From NCBI RefSeq assembly GCF_000148645.1, contig NC_014541.1:3061139-3125138 (forward strand): a stretch of DNA of 64,000 nt, read 5' to 3'. Shown here one piece after another: positions 1-64,000 of this stretch (position 1 is its first letter; the number at the start of each line of letters is the position of its first letter). A model generated the notes under the pieces. The model had not been told where the DNA came from. It was given only the letters and a program-made list of their open reading frames with translations, and did no database searches. The DNA is from Ferrimonas balearica DSM 9799 (GTDB lineage: Bacteria; Pseudomonadota; Gammaproteobacteria; Enterobacterales; Shewanellaceae). The position numbers were made by a program, and so were the translations under genes.

Positions 1-1007
1 ATGTTGCCTGCCGCCGTTGAGGCAGTGTGAGAGCCGTGGCCGTTGTAGTCTTCGCCATTGGCCGGGCGCACCATCTCCCAGGGCGCCAGCGGGTGCAGGT
101 TGCGGAACGCCGGGTCGCCATAGGTGTCGGTGATGATGGAGTAGGAACGCACCCCAATCAGCTTGTCGTTACACAGGCTGGCAAACTCCGCTTCGGCGCA
201 ATCGCCGACGTAATTGCCGGTGCCCCAGGGGTTTTCAATCGCGACACCGTCGTCGCCCATCGCCGCGAATGACGGGTGCGAGCTATTGATGCCGGTATCC
301 AGAATGCCAACGATGACGCCTTTACCGGTAAATCCGCTGCCGGCGGTGGCATCGCCGCTCCAGATCTTATCCGCGCCGATGTGCTGCGGACCCACATCGG
401 TGTGCAGCTCCAGAATGGTGGAGCGGGTCACTGCGCGTACGCCCGCCATTCTGGCCACCTGCGCTGCCTGCTGTTGAGTCAGGCTCATGCTCATGCCGTT
501 GAAGGCGTACTGGAACGACTGCTTGACCGGCTGATGGGTTCTCAGCGTACCGGTGATGGCACGGTGCACCTCAGCCTGTCGGCTGCTCAGGTACTGCAGG
601 TAGTTGCGGCTGTCGCCGCTGTGAATATTCAGCTTGCTGCTCTGACCGAATACGGAGGGCGCGCTGCCCGGTGCCGTGGCGTTCAGGCCGGGGATGCCGC
701 CCTGGTAGGTCGCCAGGGGCTGCTCATCCAGTTGAATGATGTAGGTGTGCTCACCGGTCAGCCCATCTTCGTAAACGAAGGGCACCTTGGCGTTATTGCC
801 AATGTGCTGGTTGGGGCCACTGGTCAGCCCGGGGCGATTCTGCAAGCGTTGCTGATGATCCTGAATCTCGGCGTATTGCTCAGCCGTAAGGTTGAAGGGA
901 TCCACCGTGATACCACCGGAGGGGTGAGGGGCAGCTTGCCCCGATGCCAACACTCCAGCGGCATAAAGTGCCGCCGAGGTGGCGATGGTCAGATGTTTTA
1001 TTTTCAA
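1..1007 (-). CDS. Secreted subtilisin-family (S8) serine protease, C-terminal part cut by window edge
   Basis: The reading frame starts at a TTG (1005-1007) preceded by AAGGGAA and runs off the window start after about 335 residues. The N-terminus is a signal peptide with a basic start and a hydrophobic core ending near ASGQA. Residues of about 75-190 resemble an I9-type propeptide (HTYIIQLDEQPLATYQG). The S8 catalytic Asp lies in the motif GILDTGIN and the catalytic His in NGHGSHTAST; the Ser motif would be beyond the edge. The enzyme is probably exported and activated by removal of the propeptide, and digests extracellular protein. No ATG fits the signal peptide, which is why TTG was chosen. 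Family assignment is firm; length and any C-terminal domains are unknown. Confidence 0.85.
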   Translation of the reverse strand, partial: MKIKHLTIATSAALYAAGVLASGQAAPHPSGGITVDPFNLTAEQYAEIQDHQQRLQNRPGLTSGPNQHIGNNAKVPFVYEDGLTGEHTYIIQLDEQPLATYQGGIPGLNATAPGSAPSVFGQSSKLNIHSGDSRNYLQYLSSRQAEVHRAITGTLRTHQPVKQSFQYAFNGMSMSLTQQQAAQVARMAGVRAVTRSTILELHTDVGPQHIGADKIWSGDATAGSGFTGKGVIVGILDTGINSSHPSFAAMGDDGVAIENPWGTGNYVGDCAEAEFASLCNDKLIGVRSYSIITDTYGDPAFRNLHPLAPWEMVRPANGEDYNGHGSHTASTAAGN

Positions 1008-1747
1008 CTTATTTCCCTTAGCTGCTCTCGGACAGCTCCCTGCTCTTAGTCGTATCGTTGCTCCATAAATCCAGGCCAAAGTGAGGCAACGATGAATGGC
1101 GGATTTACCGCTTCGATTTCATTCTGTTGCACACCCGCAAAATTTATCCAATGCATTATTTGATCGATGTTCATATTCATTATGCATATCGGTAAATTGC
1201 ATTTTTTGGAATTCTAAATATTTCCCCAATAAAACATAAAGATATATTAATCATGACATTTTTATGACGGCGAACGTCTCTCCCAAAAAAACATAGATGC
1301 AGGAACGGCACATATTTACGGGCAAGAACCATTCAATGGGAAGATAAAGTCGGGCGCAGAGACAAAGGGGGACGGCCCAGCCAAAACGAAGACTTAAGCC
1401 TTTACTTTCAGGCACTTAATATTGCACCAGCGAGAGGCGGCGCCATGCTTAAAGCCAGATAAAATCAGACCCAGGCATCTGATTGGCATAATATTTCCGA
1501 AGAGTAATCCGATTGGATCGCAATATTTGCCGAAAGCGATTTATCGCGAAAATCCCGCAAATGCACAGTTGAAATCAACGAAGAAGAGAGGAACGACTGA
1601 AATACACACTTGTTTTTCACAAAAAACAAGCCAAAAAACCAAGCGCAAAAACAAGCCCGCACTTTTGTACCAATACATCAATACACCCACACACCCCATG
1701 CACTAATGGTATAGACAATTCAAAAGCATTAACTCGCCCATAAATAA
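1008..1747. other. AT-rich intergenic region, no gene supported
   Basis: About 740 bases separate the protease start from the polyferredoxin terminator. Much of it, especially 1130-1260 and 1480-1740, is clearly more AT-rich than the flanking genes. It must hold the protease promoter on the minus strand, but I could not pick a convincing -35/-10 pair. A 94-codon open frame at 1422-1706 has no ribosome site, no recognisable domain and a composition unlike the genes here, so I do not call it. Confidence 0.5.
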
Positions 1748-1773
1748 AAAACGCCTTCATCTGAAGGCGTTTT
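1748..1773 (-). terminator. Terminator of the polyferredoxin gene
   Basis: The stem AACGCCTTC/GAAGGCGTT closes a 4-base loop. Read on the minus strand it is followed by TTTTTTATTTA. It sits 16 bases beyond the stop codon of the 1789-3081 gene. Confidence 0.85.
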
Positions 1774-1788
1774 CTTTCCGGAGTGTCC

Positions 1789-3081
1789 TTAAAACAGCGG
1801 CAGGTTTTCCAGCCGTTGCCACAACATGGCACGCATCATTGGCGAGGTGTCACTGCCCCACATTCCGGCGGCGTAAAAGAACAACGGCAATACAAACAGA
1901 AAGCCTATCAGTACCAGCACCATGGCCCGGGGGGTCATTGGCCAGCGACGGCCCGGCGCACTGAGACTGACCGCGCCCTTGACCGGACAGGCGGCCACGC
2001 AACGCTGACAGCTGTGGCACTCATCACTGTGCACGGTGCCCACCACTTCCACATGGATACGGGACGGGCAGGCCCGGTGGCACTTGTCGCAGTTCATCCC
2101 TTTGGCGTCCCGCAGACACAGGGCCGTGTCCCGGCGAATTTTGTAGGGGCTGAACGCCCCGGCAATGGCCATCAGGGCGCCATAGGGACAGAGATAACGA
2201 CACACACCGTTGCGTCGCACCAGCGCCAGCGCCACGACCACGCCCAACCCCACCAGCATGCCCGCTGAAGGCTGGGTAAACAGCGCCCACATCTTCAGAT
2301 CCGCCGCCTGGTGATACAGGCCCTGCAGGTAACGCGCGACCATCATGGCCGGCATGCCACTGAGCAACAGGTTCACCAGCCAGGCCAGAATGCCGTACTT
2401 CACCAGTCGCAGCGCCCAGTCCAGCATCAAAGCCAGCACACTGACGCTGCGGTTCAGCCAGTTCGGCAGCGCCGCCAGTCGCTCCCGCCAGTTGACCGGC
2501 AATAGGCGACGGCGCAGCTGGTAGCCGCGCTCCCCTAACCAACCGATGGGACAAGCCCAGCCACAGAAGGCCCGCTTGACGGTCAGGCTGAGTCCCAAAG
2601 CCGCCAGCAGCATCACCAGACCGGCCGGGTGATGGGTATCCCACAGGCCCAGTTCCAGCAGCCCCTTAAGCTGGATAAGTGCCGCAATCGGCAAAAACGC
2701 GTCCACCACATCGGGCCGGGCTATGGTGGGCGCACCACTGTCCAGCTGCCACACGTGCAGCGCATACTGCACCCCGGCCGCCGCCATCGCCGCCACCAAC
2801 AACCATTGGGTGACGTCGCGCCAACGGTTCCACTGGCGGGCTTTATGGGGCGCACTGGTCAGCCAGACAAAGGGCCGTTTGTCCGGCCATACCAGGGCCA
2901 ATGCCAGCACCGCGGCAACGGCCGCCAGCCCCAACCAGAGCAGCGGAGTTAACGCCAGTCCCCAGGCCAACAACGCCAGCGCCGCAGTCAGACCAAGGCC
3001 AAATCGACGGGGGCCACTGAGCAGTGCCCAGCCACCCAGAACCAGAGCCAGCCCCATGGCCAGCCATTCAGTGATGCTCAT
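1789..3081 (-). CDS. Membrane-bound 4Fe-4S polyferredoxin (NapH/CcoG-like)
   Basis: This 430-residue protein has several hydrophobic segments (about 5-65, 90-110, 152-168, 213-245, 273-290 and 385-405). It carries the CxxxCP pairs of the NapH/NosR/CcoG-type membrane domain (FCGWACP at 172-178, CRYLCP at 294-299). Two ferredoxin-type clusters follow: C331/C334/C338 with C322 as a possible fourth ligand, and C355/C358/C361/C365. Such proteins pass electrons between the quinone pool or a periplasmic partner and a cytoplasmic one. No nap, nos or cco gene is nearby, so the partner is unknown. It is divergent from a TetR-type regulator across about 200 bp, which suggests that regulator controls it. 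The family is confident and the specific role is not. Confidence 0.8.
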   Translation of the reverse strand: MSITEWLAMGLALVLGGWALLSGPRRFGLGLTAALALLAWGLALTPLLWLGLAAVAAVLALALVWPDKRPFVWLTSAPHKARQWNRWRDVTQWLLVAAMAAAGVQYALHVWQLDSGAPTIARPDVVDAFLPIAALIQLKGLLELGLWDTHHPAGLVMLLAALGLSLTVKRAFCGWACPIGWLGERGYQLRRRLLPVNWRERLAALPNWLNRSVSVLALMLDWALRLVKYGILAWLVNLLLSGMPAMMVARYLQGLYHQAADLKMWALFTQPSAGMLVGLGVVVALALVRRNGVCRYLCPYGALMAIAGAFSPYKIRRDTALCLRDAKGMNCDKCHRACPSRIHVEVVGTVHSDECHSCQRCVAACPVKGAVSLSAPGRRWPMTPRAMVLVLIGFLFVLPLFFYAAGMWGSDTSPMMRAMLWQRLENLPLF

Positions 3082-3194
3082 GATGATCCCTCAAAATCCA
3101 CCGCACTCGGTGGCGATGGCACAAGGGTAAGAAAAGGCGGGGAAGCAAACAGAGAAACAAAACCCAGGATCTGTCTCATTGTGGCGGCCTGCGC

Positions 3195-3206
3195 TCACTT
3201 TTGTGA
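3195..3206. promoter_or_regulatory. Possible operator in the polyferredoxin/TetR divergent region
   Basis: TCACTTTTGTGA has inverted TCAC/GTGA arms around a TTTT core and lies between the two divergent genes. It is a plausible target for the neighbouring TetR-family protein, but it is short and could be chance. Confidence 0.25.
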
Positions 3207-3288
3207 TCTTTCAGGCACTTTGCCAACGCGGGAGGAACCCCCGCAGGGTGGGTCTGACTAACGGGTATCGCCCCTGCCCGAGCCTGAT

Positions 3289-3849
3289 ATGAACAGCCAA
3301 ACCCGGATCCTCCGTGCCTTTACCCAACTGTTGCGCGACCGGGAGTATCGCCAGATCACCATTGCCGACCTGATCGACACCGCCCAGGTCAGCCGCAGCA
3401 CCTTCTATCGGCACTTCAGCGCCAAGCTGGGCATCCTCACCTTTCTGCACCAGCGCCGTTTTGCCACCCTGCTGTGCGAGCTCAACAGCCCGGAAGACTG
3501 GCAACGGCCAGAGCCGCCCGCCTCTCTGGTGGCGATGTTTGCCCGGTTTGAGGGCCAGCGTGCCATGCACCGCTCCTTCAGTGACACGCTTGGGGCCGAC
3601 GGCGAGCCCGCGCTGAAACAGATTGAGCAGGCTCTGATCCGCCACCTGAGCGAACGCCTGGAGTTGGCTTTCCCCGGTCAGGTCTGGGCGGTTCCCCCTC
3701 GGGCCATCGCCCTCTCGCTGGCCGGCTTATACCAAACCCACCTCAGCCACTGGCGCCAGGGCCAGGCCTGCGGCAGCGCTGAAGCCATGGCTGCCCTGGT
3801 GCATCGCCACAGTCGCGCGCTGGTGTGGGACGCACTGCAACCAGCCTGA
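3289..3849 (+). CDS. TetR/AcrR-family transcriptional regulator
   Basis: A 186-residue protein, the usual size for TetR regulators. The N-terminal helix-turn-helix spans about residues 6-50, with the recognition helix in VSRSTFYRHF (34-43). The rest is the helical ligand-binding and dimerisation domain, which does not point to a ligand. The ribosome site in front of the ATG is weak. It is transcribed away from the membrane polyferredoxin gene, the classical layout for a local repressor, so it probably controls that gene and itself. The target is inferred from position only. Confidence 0.85.
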   Translation: MNSQTRILRAFTQLLRDREYRQITIADLIDTAQVSRSTFYRHFSAKLGILTFLHQRRFATLLCELNSPEDWQRPEPPASLVAMFARFEGQRAMHRSFSDTLGADGEPALKQIEQALIRHLSERLELAFPGQVWAVPPRAIALSLAGLYQTHLSHWRQGQACGSAEAMAALVHRHSRALVWDALQPA

Positions 3850-4147
3850 TCGCTCCGGCCAACGCGGCGCCACGAATCCCGCTTCTCACTCTGGAAACAT
3901 CCGTTACATTTGCGCCGCCGGTCAATTCTTCACCCCTGCCACAAGCATCAAATGTTGCCAAGCTGTATTCACTCCAGCTTTTTGATGTCATACAAAAAAT
4001 TGATTCCAATTTTTCCTGAACTGAATGTTAACAGCCCGCCCGCCCCAAACGCCTATTTTTTCCTAATTACCCATCCCGAACCCCTTTCGAAGAACCTTTT
4101 ATTAACATTCTTTTCACTAATTTAAACCCATAAAAACAATCACTTAG
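3850..4147. other. AT-rich intergenic spacer
   Basis: About 300 bases after the regulator gene, becoming AT-rich from about 3950. The only structure I see is an inverted repeat at 3995-4014 (AAAAATTG/CAATTTTT, 4-base loop). It could be a weak terminator for the regulator gene or a protein-binding site. No gene is supported. Confidence 0.45.
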
Positions 4148-4176
4148 TTGACATAAATTGTCATTAATTGAAGTAT
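4148..4176 (+). promoter_or_regulatory. Promoter of the TonB-dependent receptor with overlapping palindromic operator
   Basis: A perfect -35 TTGACA (4148-4153) is followed after 17 bases by AAGTAT (4171-4176), a poor -10. Overlapping the -35 is TGACATAAATTGTCA (4149-4163), a perfect TGACA/TGTCA inverted repeat with a 5-base centre, in the place expected for a repressor site. I do not recognise the regulator. Confidence 0.5.
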
Positions 4177-4184
4177 CACGATGT

Positions 4185-4202
4185 GAGCAATATGTGTTGC
4201 TC
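4185..4202 (+). other. Hairpin at the 5' end of the receptor mRNA
   Basis: GAGCAA/TTGCTC pairs around a 6-base loop. If transcription starts about 7 bases after the proposed -10, this stem begins at or just after the RNA 5' end, where it could stabilise the leader. It is 59 bases ahead of the start codon. Confidence 0.35.
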
Positions 4203-4260
4203 CTGGGATAAAAATAATCACACGCGCCCGCCACTCCATCCGGCGGCGCTTAGGGAGTTA

Positions 4261-6963
4261 ATGATGGCTATGGAATCATCGGTATCCAAAGCAGTACGCC
4301 AAGGATTACTCGCAACCACTTTGGGCTCACTGGCCTGGGTGAGTGCCGGCACTGCAGTGGCAGAGGAAGCCCCTGCGGTTAAAGACGACGTAGAGCGCAT
4401 TGAAGTAACGGGTTCGCGCATTTCACGCACCGATGTGGAATCAGCCTCTCCGGTTGAGATCCTCGACCGAAGCTTTATTGAAAAATCCGGTGTCTCGAAC
4501 ATCGCTGACCTGCTGAAGCAGGTTCCGGCCAACCAATCCACCCAGGATGTTCGCCAAACCAACGGTTTTGCGGGCGCGGCGTCCGGCGTTGACCTCAATG
4601 GCCTGGGCGTGGGCAGTACCCTGACCCTGCTGAATGGCCGCCGTATGGCCCCCCATGGCCGCCCGACCATGACCGGCACCGCGGAGATGTTCGTTAACAT
4701 CGACACCATTCCGCTGGCCGCCGTTGAGCGCGTGGAAATTCTCCGCGATGGCGCTTCCGCCATCTACGGTTCCGACGCGATCGCGGGCGTGGTCAACATC
4801 ATTCTCCGCAAGGACTACGAAGGGGTTGAGCTGAGCACCCGTTACGGCCAAACCACCGACGGCTCCAATATGGAGGAGATCGAAAACAGTGTGTTTGCCG
4901 GTGTCGCCAACGACAAAACCAGCCTGACCATGATGGTGTCCCAATATAAGCGGGACGGCATCCTCGGCTCCGACCTTGGCCTGAGCGCCGATAACGGCCT
5001 GTTCGACTTCTCCAGCTCCGCCACCCCGGCCGGTACCGTATGGGTACAGCCTCCCAAAGATGCGCCTGAAGACTGGAAGGGCCTGGCTGCCACCTCTGAC
5101 CGCTGCCCTCAGGACAATGGCAACGGCAGCTGCAGCTATGACTACATGCCGGTTAACAGCGTCCTGCCTGAGATCGAGCGCTGGGGCCTGATGGCCAACC
5201 TGACCCATGAACTGAACGCCGACCACATCTTCAAGGTGGAAACCCTGCTGTCCAACTCCGAGAGCAGCTACCAATCCGCCCCGGCCCCGTGGTTTGCCGA
5301 CAGCGATGGCGTCACCATCGACCTGAACAACCCCATTTACGACCAGCTGCAATCCGGCGACGGCATCCTGTCCAATGGCGTAGCCTGGGATGGCAGCGAA
5401 GTCACCTTCCGCCGCCGCTTTGAAGAGGTTGGCCCGCGTACCACCCACGAAGAAAGCAACAGCTACCGCGTTCTGGTGGGCCTGGACGGCTACCTGTTCA
5501 CCGACTGGACCTACTCCACCGGCGTGGTATTCAACAAGTCCTACACCCTGAACCGTTCAAACAACATGGTGTCCGCTTCCCGCGCCACCGAGGCCCTGAA
5601 TGAAGGCGTCGACCTGAACGGTGATGGCGTGAAGGAGTGGCTGAACCCGCTCGACGTGATCTCCGCCGACATGGCCGACTACCTGCGCGCCACCACCTTC
5701 CAGGAATCCACCTACACCACCTGGAGCGCCGACTTCACCATCTCCAACAGCGAGCTGTTTGAGATGTGGGCCGGTTATGTGGGCATGGCTGCCGGTATCG
5801 AATACCGCGAAGAGAAGCTGGAAGACATCTCCAGTGACAACCTCAAGTCCGGTGACCTGGTGGGCACTGGTGGCTCCGATGCGGCCGGCGAACGTGACCA
5901 GTTCTCCGCCTATGTGGAGTTCGCCATTCCGCTGATGGACAACGACTTCGGTTACTGGGACATGCAGGTGGCGGGTCGCTTTGAGGACTACTCCGACTTC
6001 GGCACCAAAACCACCCCGAAAGTGGCGATGAGCTACACCCCGACTCCGGGTGTGATGGTGCGCGGTTCCTACTCCGAAGGTTTCCGTGCCCCCAACCTGT
6101 ATGAGTTGGATGGTGCCAGCACCGGTTTCACCCGCGTCACCGACCCGCAGCGTTGTAACCCGGACGACGACAGCTTCCCCAACAGCCCGAAAGACTGTGG
6201 TAGCGTGCAGACTCGCCTGGTCAGCGGCGGTAACCCGGACCTGGATCCGGAAACCTCCACCTCGTACAACGCCGGTATCGTGTTGGACTTTGACAGCATT
6301 GGCTGGGTTGAAGGTCTGAGCATGACCGTCGACTACTTCAACATCGAACACAAAGACCGCATCGAGAAGCTGAGCGCCACCGAGATCCTGCGTCTGGAAG
6401 AAGCTGGCAAACTGCCGGAAGGCACCGCCGTGATCCGTGGCCCGGCAGAGGGCGGGTTCCCGGGTGAAATTCTGGAGATCCACACCTTCTCCACCAACCT
6501 CGGCTCCCGTACCGTTACCGGCTACAACATGGGCCTGAACTACATCCTCGGCCTCGGCCAGTGGGGTGAACTGTCACTCAACAACAGCACCTACTACCTC
6601 GACAGCTATGAGGTAGAGGGCGAAGAGTGGGCGGGTACCTGGCAGCAGCCTCGCGTCCGTAACACTTCGCAGATCAGCTGGGATTACGGTGACTGGGCCT
6701 CCTCCATGAGCATCGTTTACCGCGGTCGCTACGACGACTACTACGGCCAATACTTTGGCTTCCAGGATGAGGTGCCTTCCATGACCACCTTCAACCTGCG
6801 GGTCAACTACATTGGCTTCAACAACCTGACCCTGACCGTGGGCGCGGACAACCTGTTCGATAAGGACCGTCCGGTGGATGGCTCCAACGACACCGGTGGT
6901 ATCTCCGATCTGGATAACCCCTACGGCCGCTTTGTCTACGGCCAGGCCAAGTTGGCGTTCTGA
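4261..6963 (+). CDS. TonB-dependent outer-membrane receptor
   Basis: Predicted length is 900 residues from the ATG at 4261, which has TAGGGAG three bases upstream; a second ATG follows at once. The frame is open 31 codons further 5', but that part has no ribosome site and precedes the signal peptide. Residues 1 to about 35 are a signal peptide ending AGTAVA. Residues of about 45-165 form the plug domain (IEVTGSRI, then LNGRRM and VERVEILRDGASAIYGSDAIAGVVN). The rest is the beta barrel, ending in the aromatic KLAF. It imports a bulky substrate using TonB energy. The plug is of the type common among marine-bacterial receptors for carbohydrates or peptides, but the substrate cannot be read from sequence. 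It is monocistronic with its own promoter and terminator. Confidence 0.92.
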   Translation: MMAMESSVSKAVRQGLLATTLGSLAWVSAGTAVAEEAPAVKDDVERIEVTGSRISRTDVESASPVEILDRSFIEKSGVSNIADLLKQVPANQSTQDVRQTNGFAGAASGVDLNGLGVGSTLTLLNGRRMAPHGRPTMTGTAEMFVNIDTIPLAAVERVEILRDGASAIYGSDAIAGVVNIILRKDYEGVELSTRYGQTTDGSNMEEIENSVFAGVANDKTSLTMMVSQYKRDGILGSDLGLSADNGLFDFSSSATPAGTVWVQPPKDAPEDWKGLAATSDRCPQDNGNGSCSYDYMPVNSVLPEIERWGLMANLTHELNADHIFKVETLLSNSESSYQSAPAPWFADSDGVTIDLNNPIYDQLQSGDGILSNGVAWDGSEVTFRRRFEEVGPRTTHEESNSYRVLVGLDGYLFTDWTYSTGVVFNKSYTLNRSNNMVSASRATEALNEGVDLNGDGVKEWLNPLDVISADMADYLRATTFQESTYTTWSADFTISNSELFEMWAGYVGMAAGIEYREEKLEDISSDNLKSGDLVGTGGSDAAGERDQFSAYVEFAIPLMDNDFGYWDMQVAGRFEDYSDFGTKTTPKVAMSYTPTPGVMVRGSYSEGFRAPNLYELDGASTGFTRVTDPQRCNPDDDSFPNSPKDCGSVQTRLVSGGNPDLDPETSTSYNAGIVLDFDSIGWVEGLSMTVDYFNIEHKDRIEKLSATEILRLEEAGKLPEGTAVIRGPAEGGFPGEILEIHTFSTNLGSRTVTGYNMGLNYILGLGQWGELSLNNSTYYLDSYEVEGEEWAGTWQQPRVRNTSQISWDYGDWASSMSIVYRGRYDDYYGQYFGFQDEVPSMTTFNLRVNYIGFNNLTLTVGADNLFDKDRPVDGSNDTGGISDLDNPYGRFVYGQAKLAF

Positions 6964-6983
6964 TTTCCTGACCCCAACCCCTC

Positions 6984-7008
6984 AAGGGCACTTCGGTGCC
7001 CTTTTTTA
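6984..7008 (+). terminator. Terminator of the TonB-dependent receptor gene
   Basis: The stem AAGGGCAC/GTGCCCTT has a stable TTCG tetraloop and is followed by six T. It lies 21 bases after the stop codon. Confidence 0.9.
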
Positions 7009-7072
7009 TTGCCCGACAAAACCGCAGGCGCTGAACTAGTCTTGAAGGCGGTCCGACGTTAGGAGACTCCCT

Positions 7073-7513
7073 ATGGACATCGCACAACTGCTTCAAATGG
7101 GCGCCCGCCTGTTCTCGCAAAGCGGCGCCAACGCCGGCAATCTCGCACAGGATGATATCGTTTCGGCCCTCGCCGGCTTGCTCGGAGGTAACGCCGACGG
7201 CAGCGGTATTGATCTGGGCGCCATTCTCGAAAGCCTCAATGGCGCCGGCCTGATGGATCTGGCGCAAAGCTGGTTGGGGGATGGCGAGAACGCCCCCATC
7301 TCTACCGACCAACTGGGCCAGGTGTTTGGCCAGGACAAACTCAGCGGGTTCGCCAACCAACTGGGAATGGACCAGGCCGACGCCGAAAACGGCCTGACTC
7401 AGGCCATCCCCGCCATGCTCGACAGCGCCAGCAGCGGCGGCAATCTGCTGGAACTGGCCGGCGGCGCCGAGGGCATTCTGGGGATGGTGAGTAAGCTGTT
7501 TGGCAAATCCTGA
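7073..7513 (+). CDS. DUF937 (YidB-like) protein
   Basis: A 146-residue acidic protein rich in Gly, Ala, Leu and Asn. It has the pattern of the YidB/DUF937 family: repeated helices with GLLGG, LGQVFGQDKLSGFANQLGMDQADAENGLTQ and a glycine-rich C-terminus. Members are small soluble proteins of unknown role. TAGGAG precedes the ATG by 8 bases, so the start is secure. It is flanked by the receptor terminator and a convergent ATPase gene, so it is probably a single-gene unit. Confidence 0.8.
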   Translation: MDIAQLLQMGARLFSQSGANAGNLAQDDIVSALAGLLGGNADGSGIDLGAILESLNGAGLMDLAQSWLGDGENAPISTDQLGQVFGQDKLSGFANQLGMDQADAENGLTQAIPAMLDSASSGGNLLELAGGAEGILGMVSKLFGKS

Positions 7514-7581
7514 GACGTCCCGCTTATCCTCAATTGAACAGCCTGTTGCCGTAAGCGGTTTGCCCGATGCACAGAGCCCGG

Positions 7582-10206
7582 TTAAGCGCCCCGCTCTGCT
7601 GTCCGGGCATCCGCTTTGTCCGTCTGGCGGAGGTTGTGCCACCATTTGTGGCCCTCATCCACAATAAACAGCGTCAGCGCCAGGGCCAGAAGGGTGCCCC
7701 ACTGCTCGAGCGTGACCGGCTCCAGCGCCAACAGTTGTGCCAGCGGCGGGAAGGCGATCGCCCCGATATGGATGCCCTGGGCGATCAGGATCCCCAGCAG
7801 CAGTAACGGGTTGGAGAAGAAGGGCTGGTGGCGCAAGGAGCGACGCTCCGAACGACTGCTGAGGGCATGGACGTTCTCAAACAGCACCATCATCAGCAGG
7901 GTCAGGTTTCTGGCCTCGGCCTCCGCCACGCCCTGCGACAGAGCGAAGGCAAACACCGCGAAGGCCACGCCACCCATGTAGAGGGCGCTGCTGAGCACCC
8001 GCTCCAGCATCAGGCGGTTAAAAATCCGCTCATTGGGGGGCCGGGGGGGCTGGGTCAGTTCATCCCCTTCGGCGGGTTCAAACGCCAGCGCCACATCCTG
8101 CACCCCATTGGTGACGAGGTTGAGCCAGAGGATCTGCAGCGGCAACAGCGGCAGGGGCAGGCCAACCAGCACACTGAGAATAAACAGCACGATCTCGGCG
8201 GCACCGGTGGCGATCAGCAGGTAGATCACCTTGCGGATGTTGCTGTACACCACACGCCCCTCCCGGACGCCATCGACGATGGAGGCGAAGTGGTCATCGG
8301 TCAGGATCAGGTCGGCATTTTCACGGGCCACGTCCGTACCCCGCTTGCCCATGGCGATGCCCACATGGGCCGCATGCAGTGCCGGCGCATCATTGACCCC
8401 GTCCCCTGTCATCGCCACGTTGTGACCGGCCGCCATCAACTCCTGAGTGATCAACAGTTTCTGCATCGGCTCGATGCGGGCAAACACCCGGCTGCCCATG
8501 ATGGTTTCCCGCAGTGCGCTGGCGCCCTGTTTTTGGGCGGCGACCAGATCCTGCCCTGTGACGACGGGGTCACGAGGCTGGCAAAGCCCCAGCTCCACGC
8601 TGAGCGCCAGCGCCGTATCCGGATGGTCGCCGGTGATCATCGCCACCTCAATCTGGGCGGCCCGGCAGCGGGCCACCGCCTCCACCGCATCGGAACGCAG
8701 GGGATCCACCATCGCCACAGCACCGAGGAAACGCAGTCCCGATGGGGGCTCCGCGGGATTCATCTTGCCCTGCCACGGGCCATCCGCCAGTGCCAGAACG
8801 CGGTAGCCCAGCCCTGCCAGCTCCGCCAGCTGCTGCTGGAACCGCTCGGGCTCCCAGTCACTGCCCATCGCCTGATCACACAGCGGCAGGATCCGTTCAA
8901 ACGCGCCCTTGAAATAGACCCGCTTCTGCTCCCCCTCCTGAACGGCCACGGCGGCGTAGGCCAGCTCCGGTTCGTAGGGCACGCGGTCAATCTCATCGCC
9001 GGGCTGCGCCTGGTCAGGCGCGAAGCCCGCCTTGCCCGCCAAGACCAGCAGGGCAACATCCACGCCATCCCCCTCGCCGCGCCATTGCCCCTGCACCGCA
9101 ACCACCGAGGCCTCATTGCACACCTGTCCGGCGTGAACCAGCGCTTCCATCTCCGGGACCTGCGCCGCCAGGGCTTCAATGCGTCCGGCCCGTTCCATCC
9201 CCTCCCCACTGACGGGGATCCGCTGCCCCCGGGGCAGCCAGAGTTGCCGCACCGTCATCTCGTTGACCGTCAGGGTGCCGGTCTTGTCGGAGCAGATCAG
9301 GGTGCACGACCCCAGCGCTTCCACCGCCACCAGCCGCCGCACAATCACTTTGACCCGGGCCATACGGCGCATGCCGATGGCCAGAGCAACGGTGATGGCG
9401 GCGGGCAACCCCTCGGGGATCGCCGAGACCGCCAGAGCCAGCCCCAGCAGGAAGATTGAGCCCAGATCGGCGCCACGCAGCAGCACAATGACAAAGAGGA
9501 CGGCGATCACCACCATGACGCTGACGGCCACCACCAGGGTGAAGCGTTCGATGCGGCGCTGCAGCGGCGCCTTGGGCTCTGGCTGAGCCTTGACTGCCGA
9601 GGCGATCTGGCCAATTTCACTCTGGGTTCCGGTGGCCTCCACCACGCCCTCCCCGCGACCGTGCATCACCATAGTGCCAGCGAACACGCAATCGCTGCGT
9701 TCGGTCAGGGGCCCCTCAATCGGGGCGCTGGCGGCTTGTTTCGCCACCGTCTGCGCTTCGCCGGTCAGTACCGACTCATCCACCATCAATCCGGTGGCCT
9801 CCGTCAGGCGGGTATCGGCGCTGATCCGGTCGCCGCTGGTCAGCAGGACGATGTCGCCCGGTACCAGATCGATGGCGTCGATCTCCCTGACCTGCCCGTC
9901 ACGGCGCACCCGCGCCCGCCGGGGCACCATCTTGTGCAGTGCGCCGGCCGCCTTCTGGGCGGAATACTCCTGGATGGTGCCGATCAGGGCGTTGATGCCC
10001 AGTACCACCAATATAAAGATGGCGTTGATCTGCTGAGCAAGGACCAGCGCGATAAGCGCGGCAGCGAGCAGCACGTAAACAAAGGGGGTGTGAAACTGAT
10101 TGAGCAGCAGCCACCACCAGGACTTCGCCCGGGGCGATGGCAACTGATTGGGACCGAACTGCTCCCGGCGTTGTCTGGCTTCCTGCTCGCTCAATCCCGC
10201 TCTCAT
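7582..10206 (-). CDS. P2-type (calcium-transporter-like) cation-transporting ATPase
   Basis: 874 residues with all P-type ATPase parts: cation-ATPase N domain (1-60), actuator with TGE at 148-150, M4 motif SAIPEGLPA (261-269), phosphorylation Asp307 in DKTGTLT, nucleotide-domain KGAFE (433-437) and hinge TGDGVNDAP (600-608). About four C-terminal membrane helices follow. The M6 stretch NLVTNGVQDVALAFEP resembles bacterial type IIA/IID pumps rather than heavy-metal pumps, since the N-terminus has no CxxC domain and M4 has no CPx motif. It sits in the inner membrane and probably exports Ca2+ or imports Mg2+-like ions; the ion is not determined. GGAAGGAAG precedes the ATG. No partner gene is adjacent. 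Confidence 0.88.
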   Translation of the reverse strand: MRAGLSEQEARQRREQFGPNQLPSPRAKSWWWLLLNQFHTPFVYVLLAAALIALVLAQQINAIFILVVLGINALIGTIQEYSAQKAAGALHKMVPRRARVRRDGQVREIDAIDLVPGDIVLLTSGDRISADTRLTEATGLMVDESVLTGEAQTVAKQAASAPIEGPLTERSDCVFAGTMVMHGRGEGVVEATGTQSEIGQIASAVKAQPEPKAPLQRRIERFTLVVAVSVMVVIAVLFVIVLLRGADLGSIFLLGLALAVSAIPEGLPAAITVALAIGMRRMARVKVIVRRLVAVEALGSCTLICSDKTGTLTVNEMTVRQLWLPRGQRIPVSGEGMERAGRIEALAAQVPEMEALVHAGQVCNEASVVAVQGQWRGEGDGVDVALLVLAGKAGFAPDQAQPGDEIDRVPYEPELAYAAVAVQEGEQKRVYFKGAFERILPLCDQAMGSDWEPERFQQQLAELAGLGYRVLALADGPWQGKMNPAEPPSGLRFLGAVAMVDPLRSDAVEAVARCRAAQIEVAMITGDHPDTALALSVELGLCQPRDPVVTGQDLVAAQKQGASALRETIMGSRVFARIEPMQKLLITQELMAAGHNVAMTGDGVNDAPALHAAHVGIAMGKRGTDVARENADLILTDDHFASIVDGVREGRVVYSNIRKVIYLLIATGAAEIVLFILSVLVGLPLPLLPLQILWLNLVTNGVQDVALAFEPAEGDELTQPPRPPNERIFNRLMLERVLSSALYMGGVAFAVFAFALSQGVAEAEARNLTLLMMVLFENVHALSSRSERRSLRHQPFFSNPLLLLGILIAQGIHIGAIAFPPLAQLLALEPVTLEQWGTLLALALTLFIVDEGHKWWHNLRQTDKADARTAERGA

Positions 10207-10575
10207 GGTGCTTCCTTCCCTTTCCCCCTGGACGAGCCATTTGACACTGTCATACCGGCGGCCTGTATCAGCGGCAGCGGGGTCGCCAGCAGCCCCAGAA
10301 CACTCCCAGCCAGCCGTTCCCCCATCCGGCCCGGATGACCCAGCCGCGCCGCCCCTCGCCCAATGCGCCAGTGGTGATCAGTGACACCGGCAGAATAAAG
10401 AACCGACCCACAGTGCCTCACCATCGAGACCGAAGAGGGCGTTTTAAAACAAAGGCTCAGCTCAAGCATAGTTAATCGGGGGCTTAGCTGAGGGCGGCTG
10501 TTCAGGTTGCCGGGAACACTGTCAGGCACACTGCCGGGCAGCGAGTGGGAGATACCGAAAACGGCCAGTTCAGTT

Positions 10576-10600
10576 CGTGCGCCACAGGCGCACGCTACGT
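10576..10600 (-). repeat. REP element 1
   Basis: A perfect stem GTGCGCC/GGCGCAC with loop ACA (10577-10593) is followed by GCTACG. On the minus strand it reads CGTAGC then the hairpin, the GTAG-plus-palindrome layout of REP sequences mobilised by RAYT (TnpA-REP) transposases. Confidence 0.65.
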
Positions 10601-10637
10601 CCGGTTTCGCACTCTGAATCGAAGTGGTGGCGTTTAC

Positions 10638-10662
10638 CGTAGCGTGGGCCTGTGGCCCACGG
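10638..10662 (+). repeat. REP element 2, inverted relative to element 1
   Basis: CGTAGC is followed by the stem CGTGGGCC/GGCCCACG with loop TGT (10643-10661). The foot and stem base match elements 1 and 3 while the stem core differs by compensating changes (GCGCC versus GGGCC), so the hairpin is conserved as structure. Confidence 0.65.
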
Positions 10663-10755
10663 AAAACAAGGGGATTCGGGCGGAGCTGATCAAGCCTGAC
10701 CCGGTGAGCAGATGGCCATATAAGTAACGAAACCCATCTCTAGCTGCCATTCTCC

Positions 10756-10780
10756 CGTGGGCTGAAAGCCCACGCTACGT
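10756..10780 (-). repeat. REP element 3
   Basis: Stem CGTGGGCT/AGCCCACG with loop GAA, followed by GCTACGTC, in the orientation of element 1. Elements 2 and 3 face each other, and 1 and 2 are back to back, giving REPIN-like inverted pairs. Confidence 0.65.
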
Positions 10781-11070
10781 CCAGTCCCCCTGGCTTAATG
10801 AACACCACCCTTAAGACTCCATGACCACATGGGCCGCTATCAGCCCTCCGCTCCTGGCGCCCACCTGCCCTCTCGCTGACTTCGAGGGCTTGCTCGCCAC
10901 GCAAACTTTAGGGAAGGAAAACCGAAAACGCATCCCAGTCGCCCTCGGACCTTGTTAATGGTTTGTGATCCAGCGCAATGGATCCACCCGGGTCAATGAC
11001 CGGCCTTTTCTGCCGCTCCAGCGGCTTTCGTCAGTGACCTCCCAGTTCCGCAAAGCGGGGATTTACCCTG

Positions 11071-11352
11071 GTGAAAAAATGCCATTCAATGGCGAAATCC
11101 TCACCAACTGCCGTGATTATGCTTTCCCTGATCGTGCTCCTCAGCGGCCTGCAACTGGCCCCCACTGCCGACGCCTTTACCCTGCGTTGCCATGCCATGG
11201 CGGAACGCGCTCAGCACCAGTGTGAGAAGCGGGGTGAACGCCCCTTGGCGGAGTGTGAGGAGCGCGGCCGAATCGCCATGCGCTTCTGTTTGAGCAAGCG
11301 GGATGCGCCGCCCCACCCGAAGCCGGTGACACCGCAGGATCCCTTCCGTTAG
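11071..11352 (+). CDS. Small secreted cysteine-containing protein of unknown function
   Basis: 93 residues from a GTG at 11071 (a later in-frame ATG is at 11089). Residues of about 10-36 form a signal peptide (VIMLSLIVLLSGLQ, cleavage likely after ADA). The mature part is only about 57 residues, charged, with three cysteines spaced as RCHAMAERAQHQCEKRG and, later, AECEERG, plus a fourth in RFCLSKRD. These may form disulfides in the periplasm or outside. It ends in a proline-rich tail. I do not recognise the family. A strong terminator follows directly, which supports a real transcript. The start and the ribosome site are uncertain. Confidence 0.55.
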   Translation: MKKCHSMAKSSPTAVIMLSLIVLLSGLQLAPTADAFTLRCHAMAERAQHQCEKRGERPLAECEERGRIAMRFCLSKRDAPPHPKPVTPQDPFR

Positions 11353-11356
11353 GGCA

Positions 11357-11386
11357 ATAAAAAAGAGGGCCAGGGCCCTCTTTTTT
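11357..11386. terminator. Bidirectional terminator between the small secreted protein and yitT-like genes
   Basis: The stem GAGGGC/GCCCTC, extended by AAAA/TTTT, has runs of A on the left and T on the right. It can end transcription of both convergent genes. Confidence 0.88.
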
Positions 11387-11404
11387 ATTGTGTTCGGTAT
11401 TGGC

Positions 11405-12019
11405 TCAGGAGGCCGCCAGCTCCGGCTTGGCGATGTAGCGCCCGGGCCGGTGGTTAAAGCCCAGCACCAGATTCATCAGCACAATGCACAGCGCCGACGC
11501 CAGGCCGGTGGCCACACCGTAGAAGTAGGCGGTGGCCAGCAGGATCAGCGCATCCAGTCCCATCAGCAGGTAACCGGCCCGCCAGCCAAAGCGCTCCTGA
11601 CAGAACAGCGCCAGCACGTTAAAGCCGCCCGCACTGGATTGATGGCGGAACAGCACCAGCAGGCCAACCCCACACAGCACACCGCCAATGGCGCCCGCCA
11701 TCAGCGGCGTCAGGCCCTGAATAACCAGGCTCTGGCCCAGCGTCTCCGCCAGCCAGGACACCAGCGCCACGGTGATCAGGCTTTTGACGGTGAAACTGCG
11801 GCTCATGCGGAACCAGGCCATCAGGTAGAACGGCGCACTCAGGCCGAGAAACAGCAGACCAAAGCTCCAACCGGAGAGCTGACTCACCAGCAGCGCCAAT
11901 CCGGCAACGCCCCCCACCAGTACCCCGGCCTGCTTGAGCAGCACGATGGCAAAGGAGAGCGTCAGAATGCCGATGGACAGGGCAAACAGGTCTTCATGGA
12001 TGGCGTGGCGGGAGTTCAC
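11405..12019 (-). CDS. YitT-family integral membrane protein
   Basis: 204 residues from a GTG at 12019, which has AAGAAGAGG eight bases upstream. The frame stays open for a further 108 codons, but that part crosses a tandem repeat, has no membrane or domain signal, and makes the protein too long for the family. Five or six hydrophobic helices and the motifs GLALLVSQLSGWSFG, FTVKSLITVA and GGFNVLALFCQERFGWRAGY match the YitT (DUF161) family, usually about 200 residues. It lies in the inner membrane. Function is unknown across the family; a transporter-like role is often guessed. Confidence 0.75.
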   Translation of the reverse strand: MNSRHAIHEDLFALSIGILTLSFAIVLLKQAGVLVGGVAGLALLVSQLSGWSFGLLFLGLSAPFYLMAWFRMSRSFTVKSLITVALVSWLAETLGQSLVIQGLTPLMAGAIGGVLCGVGLLVLFRHQSSAGGFNVLALFCQERFGWRAGYLLMGLDALILLATAYFYGVATGLASALCIVLMNLVLGFNHRPGRYIAKPELAAS

Positions 12020-12328
12020 TGTACGGGCCTCTTCTTCACTGCGGGCGGAATTTTGGCGCCGATGGTAGTCATTCCCGCAGGAAGCACAACTTAACCCAAC
12101 CACAGGATCCGCTAAGCAGAGCGCCGGGGATGCGACCATCCGCCAGCAGCAGAGAGGAAAACCAAACGGTGCACATCTCCAGTTATTAATGACAGCAGAT
12201 GATTCTGAAGTTGTGTATCTGCTCCCGAGACCCCGCATCAAGCGATAACGAATCGGGATGGGGCGGGCGGATAGGTGAGCGGGCGGATAGATGAGCGGGC
12301 GGATAGATGAGCGGATAAATGGGCAATA
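12020..12328. other. Intergenic region upstream of the yitT-like gene
   Basis: About 310 bases between the yitT-like start and the guaA terminator. It contains a 16-bp tandem repeat (12265-12324) and must carry the yitT-like promoter on the minus strand, which I could not place. No gene is supported. Confidence 0.45.
12265..12324. repeat. Short tandem repeat, three 16-bp units plus a partial unit
   Basis: The unit GGGCGGATAGATGAGC occurs at 12265-12280 (one change, GGTGAGC), 12281-12296 and 12297-12312. A degenerate partial copy, GGATAAATGGGC, ends at 12324. The unit length is not a multiple of three. It lies just upstream of the guaA terminator in convergent-free space and is a candidate variable-number locus. 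Confidence 0.85.
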
Positions 12329-12357
12329 AAAAACCCCGGCCAATGGCCGGGGTTTTC
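12329..12357 (-). terminator. Terminator of the guaBA unit
   Basis: The stem AAACCCCGGCC/GGCCGGGGTTT closes on AAT. On the minus strand it is followed by TTTTTTATTG. It lies just past the guaA stop codon. Confidence 0.9.
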
Positions 12358-12389
12358 AGGTCAGTCAGCCTTCAGGCTAAAAGACGGGA

Positions 12390-13964
12390 TCATTCCCACT
12401 CGATGGTCGCCGGCGGCTTGCCGGAGATGTCGTATACCACGCGGGAGATGCCGTTCACTTCGTTGATGATGCGGTTGGATACGCGACCCAGGAAGTCGTA
12501 CGGCAGGTGGGCCCAGTGGGCGGTCATAAAGTCGATGGTTTCCACCGCACGCAGGGACACAACCCAGTCGTACTTACGGCCATCGCCCATGACGCCTACG
12601 GAGCGTACCGGCAGGAACACGGTGAACGCCTGGGACACCTTGTTGTACAGGTCGGCTTTGTGCAGCTCTTCGATGAAGATGGCGTCAGCACGGCGCAGCA
12701 GGTCGCAGTACTCTTTCTTCACTTCACCCAGTACACGCACGCCCAGACCCGGACCGGGGAACGGGTGACGGTACAGCATGTTGTACGGCAGACCCAGCTC
12801 CAGGCCGATCTTGCGCACTTCGTCTTTGAACAGCTCGGTCAGCGGCTCAACCAGGCCCAGCTCCATGTCTTCCGGCAGACCGCCCACGTTGTGGTGGGAC
12901 TTGATCACGTGCGCTTTGCCGGTGGCGGCGCCAGCGGACTCAATCACGTCGGGGTAGATGGTGCCCTGAGCCAGCCATTTCACGTCCTGGATCTTGGAGG
13001 CTTCTTCATCGAACACTTCGATAAAGGTGTGGCCGATGATCTTACGCTTGGCTTCCGGGTCGTTCTCGCCTTCCAGCGCGTTCAGGAAGCGCTCTTCGGC
13101 GTCAACACGGACGATGTTCAGACCGAAGTGGTCGCCGAACATCTCCATCACCTGGTCGCCTTCGTTCAGGCGCAGCAGGCCGTTGTCCACGAACACACAG
13201 GTCAGCTGGCTGCCGATGGCGCGGTGCAGCAGCATCGCAACCACGGAGGAGTCGACACCGCCGGACAGGCCCAGAATCACCTTGTCGCCACCCACTTTCT
13301 CTTTGATGCGGGCGATGGCGTCTTCGATGATCGCTTCGGAGGTCCACTTGGCTTCGCAACCACAGATGTTGAGTACGAAGTGCTCCAGCATGCGCTTGCC
13401 CTGCTTGGAGTGGGTCACTTCCGGGTGGAACTGCACGCCGTAGAAGTGGCGGGTCTCGTCGGCCATGGCGGCAAACGGACAGGTTTCGGTTTCGGCCACT
13501 TTGACGAAGCCTTCCGGGATGGCAACCACTTTGTCACCGTGGCTCATCCACACATCCAGCAGCGCTTTGCCGTCTTCGGCAATGGCGTCCTCGATGTTTT
13601 CAAACAGTTTGGTGGGCTCCAGTACCTTCACCTGGGCGTAGCCAAACTCGCGCAGGTCAGAACCGGCCACTTTGCCGCCCAGCTGCTCGGACATGGTCTG
13701 CATGCCGTAGCACACGCCCAGTACCGGCACGCCAGCTTCAAATACGTATTGCGGAGCGCGGGGGGAACCGGGCTCAGTCACGGACTCCGGGCCACCGGAC
13801 AGTACGATGCCGGTCGGGTTGAAGTCGCGGATCTGGGCTTCGGTGACGTCCCAGCCCCACAGCTCGCAGTAAACGCCGATCTCACGGATACGACGGGCGA
13901 TAAGCTGGGTGTACTGAGAGCCGAAGTCCAGGATCAGGATACGGTGGTCATGGATGTTGCTCAT
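12390..13964 (-). CDS. guaA: GMP synthase (glutamine-hydrolysing)
   Basis: 524 residues, the normal bacterial length. The N-terminal class I glutamine amidotransferase has the nucleophile Cys85 in GVCYGMQ and the His/Glu pair in HPEVTHS. The ATP pyrophosphatase domain has the PP-loop [10 protein letters not shown] near residue 235. The C-terminal dimerisation domain ends in the conserved PATIEWE. It aminates XMP to GMP, the last step of guanine nucleotide synthesis, in the cytoplasm. It follows guaB by 69 bases in the same direction, the standard guaBA operon, with a hairpin in the gap. Confidence 0.98.
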
Positions 13965-13995
13965 GAGATGTTCTTTCTCTTTCTAATGATGATGG

Positions 13996-14023
13996 AAAGC
14001 GGGCCGGAGAACCGGCCCGCTTT
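13996..14023 (-). terminator. Intra-operon hairpin between guaB and guaA
   Basis: A perfect 12-bp stem AAAGCGGGCCGG/CCGGCCCGCTTT with a 4-base loop lies in the guaB-guaA gap. On the minus strand the T run after it is only TTTCC, so it is probably a leaky terminator or an RNA-stability element that sets the guaB:guaA ratio. Confidence 0.6.
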
Positions 14024-14033
14024 CTGAACGCTA

Positions 14034-15602
<1,569 letters not shown>

Positions 15603-15633
15603 TCATCTTCACGAACCACAGCGAAACCCTCTT

Positions 15634-16968
15634 TTGTCCGCTTCCAACGCCGTATTCACCGTTTCCGCCCTGAATCGCCAGATCAAAGCCCTGCTGGAGC
15701 AGCAATGGGGCCGGATTTGGCTCAGTGGTGAGATCTCCAACCTGGCCATGCCGTCTTCCGGTCACTGGTATTTCACCCTGAAAGATGACCGCAGCCAGTT
15801 GCGCTGCGCCATGTTCAAAAGCCGCACCGCCCGGGTCGGCTTCCGGCCCGAACACGGCATGCAGGTGCTGGTGCGCGCCAACCTCACCATGTACGAGCCC
15901 AGAGGGGATCTGCAGCTGGTGGTGGAGTCGATGCAACCGGCGGGCGACGGCTTGCTGCAGCAGCGCTTTGAGGCGCTCAAGATGCAGCTGGCCGCCGAGG
16001 GTTTGTTCGCCATGGAAGCCAAGCAGTGCCTGCCCCACCCCATCCGCCGCCTTGGCGTGATCACCAGCCCCAGTGGCGCGGCGGTGCAGGACGTGTTGTC
16101 GGTGCTGAAACGGCGCGACCCGATGCTGGAGGTGATCATCTACCCCAGCCAGGTACAGGGCGCCGAGGCCACCGGGCAGATCTGCCAGGCCATCGCCACC
16201 GCCAACGCCCGGGATGAGGTGGACGCCATCCTGCTGACCCGGGGCGGCGGCAGCCTCGAAGACCTGTGGTGTTTTAACGAGGAAGCAGTGGCCCGGGCCA
16301 TCTACCACTCCCGCCTGCCCATCGTCAGTGCGGTCGGACACGAGGTGGACACCACCATCGCCGATTACGTGGCGGACCTGCGCGCCCCCACCCCTTCCGC
16401 CGCTGCCGAGCTGCTGAGCCAGGATGCGGGCCTGCGACTGGACCGCCTGCAGCGTGACCGCCAGCGGCTGGCTCAGGCCATCGGTGCCCAGCTGCGTGGG
16501 CAACAGCAGCGTCTGGTGTTGCTGGCCACCCGCCTGAACGGCAACCACCCCAGCCGCAAGCTGGAGCAGCACGCCCAGCGGCTGGATGAGTTGAGCCTGC
16601 GACTGGACCGTGCCATGACAGCCCAGGTCAGCCAGCGTGCCCAGACGGTAGAGCGCCTGGAAGCCCGCCTGAACCGTTTCCACCCCACACCCCGTCTTGC
16701 CGCATTGGGGCAGCAGCTGAATGGCCTGGAGCACCGTCTGAACCGCGCTATCGGCCAGCAGCTGCATCAGGGGCGCCTGACCCTGGCCGGACGGGCGGCC
16801 GCACTGGAGGCGGTCAGCCCATTGGCGGTGCTGTCCCGAGGCTACAGCATCCTTCAGGATGAACAGGGCCAGACCATCAAGTCGACCGAACAGGTTGAGG
16901 TGGGGCAACGCCTCACCGCCCGGTTGCATCAGGGCAGCCTGGGGTTGAAGGTGACCGACACCGAGTAA
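15634..16968 (+). CDS. xseA: Exodeoxyribonuclease VII large subunit
   Basis: 444 residues if started at the TTG at 15634. This aligns [15 protein letters not shown] with the usual XseA N-terminus; the open frame extends 50 codons further 5' into the guaB promoter. The N-terminal OB-fold binds single-stranded DNA ([18 protein letters not shown]). The catalytic core carries [26 protein letters not shown] and [14 protein letters not shown] long coiled-coil region follows, where XseB subunits dock, then the C-terminal GYSIL motif. With XseB it degrades single-stranded DNA in repair. The exact start is uncertain because no clear ribosome site is visible. Confidence 0.95.
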
Positions 16969-16970
16969 CG

Positions 16971-16997
16971 AAAAGGGGCCATCATGGCCCCTTTTTT
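16971..16997. terminator. Terminator between xseA and the flavoprotein gene
   Basis: The stem AAAAGGGGCC/GGCCCCTTTT with loop ATCAT is followed by a T run. It serves xseA and, reading the other way, the convergent oxidoreductase gene. Confidence 0.88.
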
Positions 16998-17016
16998 CTG
17001 CGTGATTACCCCGACA

Positions 17017-18402
17017 TCAGTCCGGTGAGATGTTCTGATTCAGATGCAGCTGGTTGTTGGGGTCCCACTGCTGTTTCACCAGTTTGAGCCGGGCGTAATT
17101 CTGCTGATAGGCGTCCTCTACCCGGCCGCCCTCCTCTTCGGTCATAAAGTTCACGTACGCCCCAGCTGAGGCGTAGGGGGCGGTGGCGCGGAACAGCGCG
17201 CGGGACCACTGGATAAAGCGCTCATCCTCTGCCGCCTCCTGCCAGCGGGCGTGCACATTCATGACAAAACGCGCGTCCCGGGCGCTCCAGGCGGTGGCGT
17301 CCGACGCCACCCGGTTGGCCGCCCCGGCAATCACCGCAAAGAACACTTCGCACTCCGGCCCCGGCAGGCCTTCGGCATAATCCAGCGCGGTTTCGACCAG
17401 CGGCGCCGACAGCTCTGTGAAGTTGTGGGTCTTCCAGTAGTTGCGGGCGCCTTCGGTCAGCAGCGGATCAAACGCCTGCTGCCACTCGGCATAGGGCATG
17501 GCGCCGAGGTGGGCGCCATGCGGTTCACCAAAGCCCCGCAGGGTATCGGCCAGCGCCTCGCCTTCTGCCAATTCGCCACTGTGGCAAATGGCCAGCACCA
17601 CCACTTTGGTGCCGTGCACGGCGGGGTCGAGGAACGGCAACGGGGGAGCATGACGGATCACCACCCAGGCGTTAAAGGTTTCCGGTGTGGTGAGGATCCA
17701 GTTGCGATACTGCTCCAGCACGGCCTGAGCCTGGGCAAAGGGGAACACCACCAACCCAGCGAACACTTCCGGCCCGACCGGGTAAGCCTGGAAATCAAAA
17801 CGGCTGACCACACCGAAGTTGCCACCGCCTCCTCGCAACGCCCAGAACAGGTCCGGGTGGCTGTCGGCGCTGGCCTCAACCACGTCGCCATCCACCGTGA
17901 CCACCCGGGCGGCCCGCAGGGCGTCCACCGTCATGCCAAAGCGCCGGGTCAGCCAGCCGAAGCCGCCGCCCAGAGTCAGCCCGGCAATGCCGGTGGTGGA
18001 GTTGATGCCAACCGGTACCGCCAGCTCGTGCGCCTGACAGGCGGCGTCGATCTGGCCCAGGGTGGCACCGGGGCCCGCCTGAACCAGTTGGGTGGCCGGG
18101 TCCACGGTGACCTCGTTCATCAATGACAGGTCAATCAACAAGCCGTCATTGCAGCTGGCGTTACCGGCAATGTTGTGGCCGGCACCGCGCAGCGCGATCT
18201 CCAGCGAGTGCTGTTGAGCAAAGGCCAGTGCGGCCTGAATGTCCGCTTCACTCTGGCATCGGGCGATCAATGCCGGACGCTTGTCGGCCATGGCATTCCA
18301 CAGCTGGCGAACGGCATCGTATTCGGGATGTTCCGGGGGGATGAGCGACCCGCTGAATTGGCCGCTAAGGGGGGTTAAGTCGAGCCCATTGTGAGCATGC
18401 AT
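17017..18402 (-). CDS. FAD-linked oxidoreductase of the berberine-bridge (BBE) type
   Basis: 461 residues from the ATG at 18402, which has AGAGGTG just upstream. The PCMH-type FAD domain has RGAGHNIAG, where His76 is the usual covalent FAD attachment site, then TGIAGLTLGGGFGWLTRRFG and LRGGGGNFGVV. The second covalent Cys of bicovalent enzymes is absent. The C-terminus has the BBE signature (YVNFMTEEE, then YARLKLVKQQWDPNNQLHLNQNI). Such enzymes oxidise alcohols or sugars using O2. There is no signal peptide, so it is cytoplasmic. The substrate is unknown. It has no operon partner. Confidence 0.88.
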   Translation of the reverse strand: MHAHNGLDLTPLSGQFSGSLIPPEHPEYDAVRQLWNAMADKRPALIARCQSEADIQAALAFAQQHSLEIALRGAGHNIAGNASCNDGLLIDLSLMNEVTVDPATQLVQAGPGATLGQIDAACQAHELAVPVGINSTTGIAGLTLGGGFGWLTRRFGMTVDALRAARVVTVDGDVVEASADSHPDLFWALRGGGGNFGVVSRFDFQAYPVGPEVFAGLVVFPFAQAQAVLEQYRNWILTTPETFNAWVVIRHAPPLPFLDPAVHGTKVVVLAICHSGELAEGEALADTLRGFGEPHGAHLGAMPYAEWQQAFDPLLTEGARNYWKTHNFTELSAPLVETALDYAEGLPGPECEVFFAVIAGAANRVASDATAWSARDARFVMNVHARWQEAAEDERFIQWSRALFRATAPYASAGAYVNFMTEEEGGRVEDAYQQNYARLKLVKQQWDPNNQLHLNQNISPD

Positions 18403-18490
18403 GGTACACCTCTCTTGGCGGAGAGAAACCCGCTCCAAGAGGCAAGCTTAGTCGAGCCGCAACCTGCCACGGCAAATTCGTGGCAGAGAG

Positions 18491-19660
18491 TTACGACTCC
18501 ACCAGCACCGGCTCAGTGGAACAGCTGCGATTGCGCCCTTCCGCCTTCGCCTGATACAGCGCCTTGTCGGCCCGCAGGTACATGTCGGTCAGCCGGTCCT
18601 GGTTACCACGCCAGGCTGTGGCGCCCACCGACACCGCCACCCTGACCTCCTGCCCCTGTTCGGTCTGGGTCCAGCCCACTTGGCGACAGAGGCACTCGGC
18701 CACCTCCTGAACACACTGGTCGGTGCGCAGCGGCATCAACAGGGCAAACTCCTCACCGCCGATGCGGGCCGCTAATGCTTCCTCCTCCACCAGGTTCACC
18801 AGGCGTTGGCCAAACTGGCCCAGTACCCGGTCACCGAAGGGGTGGCCAAAGCGATCGTTGATCTCCTTAAAGTGGTCGATGTCCATCAGGATCAGCGCCA
18901 ATCCGCCGCCCTGCTCCAGCGCCCGCACCAGGTAGGGTTCGGAGTAATCGAAGAAGTGACGGCGATTGGAGAGGCCGGTCAGAGGATCGGTCAGGGCCAG
19001 TGCCCTGAGTTTCTCCAGCTGCCGTACCTCTTTGGAGACGTTGCTGACCACGGTACAGACCGCCGGCTCCCCATCCCACATCAGCACGAAGTCCACAAGA
19101 TGGGCGTGCAGAGAGCGGCCGTTGATGGTGTGGTGTTCCACCACCTGGGTTTTGCCGAGGGTGCCGGACGCCATCAGGGTGTCGTAATTACGCTGAGCCT
19201 CCGGCCAGTGCGCTTCGCCGATGATCCGACGCAGGCTGTCCAGCTCCAGTACCTGCTCGACAGACGCAAAATCAAACAGGCGGGCAAAAGCCGGGTTGGC
19301 GAACAGGGGCTTAAAGCGACGGTGCACCATAAAGGCACAGGGGTTACGGTCAACCAACTGCTGGTAGTGATGAGAGGGCGACGACAGCGGCGTCATCAGC
19401 GTCAGCCAGGCATCGCGGCCGGGAAGGCGGGAGCTGGCCATATTCAGTTGCAGATGACTGTGCGATGAGCGGAAGCTGATCCGCCCCTCCTGACGAATGC
19501 AGCGCAACTGGTCCAACACCCCGGAGGCCAACAACAGGGGTTCAGCGATGGCGTTCACTGCCACAATGCCAACACTGTCGTGGACAACGGCCGCCTCGGG
19601 CATCAGGTTGAGCCACTCGAGGGCGTTAAACTGCAGATCCTTCATGGCGATGACGGCCAT
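18491..19660 (-). CDS. PAS-GGDEF diguanylate cyclase
   Basis: 389 residues, soluble. An N-terminal region without a clear domain is followed by a PAS-like domain at about 100-210. The GGDEF domain starts at DPLTGLSNRRHF (225-236) and has the active-site loop GGEEF at 301-305, so it should make cyclic di-GMP. The inhibitory I-site (RxxD five residues before GGEEF) is missing, so product inhibition is unlikely. AGGA lies close to the ATG, and a second ATG is five codons later. The PAS input is unknown. It is unlinked to its neighbours. Confidence 0.9.
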   Translation of the reverse strand: MAVIAMKDLQFNALEWLNLMPEAAVVHDSVGIVAVNAIAEPLLLASGVLDQLRCIRQEGRISFRSSHSHLQLNMASSRLPGRDAWLTLMTPLSSPSHHYQQLVDRNPCAFMVHRRFKPLFANPAFARLFDFASVEQVLELDSLRRIIGEAHWPEAQRNYDTLMASGTLGKTQVVEHHTINGRSLHAHLVDFVLMWDGEPAVCTVVSNVSKEVRQLEKLRALALTDPLTGLSNRRHFFDYSEPYLVRALEQGGGLALILMDIDHFKEINDRFGHPFGDRVLGQFGQRLVNLVEEEALAARIGGEEFALLMPLRTDQCVQEVAECLCRQVGWTQTEQGQEVRVAVSVGATAWRGNQDRLTDMYLRADKALYQAKAEGRNRSCSTEPVLVES

Positions 19661-19812
19661 CTTTCCTATCTAAACTGGCGCTATTGTAAAGTTTTTTCAT
19701 TACAGCGCCGGGATCAAATTCCGACTTTTACCACTTGGGTGGCAGCCATTAACAGCGCCATAACAGGGGCGCCGTTGGTTCTGTCAGGTGGGTCACGAAT
19801 TGGAATTACCCA

Positions 19813-19841
19813 CAAAAAAAGGAGCCCGAAGGCTCCTTTTT
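19813..19841 (-). terminator. der terminator
   Basis: GGAGCC/GGCTCC closes on CGAA, with seven A on one side and five T on the other. It lies just past the der stop codon. Confidence 0.9.
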
Positions 19842-19849
19842 GTCACCGC

Positions 19850-21337
19850 TTACTTGCGGCGGTTTTTCAGGTGTCCCAGCACGCGCTTACGCTGGCGTTG
19901 CTCGCTGGCAGTCATCTTTTTGCGCTTGCCGTCGAAGGGGTTCGCGCCCTCCTGGAACAGCACCTTGATGGGGGTACCGACGATGTTCAGAGAACGGCGG
20001 TAGTAGTTCATCAGGTAGCGCTTGTACGCGTCCGGCAGGTCACGCACCTGGTTGCCGTGCACCACGATGATCGGCGGGTTGTAGCCACCGGCGTGGGCGT
20101 ATTTCAGCTTCACCCGGCGACCGCGCACCATCGGCGGCTGGTGGTCATCCTGGGCCATGTGCATGATCTTGGTCAGCAACGAGGTGGAGCAGCGACGGGT
20201 GGCGCTGTCGTAGGCTTCCTGTACGGATTCGAACAGGTGGCCCACACCGGTGCCGTGCAGCGCAGAGATAAAGTGCAGCTTGGCGAAGTCGATAAAGCCC
20301 AGACGACGGTCCAGCTCGCGCTTGATGTCCTCTTTGACGGTCATATCGAGGCCGTCCCACTTGTTCACCGCCACCACCAGCGCGCGGCCGGCGTTAAGGG
20401 TAAAGCCCAGCAGGGACAGGTCCTGATCAGACAGGCCTTCACGGGCGTCCACCACCAGCAGCACCACGTTGGCGTCTTCAATCGCCTGCAGGGTCTTAAT
20501 GACGGAGAACTTCTCAACCGCTTCGTACACGGACTTACGACGACGCACACCGGCGGTGTCGATCAGCACGTATTCGCGACCATCACGCTCCATCGGGATG
20601 TAGATGGAGTCACGGGTGGTACCGGGCATGTCATACACCACCACCCGCTCCTCGCCGAGGATGCGGTTGGTCAGGGTGGATTTGCCCACGTTCGGCTTAC
20701 CGATGATGGCCAGCTTGATCGGCAGGGCGCGCAGGCGCTCCGCTTCAGACTCGGCGTCCTCTTCGGTCAGCTGTTCCGGCTCTTCGACGTCCCAGGCATC
20801 CTCGTCAATCTCCTCGTCCAGCTCACCGGCTTCCTCTTTCAGCGTTTCAGCCATCGGGGCCAGGGCGTAGTGGATCAGGGAGGACACACCGCGGTTCTGG
20901 GCCGCAGCAATCTGGTGGATCTCGCCGTAACCCAGGGCGTAGAACTCGCCCACGGCAGCGTCCGCGTCGATGCCGTCGGTCTTGTTGGCCACCAACAGGG
21001 TTCGCTTTTCGCGGCTGCGCAGGTGCTTGGAGATCGCTTCGTCGGCGGCGGTCAGGCCAGCGCGAGCATCCACCAGGAACAGCACCACATCAGCTTCCTC
21101 AATGGCACGCAGGGACTGCTCTGCCATCTTGGTCTCGATGCCCTCTTCGGTACCATCGATACCGCCGGTATCCACAACGATGAAGTCATGGCCCGCCAGG
21201 TTAGCCTGGCCATACTTGCGGTCACGGGTCAGACCAGGGAAATCGGCCACCAGGGCATCGCGGGTGCCGGTTAACCGGTTAAACAGGGTCGACTTGCCCA
21301 CATTGGGACGTCCAACCAGGGCCACCACTGGGATCAT
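19850..21337 (-). CDS. der: Ribosome-assembly GTPase Der (EngA)
   Basis: 495 residues from the ATG at 21337 (GAGAGG ten bases upstream), giving the standard N-terminus [16 protein letters not shown]. Two tandem GTPase domains each have a P-loop (GRPNVGKS at 9-16; GKPNVGKS near 210), DTGG or DTAG switch motifs and NKxD (NKTDG, NKWDG). An acidic linker ([16 protein letters not shown]) lies between them, and a C-terminal KH-like domain ends KNRRK. It is essential for 50S ribosomal subunit maturation. It follows bamB as in E. coli, but a strong terminator separates the two. Confidence 0.98.
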
Positions 21338-21360
21338 CGTGTGCAAACCTCTCGAATAAA

Positions 21361-21390
21361 ATAAAAACGCCCCCGGAGATTCGGGGGCGG
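21361..21390 (-). terminator. Terminator between bamB and der
   Basis: CGCCCCCG/CGGGGGCG with a 6-base loop. On the minus strand it is followed by TTTTTATTTT. It lies after bamB and before der, so most transcription of the upstream operon should stop here unless it is leaky. Confidence 0.8.
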
Positions 21391-21407
21391 CATAGTGTAC
21401 AGCCAGA

Positions 21408-22598
21408 TCAGGGAATTGTCACCGCAGCTATGCGTCCCGCCCGGGTCTGGAGATAGAGTGTATCCCCATCGCGCAGTGCTTGCGTATACAAACCGCTGGA
21501 ATCCACCTGAACCCGACCCAGCAAGGTGCCGTTATCGCGGTCCATGATGTGCAGGTAACCTTCGAAGTCGCCCACCACCAGATAGTCGCCCAGCACCTGA
21601 GGCGCGGTCACCATACGACCGGTCAGTTCGCTGTTGGCCCACTTCTCCAGGCCGTTGCGGCGGTCGATGGCAAACACCGAACCTTTGGCGTCGGTCAGGT
21701 AGATGTCGAATCCGCTGATCGCCAGGGGCGAGTAGCTGGAGTACTGACGGGCCCACAGGATGCGGCCGCTGCGCAGCTCAATGGCGGACAGGTTGCCGTT
21801 GAAGGCCACACCGTACACGGTGTCACCCAGTACCACCGGGGCCGCGTCCACATCCACCACGCGCTCAAGTTCGTTGGCGCCGGTGGCTTCACCCAGTCGG
21901 GCTTCCCATACCGGGGCACCGTTCTCGGCGATGATGGCGGTGATCTTACCGTCCGGGGTGCCCACCAGGGCCGCGCCCTGAGCCTGGCCGATGCCGGAGG
22001 TGCCGCGCAGCACCAGTGACGGCATGGTCAGGTCCATCTGCCATTCGAATTCACCGCTGTCGACGTCGAACGCCTGCACCTTGCCGGCGCCAGTATTGAC
22101 GATCACGTTGGTGCCAACCACTTCCGGATCAGACAACACTTCACCGCGGGTGGTGGCCTGCCAGACCACGGCACCGTCTTCCGCGTTCAGGGCAAACAGC
22201 ACGCCGTTTTCACTGCCCACAAACACCTTGTTGAAGCCGGTGGTCAGGCCGCCGGACAAGCGGGCGCCCTTGTTCTTCTGCAGTGCACCTTCGGCAAACA
22301 CGCGGCGCAGGTTGGTCTCCCAAACCTGCTCACCAGTGGCCTGGTCGAAAGCGCTGATCAAGCCAAAGCGCTCGGACACGAACACCTTGTCATACGCCAC
22401 TGCCGGAGACAGGGAAGACCAGTAGTCCTCAATGCCGTTGCCGACACGGGCAGTCCACTGCACGGAAGCGTCAATCGGGTTGGCGATCTCCGGCAGCGGT
22501 GCCACCACTTCGGCTTCGTCGTCGCTGGAAGCGCAACCGCCCAGCACCAACGCCGCACCGATCAGGCCCGCCAGCCATCCTTTTCTTGCCAGCAACAT
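21408..22598 (-). CDS. bamB: Outer-membrane assembly lipoprotein BamB
   Basis: 396 residues from the ATG at 22598, which has AAGGAG eight bases upstream; a GTG two codons earlier is too close to that site. The lipoprotein signal ends in the lipobox LGGC. The mature part is a PQQ-like beta propeller with repeated DxxTGEQVWE, [10 protein letters not shown] and [10 protein letters not shown] blades. It is anchored in the inner leaflet of the outer membrane and helps BamA insert beta-barrel proteins. It sits in the conserved yfgM-bamB-der order, 12 bases after yfgM. Confidence 0.97.
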
Positions 22599-22610
22599 CG
22601 GCACGACTCC

Positions 22611-23225
22611 TTAAGCCAGATCGTCCAGTTTCATCTGCAGGGCCGGGCTGGTTTGCGCCCCGCCAGCGTCCAGTGCGGACTGGTAAGCGGCGCGCGCGGC
22701 GTCCATCTCACCCTTCTTCACCAGCACGTCGCCTTTCAGCTCTTCACGCTGAGCGGCGAACGCTTCACTGGTCACCTTCTCCAGAGTGGCCTGGGCGGCG
22801 TCGAGTTTGTCCTGAGCCAGCTGCACGCGAGCCAGACGCAGGGTCACCATCGGCGCAGTGGCGCTGTCCATGCTCGGCAGCACTTCGGTCAGCAGGGTTT
22901 CGGCTTTGGCCAGGTCACCGGCTTCAACCGCAGCACGGGCCAGCAGCAGCTGGCTCAGCGGGCCGTAGCCGGACTCACCGTATTCGTTCTGGAACTGGGC
23001 GACCGCGGTATCCAGCGCATCCTGGGATTGGCCAGCCTGCTCAATCACTCGGCCGTAGGCAGCGGAAGCCTGTTCAGCTTTGCCCACCAGGTGATCCTGG
23101 TAGGTGTTCCAGCCAAACAAACCACCCAGACCCAGTACCGCGCCACCAATGATGGAAACACCGTACTCTTTCCAGAATCTCTTAATCGCTTCTACTTGTT
23201 GTTCTTCAGTGCTGTAAATTTCCAC
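22611..23225 (-). CDS. yfgM: YfgM, periplasmic ancillary subunit of the SecYEG translocon
   Basis: 204 residues from a GTG with AAGGGG upstream. A short cytoplasmic N-terminus (YSTEEQQVEAIKRFWKEYG) precedes one membrane helix at about 24-42. A periplasmic TPR-like domain follows (LLLARAAVEAGDLAKAE, LRLARVQLAQDKLDAAQATLEKV). YfgM works with PpiD at the Sec translocon on chaperone traffic to the outer membrane. It lies between hisS and bamB, the conserved position. Confidence 0.93.
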   Translation of the reverse strand: MEIYSTEEQQVEAIKRFWKEYGVSIIGGAVLGLGGLFGWNTYQDHLVGKAEQASAAYGRVIEQAGQSQDALDTAVAQFQNEYGESGYGPLSQLLLARAAVEAGDLAKAETLLTEVLPSMDSATAPMVTLRLARVQLAQDKLDAAQATLEKVTSEAFAAQREELKGDVLVKKGEMDAARAAYQSALDAGGAQTSPALQMKLDDLA

Positions 23226-23235
23226 GGTGTTCCCC

Positions 23236-24513
23236 TTAATTCTGCACCAGCGCCTTCAGTTCCATGGCCAGTGCGTCCCGGGACAGTTGACGCTGTTCGC
23301 CTCCGCGCAGAGGCTTAACGGTCACCAGTCCCTGTTTCAGTTCATCCTCACCCAAGATCAGGGCCAGTTCGGCTCCGCTCTTGTCGGCGCGCTTCATCTG
23401 TTTCTTGAAGTTTCCGCCACCACAATGGGTCATCACCTTAAGGCCAGAAACACTCTGGCGCAACTCCTGGGCCAGTTGCAGGGCTGCGGCTTGCGCGCCG
23501 TCGCCCATGGCACAGAGATAGACATCCACACCACGGGGCAGATTGTCGAATTTGCCCAGGGTATCCAGCAGCAGGACCAGACGCTCCATGCCCATGGCAA
23601 AACCGACCGCCGGGGTGTCTTTGCCACCCAGCTGGCCCACCAGGCTGTCGTAGCGGCCACCGGCCAGTACGGTGCCCTGGGAGCCGAGGCTCTCGGTGAC
23701 CCACTCAAACACGGTGCGGTTGTAGTAGTCGAGACCACGAACCAGACGGGTGTTCACGGTGAATTCGATGCCCGCAGCGCGCAGGAGTTCACACAAGGTG
23801 TTGAAATGTTGCTTGGATTCGTCGCCGAGGTAGTCCATCAGCACCGGGGCACCGGCCAGCAGGGCCTGTACATTGGCGTCTTTGGAATCCAGCACGCGCA
23901 GCGGATTGGTGTAGAGACGACGCTGGCTGTCTTCGTCCAGAGTCTCTTTATGCTGCTCCAGGAACACCACCAGGGCGTCACGGTAAGCCGCGCGCTCGTC
24001 GGCGTTACCCAGGGTGTTCAGCTCCAGGCGTACGTGGTCACGGATGCCGAGCTGGTCCCACAGGGCCGCAGACAGCATCAGCACTTCGGCATCGATGTCG
24101 GCGGTGGCCAGGCCGTACACTTCCACACCAAACTGGTGGAACTGGCGGTAGCGGCCTTTTTGGGGGCGTTCGTGGCGGAACATCGGGCCCATGTACCACA
24201 GGCGCTGTTCCTGGTTGTACAGCAGGCCATGTTCGTTGCCCGCGCGTACGGTAGAGGCGGTGCCTTCCGGACGCAGGGTCAGGGAATCGCCGTTGCGATC
24301 CTCAAAGGTGTACATCTCTTTTTCGACGATGTCGGTGACTTCACCGATGGCGCGCTTGAACAGGCCGGTCATCTCGACGATGGGAGTGCGGATCTCCTGA
24401 TAACCAAAGCTGGCTACCAGCTCGCGCAGGGTGCGCTCTACCTGTTGCCACTTCTGGCTGTCCGCCGGCAGGCAGTCGTTCATGCCGCGGATCGCTTGGA
24501 TCTGTTTTGCCAC
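23236..24513 (-). CDS. hisS: Histidyl-tRNA synthetase
   Basis: 425 residues with GTG as first codon and the typical N-terminus [21 protein letters not shown]. Class II motifs are present: motif 2 around [24 protein letters not shown], then [12 protein letters not shown] and motif 3 [15 protein letters not shown]. The C-terminal anticodon-binding domain follows. It charges tRNA-His. It is followed by yfgM after 10 bases, and has its own likely promoter downstream of ispG. Confidence 0.98.
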
Positions 24514-24558
24514 GATTTACCCGTAATGAGTTGGAGGTTGAATTCGCAAGAACCCGCC

Positions 24559-24587
24559 ATTATAGAAAGCGCCCGCCCTTTGGAAAA
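24559..24587 (-). promoter_or_regulatory. Probable hisS promoter
   Basis: On the minus strand TATAAT (24559-24564) is preceded by a 17-base spacer and TTTTCC (24582-24587, three of six to consensus). It starts inside the hairpin that follows ispG, so hisS-yfgM-bamB may be transcribed separately from pilW-rodZ-ispG. Confidence 0.5.
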
Positions 24588-24596
24588 GGGGCGGGC
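24571..24596 (-). terminator. Hairpin after ispG, likely partial terminator
   Basis: GCCCGCCC/GGGCGGGC, extended by TTT/AAA with one bulged G. The minus-strand sequence after it is GCTTTCTATAAT, a short T run that merges into the hisS -10 box. Confidence 0.6.
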
Positions 24597-24609
24597 GGCG
24601 GGAGTGGGA

Positions 24610-25725
24610 TCAGACGTCCTCTTCCTTGACGTCGATGCGTTGCGCCTTCTCGGCAACGCGGGCGCGGATCTTGGCTTCCAGCAGTTCCACCAGGTTGTCG
24701 TTGTCGAGGCGCTCTTTCTGGCGCTCGCCTCCGACGTAGAAGCCGCTCTTGCGGTTGGAGCCCGCCAGACCGAGGTCTGACACCAGGGCTTCACCGGGGC
24801 CATTGACCACGCAGCCGATGATGGAGACGTCCAGCGGGGTGGTGATGTCTTCCAGACGCTGCTCCAGCGCATTGACGGTGCCAATCACGTCGAACTCCTG
24901 ACGGGAGCAGGACGGACAGGCGATAAAATTGATGCCGCGGGCGCGGATGCGCAGGCTCTTGAGAATATCAAAGCCCACTTTGACCTCTTCAACCGGGTCA
25001 GCCGCCAACGAGATGCGCAGGGTGTCGCCGATCCCTTCGGACAGCAACATGCCCAGACCAATGGCGGATTTCACCGAACCGGCACGGGCGCCGCCCGCTT
25101 CAGTGATGCCCAGGTGCAGCGGCTGCACAATCTCACGGGCCAGCTGACGGTAGGACTCCACCGCCAGGAACACGTCAGAGGCTTTTACGCTGACCTTGAA
25201 CTGGTCGAAGTTGAGGCGGTCGAGAATGTCGACGTGACGCATGGCGGATTCCACCAGCGCTGCCGGGGTCGGCTCGCCGTATTTCTCCTGGATGTCTTTC
25301 TCCAGGGAGCCCGCGTTCACGCCGATGCGGATCGGGATGTTGTTGTCACGGGCACAGTCCACCACCGCACGGATGCGGTCTTCGCGACCGATATTGCCGG
25401 GGTTGATGCGCAGGCAGTCAACGCCGTACTCCGCCACTTTCAGGGCGATGCGGTAATCGAAGTGGATGTCAGCCACCAGCGGGATGTCGGTCTGCTGCTT
25501 GATCAGCTTGAACGCTTCCGCGGCTTCCATCGTTGGCACGGACACCCGAACGATGTCGGCGCCGGCTTTCTGGATCGCCTGGATCTGAGCGACGGTGGCC
25601 GCCACATCGGTGGTGCGGGTGTTGGTCATGGACTGGACGGAGATGGGCGCATCGCCGCCCACCGGCACATTGCCCACCCAGATCTGGGTGGACTTGCGAC
25701 GAACAATCGGGCTTTCGTGTTGCAT
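24610..25725 (-). CDS. ispG: 4-Hydroxy-3-methylbut-2-enyl diphosphate synthase (GcpE)
   Basis: 371 residues. The TIM-barrel part ([24 protein letters not shown], then [15 protein letters not shown]) is followed by the 4Fe-4S domain with [10 protein letters not shown] and [11 protein letters not shown], which carry the cluster ligands. It converts MEcPP to HMBPP in the MEP isoprenoid pathway, with electrons from flavodoxin or ferredoxin. It lies 7 bases after rodZ in the conserved rodZ-ispG-hisS order. Confidence 0.98.
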
Positions 25726-25732
25726 ATCGGTC

Positions 25733-26704
25733 TTACTGCGGCAGGGTCAGGCGCGCGACCCGACCGGCACGGAAGGAGGAGAGGTCAACGGCGTCGCCGT
25801 TAAACTCAAGGGAAACGGCTTCAGGCGCACCCAGACGCAGGCTGAATGGCGCTTTGCCGGTCAACTCGGTCTTGAAACCATCCAGCTTCAGGCCCTCCAG
25901 CAGTACGTCGCCGTCGGCGTCCTGAACCAGCATCCAGCACTCCGCCTTGAGGGCGATGGCCAGACGGCTGGACGCGGCATCGGCGGGCTCAGCAGGGGCG
26001 CTTTCCGGTTCGGCCTGAGCGGCTTCGGCGGCACTGGGCGCGTTGACCGGTGCGGATTCCGTCTCCGGCTGTTCCACCGCCGGCTCGGTAACCGGCTCAT
26101 CCGCCGGTTGATCGGCCGTGGTCACCGCACCCATCTCAATCTCACCGGCGCTCTCGCTGCCGCTGTAGGCGGCTTCAGAGACCTGCTCAGCCGCTTCCGG
26201 TGCCACCTCGGGCAGGGTTTGCGGTTCCAGTTGTTCCGGCACTTCACCGGCCACTGGGGCTTCAACCTGGGTCTCGCTGCCTTGAGGGGCCAACTGCCGA
26301 CTGTCGGCATTGGCCAACCACCACCACACCACCAGGCCGACAATGCCCAGCGCGATGACCCAGGTGGCCATCATCCAGCGGTTGTCAGCTTTCTCGCGAT
26401 TGGTGCGGCGGGAGAAACTTTGCATATTGGGGGTGGGCTCGACCCGGTGCAGGGCGTCGAGGGCCTGATTCATGCGGCTTTCATCCAGCCCCACCAGGCG
26501 GGCGTAGTTCCGTACATAGCCGCGAATGTAGGTGACCGAAGTGCCGGGCTCGAAGCTGTCCTGCTCCATACCCTGCACCACGGAATGACGCAGGTTGAGC
26601 CGCTGGGCCACCTGTTGCGTCGTCAGACCCGCGCGCTCCCGGGCAGCCTTCAGCAGAGGGCCAGGGGTTTCAACGGGGGTTTCGTGGTTCAGTTCGTCAC
26701 TCAT
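25733..26704 (-). CDS. rodZ: Cytoskeleton protein RodZ
   Basis: 323 residues. An N-terminal helix-turn-helix of the Xre type (about 13-80, [20 protein letters not shown]) binds MreB. A single membrane helix (about 112-133) is followed by a long Pro/Glu/Ala-rich periplasmic linker (about 140-250) and a C-terminal DUF4115 beta domain. RodZ links MreB filaments to the cell-wall elongation machinery and sets rod shape. The start codon overlaps the pilW stop by one base (TGATG), so the two are translationally coupled. Confidence 0.95.
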
Positions 26705-27477
26705 CAGTAAAACTTCGTTCGGTAGATTTTCGCCTGCTCAGAGCCAGGGTATTTCGCCAACAATAGTACCCCATAGCGGCGAGCCGCATCAGTATCCTCG
26801 GCTTCGAGCGCCAATTCCACCCCTAATAACAGACTCTGTGCGGATTCATTGCCACCGTCGTGGTATCGACCAAGGTATTTCCGGGCCTTAGCCGGCTGCC
26901 TGGCGGCAAATGCCAGTTCGGCCACCTCTAACAAAGAGACGGCCCGGCGGGGGTCATAATTGAGAGCTTGCTCAAAGTAGCCTTGGGCTTTGTCGTTCCA
27001 GCCCGCTTCCCGGGCGCAGATGCCCAGGTTTTCGTAGGTCTGAGCCTGGCGAATGTAGTCAGGATTGTTGACCGCGCGCCGCATCCAGGTGTCGGCTTCT
27101 TTGAAGCGACCCTCACGACAGAGGAACACACCGTAGTTGTTGGCGGCGTCGGCGTTGTGGCGATTGACCCGCAGGGCGCGAAGGTAGGCGCGCTCTGCCT
27201 GGTCAGTGTCGGAAACGGTTTCGAAGTAGAAGGCCAGAGCCAGGTGCGCCTCATCGAGGTCGGGCGCCTGCTTCAAGGCCTTATCAAGATTGAATTTTGC
27301 CTGCTCCATGTCACCACGGCGCAGGTAAGTCAGGCCCAGGGCGATGCGCTCCCGGGCCGCAGAGACGGCGTCATAGGTCGGTTCGACAACCCGTTGGTCA
27401 GTGCCACTGTAGGTGGTCTGTTGTACGCATCCGGTGAGGCAAATCCCGGCCATCACCATCAGCCATGTGCGCTTCAT
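26704..27477 (-). CDS. pilW: Type IV pilus biogenesis lipoprotein PilW (PilF family)
   Basis: 257 residues, with AGGATCAGGG upstream of the ATG. The lipoprotein signal has the lipobox LTGC. About six TPR repeats follow (ERIALGLTYLRRGDMEQAKFNL, AYLRALRVNRHNADAANNYG, TYENLGICAREAGWNDKAQGYF). Anchored in the outer membrane, it is the pilotin for the PilQ secretin or stabilises pili. It sits between rlmN and rodZ, as in most gammaproteobacteria. Confidence 0.93.
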   Translation of the reverse strand: MKRTWLMVMAGICLTGCVQQTTYSGTDQRVVEPTYDAVSAARERIALGLTYLRRGDMEQAKFNLDKALKQAPDLDEAHLALAFYFETVSDTDQAERAYLRALRVNRHNADAANNYGVFLCREGRFKEADTWMRRAVNNPDYIRQAQTYENLGICAREAGWNDKAQGYFEQALNYDPRRAVSLLEVAELAFAARQPAKARKYLGRYHDGGNESAQSLLLGVELALEAEDTDAARRYGVLLLAKYPGSEQAKIYRTKFY

Positions 27478-27507
27478 TTCGACCCTGATCCTTTACCAAA
27501 CAGGCGG

Positions 27508-28626
27508 TTAGACCATTGTGACGGAAATGCCGTCCTCTTGCATACGTTTTTTCAACATACGCTTGGTGCGGTCCCGCACGTCACCCACCAGCTGGCCACA
27601 GGCGGCATCGATGTCATCGCCACGGGTTTTACGCACGATAACGGTCATGCCGTACTCCATCAGAACCTTCGCGAAACGGTCGATGCGGGAGTTGGAGCTT
27701 TTGCCGTAGGGGCTGCCCGGGTAAGGGTTGAACGGGATCAGGTTGATCTTACACGGCGTGTCTTTCATCACCTTGGCCAGTTCATGGGCCTGGTCGGTGC
27801 TGTCGTTGATGTGATCCAGCATCACGTACTCAACGGTCACACGGCCTTTGTTGGCGTAGGACTTGGTCAGGTAGGTGCGCACCGAGGCCAGGAAGGTCTC
27901 GATGTTGTACTTTTTGTTGACCGGTACCAGCACGTCACGCAGCTCGTCGTTGGGCGCGTGCAGGCTGATGGCCAGGGCCACGTCAATCATGTCACCCAGC
28001 TTGTCCAGGGCCGGTACCACACCGGAGGTGGACAGGGTCACACGGCGCTTGGACAAACCAAAGCCGAAGTCATCCAGCATGATGTCCATGGCCGGAACCA
28101 CGTTGGACAGGTTCAACAGCGGTTCACCCATGCCCATCATCACTACGTTGGAGATGGGACGCTCGCCGGTCTCGTTTTTCAGGCCCAGGTACTTGGCTAC
28201 ACGCCATACCTGGCCGATGATCTCGGCAACGCTCAGGTTGCGGTTAAAACCCTGCTGGGCGGTGGAGCAGAAGCTGCACTCCAGCGCACACCCTACCTGA
28301 GAGGAGACGCACAGCGTGGCGCGGTCGGATTCCGGGATGTACACGGTTTCCACTTCCTGACCGTTGCCCACATCGATGGCGAACTTGATGGTGCCATCGG
28401 AGGAGTGCTGGCTGGTGCTGATTTCGGGCGCAACGATCACCGCGCGTTCGGCCAGCTTGGCCCGCAGCGCTTTATTGATGTTGGTCATCTGCTCGAAATC
28501 ATCGGCACCGAAGTGATAGATCCACTTCATCACCTGGTCGGCACGGAACGGCTTTTCGCCCATCTCGGCAAAAAACGCGCGCATCGCTTTGCGATCCAGG
28601 TTGAGCAAGTTGATTTTGTCTGTCAT
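27508..28626 (-). CDS. rlmN: Dual-specificity RNA methyltransferase RlmN
   Basis: 372 residues. The radical-SAM cluster motif is C113-x3-C117-x2-C120 (CALECSFC). The two methyl-transfer cysteines are Cys106 (ATLCVSS) and the one in DIDAACGQL near the C-terminus. It methylates C2 of A2503 in 23S rRNA and A37 in some tRNAs. It heads the rlmN-pilW-rodZ-ispG cluster and lies 30 bases ahead of pilW. Confidence 0.97.
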
Positions 28627-28827
28627 CGATCGGTTGCCTCGTGATAAAACCCGCCGAAAATGGCGCGCAATTGTACAGGTCCAAGCGCCGGTGAGTCCAG
28701 TCCGGCCGCTGCGGGTGTGGCTTTATAAAAGGTCGTCAGAGGTTAAGCTTCCGACCCAAAGGTAAAGTCGTGGTAAAATGCGCGCTCTTTTCACTATGGA
28801 TCGTCTTATTGTAAGGCCAACCCGGCA

Positions 28828-29880
28828 ATGACACTTTTGATCATCTACGTCACCGTCGCCATCGGCGTGTCGTTTATCTGCAGTATTTTTGAAGCGGTTC
28901 TGCTCAGTGTAACCCCTTCTTACATCGCGGGCCTTCGGGCCGAGCGACCCAAAGCGGCGGCCAACCTGGCTGAGCTGAAAGACAATGTCGAAGCCCCGCT
29001 GGTCGGGATCCTGACTCTGAATACCATCGCCCACACCGCCGGCGCTGCCGGTGCAGGCGCCCAGGCCACCATCGTGTTTGGCAGCGAAGCACTGGGCATC
29101 TTCTCGGCGGTGCTGACCTTCGGCATCCTGTTCTTCTCTGAGATCATCCCGAAAACCCTGGGTGCCAACTACTGGCGTACCCTGGCACCAACCGCCGCCG
29201 TGATCCTCAAAGGCATGGTGGTTGTGTGCAAGCCGTTGATCTGGATGTCGATGCGCATCACCTCACTGATGGGCAAAGGCGAAGCCGGTCATTACGTCCG
29301 TGCCGAAATGTCCGCCATGGCCGACATCGGTGCCGAATCCGGTGAACTGAACGAGCAGGAATCCAACATCCTTAAGCAGATGCTGAAAGCCCGTTCTGTG
29401 CCGGTCAGCGCGATCATGACCCCGCGTACCGTGATCCACTCTGTCAGCCAGAACATGACCCTGACCGAGTTTACTCACCTGCACGGTAAACGCCGCTTCT
29501 CCCGCATTCCGGTGTTCGATGAGGACAGCGATGACATCGTGGGTTACATCAACCGCTCTGAAGCCCTGCTGGCAGAGAAGCACACCCCGGACGCATCGCT
29601 GAAGTCGATCCGCCACAGCATCACCGCCGTGCCGGAAACCGCCCGCCTGATGAGCCTGTTTGAGTCCCTGCTGAAAAAGCACACCCAGATCGCCATCGTG
29701 GTGGACGAATACGGCAGCGTAATGGGTCTGGTGACCATGGAGGACATCGTCGAGTCCCTGCTCGGTCTGGAGATTGTTGACCTGAGCGACCCGGCCACCG
29801 ACATGCAGCAGGTTGCCCGCAAGCTGTGGGAACACCGCCAGAAGCAACGCAAGATCCGCATCAGCCGCGACCAGGACTGA
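28828..29880 (+). CDS. CNNM/CBS-domain transporter-like membrane protein (hemolysin-like family)
   Basis: 350 residues. The N-terminal DUF21/CNNM domain has four hydrophobic segments (about 1-25, 58-80, 88-110, 118-140) and the motif FFSEIIPKTLGANYW. Two CBS domains follow (about 190-250 and 255-310, with IMTPRTVIHSV and VVDEYGSVMGLVTMEDIVESLLG). The C-terminal CorC_HlyC domain of longer relatives is missing; the protein ends soon after the second CBS. Family members export Mg2+ or Co2+ or regulate its efflux. It is divergent from rlmN, with TAAAAT at 28774-28779 as a possible -10. Confidence 0.85.
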   Translation: MTLLIIYVTVAIGVSFICSIFEAVLLSVTPSYIAGLRAERPKAAANLAELKDNVEAPLVGILTLNTIAHTAGAAGAGAQATIVFGSEALGIFSAVLTFGILFFSEIIPKTLGANYWRTLAPTAAVILKGMVVVCKPLIWMSMRITSLMGKGEAGHYVRAEMSAMADIGAESGELNEQESNILKQMLKARSVPVSAIMTPRTVIHSVSQNMTLTEFTHLHGKRRFSRIPVFDEDSDDIVGYINRSEALLAEKHTPDASLKSIRHSITAVPETARLMSLFESLLKKHTQIAIVVDEYGSVMGLVTMEDIVESLLGLEIVDLSDPATDMQQVARKLWEHRQKQRKIRISRDQD

Positions 29881-29889
29881 TGACACAGA

Positions 29890-29924
29890 CACAAAAAAAG
29901 CGCCCCTCGGGGCGCTTTTTTTTT
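29890..29924. terminator. Bidirectional terminator between the CNNM gene and ndk
   Basis: GCGCCCC/GGGGCGC with seven A on the left and nine T on the right. It can end both convergent genes. Confidence 0.92.
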
Positions 29925-29938
29925 GACCAGCGTATCGC

Positions 29939-30370
29939 TTAGCGAGTGCGCGGGCAGATCTCTTCAGCAGAGAAGAAGTACGCGATTTCGCGCTCGGCAG
30001 AAGCCAGGGCGTCGGAACCGTGTACGGCGTTCTCGTCGATGCTGTTGGCGTAGTCGCTGCGCAGGGTACCGCGAGCAGCGTCAGCCGGGTTGGTGGCGCC
30101 CATGATTTCGCGGTTGGCCAGAACGGCGTTCTCACCTTCCAGAACCTGAACCATGATCGGGCCAGAGGTCATGAAATCAACCAGGGCGCCGAAGAACGGA
30201 CGCTCTTTGTGCTCAGCGTAGAAGCCTTCAGCTTGCTCGCGAGTCAGGTGAACCATTTTGGAGGCAACGATCTTCAGACCAGCGGACTCGAAACGGTTGT
30301 AGATAGCGCCGATCAGGTTTTTCGCTACGGCGTCAGGTTTGATGATGGAAAAAGTGCGCTCAAGGGCCAT
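29939..30370 (-). CDS. ndk: Nucleoside diphosphate kinase
   Basis: 143 residues from the ATG at 30370 (GGAG upstream), identical in length to the E. coli enzyme; an earlier in-frame ATG adds four residues. The active-site His lies in NAVHGSD, and the nucleotide-binding N-terminus reads [12 protein letters not shown]. It transfers gamma-phosphate between nucleoside di- and triphosphates to balance NTP pools. On the minus strand TATAAT lies at 30414-30419, 44 bases upstream, a likely -10. Confidence 0.98.
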
Positions 30371-30460
30371 CGTCCACTCCATGTTGTATTCGGACAGTAA
30401 TTTCTCGGCGCGGATTATATGCTAACTCCCGCCGCAAACACAGCCCCCTGTCACAGACAG

Positions 30461-30484
30461 CAAAAAGCCGGGCTGGGCCCGGCT
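30461..30484 (-). terminator. Terminator of the unknown Rossmann-like gene
   Basis: AGCCGGG/CCCGGCT, with TTTTT following on the minus strand. It lies 30 bases beyond the stop codon of the 30514-31065 gene. Confidence 0.82.
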
Positions 30485-30513
30485 CTCATTTCATGGCTTT
30501 GGCTTGCGCCGCA

Positions 30514-31065
30514 TCACCATTTGGCGACGTACTTCACACCCACCCAAGCGCAATGCTTGTCGCAGTTTCGACGGTAGCGGGTTACAAAGCCTTTCTGGTT
30601 CGCGCAGGCGATGGCCGAATTCAGCTGTTCTCCCTCCCCTTTGGGCAGAGTGAGCATTAATCGACCGCCGTTACCCAAACGACGCCAGGATTGGTCCATC
30701 AACGGCTCATAGGGTTCGGTCAGGCGCTCCGGCAGGATGGCGATAGCGTCACACTGCTGCAGGTCAGCACTGGGGCCGGGAGCCACCACTTTCACCTGAG
30801 GCAGCAGGGTGAGATCACGTTGCAGGCTTTGGCGCTCGATGTCACTGACACCGGGCTCAGTCAACACGGTAACCTGACCGGTCTGGCCAACGGCCATGGC
30901 CAGCATCTCAACGATACCGAGGGCATGGGTGCCCATCAGCAAGACGTGTTCACCGCGTTTCAGGCACAACTTACGCAGCAGAAAGCGCAGCTGCCAAAGA
31001 GACAAAGTGCTTTCAACAGGGGATTGCACCTGTTGAGGTTCGATACTGCGGACAATTGGAGTCAT
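30514..31065 (-). CDS. Unknown protein with a methyltransferase-like Rossmann fold
   Basis: 183 residues that I cannot assign to a named family. Residues 38-68 (GEHVLLMGTHALGIVEMLAMAVGQTGQVTVLTE) follow the pattern of SAM-binding motif I (strand, glycine turn, helix, acidic end of strand 2), though the glycine loop is degenerate. NGGRLMLTLPKGEGE resembles a later Rossmann strand. Cysteines cluster at 156-171 (ACANQKGF, RRNCDKHCAW). No signal peptide is present. It has a private terminator. It may be a divergent or inactive methyltransferase; this is inference. Confidence 0.65.
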   Translation of the reverse strand: MTPIVRSIEPQQVQSPVESTLSLWQLRFLLRKLCLKRGEHVLLMGTHALGIVEMLAMAVGQTGQVTVLTEPGVSDIERQSLQRDLTLLPQVKVVAPGPSADLQQCDAIAILPERLTEPYEPLMDQSWRRLGNGGRLMLTLPKGEGEQLNSAIACANQKGFVTRYRRNCDKHCAWVGVKYVAKW

Positions 31066-31383
31066 TGTTGTCTCCGCAAGGCGTTTTTAAGAGTTATGAG
31101 AGAAGGCTCAGAGTCTGCAAGATGCAGATTCTCTGGCTAATAAAGCGACAACCAAGTGCCCAACATAAAGTGTACCGGGTGCAAAAAAAACCCCCATCGA
31201 TGGATTTTTTCTCACTCTGCGACTAGCAATATTCCTAAGTCCTTCACAGGTCACAAAAAGTGGTTGTGACACTACTCTTATTTCATTTGTAAGTTGGAAT
31301 GGTCGCCCCGCCCAAACTGCGAAAAAATGACGGTTGCGTCACGGATCCGAACCAAAACCGTGCAGCGCCCCTTTTTAGGGCAA
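31066..31383. other. Intergenic region with two hairpins, no gene
   Basis: About 320 bases upstream of the unknown gene and beyond iscX. An imperfect hairpin lies at 31110-31134 (TCTGCA/TGCAGA core). A perfect 7-bp inverted repeat lies at 31250-31270 (GTCACAA, 7-base centre, TTGTGAC). Either could be regulatory; no gene is supported. Confidence 0.45.
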
Positions 31384-31410
31384 TAAAAAACGGAGCCCGA
31401 AGGCTCCGTC
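31384..31410 (-). terminator. Terminator of the isc operon
   Basis: ACGGAGCC/GGCTCCGT with a CGAA loop, followed on the minus strand by TTTTTTATTG. It lies a few bases past the iscX stop. Confidence 0.92.
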
Positions 31411-31413
31411 TGC

Positions 31414-31614
31414 TTAATCCATCTCGTCGATCCAGGCCTGCTGGATGGCTTCGAGGATCTTCTCACCGCAGTGGTCAGGGTCGTCATCAAACTCATCCAG
31501 CGCCAGTACCCATTCCCGTAAATCGGTAAAGCGCACCAGGGTGGGGTCCACCTCGGGTTTCTGCTCTGCCAGTTCGATGGCAATGTCCTGTACATCAATC
31601 CATTTCAGGCCCAT
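31414..31614 (-). CDS. iscX: IscX, iron-sulfur assembly accessory protein
   Basis: 66 residues, acidic, with the family pattern MGLKWIDVQDIAIELAE, DPTLVRFTDLREWVLAL and DDDPDHCGEKILEAIQQAWIDE. It binds IscS and iron and modulates cluster assembly. It is the last gene of the isc operon, 9 bases after fdx. Confidence 0.95.
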   Translation of the reverse strand: MGLKWIDVQDIAIELAEQKPEVDPTLVRFTDLREWVLALDEFDDDPDHCGEKILEAIQQAWIDEMD

Positions 31615-31623
31615 GGGATCTCC

Positions 31624-31962
31624 TTAGTGGTTTTCAGATACCTGGTTGATGGTGTAGCGCGGGATCTCAACCACCAGATCCTCATCCGCGACACGCGCCT
31701 GGCAAGAGAGACGGGACTCCGGCTCAAGACCCCAGGCTTTGTCCAGCATGTCGTCTTCCAGCTCGTCGCTCTCTTCCAGCGAATCAAAGCCTTCACGCAC
31801 AACGCAGTGGCAGGTGGTGCAAGCGCAGGACTTCTCGCAGGCGTGCTCAATGTGGATGCCATTTTTCAGTGCCACATCCAGAATGGTTTCACCGGCCTGG
31901 GCTTCCACTTCCAAGCCGTTAGGACACAGTTCCTGGTGGGGTAAAAAGACGAGTTTCGGCAT
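31624..31962 (-). CDS. fdx: Isc-type 2Fe-2S ferredoxin
   Basis: 112 residues. Cluster ligands are Cys42, Cys48, Cys51 and Cys87 (HACEKSCACTTCHC and RLSCQAR), in the adrenodoxin-type pattern of E. coli Fdx. It donates electrons for cluster assembly on IscU/IscS. It lies 9 bases after hscA and 9 before iscX. Confidence 0.97.
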   Translation of the reverse strand: MPKLVFLPHQELCPNGLEVEAQAGETILDVALKNGIHIEHACEKSCACTTCHCVVREGFDSLEESDELEDDMLDKAWGLEPESRLSCQARVADEDLVVEIPRYTINQVSENH

Positions 31963-31971
31963 CGTATCCTC

Positions 31972-33822
31972 TTATACGTTATCCACGGACTGGCCCGACA
32001 GCGCGCGGCGGATGGCCAGGTCCATGCGGCGAGCGGCGAAATCGCCACTGGCCTTGTCCAGAGCCTCGATGGCGGCCTTGATGGCTTCACCGTCGGTGCC
32101 CTCACACAGGGTTGTAAGTTCGCTCATGCGGGTTTCGAGATCAGCCCGCTCTTCGGCGTTCAGCAGTTCGTCACCGTCTTCGGCCAGGCCACGGCCCAGG
32201 CTCTCGATAACGCGACCCGCCTCGATGCGCTGTTCGGTCAGCATCCGCTTCACGATGTCATCCTTGGCGTGGGTCATGGAATCTTTCAGCATCTGCATCA
32301 CTTCGCCGTCGGAGAGGCCGAAGGAGGGCTTCACTTCGATGGCCGCCTGCACGCCGGAGGTTTTCTCCATCGCGGTCACGCTGAGCAGACCATCGGCATC
32401 GACCTGGAAGGTCACGCGGATCACCGCGGTACCGGCCGCCATCGGCGGAATGCCCTGCAGCACAAAGCGCGCCAGTGAGCGGCAGTCATCCACCATCTCA
32501 CGCTCGCCCTGCACCACGTGGATTGCCATCGCGGTCTGGCCATCCTTAAAGGTGGTGAACTCCTGGGCACGGGCCACCGGGATGGTGGTATTACGCGGCA
32601 CCACCTTCTCAGTCAGGCCGCCCATGGTTTCCAGACCCAGGGACAGCGGCAGCACGTCCAGCAGCAGCATGTCGGAATCCGGTTTGTTGCCGGCCAGGAT
32701 GTCCGCCTGCACCGCAGCACCGATAGCGACCACGCGGTCAGGGTCGATGCTGGTCAGGGGCTCACGACCATAGAATTCGCCGACGGCACTGCGAACGCGG
32801 GGCACGCGGGTGGAACCGCCCACCATCACCACTTCCAGCACTTCGTCTTTATCGACACCGGCGTCTTTCAGGCAGCGGCGGCAAGCGAGCAGCGTCTGCT
32901 TGATCAGCGGTTCAATCAGGGCGTCGAAGTCGGCGCGGGTGATCTCACCCTGCCATTCGCCCAGTTGAGCGGTCACGCTGTCGTTGTCGGTCAACGCTTC
33001 TTTGATGCGGCAGGCTTCCACCAGTACCGCACGCTGAAGGCCGGCGCTGTCGATGTCAATGCCGGCGCGGCGGGCCAGCTCGTCGGCCAGCAGGTGGTCG
33101 AAGTCATCGCCGCCAAGCGCGGAGTCGCCGCCGGTGGCCATCACTTCAAACACGCCCTTGTTCAGGCGCAGGATGGAGATGTCGAAGGTACCACCACCGA
33201 GGTCATACACCGCGATAACGCCTTCCTGACCGGAGTCGAGGCCGTAAGCGATGGCAGCGGCGGTGGGTTCGTTCAGCAGGCGCAGCACCTTAACGCCGAT
33301 CAGTTCTGCGGCGTCTTTGGTGCCCTGACGCTGGGCGTCATCAAAGTAGGCCGGCACGGTGATGACCGCACCGGTCAGGTCACCACCCAGGGTCTCTTCC
33401 GCGCGCTGGATCAGCGGGCGCAGCACCTCGGCAGAGACCTGGATCGGGTTGACCCGGCCCTGGCGGGTCTCAAACAGCGGCAGGCCGTTGTCGGACGCGG
33501 CCAGTTGATAAGGCAGTTTGGGGTAACGCCCCTGAACGTCCGCCAGAGAGCGGCCAAGGAAGCGTTTTACCGAGATGATGGTGTTGTGGGGGTCGTTGAC
33601 CGCCTGAGCCTGGGCTTCGAAGCCAGTGCTCAGCCCCTGCTCCAGATAACGCACCACGGAAGGCATACGATGACGGCCTTCGGCGTCCGGGAGGGTATCG
33701 GCCTGACCGCTGCGAACCGCAGCGACCAGAGAATTGGTGGTGCCGAGGTCGATGCCTACAGCCAGCTTATGCTGGTGAGGCGCGGCGCTCTGGCCGGGCT
33801 CGGCGATTTGCAGTAGTGCCAT
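31972..33822 (-). CDS. hscA: Fe-S assembly chaperone HscA (Hsp70 type)
   Basis: 616 residues, the usual length. The Hsp70 nucleotide domain has [44 protein letters not shown] and [13 protein letters not shown]. The substrate-binding domain and helical lid follow. HscA with HscB releases the assembled cluster from IscU by acting on its LPPVK motif. It lies 20 bases after hscB. Confidence 0.97.
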
Positions 33823-33842
33823 GATGCTGTGTTATCCGTCGC

Positions 33843-34358
33843 TCACTGCGCCCACTGCTCTTCCAGCAGGGACAGCTCGTCTTCCAGTTTATGGATGAAT
33901 TTGAGTTTTCGCACCGTGTCGGCGGCGCCATCCCACTGCTGCTCTGCGAATTGACGCTGGAACTCAGCGAACATCGCTTTGCGGTCGCCAGCCAGGCGGT
34001 CGGCCAGGTCCATGGCAGCGCTTTCGGGGTCGGCACTGTCGGGCAGTTCCGCCATCGCTTCGCGCAGCTCCAGCTGCTCCATCAGGAACATCGGGTCCTT
34101 GATGGTGGTGGACTCACCGCGCAGCTCCAGCCCGTTCAGGCGAAGCAGGTATTCGGCACGGCCAAGGGGCGATTTAAGAGTTTGGAAGGCGTCGTTGATT
34201 TCGGCGGTTTTCTGAACCGCCATCAGGCGTTCTTGCTCACGGGCAGAAGCGAAATTGTCAGGATGGACCGCCCGTTGCAGCTCGCGATAGCGGCTGGCCA
34301 GGGCGGCTCCGTCAATTTCGAAACCCAGAGGCAGGCCAAAGAGTTCGAAGTAGTTCAT
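33843..34358 (-). CDS. hscB: Co-chaperone HscB (J-domain protein)
   Basis: 171 residues from the ATG at 34358, giving the expected MNYFELFGLP start; the frame extends 11 codons upstream into iscA but without a ribosome site. The J domain keeps HPD (in AVHPDNFAS). The C-terminal three-helix bundle binds IscU. It stimulates HscA ATPase. The start lies 2 bases beyond the iscA stop codon, so translation is probably coupled. Confidence 0.97.
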   Translation of the reverse strand: MNYFELFGLPLGFEIDGAALASRYRELQRAVHPDNFASAREQERLMAVQKTAEINDAFQTLKSPLGRAEYLLRLNGLELRGESTTIKDPMFLMEQLELREAMAELPDSADPESAAMDLADRLAGDRKAMFAEFQRQFAEQQWDGAADTVRKLKFIHKLEDELSLLEEQWAQ

Positions 34359-34360
34359 GG

Positions 34361-34684
34361 TCAGACGGTAAAGCTCTCGCCGCAACCACACTCCCCTTTG
34401 GCGTTGGGGTTCTCAAACTTGAAGCCCTCGTTGAGGCCCTCTTTGACGTAATCCACCTCGAGCCCGTCGAGATACACCAGGCTCTTGGCGTCAATGATGA
34501 GGTTGACCCCCTGGGCTTCGATCACCTCGTCGCCCGGGCTCAGGTCGTCAACGAACTCCAGCACGTAGGCCAGACCCGAACAACCAGAGGTTTTCAGACC
34601 CAACCGCAGGCCAATCCCCTTGCCCCGATTTTTCAGGTAGGTTTTGACGCGCTCAGCAGCGGCTTCGGTCAGCGAAATGCCCAT
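34361..34684 (-). CDS. iscA: A-type iron-sulfur carrier IscA
   Basis: 107 residues from the ATG at 34684 (GGAG upstream), the exact E. coli length. The three cluster or iron ligands are Cys35 (TSGCSGLAY) and the pair in [10 protein letters not shown] (Cys99, Cys101). It carries Fe-S clusters from IscU to 4Fe-4S targets. It lies 19 bases after iscU. Confidence 0.97.
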
Positions 34685-34703
34685 GGGTACAACTCCAGCT
34701 TGA

Positions 34704-35087
34704 TTACTTGTCTTGCTTGCTCTTGTAGTCCGCAATGGCCGCCTTAATGGCGTCCTCTGCCAGGATAGAGCAGTGAATTTTCACCGGCGGCAAGGCCAGC
34801 TCTTCAGCAATGGCGGTGTTCTTGATCTGCTCCGCTTCATCCAGGGTTTTACCCTTCACCCATTCGGTGACCAGGGAGCTGGAAGCGATGGCGCTGCCAC
34901 AACCGTAAGTCTTGAACTTGGCGTCTTCAATCACGCCGCCTTCGCTGATCTTCAGTTGCAGCTTCATTACGTCACCACAAGCGGGCGCACCCACCATGCC
35001 GGTGGCCACGTTCGGGTCGTTCTTGTCGAACGAGCCAACGTTGCGCGGGTTTTCGTAGTGGTCGATAACTTTATCACTGTAAGCCAT
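34704..35087 (-). CDS. iscU: Iron-sulfur scaffold protein IscU
   Basis: 127 residues from the ATG at 35087 (TTGGAGTTAGTC upstream). The scaffold cysteines are Cys37 (GAPACGDVM), the one in [11 protein letters not shown] near 63 and the one in KIHCSILAE near 106. The HscA recognition motif LPPVK is intact just before the last Cys. Clusters are built here from IscS sulfur. Confidence 0.98.
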
Positions 35088-35154
35088 GACTAACTCCAAT
35101 ACTTACTCTGTTCGTGAGGGCGATCCCGCCTTAATGACGGGACCCCGAAAACCC

Positions 35155-36369
35155 TTAGTGGGCGGTCCATTCCACCTTGGACAGGTCAACCCCGTCCTTA
35201 AACATCTCCCACAGCGGGGACATGTCGCGCAGCTTACCGATGGCATCGTTGATGATGCTGACGGCGTAGTCCACTTCCTCTTCAGTGGTGAAGCGACCAA
35301 TGGAGAATCGGATGGAGCTGTGTGCCAGCTCGTCGTTCAGGCCCAGGGCACGCAGCACGTAGCTCGGCTCCAGAGACGCTGAGGTACAGGCACTGCCGGA
35401 GGAGACGGCCAGGTCTTTCAGGGCCATGATCAGGGACTCACCTTCAACAAAGTTGAAGCTGACGTTGAGGTTACCGGCCACACGTTGCTCGATGTCACCG
35501 TTGACGTACACCTCTTCCATGTCCTTGATGCCGTTCCACAGACGGTTACGCAGCGCCAGGATGCGGTCGTTCTCAGACGCCATCTCGGCTTTGGCGATGC
35601 GGGCAGCTTCGCCCAGGCCCACGATCTGGTGGGTCGCCAGGGTGCCGGAGCGCATGCCGCGCTCGTGGCCACCGCCGTGCATCTGGGCTTCCAGACGAAC
35701 GCGGGGCTTACGACGTACGTACAGGGCACCGATGCCCTTGGGGCCGTACATCTTGTGGCCGGAGATGGAGATCAGGTCGACCTTCATGGTTTTCACGTCC
35801 AGCGGGATCTTACCGGCGCTCTGAGCCGCATCCACGTGCAGCAGAATGCCTTTGGCGCGACACAGTTCGCCGATGGCGGCGATATCGTGGATCACACCGA
35901 TCTCGTTGTTCACGTGCATGATGGAAACCAGAATGGTGTCTTCACGCATCGCTTCTTCGAAGCGGGTCAGCGGGATGATGCCGTTGGCGTCCGGCTCCAG
36001 GTAGGTCACTTCGTAACCTTCGCGCTCGAGCTGACGAGTGGTATCCAGTACCGCTTTGTGTTCGGTTTTGCTGGTGATGATGTGCTTGCCCTTCTTACCG
36101 TAGAAGTGGGCCACACCTTTGATCGCCAGGTTGTTGGATTCGGTTGCGCCGGAGGTGAAGACGATCTCGCGGGGATCGGCGTTGATCAGCTCAGCCACCT
36201 GGTTACGGGCCACGTCCACGGCCTCTTCGGCTTGCCAGCCAAAGCGGTGGGAGCGAGACGCCGGGTTACCAAAGTTACCGTCCGGGGTCAGGTATTTAAT
36301 CATCTCCTCGGCGACACGGGGGTCGGTCGGAGTGGTGGCGGAATAATCAAAATAGATCGGGAGTTTCAT
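35155..36369 (-). CDS. iscS: Cysteine desulfurase IscS
   Basis: 404 residues from the ATG at 36369, the exact E. coli length, with AGAAGA upstream. The start is [19 protein letters not shown]. The PLP lysine lies in [12 protein letters not shown] and the catalytic Cys in the mobile loop [17 protein letters not shown]. It supplies sulfur for Fe-S clusters and tRNA thiolation. It is the second gene of the operon; the open frame extends 43 codons upstream into iscR but is not a plausible start. Confidence 0.98.
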
Positions 36370-36433
36370 CTTCTTCTCCGCTTGCGGGCCGGTCAAATGT
36401 GGTACCGGCGAAGTACAACATAAAAGCGTGTGT

Positions 36434-36895
36434 TCAGGCGCGAGCCTGAACCCGGGTCTGGGCCTGCTCTTGGCGCAGGCTGACCACCTGGACATCACGA
36501 TTGGCCATCAAATCGGCCAGGCTGATGCCGTTCAAAAAACTGGAGATGCGATCACTGAGATCGCCCCACAATGAGTGGGTCAGGCACCGGGCGCCGCCCT
36601 GGCAATTGCTCTTGCCGTGGCAACGGGTGGCATCGACGGATTCATCCACCGCATGCACCACCATACCGACAGCGATCTCCGCCGCCGGACGGCCCAGCAG
36701 GTAGCCACCGCCTGGTCCACGAACACTGGACACCAGGCCATGCTTACGCAGCTTGGCGAACAACTGCTCCAGGTACGACAGGGAGATGCCCTGTCGCTCA
36801 GAGATGTCCGCCAGGGGCACCGGCCCTTCGGGGGAGTGCAGTGCCACGTCCAGGATGGCTGTCACCGCGTAGCGGCCTTTCGATGTGAGTCTCAT
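36434..36895 (-). CDS. iscR: Iron-sulfur-sensing Rrf2-family regulator IscR
   Basis: 153 residues from the ATG at 36895 (AGGAAG upstream). The winged helix is at 1-60 ([20 protein letters not shown]). The 2Fe-2S ligands are Cys92, Cys98, Cys104 and His107, in the same positions as E. coli. The holo-form represses the isc operon. Two IscR-like boxes directly upstream show self-regulation. Confidence 0.98.
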
Positions 36896-36924
36896 GCCAA
36901 CTTCCTTCCTACTGTCTGCCGCCC

Positions 36925-36956
36925 AGTCTACATACCCGACCATTTTAGTCAAGTAT
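36925..36956 (-). promoter_or_regulatory. iscR promoter with near-consensus type 1 IscR box
   Basis: The box spans 36932-36956. On the minus strand it starts ATACTTGACT and ends GGTCGGGTAT, matching 24 of 25 positions of the type 1 consensus as I recall it. The -35 TTGACT (36947-36952) is inside the box and TAGACT (36925-36930) is a -10 after 16 bases, so holo-IscR would block RNA polymerase. Confidence 0.88.
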
Positions 36957-36981
36957 TAAACCCAGTAATCTACTCGGGATT
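36957..36981 (-). promoter_or_regulatory. Second, weaker IscR-like box
   Basis: Directly adjoining the first box and in the same register, it matches about 17 of 25 consensus positions, with core CCCGAGTAGATTACTGGG on the minus strand. It may be a secondary site for cooperative binding, as in the multi-site E. coli iscR promoter. Confidence 0.45.
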
Positions 36982-37024
36982 ATTTCAGGGAATACCCCGG
37001 CGGCGGGCCCGGGTATTTAACCCC

Positions 37025-37081
37025 ATTGACCGCTCGGGATCAATGACCGAACCCGCGGGAATTGACCGATTACATCGACCG
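37025..37081. repeat. Four direct repeats of an A-T-T-G-A-C-C-G motif upstream of iscR
   Basis: ATTGACCG (37025-37032), AATGACCG (37042-37049), ATTGACCG (37061-37068) and ATCGACCG (37074-37081) occur within 57 bases between trmJ and iscR. An inverted repeat AATACCC/GGGTATT lies just beside them (36991-37017). Function unknown. Confidence 0.5.
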
Positions 37082-37144
37082 GTTTTTTGAACTGGATCAC
37101 GGCATTGCGCCAACGCGGCGTGACAGGGCAGCAACTTCCTCGGT

Positions 37145-37879
37145 TCAACTGCCTTTTTTTCGACCAGTCGTCTTATCCACTGAGGTCAATACACCGCGAA
37201 GAATGGCCAGTTCGGTCTGCTCAGGACGAGCACGATTGAACAGGCGACGCAGCTTGTTCATCACCTGCCCGGGGTGGGCCTTAATGATAAAGCCGGTGTG
37301 GCTGAGGGTCTGTTCGAGGTGCTGGTACAGCCCCTCCATCTGGCCCTGAGTCGGGTATTCCACCTCGGCCTCCGGGCTGGGTTGCTCGGTCTGGGCCAGG
37401 TGAGCCATGCGGGTCTCATAGCTGAGCAGCTGCACCGCCTGGGCCAGGTTCAGGGAGCTGTATTCCGGGTTGGCGGGAATGCAGACGTGGTAATGGCACA
37501 TCTGCAGCTCTTCATTACTCAGTCCGGAATTCTCACGGCCAAACACCAGCGCCACCGGGCCGGTGTTGGCTTCGCTGGCCAGTTTGACCCCGGCTTCACG
37601 GGCGTCCAGCATGGGCCAGCTCAGGGTGCGACTGCGCGCGCTGGTGCCAATAACCAGTGAGCAATCGGCAATGGCGGACGCCAGATCGTCGGTGACCACC
37701 AGATTCTTAAGCAGGTCAGAGGCGCCCGCGGCCAGCGCAATGGACTGGCCATCCGGCGCCACTTTGGGTTCCGCCAGGAACAGTTGGGACAGGCCCATGG
37801 TTTTCATGGCACGGGCGGCGGAGCCGATGTTGCCGGGGTGGGTGGTGCCCACCAGGACGATACGGACGTTACTGAGCAT
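37145..37879 (-). CDS. trmJ: tRNA (cytidine/uridine-2'-O-)-methyltransferase TrmJ
   Basis: 244 residues from the ATG at 37879, giving [34 protein letters not shown]-fold motifs include [16 protein letters not shown] and [22 protein letters not shown], which form the SAM knot. It methylates position 32 of several tRNAs. It lies upstream of iscR, the usual trmJ-isc order, but 249 bases away with its own spacing. Confidence 0.96.
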
Positions 37880-38080
37880 TCTCTGTGGCCGATAGGTCAA
37901 TTTCTGTGGTGGCGGAGTCTACCACAGCCACCGTCTATGCTAGATATCTATCCAACGGAAAGCGGGCGCGTGTGATGCAGTCGCTTGCACTGGGTGGCAG
38001 TTGCGGGTAGTATTTTGCGCCCTGCCGCAGGCGAGTGCCTGAGCCCGGCTCACCGTTCTTTCACATCCTGGGGTATCGAT

Positions 38081-38884
38081 ATGCATCCGATGCTGAACAT
38101 CGCTGTGCGCGCTGCGCGCAACGCGGGTAACGTTATTGCCCGTGCTTTTGAAGATCTGGACAAAGTAGAAGCCGAACAGAAAGGCCTCAACGATTTTGTC
38201 ACCAACGTAGACCGGGATGCGGAACGCGCCATCGTGGCCACCATCCAAAAGGCCTACCCGAAGCACACCATCATTGGTGAAGAGTGCGGCACCATCACTG
38301 GCGAACACGACGAGTTCCAATGGATTATCGATCCCCTGGATGGCACCACCAACTTCATGAAGGGTATCCCCCATTTCGCCGTCTCCATTGCTCTGCAGAT
38401 CAAGGGCAAGATTGAGCACGGCGTTATCTACGACCCGATCCGCAACGAACTGTTCTCCGCCAGCCGTGGCGCCGGCGTTCAGCTAAACGGCTACCGCATT
38501 CGTGTTGCCAACAAGCGTGACCTGAAAGGTACCATTCTGGGCACTGGCTTCCCGTTCAAGCAGCGTCAGCACATGGAACCCTACATGGCGATCTTCGCTG
38601 AGCTGTTCAACGACGTGGCCGACATGCGTCGCGCCGGTTCTGCTGCGCTGGACCTGGCCTACGTGGCTGCTGGCCGCCTGGACGGTTTCTGGGAGATCGG
38701 CCTGAAGCCGTGGGACATCGCCGCTGGTGAACTGATGGTTCGCGAAGCCGGTGGTCTGGTCAGCGACTTTGTGGGTGGCCACGGTCAACTGACCTCCGGC
38801 AACATCGTTGCTGGCGCCCCGAAAGTGACCGCTTCCATCGTCAGCAAGATGCGCGCGCACCTGACCGAATCCCTCAAGCGCTAA
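38081..38884 (+). CDS. suhB: Inositol-1-monophosphatase family protein SuhB
   Basis: 267 residues from the ATG at 38081, the exact E. coli length. Metal-binding motifs are GEECG, DPLDGTTNF and WDIAAGELMVREAGG. SuhB dephosphorylates inositol phosphate in vitro and, in E. coli, joins the rRNA antitermination complex with NusA/NusB. It is divergent from trmJ, as in E. coli. Confidence 0.96.
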   Translation: MHPMLNIAVRAARNAGNVIARAFEDLDKVEAEQKGLNDFVTNVDRDAERAIVATIQKAYPKHTIIGEECGTITGEHDEFQWIIDPLDGTTNFMKGIPHFAVSIALQIKGKIEHGVIYDPIRNELFSASRGAGVQLNGYRIRVANKRDLKGTILGTGFPFKQRQHMEPYMAIFAELFNDVADMRRAGSAALDLAYVAAGRLDGFWEIGLKPWDIAAGELMVREAGGLVSDFVGGHGQLTSGNIVAGAPKVTASIVSKMRAHLTESLKR

Positions 38885-38904
38885 GCTTGGGATTCCAAAA
38901 CATC

Positions 38905-38936
38905 AAAAAACGCCGTCCTGTGACGGCGTTTTTTTT
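38905..38936. terminator. Bidirectional terminator after suhB
   Basis: CGCCGTC/GACGGCG with loop CTGT, A run left and eight T right. It ends suhB and, on the other strand, the small membrane-protein gene. Confidence 0.92.
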
Positions 38937-38955
38937 ATCTTCATTGCCAGGCCGT

Positions 38956-39132
38956 TCAGGCCGTGGTGCGGCGCTGACTGTGCCACCAGCGACTGGTTCG
39001 CATCAGCGCAAACCACCCCAGTAGCCCAAGCGCCACCACCGGCGCCGTCAACACACACAGCAACCCCACCCAAAACGCCGGCAATCGCCTCGGATGCAAC
39101 CAACGCTGGTGACGTGTCGATTCGTTTTGCAT
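38956..39132 (-). CDS. Small membrane protein, 58 residues, unknown function
   Basis: A frame of 59 codons begins at the ATG at 39132 with AGGGGG upstream and ends just before the shared terminator. The protein has a basic, hydrophilic N-terminus (STRHQRWLHPRRLP), one long or two short hydrophobic segments (about 19-43, AFWVGLLCVLTAPVVALGLL), and a basic tail (RTSRWWHSQRRTTA). This is a typical small inner-membrane protein. A longer overlapping frame on the same strand (38903-39259) lacks such features. I do not recognise a family. The terminator and ribosome site support it. Confidence 0.6.
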   Translation of the reverse strand: MQNESTRHQRWLHPRRLPAFWVGLLCVLTAPVVALGLLGWFALMRTSRWWHSQRRTTA

Positions 39133-39174
39133 AGCGCCCCCTGATCCCGCAGCCCTGTGACATTAAGCATGGAC

Positions 39175-39202
39175 GAAAAAATGCCGGGCGCGAGGGCCCG
39201 GC
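39175..39202 (-). terminator. Orphan terminator-like hairpin
   Basis: GCCGGGC/GCCCGGC with a 6-base loop; on the minus strand it is followed by ATTTTTTCG. No annotated minus-strand gene ends here, so it may end an unannotated small RNA or short transcript. Confidence 0.6.
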
Positions 39203-39411
39203 CAATAACGAGAAGCCATGTGAAAAAGTCTGGCGCCGGATCGCTCCGACACCCGGCACTGTGCATCATCATGATGACATTGCCATGACACGGGGCCCCA
39301 AAACCGCGCAATGGCAACCCGCCAGCCACCGGGGCAAGCGAAAAGACGCACAATTTCAGTTGGTACGGCAATTGCTGACGGACAGGCAGAGGCCTTTTCT
39401 AGGAGAGTGTT

Positions 39412-39738
39412 ATGCCGTGGATCCCGTTACCGCCCGCTGACCTGCCATCCCTGCCCAACCACTTGCAGCTGAGTCAGACGTTTCCGGACCTGTTGCTGTA
39501 TCAGGACCCCTACAGCCACCGCCTCTACGCCATGCACAACCGCAACCCGCTGAACCTGGCCGAAGCGTTGATGGATGGGGTTGTGGTGCACCTTGGGGAG
39601 CATCCTGTACTGGCGATCGCCGACGCCCATTTCGCCCTGGCCACCGGCGATTGCCTGGAGCTGCCGGCAATGGCACTGCCGGTGGTGCCAACCCGGCGTT
39701 GGCAACAACAGATGGAGATCTACCTGCCGAGCCATTGA
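39412..39738 (+). CDS. NirD-like protein (nitrite reductase small-subunit family), orphan
   Basis: 108 residues; TAGGAGAG is well placed before the ATG. The middle (HRLYAMHNRNPLNLAEAL, then GEHPVLAIADAHFALATGDCLEL, then ALPVVP) follows the Rieske-like fold of NirD: the ALxNRDPL segment, the strand before HFxLxTGxCLE and the VPVYPV end. No Rieske cluster ligands are present, as in NirD itself. NirD normally partners NirB in assimilatory nitrite reduction; there is no nirB here. It could serve a distant NirB or have a different role. The assignment is by pattern only. Confidence 0.5.
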   Translation: MPWIPLPPADLPSLPNHLQLSQTFPDLLLYQDPYSHRLYAMHNRNPLNLAEALMDGVVVHLGEHPVLAIADAHFALATGDCLELPAMALPVVPTRRWQQQMEIYLPSH

Positions 39739-39788
39739 TTGAGTTCGCTTTATTGACAGAAATCCCTCTCGGCTGCGGGCACCAATTC

Positions 39789-39804
39789 TGCGATTGCGAT
39801 CACA
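39789..39804 (+). promoter_or_regulatory. Candidate CRP site upstream of psiE
   Basis: TGCGATTGCGATCACA has TGCGA-N6-TCACA, one mismatch from the TGTGA-N6-TCACA core, 70 bases before the psiE ATG. In E. coli psiE is reported to be controlled by CRP and PhoB. I see no clear Pho box here. Confidence 0.4.
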
Positions 39805-39873
39805 ACATCCGACGTGGGCAGTTACATCCCCTGCCAGTAAACTAGTTCTCAGTCAATCCAACGGATCGAGTCA

Positions 39874-40275
39874 ATGAACGGACTGTATAAACGCTTCGGC
39901 AGCAAAAGCCTGAAGATCGCCGAACACGGCATCCTGATCATCATCTCCATCGCGACCCTGTTCGCCATCTTTGAAGAGGTGATGCTGATGTTTAACCGCG
40001 GCAGTGTCGAACTGGGCGACCTGCTGCTGCTGTTTATCTACCTGGAAGTGCTGGCCATGGTGGCCAACTATGCGGAGGTGGGGAAACTGCCTATCCGGAT
40101 GCCAATCTACATCGCCATCGTGGCGTTGGCGCGTTACCTGATTCTGGATATGAAGGCGATGGACGACTGGCGGGTACTGGCGATCGCCTTCTCCGCGCTG
40201 GTGCTGGCCGCCGCGGTTATCGTGATCCGCTTTGGCCAGCTGAAACTGCCCTATCCGAAGGACAATATCGACTGA
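39874..40275 (+). CDS. psiE: Phosphate-starvation-inducible protein PsiE
   Basis: 133 residues with four membrane helices (about 18-38, 45-68, 80-97, 105-125) and the PsiE signature (ELGDLLLLFIYLEVLAMVANY, LPIRMPIYIAIVALARYLILD). It is an inner-membrane protein induced in E. coli under phosphate starvation; its activity is unknown. It is a single-gene unit, convergent with yecH at 3 bases. Confidence 0.93.
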   Translation: MNGLYKRFGSKSLKIAEHGILIIISIATLFAIFEEVMLMFNRGSVELGDLLLLFIYLEVLAMVANYAEVGKLPIRMPIYIAIVALARYLILDMKAMDDWRVLAIAFSALVLAAAVIVIRFGQLKLPYPKDNID

Positions 40276-40278
40276 TTC

Positions 40279-40521
40279 TCAGCCGTGATTGCAGACCCGG
40301 GCGGCGTTTACCTGGTAACCGTCGCCCAGCTGGGTCAGCTTGTCCCGCTCCAGCAAGAACGCCAGCAAGGCATCGGTGGTCAGTTCACTGGCCTTGCAGG
40401 TGTGAAAGCGCACCTCGGCACCGAATCGCTCGGCGGCCATCTCTTTGAGCTGCGCCAGGGTTTTCGGCTCTTCCGCTTCGGCAACCATGGCCAGAAACTC
40501 GTGGGCGTGTACACTGCTCAT
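40279..40521 (-). CDS. yecH: YecH-family (DUF2492) probable metal-binding protein
   Basis: 80 residues from the ATG at 40521, which has AAGGAG six bases upstream; the frame runs 42 codons further 5', but that crosses the btsS start region. The family pattern is HAHEFLAMVAEAEEP, ERFGAEVRFHTCKASELTTDALLAFLLERDKL, DGYQ and a terminal ARVCNHG. The conserved HTC and CNH ends suggest metal binding. Function is unknown in any organism I know of. Confidence 0.88.
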   Translation of the reverse strand: MSSVHAHEFLAMVAEAEEPKTLAQLKEMAAERFGAEVRFHTCKASELTTDALLAFLLERDKLTQLGDGYQVNAARVCNHG

Positions 40522-40624
40522 AAATCGCTCCTTATCAGTTAATGGGTAGATGATATGCATCTTTTTGGCTGGGTTCGGTGATCCCGCTCCGATTTCTGCA
40601 TCATCCCCTGGGCCACACGCCTGC

Positions 40625-42307
40625 ATGGAAAACCTCGATCTCATCATCAGCCTGACCCAACAGATGAGCCTCTACCTGGTATTGGCCTACCTGTTGACCA
40701 AAACCCCGGTGCTCCGCCCCATGGTGGACCTGGCGGTGCACCTGCCCCACAAGCTGATGCTCTACATGGCCTTTTCGCTGTTGTGCATCATGGGCACCTA
40801 TTTTGGCGAAGCCACCCACGGCGCCATCGCCAACACCCGCGCCATCGGCGCCATCCTCTCCGGCCTGCTCGGCGGCCCGGTGGTGGGCACGCTGGTGGGG
40901 CTGACCGGCGGGCTGCATCGTTACTCCCTCGGTGGGTTTACCGACGTCGCCTGCGCCATCTCCACCACTGCAGAGGGGTTGTTGGCGGGCCTGATGCACC
41001 AGCGCCTGGTGCGCAAAGGCAACCTCGACCGGCTGTTCGACCCACGCCGGGTGGCATTGACCGCCCTGACCGCCGAAACCGTGCAGATGCTGATCATCCT
41101 TGCGGTGGCCCGTCCCTTTGATGAGGCACTGGCCCTGGTCAAGGTGATCGCATTGCCGATGATGCTGGTGAACTCCCTCGGTGCGGCGCTGTTTATGAGC
41201 ATGATCCGCGACCAGCGGGCGATTGCGGAAAAGCTGTCGTCGGTGCACTCCGCCAAGGCCCTTAAGATTGCCGAGCGCACCGTCGGCGTGCTGGTGAATG
41301 GGTTTAATCAGGAAACCACCGCCAAGGTGGCACGCATCATCTTTGAAGAGACCAAAGTCAGCGCCGTGGCCATCACCGACCGTGAAAAGCTGCTGGCCTT
41401 TATCGGCACCGGGGCGGACCACCACATTCCCGGCACGCCCATCTCCTCGAAAATGACGCTGGAAGCGATCGCCACCAACCAGGTGGTGTTTGCCGATGGG
41501 GTCGAGCGCCCCTACCGCTGCTCGCTGTCCGACCACTGCCAGCTGGGCTCCAGCCTGATTGTGCCCCTGCGCAGCGAGAATGAGGTGATCGGCACCATTA
41601 AGCTGTACGAAACCAAAAAGCGGCTGTTCCTGAGCCTGAACCAGACATTGGGCGAGGGGATCGCCCGCCTGCTGTCGAACCAGATCCTGACCGGCCGTTA
41701 CCTGGAACAGAAAAGCCTGCTGACCCAGGCTGAGCTCAAGCTGCTGCATGCCCAGGTCAACCCGCACTTCCTGTTTAACGCGCTCAACACCCTGGCCGCC
41801 ATCACCCGGCGTTCGCCGGAGCAGGCGCGGGAGCTGATCCAACACCTGGCCGCATTCCTGCGGGGCAACCTCAAGCGGGGCACCGGCGAGATCACCCTGG
41901 CGGAGGAGCTGGAGCACATCCAGGCCTACCTCACCATCGAACAGGCCCGTTTCGGCGACCGCCTGCAGGTGTCAATTCAGGTGCCGGATGCCCTGCGTCA
42001 CTGCCGACTGCCCACCTTCACCCTGCAGCCGCTGGTGGAGAACGCCATCAAGCACGGCACCTCCACCCTGCTGGAGCCGGGCAAAATCGAGATTGGCGCA
42101 CGGCAAGAGCAGGAGACCCTCGCCCTCTGGGTCAGCGACAACGCCGGCGCCTATGAAGCCAAGAGCAGCTCAGATGGACTGGGCATGAACATCGTCGACC
42201 GCCGTATCAAGAATGAGTACGGTGAACAATATGGCGTGCAGGTGCACTGCGAACCGCAGGTGCGTACCGAGATTGAAGTGCGCCTGCCCAAGAGAGAACT
42301 GGCATGA
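40625..42307 (+). CDS. btsS: LytS-type sensor histidine kinase BtsS
   Basis: 560 residues from the ATG at 40625, matching E. coli BtsS (561). The N-terminal 5TM-5TMR_LYT domain has ANTRAIGAILSGLLGGPVVGTLVGLTGGLHRYSLGG. A GAF domain (about 225-355) contains VAITDREKLLAFIGTGADHH, near-identical to BtsS. The histidine kinase domain has His381 in QVNPHFLFNAL and LQPLVENAIKHG. BtsS binds extracellular pyruvate with high affinity and signals to BtsR. The gene overlaps btsR by 4 bases (ATGA). Confidence 0.95.
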   Translation: MENLDLIISLTQQMSLYLVLAYLLTKTPVLRPMVDLAVHLPHKLMLYMAFSLLCIMGTYFGEATHGAIANTRAIGAILSGLLGGPVVGTLVGLTGGLHRYSLGGFTDVACAISTTAEGLLAGLMHQRLVRKGNLDRLFDPRRVALTALTAETVQMLIILAVARPFDEALALVKVIALPMMLVNSLGAALFMSMIRDQRAIAEKLSSVHSAKALKIAERTVGVLVNGFNQETTAKVARIIFEETKVSAVAITDREKLLAFIGTGADHHIPGTPISSKMTLEAIATNQVVFADGVERPYRCSLSDHCQLGSSLIVPLRSENEVIGTIKLYETKKRLFLSLNQTLGEGIARLLSNQILTGRYLEQKSLLTQAELKLLHAQVNPHFLFNALNTLAAITRRSPEQARELIQHLAAFLRGNLKRGTGEITLAEELEHIQAYLTIEQARFGDRLQVSIQVPDALRHCRLPTFTLQPLVENAIKHGTSTLLEPGKIEIGARQEQETLALWVSDNAGAYEAKSSSDGLGMNIVDRRIKNEYGEQYGVQVHCEPQVRTEIEVRLPKRELA

Positions 42308-43020
42308 TTCGAACCCTGTTGATCGATGACGAACCGCTGGCCCGGGAGGAGCTGGCCATCCTGCTGGAACACCACGACGACATCGAGATCGTCGGCGAGG
42401 CCAATAACGCCATTGAGGGCATGGCCCAGATTAACCAGCTCAAACCGGATCTGGTGTTTCTCGACATCCAGATGCCCAAGATCACCGGTATGGAGATGCT
42501 GGCCATGCTCGACCCGGGCACCATGCCCCGGGTGGTGTTTGTCACCGCCTACGACCAGCACGCCGTCGCCGCGTTTGAAAAGAACGCCTTTGACTACCTG
42601 CTGAAGCCGGTGGTGGAGTCCCGCCTGGCCACCACACTTGAGCGGGTGCGGGCGGCGCAATCGCCCCAGCAGCCCCTGGCCGAGGTGCTGGGAGAAACCA
42701 TCCGCCACCTGCCCTGCTATCAGCGTAACACCCTGAAAGTGGTACGGATGGAGCAGGTGGAGTACGTCTTTTCTGACCTCAGCGGCGTGCACGTAGCCAC
42801 CGCCGCCGACACCAGCCACACCCAGCTCACCCTGAAGGTGCTGGAGGAGCGTTCGCCCCTGATCCGTTGCCACCGCCAGTATCTGGTGAACCCGGAGGCG
42901 ATTGCTGCCATCCGGCTGCAGGAAGGGGGGTATGGCGAGATTGAAACCCACAGTGGCCAGAAGCTGCCGGTCAGCCGCCGCTATATGAAAGGGCTGAAAC
43001 AAACCTTCGGATTTCAGTAG
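42304..43020 (+). CDS. btsR: LytTR response regulator BtsR
   Basis: 238 residues, E. coli length 239. The receiver domain has Asp54 in LVFLDIQMPKI and the loop Lys in DYLLKPV. The LytTR DNA-binding domain covers about 135-235 (YVFSDLSGVHVATAAD, then LIRCHRQYLVNPEAIAAIRL and LPVSRRYMKGLK). It activates btsT-type pyruvate-transporter genes. A nine-copy array matching its motif lies 430 bases downstream, ahead of a CstA-family gene. Confidence 0.95.
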   Translation: MIRTLLIDDEPLAREELAILLEHHDDIEIVGEANNAIEGMAQINQLKPDLVFLDIQMPKITGMEMLAMLDPGTMPRVVFVTAYDQHAVAAFEKNAFDYLLKPVVESRLATTLERVRAAQSPQQPLAEVLGETIRHLPCYQRNTLKVVRMEQVEYVFSDLSGVHVATAADTSHTQLTLKVLEERSPLIRCHRQYLVNPEAIAAIRLQEGGYGEIETHSGQKLPVSRRYMKGLKQTFGFQ

Positions 43021-43107
43021 CCCTTGTGGCACATCGCCGTGCCCCGTCTACACTCAGATAACCCCTGCGGGGTGCATTTTGATGTGGTAATTGAGTGAGG
43101 TACTGGC

Positions 43108-43398
43108 ATGTCTCTGACCAAGGCGGACTTAACCGCCCACCTGGTCGACCATCTTCACCTCAAGGTCACCGACGCTAAGGTGCTGGTGGACACTTTCTTT
43201 GAGGAGATCCGACATACCCTTGAAAAGGGTGAAGAGGTCAAGCTAAGTGGATTCGGTGTGTTTCATCTGAGAGACAAAAACCCCAGGCCGGGACGGAACC
43301 CGAAAACCGGTGAAGAACATGAGATCACGGCCAGGCGGGTCGTGACCTTTGCCGCAGGGGGCAAGCTTAAAGGGCGGGTAGCCACCCTAAAAGCCTGA
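43108..43398 (+). CDS. IHF-alpha-like DNA-bending protein (paralog)
   Basis: 96 residues, GAGG in front of the ATG. It has the HU/IHF fold with IHF-alpha features: [32 protein letters not shown], and the arm [11 protein letters not shown] with the DNA-intercalating Pro, then [19 protein letters not shown]. It differs from housekeeping IhfA at usually invariant spots (FGVFHL for FGNFDL, AAGGKLK for RPGQKLK, EEHEI for EDIPI), and is not next to pheT. I infer a second, divergent IhfA. It lies between btsR and the BtsR-type array, so it may bend that promoter. Confidence 0.85.
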
Positions 43399-43401
43399 AT
43401 C

Positions 43402-43431
43402 ACAACGCCGCGGTTTCCGCGGCGTTGTCTT
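43402..43431 (+). terminator. Hairpin after the IHF-alpha-like gene
   Basis: A perfect 12-bp stem ACAACGCCGCGG/CCGCGGCGTTGT with loop TTT is followed by CTTT, a short T run. It is probably a terminator, possibly leaky; the repeat array starts 16 bases after it. Confidence 0.7.
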
Positions 43432-43446
43432 TATGGGCAGAACCAA

Positions 43447-43618
43447 ACCGCTTATCCCCCATTTTCTGCCACTCACTGCGCCAGCCTGCCGCTCGCCCTC
43501 CCCTACCACCGCTCGGGTGAAAAATCCTTCCGCTTAGCTGAACGAAACGCCGTTTACCGGTTTGGCCGAACCGCTTATCGCCGGATAGTGCCGCTCAACC
43601 AGTGTTGGCAACCGCTCG
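43447..43618 (+). promoter_or_regulatory. Array of nine phased BtsR-type sites in front of the cstA-like gene
   Basis: Nine 8-base motifs on the same strand: 43447 ACCGCTTA, 43468 GCCACTCA, 43488 GCCGCTCG, 43508 ACCGCTCG, 43529 TCCGCTTA, 43549 GCCGTTTA, 43570 ACCGCTTA, 43590 GCCGCTCA, 43611 ACCGCTCG. Spacings are 21, 20, 20, 21, 20, 21, 20 and 21 bp, about two helical turns each. Spacer sequences are not conserved. The reported E. coli BtsR operator is ACC[G/A]CT[C/T]A repeated once with a 13-bp spacer (21-bp period). A -10-like TAAACT lies at 43653-43658 with no good -35, as expected for an activated promoter. Confidence 0.8.
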
Positions 43619-43687
43619 ACAGATAGCACAGGAATGAGCGCGATTCAGTCAGTAAACTGCCGCTAATCTCATTCGAGGACAATAACA

Positions 43688-45142
43688 ATGCTCTGGTTCT
43701 TCACTTGCGTTGGCCTGCTGATCGGCGGCTACTTCATCTACGGCGCCTTCATCGAGAAGGTGTTTGGCATCAACGAACAGCGCCAGACTCCGGCGCACAC
43801 CAAAACCGACGGCGTGGACTACGTGCCCATGTCCAAGAACAAGGTGTACCTGGTTCAGCTGCTCAACATCGCCGGTGTCGGTCCGATCTTCGGCCCGATC
43901 ATGGGTGCCCTGTACGGCCCGGCCGCACTGCTGTGGATCGTTATCGGCTGTGTCTTCGCCGGTGCCGTTCACGACTACTTCTCCGGTATGCTGTCCGTGC
44001 GTAACGGCGGTGCCTCCGTACCGTCCATCGTGGGCAAGTACCTGGGCAACGGCGCCAAGCACTTTATGAACCTGTTTGCGATTGTCCTGCTGCTGCTGGT
44101 GGGTGTGGTGTTCGTTTCCGCGCCGGCTGGCATGATCACTAGCCTGATCAACGAGCAAACCAGCATGACCGTCAGCCTGGGCATGATGGTGGCCGTTATC
44201 TTCGCGTACTACGTGATCGCCACCATCGTTCCGGTGGACAAGATCATCGGTCGCTTCTACCCCTTCTTCGGCGCCCTGCTGATCTTCATGTCCGTTGGCC
44301 TGATTGGCGCGCTGATCGTCTCCAGCGAGCACAGCCTGATGGCGGGTTACCAGGTGAGCGACATGTTCACCAACATGAACCCGAACGACATGCCGCTGTG
44401 GCCTGCCCTGTTCATCACCATCGCCTGTGGTGCCATCTCCGGCTTCCACGCCACTCAGTCTCCGCTGATGGCGCGCTGCATGGAGAACGAGAAGAACGGC
44501 CGTTTCGTGTTCTACGGAGCCATGATTGGTGAGGGTGTGATTGCCCTGATCTGGTGTGCCCTGGCCCTGTCCTACTTCCCGGACGTACAGTCTCTGGCCG
44601 AAGCCGTGAAGAACGGCGGCCCGGGTAACGTGGTGTACTCCGCTTCCTTCGGCCTGCTCGGCGTGTTCGGCGGCATCATCGCCTTCCTGGGTGTGGTGAT
44701 TCTGCCCATCACCTCCGGTGACACCGCGTTCCGCTCCAGCCGTCTGATTCTGGCTGAGTACTTCAACATGGAGCAGACCAGCATCAAGAACCGCCTGGTG
44801 ATTGCTGCCCCGCTGTTCGCCATCGGTGCGGTACTGACCCAAGTGGACTTCGGCATCATCTGGCGCTACTTCGGTTTCGCCAACCAGCTGACCGCCGTCA
44901 TGATGCTGTGGACCGCCAGCGCCTACCTGGCCCGTGCTGACAAGCTGCACTGGATCACCACCATCCCGGCCATGTTTATGACCTCGGTCGTGACCACCTT
45001 CATCCTCAACAACGCCACCCTGGGCTTTGGTCTGGATATGACCATCTCCACCGCCTGTGGCGTACTGACCGCTGCCGTTGTGGCCTTCGTTGTCACCAAC
45101 GTTATCGGTAAGCAGGCACTGCCGGCTGATGCGGAAGCCTAA
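43688..45142 (+). CDS. CstA-family carbon-starvation / pyruvate transporter
   Basis: 484 residues, a short form of the CstA family (E. coli CstA and BtsT are about 700). GAGGAC precedes the ATG. About 12-13 membrane helices are visible. Family motifs include LNIAGVGPIFGPIMGALYGP, FAGAVHDYFSGMLSVRNGG, SGFHATQSPLMARC and ITSGDTAFRSSRLILAE. CstA and BtsT import peptides and/or pyruvate; pyruvate import by BtsT is well supported in E. coli. The nine-site BtsR-type array upstream makes this the likely target of BtsSR. It has its own terminator. Confidence 0.9.
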   Translation: MLWFFTCVGLLIGGYFIYGAFIEKVFGINEQRQTPAHTKTDGVDYVPMSKNKVYLVQLLNIAGVGPIFGPIMGALYGPAALLWIVIGCVFAGAVHDYFSGMLSVRNGGASVPSIVGKYLGNGAKHFMNLFAIVLLLLVGVVFVSAPAGMITSLINEQTSMTVSLGMMVAVIFAYYVIATIVPVDKIIGRFYPFFGALLIFMSVGLIGALIVSSEHSLMAGYQVSDMFTNMNPNDMPLWPALFITIACGAISGFHATQSPLMARCMENEKNGRFVFYGAMIGEGVIALIWCALALSYFPDVQSLAEAVKNGGPGNVVYSASFGLLGVFGGIIAFLGVVILPITSGDTAFRSSRLILAEYFNMEQTSIKNRLVIAAPLFAIGAVLTQVDFGIIWRYFGFANQLTAVMMLWTASAYLARADKLHWITTIPAMFMTSVVTTFILNNATLGFGLDMTISTACGVLTAAVVAFVVTNVIGKQALPADAEA

Positions 45143-45164
45143 TCCCGCAGACTGAGTCAAACGC

Positions 45165-45194
45165 AAAAACGGAGCCAGCTGGCTCCGTTTTTTT
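45165..45194 (+). terminator. Terminator of the cstA-like gene
   Basis: ACGGAGCC/GGCTCCGT with loop AGCT, flanked by A5 and T7, 22 bases after the stop codon. Confidence 0.92.
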
Positions 45195-45304
45195 GTGCCC
45201 TTTCGGCACGGGGTTTGTCTTCGCTTTGTCACTGCTGCGCCGCCAAACCGTCATTGACCGACGCCAGACTGCGCCCGTGTTTTATCAAGACCGGTTGACC
45301 CGCC

Positions 45305-45511
45305 ATGCCATCACCTGACATCGACCTGACCGCCACCACCGACGCCAGCCGCACTGACCACTGGAAGGTGGAAGGGATATGGCGGGGCCCGCAAGGGAGC
45401 GCCCGAGACATTCGCCACTTCCGTGGCAGCCGCAGCCATGTGGAGCGGGTGCTTACCCGTCTGGAGGGAAAAGGTCGGCTGCTGCGTCGCCTCAGTCTGC
45501 AGCCAGCGTGA
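45305..45511 (+). CDS. Small hypothetical protein, doubtful
   Basis: 68 codons in the gap between the cstA-like terminator and the 3' end of the convergent cysG-like gene, which it overlaps by 20 bases. Third-codon positions are mostly G or C, as in real genes here. The protein is arginine-rich (RHFRGSRSHVERVLTRLEGKGRLLRRLSL), without membrane segment or known motif. There is no good ribosome site. An opposite-strand frame of the same size (45311-45517) is equally open. I list it as a possibility only. Confidence 0.3.
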   Translation: MPSPDIDLTATTDASRTDHWKVEGIWRGPQGSARDIRHFRGSRSHVERVLTRLEGKGRLLRRLSLQPA

Positions 45512-46415
45512 TCGCACCAGGGGTGAACCGCCCCGGCTTAAGTTGGGCCAGCTCAGTGGCGTACTGCGCCTGCTCCGCTGCGCTCAGCACCAGCAGGATT
45601 TGCTCGCCTTCACTCAGCTTTGCGGCAAAGTCGGTTTCGGGAGAGAACCGGTGTCGCTCGGCATCCCGTCGACAGAAACGTTCCAACGAATCAGGCAAAG
45701 GTTGCGTGCTGTAAAGCCCATCCAGGCCCTGTAGCACCTCCAGCGAGGCGATGGGCAACCGGGTAGGGTCAGAGGCCGGGTCTATTAGCCAACAGCGTCC
45801 TGGGGCGTTCTGGCCCCGTTCTGCTCGGCTCAGCCGTGCTGGTGTGTGTTCATCCCAGTTCAATCCATTGTCACTGAGAAAACGCTGCCACACCGCTCTG
45901 GGTTGCGCCTGTTCCCGCATCACCCGGGGTCGCTGCTCGCCGATAAAGCGCGCCAACCGACCCAGGGTGGCCGGCAACACCCCCTCCAGCAACGCCCGCA
46001 GGCTGCGCACCAGCACCGGGGCCCCGCCTTCGCTGCCGATGGCCACCACCACGGGAGCCCGGTCCACAATGGCCGGGGTAATGACGCTGCAGGCTTCGGG
46101 GTCATCCACCACGTTCACCCATAATCCCCGGGCGCGGGCGTGTTCACTGACGGTGCGATTGAGGGCGGGATCATCGGTGGCGGTGATCACCCCCTGGTGA
46201 CCATTGAGCTGCTGATCATGGTAGAACTGGGCCAGATGGCGGATTCGACCGCTGCGGATAAGGGTCTCGATGGCGGGCACAATGCGCGGTGCAATTACGG
46301 TGAGGTGGGCTTCGGTTCGGCTCCATAACGCCAGCTTTCGGGCCGCCACTTCGCCACCGCCAATCACCACCACCGACAGATTCTGGGTGTCATGGAACAG
46401 GGGGAAGTAACGCAT
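45492..46415 (-). CDS. Precorrin-2 dehydrogenase / ferrochelatase (CysG N-terminal type) with decayed methyltransferase remnant
   Basis: 307 residues from the ATG at 46415. Residues 1 to about 210 match the CysG A half: MRYFPLFHDTQNLSVVVIGGGEVAARK (NAD site), NVVDDPEACSVITPAIVDRAPVVVAIGSEGGAPVLVRSLRALLE (active site) and GRLARFIGEQRP. It makes sirohydrochlorin and inserts iron to form siroheme. The last 85 or so residues (CWLIDPASDPTRLPIASLEVLQGLDGLYSTQPLPDSLERFCRRDAERH) line up with the first part of the CysG B half, but the GAGPGD motif is lost and the rest of the domain is missing. The uroporphyrinogen methyltransferase must be elsewhere. The start codon overlaps the upstream gene's stop (TGATG). 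Confidence 0.88.
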   Translation of the reverse strand: MRYFPLFHDTQNLSVVVIGGGEVAARKLALWSRTEAHLTVIAPRIVPAIETLIRSGRIRHLAQFYHDQQLNGHQGVITATDDPALNRTVSEHARARGLWVNVVDDPEACSVITPAIVDRAPVVVAIGSEGGAPVLVRSLRALLEGVLPATLGRLARFIGEQRPRVMREQAQPRAVWQRFLSDNGLNWDEHTPARLSRAERGQNAPGRCWLIDPASDPTRLPIASLEVLQGLDGLYSTQPLPDSLERFCRRDAERHRFSPETDFAAKLSEGEQILLVLSAAEQAQYATELAQLKPGRFTPGAITLAAD

Positions 46416-46723
46416 CAGGCCTCCGGCTCGGCGCCACAGCGCCAGCACACCTCGAAATGGCCATCATTTTGTTCACCACAGGCGGCACACTGCCACGGCG
46501 CCAGCTCCTGCTGATAGCGTTGCAGCAGGGTCAGGGCCTCGCTCTGGTGACGGCGCTCCACCAGCAGGCGCACCTCCTGGCTTTCCACCGGTAACTCACC
46601 GGCTGCACCGCCGAGCGCTTCTCCCAGCACCCGCACGAGAATGCCGTGCTGTTCCAGGTAACCTTTGACAGCATGGGCTTCGATCATATTGGCTGCGCGA
46701 TACAGCTCGACATAACTATCCAT
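46415..46723 (-). CDS. DUF2007 protein with C-terminal zinc ribbon
   Basis: 102 residues from the ATG at 46723 (AAGGAG eleven bases upstream). The N-terminal DUF2007 domain (YVELYRAANMIEAHAVKGYLEQHGI, then QEVRLLVERRHQSEALTLL) is a small putative signalling or binding fold. The C-terminus has a CxxC...CxxC zinc ribbon (CAACGEQNDGHFEVCWRCG). Role unknown. It overlaps the siroheme gene by one base (TGATG), so they are co-translated. Confidence 0.82.
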   Translation of the reverse strand: MDSYVELYRAANMIEAHAVKGYLEQHGILVRVLGEALGGAAGELPVESQEVRLLVERRHQSEALTLLQRYQQELAPWQCAACGEQNDGHFEVCWRCGAEPEA

Positions 46724-46781
46724 GTGGACTTCATCTCCTTGTCGCATGGATGACGGCATTACCCCATCCGGGCCAGCTAAC

Positions 46782-46805
46782 AAAAAGCCACCCCGAGGGG
46801 TGGCT
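46782..46805 (-). terminator. secDF terminator
   Basis: AGCCACCCC/GGGGTGGCT, followed by TTTTTG on the minus strand. It lies 20 bases past the secF stop. Confidence 0.85.
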
Positions 46806-46826
46806 TGTCAAGTGACTTCGCAAAAG

Positions 46827-47771
46827 TCAGGGGATCAGCGGGTCCTGATCCGCCCCTTCCTTCTCGACCTGCACCGGCAGCATGTGCTCGCGGGTCAGGC
46901 CCAGGCGGATGGAAGCGTAGCTGGCCACGTAGATAGAGGAGTAGGTACCCACACCAATACCCAGCAGCAGCGCCGTGGCAAAACCGTGGATCATGGTGCC
47001 GCCCAGCAGGAACAGGGCCACCACTACCGCCAGCGTGGTGCCGGTGGTGATGATGGTACGGCTCATGGTCTGGGTTACGGAGGTGTTCACCACGTGTTCC
47101 GGGCTGCCCTTACGCATCTTGCGGAAGTTTTCACGAACCCGGTCAAACACCACGATGGTATCGTTCAACGAGTAACCCACCACCGCCAACAGCGCGGCCA
47201 GTACGGTCAGGTCAAACTCCATCTGCAGTAGCGAGAACACACCCAGGGTCACGATCACGTCGTGCGCCAAAGCGATTACGGCACCCAGTGCCAGACGCCA
47301 TTCAAAGCGCGCTGCCACGTAGGCGAGGATACAGATCAGCGCCACCAGTACGGCCAGGCCGCCCTGCTCCGCCAGCTCTTTACCCACCTGCGGGCCGACA
47401 AACTCTACCCGCTTGATCTCGGCGCCATTGCCCAGACCCTTAGCGGCGGCTTCCACCTTGGTCACCAGCTCGTTGCCTTCGCCGGCTTTCGGTGGAATGC
47501 GGACGATCAGGTCACGGGCGCTACCGAACTGCTGCACCACGGCGCCTTCGATATCCTGCCCTTCGACCGCACGACGCAGGTCAGCGGGGGAGACCGCTTT
47601 GCCGTAGTTCACCTCGATAACGTAACCGCCGGTGAAATCCAGACCCCAGTTGATGCCGCGCACACCCAGGCTGACCAGAGAGGCCACCACCAGAACGATC
47701 GACAACAGGCTCACCACCTTGGCGTGCTTCAGGAAGTCGATGGTGCCTTTGACTTTTAATAGCTCAAACAT
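46827..47771 (-). CDS. secF: Protein translocase subunit SecF
   Basis: 314 residues from the ATG at 47771 (GGAG seven bases upstream; the preceding GTG is too close to that site). Six membrane helices; motifs GVRGINWGLDFTGG, KRVEFVGPQVGKELAEQG, FEWRLALGAVIALAHDVI and VGYSLNDTIVVFDRVREN. The end VEKEGADQ matches E. coli. With SecD it uses the proton gradient to pull proteins across the inner membrane. It follows secD by 12 bases. Confidence 0.98.
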   Translation of the reverse strand: MFELLKVKGTIDFLKHAKVVSLLSIVLVVASLVSLGVRGINWGLDFTGGYVIEVNYGKAVSPADLRRAVEGQDIEGAVVQQFGSARDLIVRIPPKAGEGNELVTKVEAAAKGLGNGAEIKRVEFVGPQVGKELAEQGGLAVLVALICILAYVAARFEWRLALGAVIALAHDVIVTLGVFSLLQMEFDLTVLAALLAVVGYSLNDTIVVFDRVRENFRKMRKGSPEHVVNTSVTQTMSRTIITTGTTLAVVVALFLLGGTMIHGFATALLLGIGVGTYSSIYVASYASIRLGLTREHMLPVQVEKEGADQDPLIP

Positions 47772-47783
47772 CACATCGCTCCT

Positions 47784-49628
47784 TTAAATGTCCAGCTTCT
47801 TGAGGCGCTTACCGCCCCACAGCGCATTCACCACGGCGCGGGAGCCCACGATGGAGGTGAACATGGAAGTGGCGATACCGATCATCAGGGTCACGGCAAA
47901 GCCTTTCACCGGACCGGTACCCACCGCAAACAGGATCAGTGCGGTGATCAGGGTGGTGATGTTGGCGTCAGCAATGGTCGACAGGGCGTTGCTGTAGCCT
48001 TCATGAATCGCCTGCTGGACGCTGCGTCCGGCTTTCAGCTCTTCACGAATACGCTCGAAGATCAGCACGTTGCCATCCACCGCCATACCTACCGTCAGTA
48101 CGATACCGGCGATGCCAGGCAGGGTCAGGGTGGCCCCCGGAATCATCGACATGATGCCGACGATCATCACCAGGTTCACCACCAGGGCGCCCACGGCGAT
48201 CAGACCAAACTTGCGGTAGTAGATGGCCATAAAGACCACCACCGCCAGCATGCCCCACATCAGCGCGGCCATACCGTTGTTGATGTTTTCCTGACCCAGG
48301 GACGGACCGATGGTGCGTTCCTGCACGATGGTGATCGGCGCAATCAGGGCACCGGCACGCAGCAGCAGCGCCAGGTTGTGGGCTTCGGCCGGAGAGCCGA
48401 TGCCGGTGATGCGGAAGTTGCGACCCAGACGCGCCTGGATGGTGGCGACGTTGATCACCTCTTCGATCTTGTCGAACTGCGGGCTGCCATCAGCGTTACG
48501 CTCGCCGGTCGGCTTGTACTCGATAAAGACGGTGGCCATGGCGGCACCAATCTTGTCACGGGTAAAGTCGGCCATCTTGTTACCACCGGCGGCATCCAGG
48601 TTGATGTTCACCTGCGGTTGGCTGGTTTCGCTGAAGCCGGACTGGGCGCCGGTGATGTGATCACCGGTCAGGATAACCTGCTGCTCCAGTACCACCGGAC
48701 GACCATCGCGGTCTTCATACAGACGGGTGCCCGGCGGAACCAGGCCACGGGTCGCGGCATTCAGGTCAACGTTCTGGGCCACCATGCGGAACTCCAGGGT
48801 CGCGGTCGCGCCCAGGATCTCTTTGGCACGAGCGGTGTCCTGTACACCGGGCAGTTCCACCGTGATGCGCTCGGCACCCTGGCGCTGAACCACCGGCTCG
48901 GCAACGCCCAGCTCGTTCACACGGTTACGCAGAATGTTGATGTTCTGGTTGAGGGCGTACTCTTTGATCTCTTTCAGGTAGGGCTCAGAGAGGGTGGCCA
49001 GGATCACCAGGTCATCGGGCTGGCTGAACACCAGGTTGGCGTTGCGGCCACGCAGGTAGCTGTAGGCCTGTTCGGCCACAGCGGCGTCACGGAAGCGCAC
49101 CTCTACGGCGTCTCCCACCACGCGCACACCGGAGTAACGCAGGCGCTGCTCACGCAGGTCGGCGCGGAAGTCGGTGACAATCTGCTCCTGCTGCTTGTGC
49201 ACCGCCTCGTTCATGTCCACTTCCATCAGGAAGTTCACACCGCCGCGCAGGTCGAGACCCAGCTTCATCGGGTTGCCGCCCAGCGACTTCAACCATTCGG
49301 GGGTGGCCGGCGCCAGGTTCAGAGCAACGATGTAGTCGCCCCCCAATGCCTGTGCTACCACTTCCTTGGCTTCGATCTGATCCTCGGCGTTGCTGAAACG
49401 CGCCAGGATCTGACCCTCTTCCATAATGACGCTCTTGGCAGACAGCCCTTCCCCTTGTAAGGCGGTCTGGACCTGGTCCAGCGTGGCGCTGTCCAGAGCC
49501 ACGTTCCGGGTTGCAGAGATCTGCAGTGCCGGATCCTCACCGTAGAGGTTTGGCGCCGCGTAGAGCGCCCCGATGGCGATCACGAAGATCACCAGCAGGT
49601 TTTTCCACATCGGGTATTTATTCAACAC
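47784..49628 (-). CDS. secD: Protein translocase subunit SecD
   Basis: 614 residues with GTG as first codon (AAGGGG seven bases upstream) and the typical N-terminus [33 protein letters not shown] large periplasmic domain follows, with [17 protein letters not shown], then [24 protein letters not shown] and five more helices including [23 protein letters not shown]. It forms SecDF, the periplasmic motor of Sec export. It lies 39 bases after yajC. Confidence 0.98.
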
Positions 49629-49667
49629 GCCGGTGCCCCTTAATGTCTTGGTGGTCTTATTCTTCTA

Positions 49668-49994
49668 TTACAGAGACTTCACAGAGCCTTTCGGCAGCAC
49701 TGCGGTGATGAAGTCTTTCTTGATGGTCACTTCGGTGTTCTCGCCCAGGGCCAGAACCAGGTAATCATCGTCAGCAGTCACTTTTACGATCTTGCCTACC
49801 AGGCCGCCGTTGGTCAGCACTTCGTCGCCCTTGGCCAGAGACTCAACCAGGTTCTTGTGCTCTTTTACGCGCTTGTTCTGCGGACGCAGGATCATGAAGT
49901 AGAAGATCAGGCCGAACACCGCCAGCATGATAACCATCTCCATGCCACCACCCTGAGGGGCACCGGTATTGGCGTAGGCGTTTGCGATAAACAT
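49668..49994 (-). CDS. yajC: Sec translocon accessory protein YajC
   Basis: 108 residues: one N-terminal membrane helix (about 17-36, MEMVIMLAVFGLIFYFMILRP) and a small cytoplasmic domain (EHKNLVESLAKGDEVLTNGGLVGKI). It associates with SecDF and YidC. It lies between tgt and secD, the standard order. Confidence 0.96.
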   Translation of the reverse strand: MFIANAYANTGAPQGGGMEMVIMLAVFGLIFYFMILRPQNKRVKEHKNLVESLAKGDEVLTNGGLVGKIVKVTADDDYLVLALGENTEVTIKKDFITAVLPKGSVKSL

Positions 49995-50025
49995 AAGCGT
50001 TAACTCTCTCGTTAGTTATTGTGAT

Positions 50026-51186
<1,161 letters not shown>

Positions 51187-51232
51187 CTAGTGTAGGCCGC
51201 AGCATGCGGCACATTAGGGGTAAAATGGGGCC

Positions 51233-51261
51233 GGCCGGGGCGCGCTTCAAGCGTCCCGGCC
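51233..51261 (-). other. Hairpin in the queA-tgt gap
   Basis: GGCCGGG..GCGC pairs with GCG..CCCGGCC across a 7-base loop. On the minus strand no T run follows closely, so it is more likely an RNA stability or attenuation element than a full terminator. Confidence 0.45.
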
Positions 51262-51293
51262 AGAAAAATGGGGTTTTCGTGACGTAAGCCCGT

Positions 51294-52352
51294 TCAAGCG
51301 GTGGTGTTTTGTTCCTGACGGGTCACAAACATGGCATCGCCGTAGCTGAAGAAGCGGTACTTCTGTGCCACCGCGTGCTGATACGCGTTCATCACATGGT
51401 CCTGACCGGCGAAGGCGGACACCAGCATGATCAGGGTGGATTCCGGCAGGTGGAAGTTGGTGATCATGGCGTCCACCAGCAGGAATTCGCAACCCGGGTA
51501 GAGGAAGATGTCGGTTTCCTGAGCGTAAGGGGCCAGCACTTCGCCATGCTCTCGGGCCGCCCGCGCCGCAGACTCCAGTGAACGTACCGAGGTGGTGCCC
51601 ACGGCAATCACGCGGCCACCACGGGCACGGGTGCGCTTCACCGCTTCCACCACATCGCTGCCCACTTCGGCAAACTCAGAGTGCATATGGTGGTCTTCCA
51701 CCTTGTCCACACGTACCGGCTGGAAGGTGCCCGCACCCACGTGCAGGGTCACGTAGGCGGTTTCCACGCCCTTCTCTTTCAGCCTGGCCAGCATCGACTC
51801 ATCGAAGTGCAGACCGGCAGTCGGGGCGGCCACCGCACCGGGGCGCTGGTTATAGACGGTTTGGTAGCGCTCACGGTCGCTGTTTTCGTCGGGACGATCA
51901 ATGTAGGGCGGCAGCGGCATGTGGCCGATGCGGTCGAGAATATTGAGCACGGTGTCATTACCGTGAAACGCCAGCTCAAACAGCGCGTCATGACGGGCCA
52001 CCATGGTGGCGGTCACGCCGTCATCAAACTGCAGCTCAGTACCGGGCTTGGGGGATTTGGAGGAACGCACATGAGCGAGCACCCGCTCACTGTCCAGCAC
52101 GCGCTCCACCAGAACTTCAATTTTGCCACCAGAGGCTTTCTGGCCGTGCAGGCGGGCCGGGATCACCCGGGTGTTGTTGAACACCATCAGGTCACCGGGG
52201 CGAACCAGCTCCAGCAGATCGGGGAATTGGCCATCGTGCAGGGCGCCGGTGTCGCCATCCAGGTGCAGCAAGCGGGACGCGGTGCGCTCTTGGGTGGGAT
52301 AACGGGCGATCAGCTCATCGGGCAGATCAAAGTCAAAATCGGCTACCTGCAT
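51294..52352 (-). CDS. queA: S-adenosylmethionine:tRNA ribosyltransferase-isomerase
   Basis: 352 residues. Start [23 protein letters not shown]; conserved [53 protein letters not shown]. It turns preQ1-tRNA into epoxyqueuosine-tRNA using SAM. It heads the queA-tgt-yajC-secD-secF run and is divergent from acpH, with a small gene in between, like the acpH-queA region of E. coli. Confidence 0.98.
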
Positions 52353-52442
52353 CGTTTTAGCACTCTCTGGCGGTAAGGCGCCCAGTGATGGGCGGGGGCG
52401 CTAGTCTAAAAAGAGGCAGGGCCGGGATCAAGTCGGTGAAGG

Positions 52443-52607
52443 TTACTCGCTTTCGCGAGCGGAAGAATCGCGCTGACTCTGGTGATTTTCCAGCAGGTCA
52501 CGCATGCTGTGGGGCACATCGTGTGTTTCGAACGGAATATCCAGCTCGATGCGTTGGCGCCTGCGCAGGGCGCGTTGGATCTGGTGTTGTAGCCATTTAA
52601 TTGTCAT
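52443..52607 (-). CDS. Small basic protein of unknown function, 54 residues
   Basis: 55 codons from the ATG at 52607, which has a strong AAGGAG six bases upstream. The start TIKWLQHQIQRALRRRQRIELD is a basic amphipathic helix; then PFETHDVPHSMRDLLENHQSQRDSSARESE. There is no membrane segment. The frame runs 15 codons further 5', but that part lacks a ribosome site. It lies 90 bases upstream of queA in the same direction, so may be the first gene of that operon. The family is not recognised. Confidence 0.55.
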   Translation of the reverse strand: MTIKWLQHQIQRALRRRQRIELDIPFETHDVPHSMRDLLENHQSQRDSSARESE

Positions 52608-52715
52608 GGGAACTCCTTTCCCGTCAAACCTGGCCGTATCCACGGCCGACACTGAACGCCATCCAATGGCGTTAAATTAATGTAATTTCTGATGGTATTT
52701 TGAGCAAGCGTTAAT

Positions 52716-53330
52716 GTGAATTTCCTCGCCCATCTGTTGATTGCCGACCACACCAACACCAGCCTGGCGGGCGCGGTGGGTGCCGACTTTGTCCGCGGCC
52801 CGTTGGATGCGTGGCCCGAACCCCTTCGCACCGGCATGATGCTGCACCGTTTTATCGACGCCCGCATCGATCACCACCCCCGGGTGCTGGCCCTTAAAGC
52901 CGCCTTTGCCGCAGAACACCGGCGCATGGCCGGGATCTGCCTGGACCTGGCCTTTGACCACCAGCTGGCCCGTCACTGGCCCCGCTACCACGCCTGGCCC
53001 CTGCCCCGCTTCAGCCAGTACTGCTACCAGCAGATGCAGGCCAGTGCGCCACTGCCGGAACGGTTTGTGCCGGTGCTGGGGGCGATGCAGCGCACCGATT
53101 GGCTGGTGCAGTATCAGCAGCGGGAGAACATCGATGGGGCGCTCTACAACATCGCCCGCCGCCTCTCCCGGCCAGAGCGGCTGCGCGCTGCCATTCCGGA
53201 GATCTGGCGGCTGGAACACGCCATTGCTGACGCCTTCAGCGAACTGATGCCGGAGATGCTTAGCGACGCCGAGCAGTACGTCAGGCAAAAAAAACGCCCC
53301 GCCATTGGCGGGGCGTCATCACCGAAGTGA
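52716..53330 (+). CDS. acpH: Acyl-carrier-protein phosphodiesterase AcpH
   Basis: 204 residues from a GTG (weak ribosome site). The family start NFLAHLLIADHTNTSLAGAVGADFVRG, the metal/HD-like residues in MMLHRFIDARIDHHP and DLAFDHQLARHWP, and the tail match AcpH (YajB). It removes 4'-phosphopantetheine from ACP. It lies divergently beside queA, as in E. coli. The last 12 or so codons overlap a terminator for the opposite-strand RND gene. Confidence 0.92.
   Translation: MNFLAHLLIADHTNTSLAGAVGADFVRGPLDAWPEPLRTGMMLHRFIDARIDHHPRVLALKAAFAAEHRRMAGICLDLAFDHQLARHWPRYHAWPLPRFSQYCYQQMQASAPLPERFVPVLGAMQRTDWLVQYQQRENIDGALYNIARRLSRPERLRAAIPEIWRLEHAIADAFSELMPEMLSDAEQYVRQKKRPAIGGASSPK
53286..53316 (-). terminator. 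RND-pump terminator inside the 3' end of acpH
   Basis: ACGCCCCGCC/GGCGGGGCGT with loop ATT; on the minus strand followed by eight T. It lies in the acpH coding sequence (residues about 190-200), 18 bases past the pump gene's stop. Confidence 0.88.
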
Positions 53331-53333
53331 CCT

Positions 53334-56300
53334 TCAGGCTTCACTGACCGGGGTGTGTGGCTGGGCCCGGTTCGCCGCTGTCCGCTCTCGCAGACGCTGG
53401 AACAGGGCAAAGAAGCCGGGGATAAAGCAGGTGCCGACAATCAGCACACAGGTCAGGCCCCCCAGCAACGTCCAACCCAGTGACCACTGGGATATCTCTC
53501 CCGCCCCGGAGGCCAGTACCATCGGGATCATGCCGCAGATAAAGGACCAGGAGGTCATGTTCACGGCGCGGAAACGCAGCTTACCGGCCTCCACCGCAGC
53601 GTCGTCGATGCTGCGCCCCTCCTCCTCCCGCTTGAGGCGGGCAAACTCCACAATCAGGATGGCGTTCTTGGCCGCCAGCGCAATCAACAACACCAATCCC
53701 ATCTGGGCATAGAGGTTGAGTGGCAGCGCCATCGCCTTGAGCGCCATCAGCGCGCCCAGTACCGCCATCGGCACCACCAGGATGATCGCCGTAGGCATGG
53801 TCCAGGACTCGTACTGCGCCACCATAAACAGGTAGATAAACAGCAGCGCCAGGGCAAAGGCGTAGATCGCCAGGTCACCCGCCGCCTTCTCCTGGAACGC
53901 CATGCCGGTCCATTCGAAGGTGTAGCCGTCCGGCAGCATCTGCGCCGCCAGCCGTTCCATCGCCGCCAATGCCTCACCAGAGGCGTAGCCCGGTGCCGCC
54001 TGGCCGCTGATGGTGGCCGCGTTGTAGAGGTTGTAGCGCCAGGCCACGTCCGGCGCCAGGGTCGGCGACAGGGTGACCAGCGTGGAGAGCGGAATCATCT
54101 CACCACCGGCACTGCGCACATGGAAGCGCCCCAAATCCTCGGTGTCCCGCCGGAACTCGGCCTGGGCCTGCATGTTGACCCGGTAGGTTTTGCCATACAG
54201 GGTGACGTCGTTCACCCGCATCGCGCCGAGGTTAGTCTGCAGGGTGGAGAAGATTTCGGTGATCGGGATCCCCAACTGACGCGCCTTCAGGTAATCCACG
54301 TCCACGTAGTAGTGCGGCACATTGGCACGGAAGAAGCTGAATACCCGGGTCAGTTCCGGCTGTTGGTTGGCCGCGCGGATAAAGTCATCCATCACCGCCG
54401 CCAGCTCCTCCCGGGGGCGCCCGCGGGTATCCTCCAGCATAAATTCGAAGCCGTTGGAGGCACCGATGCCGGGAATGGCAGGCATACCAAACGCCATCAC
54501 CTGGGCATCGTGGTACTGGGTGGCGGCCCAGACATTCAGGCGATGGGTGATCTCACTCAGGCCCGCGTCCCGGTCTGCCCAGTCGTACAGGCGCACGAAG
54601 AAGGTGGAGGTGTTGGACTGCAGGGAGAAGGAGAGCAGGCCAAAGCCCCGCGCTGCCCCCACCGCGTCCACTTCCGGGTAGCTCATCAGCACCGCTTCGA
54701 TGTCATCGGACACCTCCATGGTACGGCGCAGTGACGCCCCATCCGGCAACTGCACGTTCACCAGCATCATCCCCTTATCCTCCTCCGGCACGAATCCAGT
54801 GGGAATGGAGGGGGTGATCAGGGCCAGCAGCGCCAGTGCGGCGGCAAACAGCCCCAGCAGCAGGCCGGATTTGCGCACCAGGGTGGCCGCCACCCGCCCG
54901 TAGCGTTCGGTCAGTCGCTCAAAGCCACGGTTAAAGGCCTGATACCAGCGGGGACCGCTTTGGCCGGGCTTCAGCAACATGGCACAGAGCGCCGGAGACA
55001 GGGTCAGGGCGTTGACACTGGACAGCACCACGGAGATCACGATGGTTACCGCGAACTGCGCGTACATCTCGCCGGTAATGCCCGGCAGCAGGGATACCGG
55101 AATAAACACCGCCAGCAGCACCAGGGTCGAGGTGATGATGGGTCCGGTCACCTCCTTCATGGCGATGATGGTGGCCTCGGCCCCGCTGATGGTGGGGTTT
55201 TCGCGCATATTGCGCTCAACGTTCTCGATCACCAGGATGGCGTCATCCACCACGATACCGATGGCCAGGATCAGGCCAAACAGGGTCACGGTGTTGATGG
55301 TAAAGCCCATCGAGAGCATAAAGGCGAAGGTGCCGATCAAGGACACCGGGATCGCCACCAGCGGCACGGCGGTAGCGCGCATGGAGCCAAGGAACAGATA
55401 GGTGACCGCCACCACCAGCAGCACCGCCTGAATCAAGGTTTCCAATACGGAGGCGATCGACTCCTCCACAAACACCGTGGTGTCGTAGACGATGTCGTAG
55501 GCCATATCCTCAGGGAACTGCTCCGCTGCCGAGGCCAGGAACGCTTTCACCTGTTGGCCGGTTTCCAGCGCATTGGCGTCCGGCTGCAGCGACAGGCTGA
55601 GCATGGCCGCCAGTTGGCCGTTTCGGGTGGCCTCGAAGTCGTACATCTCCTTGCCGAGGTCGACCTGAGCCACGTCCTTGAGGTAGAGCGTGCTGCCGTC
55701 AGATTCGGCGCGCACCACCACATGCTCAAACTCGTCAACGGTCTTGAGCCGGCCCTGGGTAACCAGCGGAATGGTCATGGCGGGCTGGTCCAGATCCGGC
55801 GCCCCGCCGATACGGCCCGCCGGCATCACCACGTTCTGCTCCGCCAGCGCGCCGTACACGTCAGTGGTGGTCAGCCCGTACTGGGCCAGGCGCTCAGGGT
55901 CGAGCCAGACCCGCATCGAGTAGCGGGCCCCACCCAACAGGGACACATCCGAGATGCCGGGGATGCGCTTAAGCTGCTCCTCCAGGTTGAGCGCCACGTA
56001 GTTGGTCAGGAAGATGTCGTCATGGGTCTCGTTGGGGGAGTACACCGTCATCGCCATCAGCAGGTCCGGCGATTTCTTCGAGACCTTAATGCCCCGCTCC
56101 CGCACATCCGCAGGCAGCCGTGGCGTGGCCTCGTTCACCCGGTTCTGCACCAGTACCGTGGCCATATCCGGGTCGGTGCCGATGTCAAAGGTCACCTCCA
56201 GGAAGTAGCCGCCATCGTTGGCGGAGCGGGAGCGCATGTAGAGCATGTTCTCCACACCGTTTACCGCTTCCTCAATGGGCTGGGCCAGGGTTTGTTCCAC

Positions 56301-56471
56301 CACCTCGGCGTTGGAACCCGGGTACATGGCAGACACCTGCACCACCGGTGGCGTAATGCGGGGGAATTCGTTGACCGGCATGGTGCGCATGGCGATCAGG
56401 CCCACCAGCACCATCACCAGGGCGATGACGATGGCGAACTTGGGCCGGTTAATGAAAAAGCGTGAAATCAT
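53334..56471 (-). CDS. RND multidrug-efflux inner-membrane pump (HAE1 family)
   Basis: 1045 residues, full length. Twelve membrane helices; start [28 protein letters not shown]. The proton-relay Asp pair lies in [21 protein letters not shown] (near 405-415). Porter-domain motifs include [16 protein letters not shown] and later [12 protein letters not shown]-type [15 protein letters not shown]. It trades protons for drugs or other toxic compounds. It overlaps its adaptor by 4 bases. No TolC-like gene is adjacent, so it probably uses a TolC encoded elsewhere. Confidence 0.95.
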
Positions 56472-57571
56472 ACGTCATCACCCACGATGCTGACCTGGCC
56501 GCCACTGCGCACACGGTGCAGGCCAGACGTGACCACCCGCTCGCCGGATTCCAGCCCCTCAAGCACCACAATCTCCTGACCCAGGCGACTGCCCGGTTCG
56601 ATGGCACGACGCTCAACCGTGTTGTCTGCGGCCACCACCATCACAAAGCTGCCCTGCTGATCGTTCTGCACCGCCCGGTTGGGGATCACCACGCCATTCA
56701 GGGCCTGCTGGGGCCGCACCTGAACCTGAACAAACTGCCCCGGCAGCAGGACCCCTTCGGGGTTGGCAAAGTCCGCGTGCAACGCCAGGGTGCCGGTGGC
56801 CAGGTCGATGCGGTTATCGAAGAAGCTGATGGTGCCGGGCTGCTGATAGTTCTTGCCCTGTCCCAGGTTAAGGCTGACCTCAACGGTATCGTCGTCCATC
56901 AGCCCATTCACCACCATCGCCAGGCGCTCCCGTTCGGAGATGCGGAAGCTGGTGCGGATCGGGTCCTGCTGCACCAGGGTCATCAGCGGCCCACTCTGGG
57001 AGCCGACCAGATCACCCACCGCAGCCATAGCGGCCCCAACCTGGCCATCAATGGGGGCCACGATGGTGGTGTGGGACAGGTCCAGTTCCGCTTTTTCCAG
57101 GGCCGCTTGTGCCTGCAGAACCCGTGCCTCCGCCATCGCCAGACTGGCGCTGAGGTTATCGATATCGGATTCGCTGACACTGCCGCGACCCAACAGCTCT
57201 TTGTTACGGGTCAGGTTGACCTGGGCGATGTCCCGGGAAGCGAGGGCTTCCGCCAGGGTGGCCTTGGCGGCACTCAGCGCTGCGCGATAGGGGCGCGGGT
57301 CAATCTCAAACAGCGGCGTGCCCGCCGTTACCCGCTGACCATCGCTGACCAGCCTTTGGGTCAGGTAGCCGGACACCTGAGCGCTGATGCGGATGTCTTC
57401 AATCGCTTCGATGCGGCCGGAGAACAGGCGCACTGGCTGGTAGTCCTGCATCGTCGCTGCCGTCACCTGCACGGACGGCGGCGGCAGGGCGGTCGGGGTC
57501 GACGCCTGCTCACAACCGAGCAGACCAAAGGGCAGCAGCAGCGCAAGGCACCGCTTGGAGACAAACTTCAT
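56468..57571 (-). CDS. RND efflux periplasmic adaptor (membrane-fusion lipoprotein)
   Basis: 367 residues. Lipoprotein signal with lipobox LLGC at about 17-20. Biotinyl-lipoyl halves ([37 protein letters not shown]), an alpha-hairpin (about 90-160, with [21 protein letters not shown]), a beta-barrel and a membrane-proximal domain ([20 protein letters not shown]). It links the pump to an outer-membrane channel. It is first in the two-gene operon; stop and start codons overlap as ATGA. Confidence 0.94.
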
Positions 57572-58278
57572 GGTGGGTCCCTATCAAAAGGCGGACAAAA
57601 AGAAACCCACTGTAAAAGGCGTGGCTGAACGGCAGCTCAACGGAAAAACCGAAAAATCGGTGTAATTTCGCCGACTTGTATCCAAATATGCAGAAAACGC
57701 AATTCCGACACATCCCCTTGCAAAGCCCAACCCAGGCGCAACAGTCCCCTCACCGATCGCTTGCATCCACCCTCAGCCAGCGACACCGGCAACAATCCCC
57801 ACCAAGGCGGCCACGCCACCTCAGCGCCATCGCAACATACCGGTGAAAAAGCAAAAAAAAGGTTCTTCGCGGATTAGCAGGAAAGAAGGCAGAAGCGATT
57901 TCTCCAACAAAATACCTTTTCATGGTCTCTGCTCACCTTGAGGGATTGATGCTGTTTCCGAATAAGAATGAGCACCCAGCTATCACGGCTCAGCCGTCCA
58001 CCAAAGGCCGACTCGCGGCGCTGAGCGGGAACGACTGGGAGTGAAGCCGAGGGCCAGGGATGGCCCGAGTGCCAGTCGAGCAGGGATGCGAGTCTGGCCA
58101 GTGCTGAACGGGAAGGAATGGGAGCGAAGGGCTTTCGCCGCGCCGGAGGCAGGGGTGTCAAGAGCGGGGCGCGCAGCCGGGCAACGCCCTTCTGGTGCCC
58201 GCCGGGGCATCCCGGCAATGGCTCGGTAGGTGGAAACGGGCTCGGAGCCAAGGTTCCCACGGAAATATGCGATGAACC
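57572..58278. other. Intergenic region between the RND operon and aceA, with a diverged direct repeat
   Basis: About 700 bases without a supported gene. It should carry the RND operon promoter (minus strand, 57580-57900), not placed. From 57980 to 58260 the sequence becomes GC-rich and repetitive. A 27-base unit at 58020-58046 recurs at 58103-58129 with 4 mismatches (core GGGAA..A.TGGGAG.GAAG), and there are GGCC-rich palindromes such as GGCCAGGGATGGCC. Confidence 0.5.
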
Positions 58279-58307
58279 AAAAAAAAGGGGAGGGCCAAAG
58301 CCCTCCC
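58279..58307 (-). terminator. aceBA terminator
   Basis: GGGAGGGC/GCCCTCCC with loop CAAA; on the minus strand followed by CTTTTTTTT. It lies 36 bases past the aceA stop. Confidence 0.92.
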
Positions 58308-58342
58308 AAAGCACAAGCAACGTGGGAACTCGAAGGGAACCG

Positions 58343-59935
58343 TTAGAACTGGTTCATGGTGTTGTCTTTACCGGCTGCTTTCAGCGCCGCGTCACCGGAG
58401 AAGTACTCCTTGTGATCATCACCCATGTCGGAACCGGCCATGTTCTGGTGTCTCACGCAGGCGATACCCTGACGGATCTCCTTACGCTGTACCCCGGACA
58501 CGTAAGCCAGCATGCCTTGGTCACCGAAGTAGCCTTTGGCCAGGTTGTCGGTGGACAGTGCCGCGGTGTGGTAGGTCGGCAGGGTAATCAGGTGGTGGAA
58601 GATGCCAGCTTCGCGCGCCGCATCGGCCTGGAAGGAGCGGATCTTGTCATCGGCTTCCACCGCCAGTTCAGTGTCATCGTACTGGGCACTCATCAGGTTG
58701 GTGCGGTCGTAAGCGGACAGGTCGCGGCCGGCCGCTTCCCAGGCATCGAACACCTGCTGACGGAAGTTCAGGGTCCAGTTGAAGGAGGGGCTGTTGTTGT
58801 AAACCAGCTTTGCATTGGGGATCACCTCGCGGATGCGATTAACCATCCCGGCAATCTGGCCAACGTGCGGCTTCTCGGTTTCAATCCACAGCAGGTCAGC
58901 GCCGTGCTGCAAAGAGGTGATGCAGTCCAGCACCACCCGGTCTTCACCGGAACCTTTGCGGAACTGGAACAGGCCACTGGCCAGACGGGAAGGCTTCAGC
59001 AGTTTGCCGTTGGCCTTCACCACCACATCACCGTTGGCGATGTCGTCAGCGCTCTCGACGTACTCACCGTCGAGGTAGCTGTTGTACTGGTCGCCCAGAT
59101 CGCCCGGCTCGTTGGTGACCGCAATCTGCTTGGTCAGGCCGGCACCCAGGGAGTCGGTACGGGCAACGATAACACCGTCATCCACCCCCAGCTCCAGGAA
59201 GGCGTAGCGAACGGCGCGGATCTTGGCGAGGAAGTCGGCGTGGGGCACGGTGACCTTACCGTCCTGGTGACCACACTGCTTCTCGTCGGACACCTGGTTT
59301 TCGATCTGGATGCAGCAGGCGCCGGCTTCAATCATCTTCTTGGCCAACAGGTAGGTGGCCTCTTCGTTACCAAAACCGGCATCGATGTCGGCAATGATCG
59401 GCACCACGTGGGTCTGGAAGTTGTCGATCTGCGCCTGCACTTCGGCTTCTTTGGCCTTATCGCCAGCCTCACGGGCCGCATCCAGCGCACGGAAGTAACC
59501 GCCCAGCTCGCGAGCGTCCGCCTGGCGCAGGAAGGTGTACAGCTCTTCAATCAGCGCGGCCACAGAGGTCTTCTCATGCATGGACTGGTCCGGCAGCGGG
59601 CCGAACTCACTGCGCAGCGCCGCCACCATCCAGCCGGACAGGTACAGGTAGCGACCCTTGGTGCTTTCCAGATGCTTCTTGATGGCGATCAGCTTCTGCT
59701 GACCGATAAAGCCGTGCCAGCAGCCCAGGGACTGGGTGTACTGAGTCGGGTCAGCGTCATAGGCGGCCATATCCTGGCGCATGATCGCAGCGGTGTAACG
59801 GGCAATATCAAGGCCGGTTTTGAAACGGTTCTGCGCCTTCATGCGCGCGACGTTCTCGGCGTTTACCCCCCACGTTTGCCCCTGGGTTTCAATCAAGCTG
59901 TTGGCGGTATCAATGTCGTTTTGGTAAGTGGCCAT
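58343..59935 (-). CDS. aceA: Isocitrate lyase
   Basis: 530 residues, the long form seen in Pseudomonas/Shewanella-type isocitrate lyases (E. coli has 434). The catalytic Cys is in EKQCGHQDGKV; Mg-binding residues lie around IADIDAGFGNEEATY. It splits isocitrate to glyoxylate and succinate, the first glyoxylate-shunt step, allowing growth on acetate or fatty acids. It follows aceB by 14 bases in one operon. Confidence 0.97.
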   Translation of the reverse strand: MATYQNDIDTANSLIETQGQTWGVNAENVARMKAQNRFKTGLDIARYTAAIMRQDMAAYDADPTQYTQSLGCWHGFIGQQKLIAIKKHLESTKGRYLYLSGWMVAALRSEFGPLPDQSMHEKTSVAALIEELYTFLRQADARELGGYFRALDAAREAGDKAKEAEVQAQIDNFQTHVVPIIADIDAGFGNEEATYLLAKKMIEAGACCIQIENQVSDEKQCGHQDGKVTVPHADFLAKIRAVRYAFLELGVDDGVIVARTDSLGAGLTKQIAVTNEPGDLGDQYNSYLDGEYVESADDIANGDVVVKANGKLLKPSRLASGLFQFRKGSGEDRVVLDCITSLQHGADLLWIETEKPHVGQIAGMVNRIREVIPNAKLVYNNSPSFNWTLNFRQQVFDAWEAAGRDLSAYDRTNLMSAQYDDTELAVEADDKIRSFQADAAREAGIFHHLITLPTYHTAALSTDNLAKGYFGDQGMLAYVSGVQRKEIRQGIACVRHQNMAGSDMGDDHKEYFSGDAALKAAGKDNTMNQF

Positions 59936-59949
59936 GGTGTGGGACTCCT

Positions 59950-61587
<1,638 letters not shown>

Positions 61588-62270
61588 TCGCCCCTCCACA
61601 CTGGAATTTTCAAATGAAAGTTTAGAACCACGTTTGCGTCCATTGGACTTTGGTGGATTCTGCACCGTCCTGGTGCTCAAGAGTGAAATTTAAGCTGCTT
61701 TATGGTGCATGAAAAATCAAGACAGAAATCACAATAATTTAATAAAGTTGCGTTAAGTCCCTATTTCATGGGCTTTACTGAGCACAAGCAAGATTGGAGC
61801 ATTAACTTTAAACGGCCGTTTCACTGCTTTTGGGGCCTGGCGAAAAAGAAACCGCCAAATGTAGTTTTATTACGTACCTTATTTTCCCGCCGTAACCATT
61901 TGTTGACAAACCACCGCGTTGGCTCAGAAAACTTTTTGCTTAAGCTGCTCGCATCTACGTTTATCCCTGACCTTAACGTTAGCCCTAAACCCCGCATTTG
62001 ACGGGCCTTTGCGGTGATTCTTTTTTAACCTCTGGTTCAAACGCACGTTTAATTGTTACGTTAACGTAAACATACCCTTGGCGAGACTGAGGGATTACCG
62101 CCACAACAGGCTGGCAACGATTGGAAATGAAATACGTCAATCGGATCCGGCAAAGCCGCACCAGGCAAGGGTTTGCAAGGATAGAGGGTCTGACCAATTC
62201 GGTGCAGCGCAGGACGCCAACGCCCTCCCGAAGGGCTCCCCCTGCCACAGTGGATTCTCACCAGACAAGC
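61588..62270. other. Intergenic region upstream of aceB
   Basis: About 680 bases with no supported gene. 61600-61980 is AT-rich. TTTCAAATGAAA (61608-61619), with TTTCA/TGAAA arms, lies 20 bases upstream of the aceB ATG. A TTGACA is at 61903-61908 on the plus strand without a good partner. A perfect 14-base palindrome lies at 62056-62069 (listed separately). 62080-62270 is more GC-rich but holds only short frames without ribosome sites. Confidence 0.45.
62056..62069. promoter_or_regulatory. Perfect palindrome upstream of aceBA, candidate operator
   Basis: TTACGTTAACGTAA is a perfect 14-base palindrome. It resembles MerR-type LiuR operators (TTnACGTnnACGTnAA-like) as I recall them from gammaproteobacteria with branched-chain and acetyl-CoA metabolism. 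It is 470 bases from the aceB ATG, so the link is uncertain. Confidence 0.35.
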
Positions 62271-62301
62271 ACAAAAAAGGGCCCGCTTGAGCGGGCCCTT
62301 T
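62271..62301 (-). terminator. Terminator of the second RND pump gene
   Basis: AAAGGGCCCGC/GCGGGCCCTTT with loop TTGA; on the minus strand followed by TTTTTTG. It lies 18 bases past the stop codon. Confidence 0.92.
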
Positions 62302-62318
62302 GCTGTCAAAAATGACGA

Positions 62319-64000
62319 TTAGGCGCTGGCTTCGCCTTTAAAGCGCTCCCGCATCCGCTGCAACACGACATAGAACACCGGAACCAGCAGAGTGCCCACG
62401 ATGCCCGCCGCAATCATGCCGCCAAACACCGCGTAACCCAGTGAGTGGCGACTCGCCGCCCCGGCCCCGCTGGCCAGAACCAGCGGCAGCACACCGAGAA
62501 TAAAGGAGAAAGCGGTCATCAGTACTGCCCGGAAGCGCATCCGTGCCGCCTCCTGACCCGCATCGACGATGCTGTGCCCGGCTTCACGCTGCTGCTTGGC
62601 GAACTCCACAATCAGGATGGCGTTCTTCGATGCCATACCGATCAACAGCACCAGACCAATCTGGGTGTAGAGGTTCACGTCGGCCTGAGCGATCAACACA
62701 TTGAGGAAGGCCCCCAACACCGCCACCGGCACCGACAGCATCACCGCCAGCGGAATGGTCCAGCTTTCGTACTGAGCCACCAGGAACAGGTAGGTGAAGA
62801 CCAACGCCAGCGAGAAGATAAAGGGCGCCAGGTTGCCCGCCTGGATCTCCTGGTAGGTCTGGCCCGTCCATTCGTACTGGTAGCCGGAGGGCAGTACCCG
62901 ATCAGCCACCCGCTGCATCGCCGCAATCGCTTCACCGGAGCTGAATCCCGGCGCCGGGATGCCGTTGATGGTGACCGACCCGTACAGGTTGTATCGGGAG
63001 ACCACTTCCGGCCCCAGTGTCGGCGTGACGCTGACCAGTGTGGACAGCGGCACCATCTCACCGGTGGCGGTACGGACGTAGAAGTTGCTGATGTCCTGTT
63101 CCGAGTTGCGGAAATCCATCTCGGCCTGCGCCATCACCCGGAAGGTTTTGCCAAAGCGGTTAAAGTCGTTGACGTACGCCCCGCCCAACATGGTTTGCAG
63201 GGTCGAGAACACTTCCGTCAGCGGGATCCCCAACGCCTTGGCTTTCTGACGGTCGACGTCCACGTACATCTGCGGAACATCAGCCCGGAAGTTGGAGAAC
63301 GCCATGGCGATGGCCGGTTCGTGGTTGGCTTCAATGATCAGCCCCCGCATCACCGACGCCAACTCCGCCGCACTGCGGCCCATGGTGTCCTGCAACACAA
63401 ACTCAAACCCCCCGACGTTACCCACACCGGGCAGCGGCGGCAGGGCAAAGGCCATGGCGTTAACCCGGGGATCCGCGGCGTATTTAGCCTGCAGCGTTTG
63501 CAGAATCACCTTGTCGGACAACTCCGGCGCGGTGCGCTCCTCCCAGGTATCCAGCACCACAATCAGCAGGCCGCCATTGGACGCCACTGAGCCGGTGAGT
63601 ACCGAGAACCCGGACGCGTGAATCACGTTGGAGACACCGGGCTGCTGCAGGGTGAGATCGACCAGATCTTTCATCACCTCTTCGGTCCGGTTCAGCGAGG
63701 CGCCGTCCGGCAGTTGCAGGTCCACCATAAAGCTCTTCTTGTCTTCCGCCGGGACAAAGCCACTGGGCAGTGAGGTGCCCAGATAGCCGGTCGCCCCAAT
63801 CGCGATGACAAACGCCACCATCACCAGAGCCGATTTGCGGATAAGCCCCGCCACCAGCGTGCTGTAGTTGCTGGTCAGACGGTCAAACTGGCGGTTAAAG
63901 GCGGCATGGAAGCCCCGCTCATGCTGTTGCGGCGGCTTCAGCAGCGAAGCACACAGCGCCGGCGACAGGGTCAGGGCGTTAATGGAGGAGATCAGTACCG
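62319..64000 (-). CDS. RND multidrug-efflux pump, C-terminal half (cut by window end)
   Basis: About 560 residues visible; the frame is open to the edge and begins [21 protein letters not shown], which lies just after TM6 of RND pumps, so roughly half the protein is missing. The second porter region ([74 protein letters not shown]) and TM7-12 ([27 protein letters not shown]) are complete. It is related to but clearly distinct from the 53334-56471 pump. The adaptor gene, if present, would be beyond the window. Confidence 0.93.

Follow-up and report, generated by a model that had tools for sequence, protein, structure and literature searches.

A nine-site array of BtsR-type motifs upstream of a CstA-family transporter gene in Ferrimonas balearica: a candidate cooperative operator whose site number varies by lineage

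Upstream of a gene for a CstA-family transporter, the window analysed here (a stretch of 64,000 nucleotides from the genome of Ferrimonas balearica DSM 9799) carries nine copies of an 8-bp motif on one strand at regular steps of 20 or 21 bp (43447-43618, plus strand; motif and lattice scans). In all likelihood these form a cooperative array of operators through which the response regulator BtsR would activate a probable pyruvate transporter, with a site number that varies by lineage. We read the repeats as BtsR operators because a BtsR equivalog is encoded upstream, the ligand pocket of its partner kinase BtsS is kept, arrays and BtsR co-occur among genomes, the 8-mers are selectively conserved and the same motif stands in the Escherichia coli btsT promoter.

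The array and the genes around it

The nine 8-mers start at 43447, 43468, 43488, 43508, 43529, 43549, 43570, 43590 and 43611, all on the plus strand, with start-to-start steps of 21, 20, 20, 21, 20, 21, 20 and 21 bp; these values reproduce the original prediction, drawn from the DNA letters without database searches, of nine 8-mers on one strand at 20/21-bp steps over 172 bp. The consensus of the BtsR 8-mer is ACC[G/A]CT[C/T]A, and in this unwidened form it is fitted exactly only by the two ACCGCTTA copies in the array. Six of the nine 8-mers match RCCGCTYR exactly, while GCCACTCA, TCCGCTTA and GCCGTTTA each depart from it at one position, and all nine score 7 or 8 of 8 against [AG]CC[GA]CT[CT][AG], the definition used by our scorer, which was widened to suit the window.

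What is exceptional is the chain of 8-mers, the single motif being unremarkable: lone RCCGCTYR matches are not enriched in the window (20 against 26.3 expected), and neither strand of the 64 kb has a second chain of more than two sites at the 7-of-8 threshold. Among first-order Markov copies (Markov-1), the longest chain was three sites, reached in 7 of 200 copies of one 64-kb strand and in 4 of 20,000 copies of the 261-bp region. We also derived a weight matrix from 424 Vibrionaceae sites, none of them drawn from the window. With it, the lattice ending at 43611 scored 74.4 and the highest-scoring lattice at any other place on that strand -51.1 (mean -129, sd 18.3); the single array sites scored between 4.1 and 11.8. 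Across the whole genome (one contig of 4,279,159 bp), a strict pair pattern matched at four places, all inside the array, and a control pattern at one; this strict pattern, which misses degenerate pairs, found no further pair sites elsewhere in the genome. A chance origin of the array is excluded.

Two genes upstream of the array encode the presumptive signalling pair. The first is a btsS-like sensor kinase gene (560 aa; 40625-42307, plus strand; Pfam 5TM-5TMR_LYT, GAF and His_kinase), and the second is btsR, encoding a LytTR response regulator (238 aa; 42304-43020, plus strand; Pfam Response_reg and LytTR) that matches the NCBIfam BtsR equivalog at 345.9 bits (cut-off 246). The kinase matches no NCBIfam BtsS model; it is 57.5% identical to E. 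coli BtsS, and R72, R99, C110 and S113 together with the phosphorylation site H382 (E. coli numbering) are all identical. According to PMC10653868, the residues R72, R99, C110 and S113 make up the pocket for pyruvate in E. coli BtsS. Of three more residues compared, K26 is kept, R39 is replaced by H and R192 by S.

Directly downstream of the array, as had been predicted, is the CstA-family transporter gene (484 aa; 43688-45142, plus strand), the presumed target, whose product matches Pfam CstA at 204.5 bits (cut-off 27) and stays below the cut-off of the NCBIfam CstA equivalog (95.6 vs 1188). We infer the substrate: the protein is probably a pyruvate importer. Its nearest named relatives, at 97% each, come from Ferrimonas balearica DP5N7-6 and from a record titled Marinobacter nauticus DP3N21-5 (L036). 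The array shows the 8-mer and the direct-repeat step of about 21 bp of a BtsR operator, with a cognate BtsR encoded and a CstA-family gene downstream.

The original prediction also placed btsS and btsR directly upstream of the array. They are upstream but not directly so, since a gene for an IHF-alpha-like DNA-bending protein (43108-43398, plus strand) and a hairpin, formed by a perfect 12-bp inverted repeat with a 3-nt loop (43402-43428, plus strand; hairpin search), lie between. The hairpin is the probable terminator of the upstream genes; it is absent from the output of a terminator scan, to whose T-run rule it does not conform. An RNA element over the array was rejected: the sole Rfam match was below threshold (ncS54, 21.4 bits, gathering score 43) and fell on the hairpin (43379-43433), outside the array.

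The IHF-alpha-like protein scores 129.8 bits against NCBIfam PRK00285 (cut-off 111), yet its 118.8 bits against TIGR00987 lie below the cut-off of 120.25. Its gene is the fifth HU/IHF-family gene of the genome and is 67% identical to a copy elsewhere (L117). The protein is possibly a dedicated DNA-bending partner, and one might go further and suppose that the repeats are bound by a protein other than BtsR, for example by this one, given that its gene stands between btsR and the array in all 13 Ferrimonas loci of this kind. We regard such an assignment as very improbable. In the examined Vibrionaceae loci and in those of genus g2 of family f1, the array is present and the IHF-alpha-like gene is absent (tblastn, available flanks); the best match to the IHF consensus in the intergenic region, 7 of 9, was equalled in 355 of 500 shuffles, so that no IHF site above shuffle level was found there; and the motif of the array is the BtsR motif of E. 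coli. BtsR is thus the candidate that we retain as the protein bound to the repeats.

Conservation of the sites and variation in their number

In 13 Ferrimonas loci, we counted chains of 2, 3, 4, 5 and 9 sites in 3, 2, 4, 1 and 3 loci, respectively, with weak outer sites underlying two of the four four-site chains and one site of a nine-site chain (L007) matching at only 6 of 8. The three nine-site species, whose sites are in register, form one clade (support 100/99, the other forks of the tree being weaker), and the CstA proteins of the other two are 97% identical to that of the window. When these species are compared pairwise, 59-60 of 72 motif bases are identical (82-83%), against 30 of 100, 37 of 99 and 34 of 99 in the spacers (30-37%), and the spacer values are near the 29-34% identity obtained with shuffled spacers inside one array. 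The comparison indicates that the nine positions have been preserved while the intervening DNA turned over, and it bears out the earlier claim that the 8-mers are conserved and the spacers are not. Within an array, the likeness of the spacers to one another is at shuffle level in two of the three species, and in the third (L006) the observed value was equalled or exceeded in 26 of 500 shuffles. A recent tandem duplication of a 20-bp unit is unsupported, the spacers inside arrays being mutually dissimilar. Ferrimonas marina has a second CstA-family copy (L095), 81% identical, without an array and without btsR within 3.5 kb.

These data weigh on the idea that the upstream sites are a functionless, passive relic of repeat expansion. 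In its favour, site number differs inside genera and inside E. coli, where seven strains have between 2 and 4 on-lattice sites. Against it, the nine 8-mers have been kept at 82-83% identity over three species next to spacers that retain 30-37%, and the mutual likeness of spacers within an array is at shuffle level in two of the three species. We think a relic most unlikely, and continue with upstream sites that would be part of a working array.

Long chains are also present outside Ferrimonas. Among 74 Vibrionaceae loci, assigned from record titles, chains range from 2 to 10 sites, five being the commonest number (26 loci), and 299 of 354 steps are 20 bp. Ten-site chains occur in eight of these loci, and in only three of the eight does every site match at 7 or 8 of the 8 positions; some outer sites of long arrays score just 6 of 8. 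Ten sites are found in V. harveyi NBRC 15634 (L072). In PMC5552118 (Table 2), V. harveyi has the top pyruvate release of nine species (2837 uM), measured in a strain that differs from the one whose array was counted; this is one data point, not a correlation of site number with pyruvate release.

A survey at the level of the GTDB order covered 394 genomes, 208 of them with a transporter match, and 127 upstream regions were scored. At least three sites were present in 70 of the 127 regions and at least two in 106; in the controls, a reversed motif gave 2 and 17 regions, respectively, and the opposite strand 0 and 7. Families differ in their characteristic number: f25 has two sites in all but one of its 26 loci, f11 three sites in 15 of 19, and f21 three to nine sites over 32 loci. 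When the sets were merged, 197 of 221 distinct upstream regions had at least two sites, the number being odd in 105 loci and even in 92, and 656 of 666 steps were 20 or 21 bp, a proportion conditional on a scorer that permits only steps of 19-22 and 40-42 bp. As read from these genomes, site number ranges between 2 and 10 according to lineage, with nine sites in one Ferrimonas clade. The original prediction had described the array as a much enlarged form of a two-site switch; the many sites stand, and nine takes its place at one end of a distribution from 2 to 10. The f25 loci of genus g38 (L200-L220) carry two sites that often end in G, and if g38 is Aeromonas, their motif may be the one that PMC5552118 called unidentified in A. 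hydrophila.

The presence of phased sites follows the presence of BtsR. We scored BtsR in the 100 survey genomes that supplied 100 of the 127 regions and obtained a match at E 1e-50 in 80 of them, all but one of these matches also passing the curated cut-off. Upstream of the transporter gene, two or more phased sites are present in 79 of the 80 genomes with BtsR and in 0 of the 20 without it. The latter belong to families f3 and f8, have no BtsR at E 1e-30 and show at most one site in each region; the BtsR-less genomes are two families only, and so represent few independent events. Exceptions are L185 and L025 (the latter outside the 80), in which BtsR is encoded next to the transporter and a phased pair is missing. 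The comparison of related genomes, proposed as a check with the original prediction, thus found the phased motif kept nearly throughout where BtsR is kept, and together with the equivalog match of the window protein it upholds the reading of the repeats as BtsR-type operators in front of a CstA-family transporter. E. coli-type long BtsT proteins were sought at E 1e-40 or better in 10 + 11 genomes (G064 in both), and the sole relative was found in G052; it is 63% identical to E. coli BtsT, and its genome lacks both a BtsR-grade match (best E 7.8e-16) and a phased pair.

Promoter geometry and a proposed mode of activation

A -10-like hexamer, TAAACT (43652-43657, plus strand), begins 34 bp past the end of the last repeat, 41 bp when counted from the first base of that repeat, and a search of 42900-43800 gave no sigma-70-like -35/-10 pair, in agreement with the original prediction of a -10-like element at this distance with no good -35. 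If TAAACT is taken as the -10, the last site would span roughly -53 to -46. On a scale that starts with the last site, the best hexamers of the 13 Ferrimonas loci fall between +41 and +43, and a T-A-n-n-A-T hexamer stands at +43 in 63 of the 74 Vibrionaceae loci (T 96%, A 97%, A 86% and T 97% at +43, +44, +47 and +48). The distance is near-constant, and it seems that arrays lengthen in the upstream direction while the promoter-proximal site stays in place. Vibrionaceae loci have an extra conserved box at +15 to +22 on the same scale, between the last site and the -10-like hexamer; it reads approximately AGCGAATG and is unlike the BtsR motif.

We propose that external pyruvate would be sensed by BtsS, leading to phosphorylation of BtsR, and that each 8-mer would be recognised by one BtsR LytTR domain. 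Adjacent BtsR molecules would touch along the 20/21-bp lattice, with occupancy building toward the promoter-proximal site, and BtsR at that site would aid RNA polymerase at a promoter lacking a -35 and thereby turn on the CstA-family transporter gene. The array had been called helically phased, a term that is loose here: by arithmetic, a 20-bp step on 10.5-bp DNA slips about 34 degrees, so it is the distance between neighbours that is conserved. By the same arithmetic, ten sites in Vibrio would describe the greater part of one turn.

The similar numbers of odd and even arrays favour growth by single sites and are compatible with a head-to-tail BtsR oligomer, though no proof of one. A more ambitious proposal, to which we would give somewhat less than an even chance, is that BtsR adds monomer by monomer, head to tail, on the 20/21-bp lattice, and that lineages tune pyruvate uptake by means of whole upstream sites while the proximal site stays fixed, which would make the array an evolvable dose-response dial of 2-10 sites across the Gammaproteobacteria.

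How site number might shape the response was explored with a transfer-matrix model, using nearest-neighbour cooperativities of 20, 100 and 500 and arrays of 1-5, 7, 9 and 10 sites. In this model, the Hill slope of the end site is greatest with 4, 5 and 7 sites, respectively (2.05, 2.73 and 3.42), and with nine sites it is 1.86, 2.29 and 3.00, the half-point still falling slightly. The original prediction had BtsR polymerising along the array and giving a steep or graded response to pyruvate; according to the model, nine sites alone do not predict a steeper switch, as steepness levels at about 4-7 sites. The chief effect expected of a longer array is a lower threshold, provided that the end site alone determines output.

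Alternatively, only two or three promoter-proximal sites might switch the gene, the upstream ones titrating active BtsR and in this way raising the threshold or delaying the response. The near-constant distance to the -10 does belong to the promoter-proximal site, two or three sites are enough in many lineages (as in f25 and f11 above), and the modelled end site gains little beyond about 4-7 sites, all of which titration would accommodate. Titration needs no strict lattice, however, yet nearly all steps are 20 or 21 bp (656 of 666, within the steps of 19-22 and 40-42 bp that the scorer allows), and we consider this alternative unlikely. A cooperative array, in which the upstream sites would feed the promoter-proximal one, remains the reading we prefer.

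The E. coli btsT promoter and other repeat-array regulators

The BtsR operator of E. coli is usually described as two repeats. Upstream of btsT in MG1655, we find four motifs, GTCACTTA, GCCGCTCA, ACCGCTTA and ACCACTCA, at -204, -184, -164 and -143 (steps of 20, 20 and 21), three of them perfect and one 7 of 8; the two-site description we take to be the last pair. The comparison with E. coli made in the original prediction accordingly stands for the shared motif and spacing and falls for the two-site switch. The published SPR probe spans three motifs of the btsT promoter (PMC4847170), and btsT is reported to be BtsR-activated in E. coli (PMC10653868).

The 161-bp region upstream of btsT was matched in 5,281 of 5,426 E. 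coli genomes, in 2,742 of them over at least 80% of its length. Our statement on E. coli covers MG1655 and six chosen strains: four strains with partial matches carry three phased sites each, next to a different upstream flank; in M-17 there are four phased btsT sites; and BS-01 has two on-lattice sites, with a third motif displaced from the register by about 2 bp. With a third and a fourth motif visible, the picture of the E. coli btsT promoter is revised. The genes upstream of the operator vary among the seven strains (L115, L260-L265), comprising tsr, a 4-hydroxyphenylacetate monooxygenase reductase gene and a hypothetical gene.

Together, the loci offer a natural series of 2, 3, 4, 5 and up to 10 sites, with one regulator and one promoter geometry, for relating operator number to threshold, slope and timing, and the variation among arrays suggests that LytTR proteins may assemble beyond the dimer. 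The E. coli btsT (yjiY) operator of BtsR (YehT) is the nearest known system and is alike in its 8-mer, direct repeats, 20/21-bp steps, BtsS/BtsR pair and CstA-family target; it differs in having two repeats by the usual description (four motifs as seen in MG1655) against nine in Ferrimonas, and its target is of the 716-aa type and lies away from btsSR, whereas the Ferrimonas target has 484 aa. BtsR motifs are present in most species tested in PMC5552118, the accessible text of which gives no site numbers, and our literature search, with incomplete coverage of the papers likeliest to treat site number, found no description of more than two BtsR sites.

Among other regulators, LytTR sites are described in PMC4847170 as two repeats, with cooperative binding by YpdB and PlnC. 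The YpdB operator of E. coli yhjX shares with the array a LytTR regulator and direct repeats, and YpdB binds them sequentially and cooperatively, but it has two sites and a different motif (PMC4847170). ArcA is likewise a response regulator with a variable number of direct repeats, two to five; unlike the BtsR-type array, it uses an OmpR/PhoB-type domain and 11-bp steps, and its repeat number varies among promoters of one genome and reaches at most five (PMC3798270). BldC forms head-to-tail oligomers on a variable number of direct repeats and so provides a physical precedent for a possible BtsR filament, although it is a small MerR-like protein and no response regulator (PMC5859096). Measured against the systems as these sources describe them, a LytTR array of nine or ten sites, variable by lineage in front of one gene, extends beyond the known repeat-array regulators.
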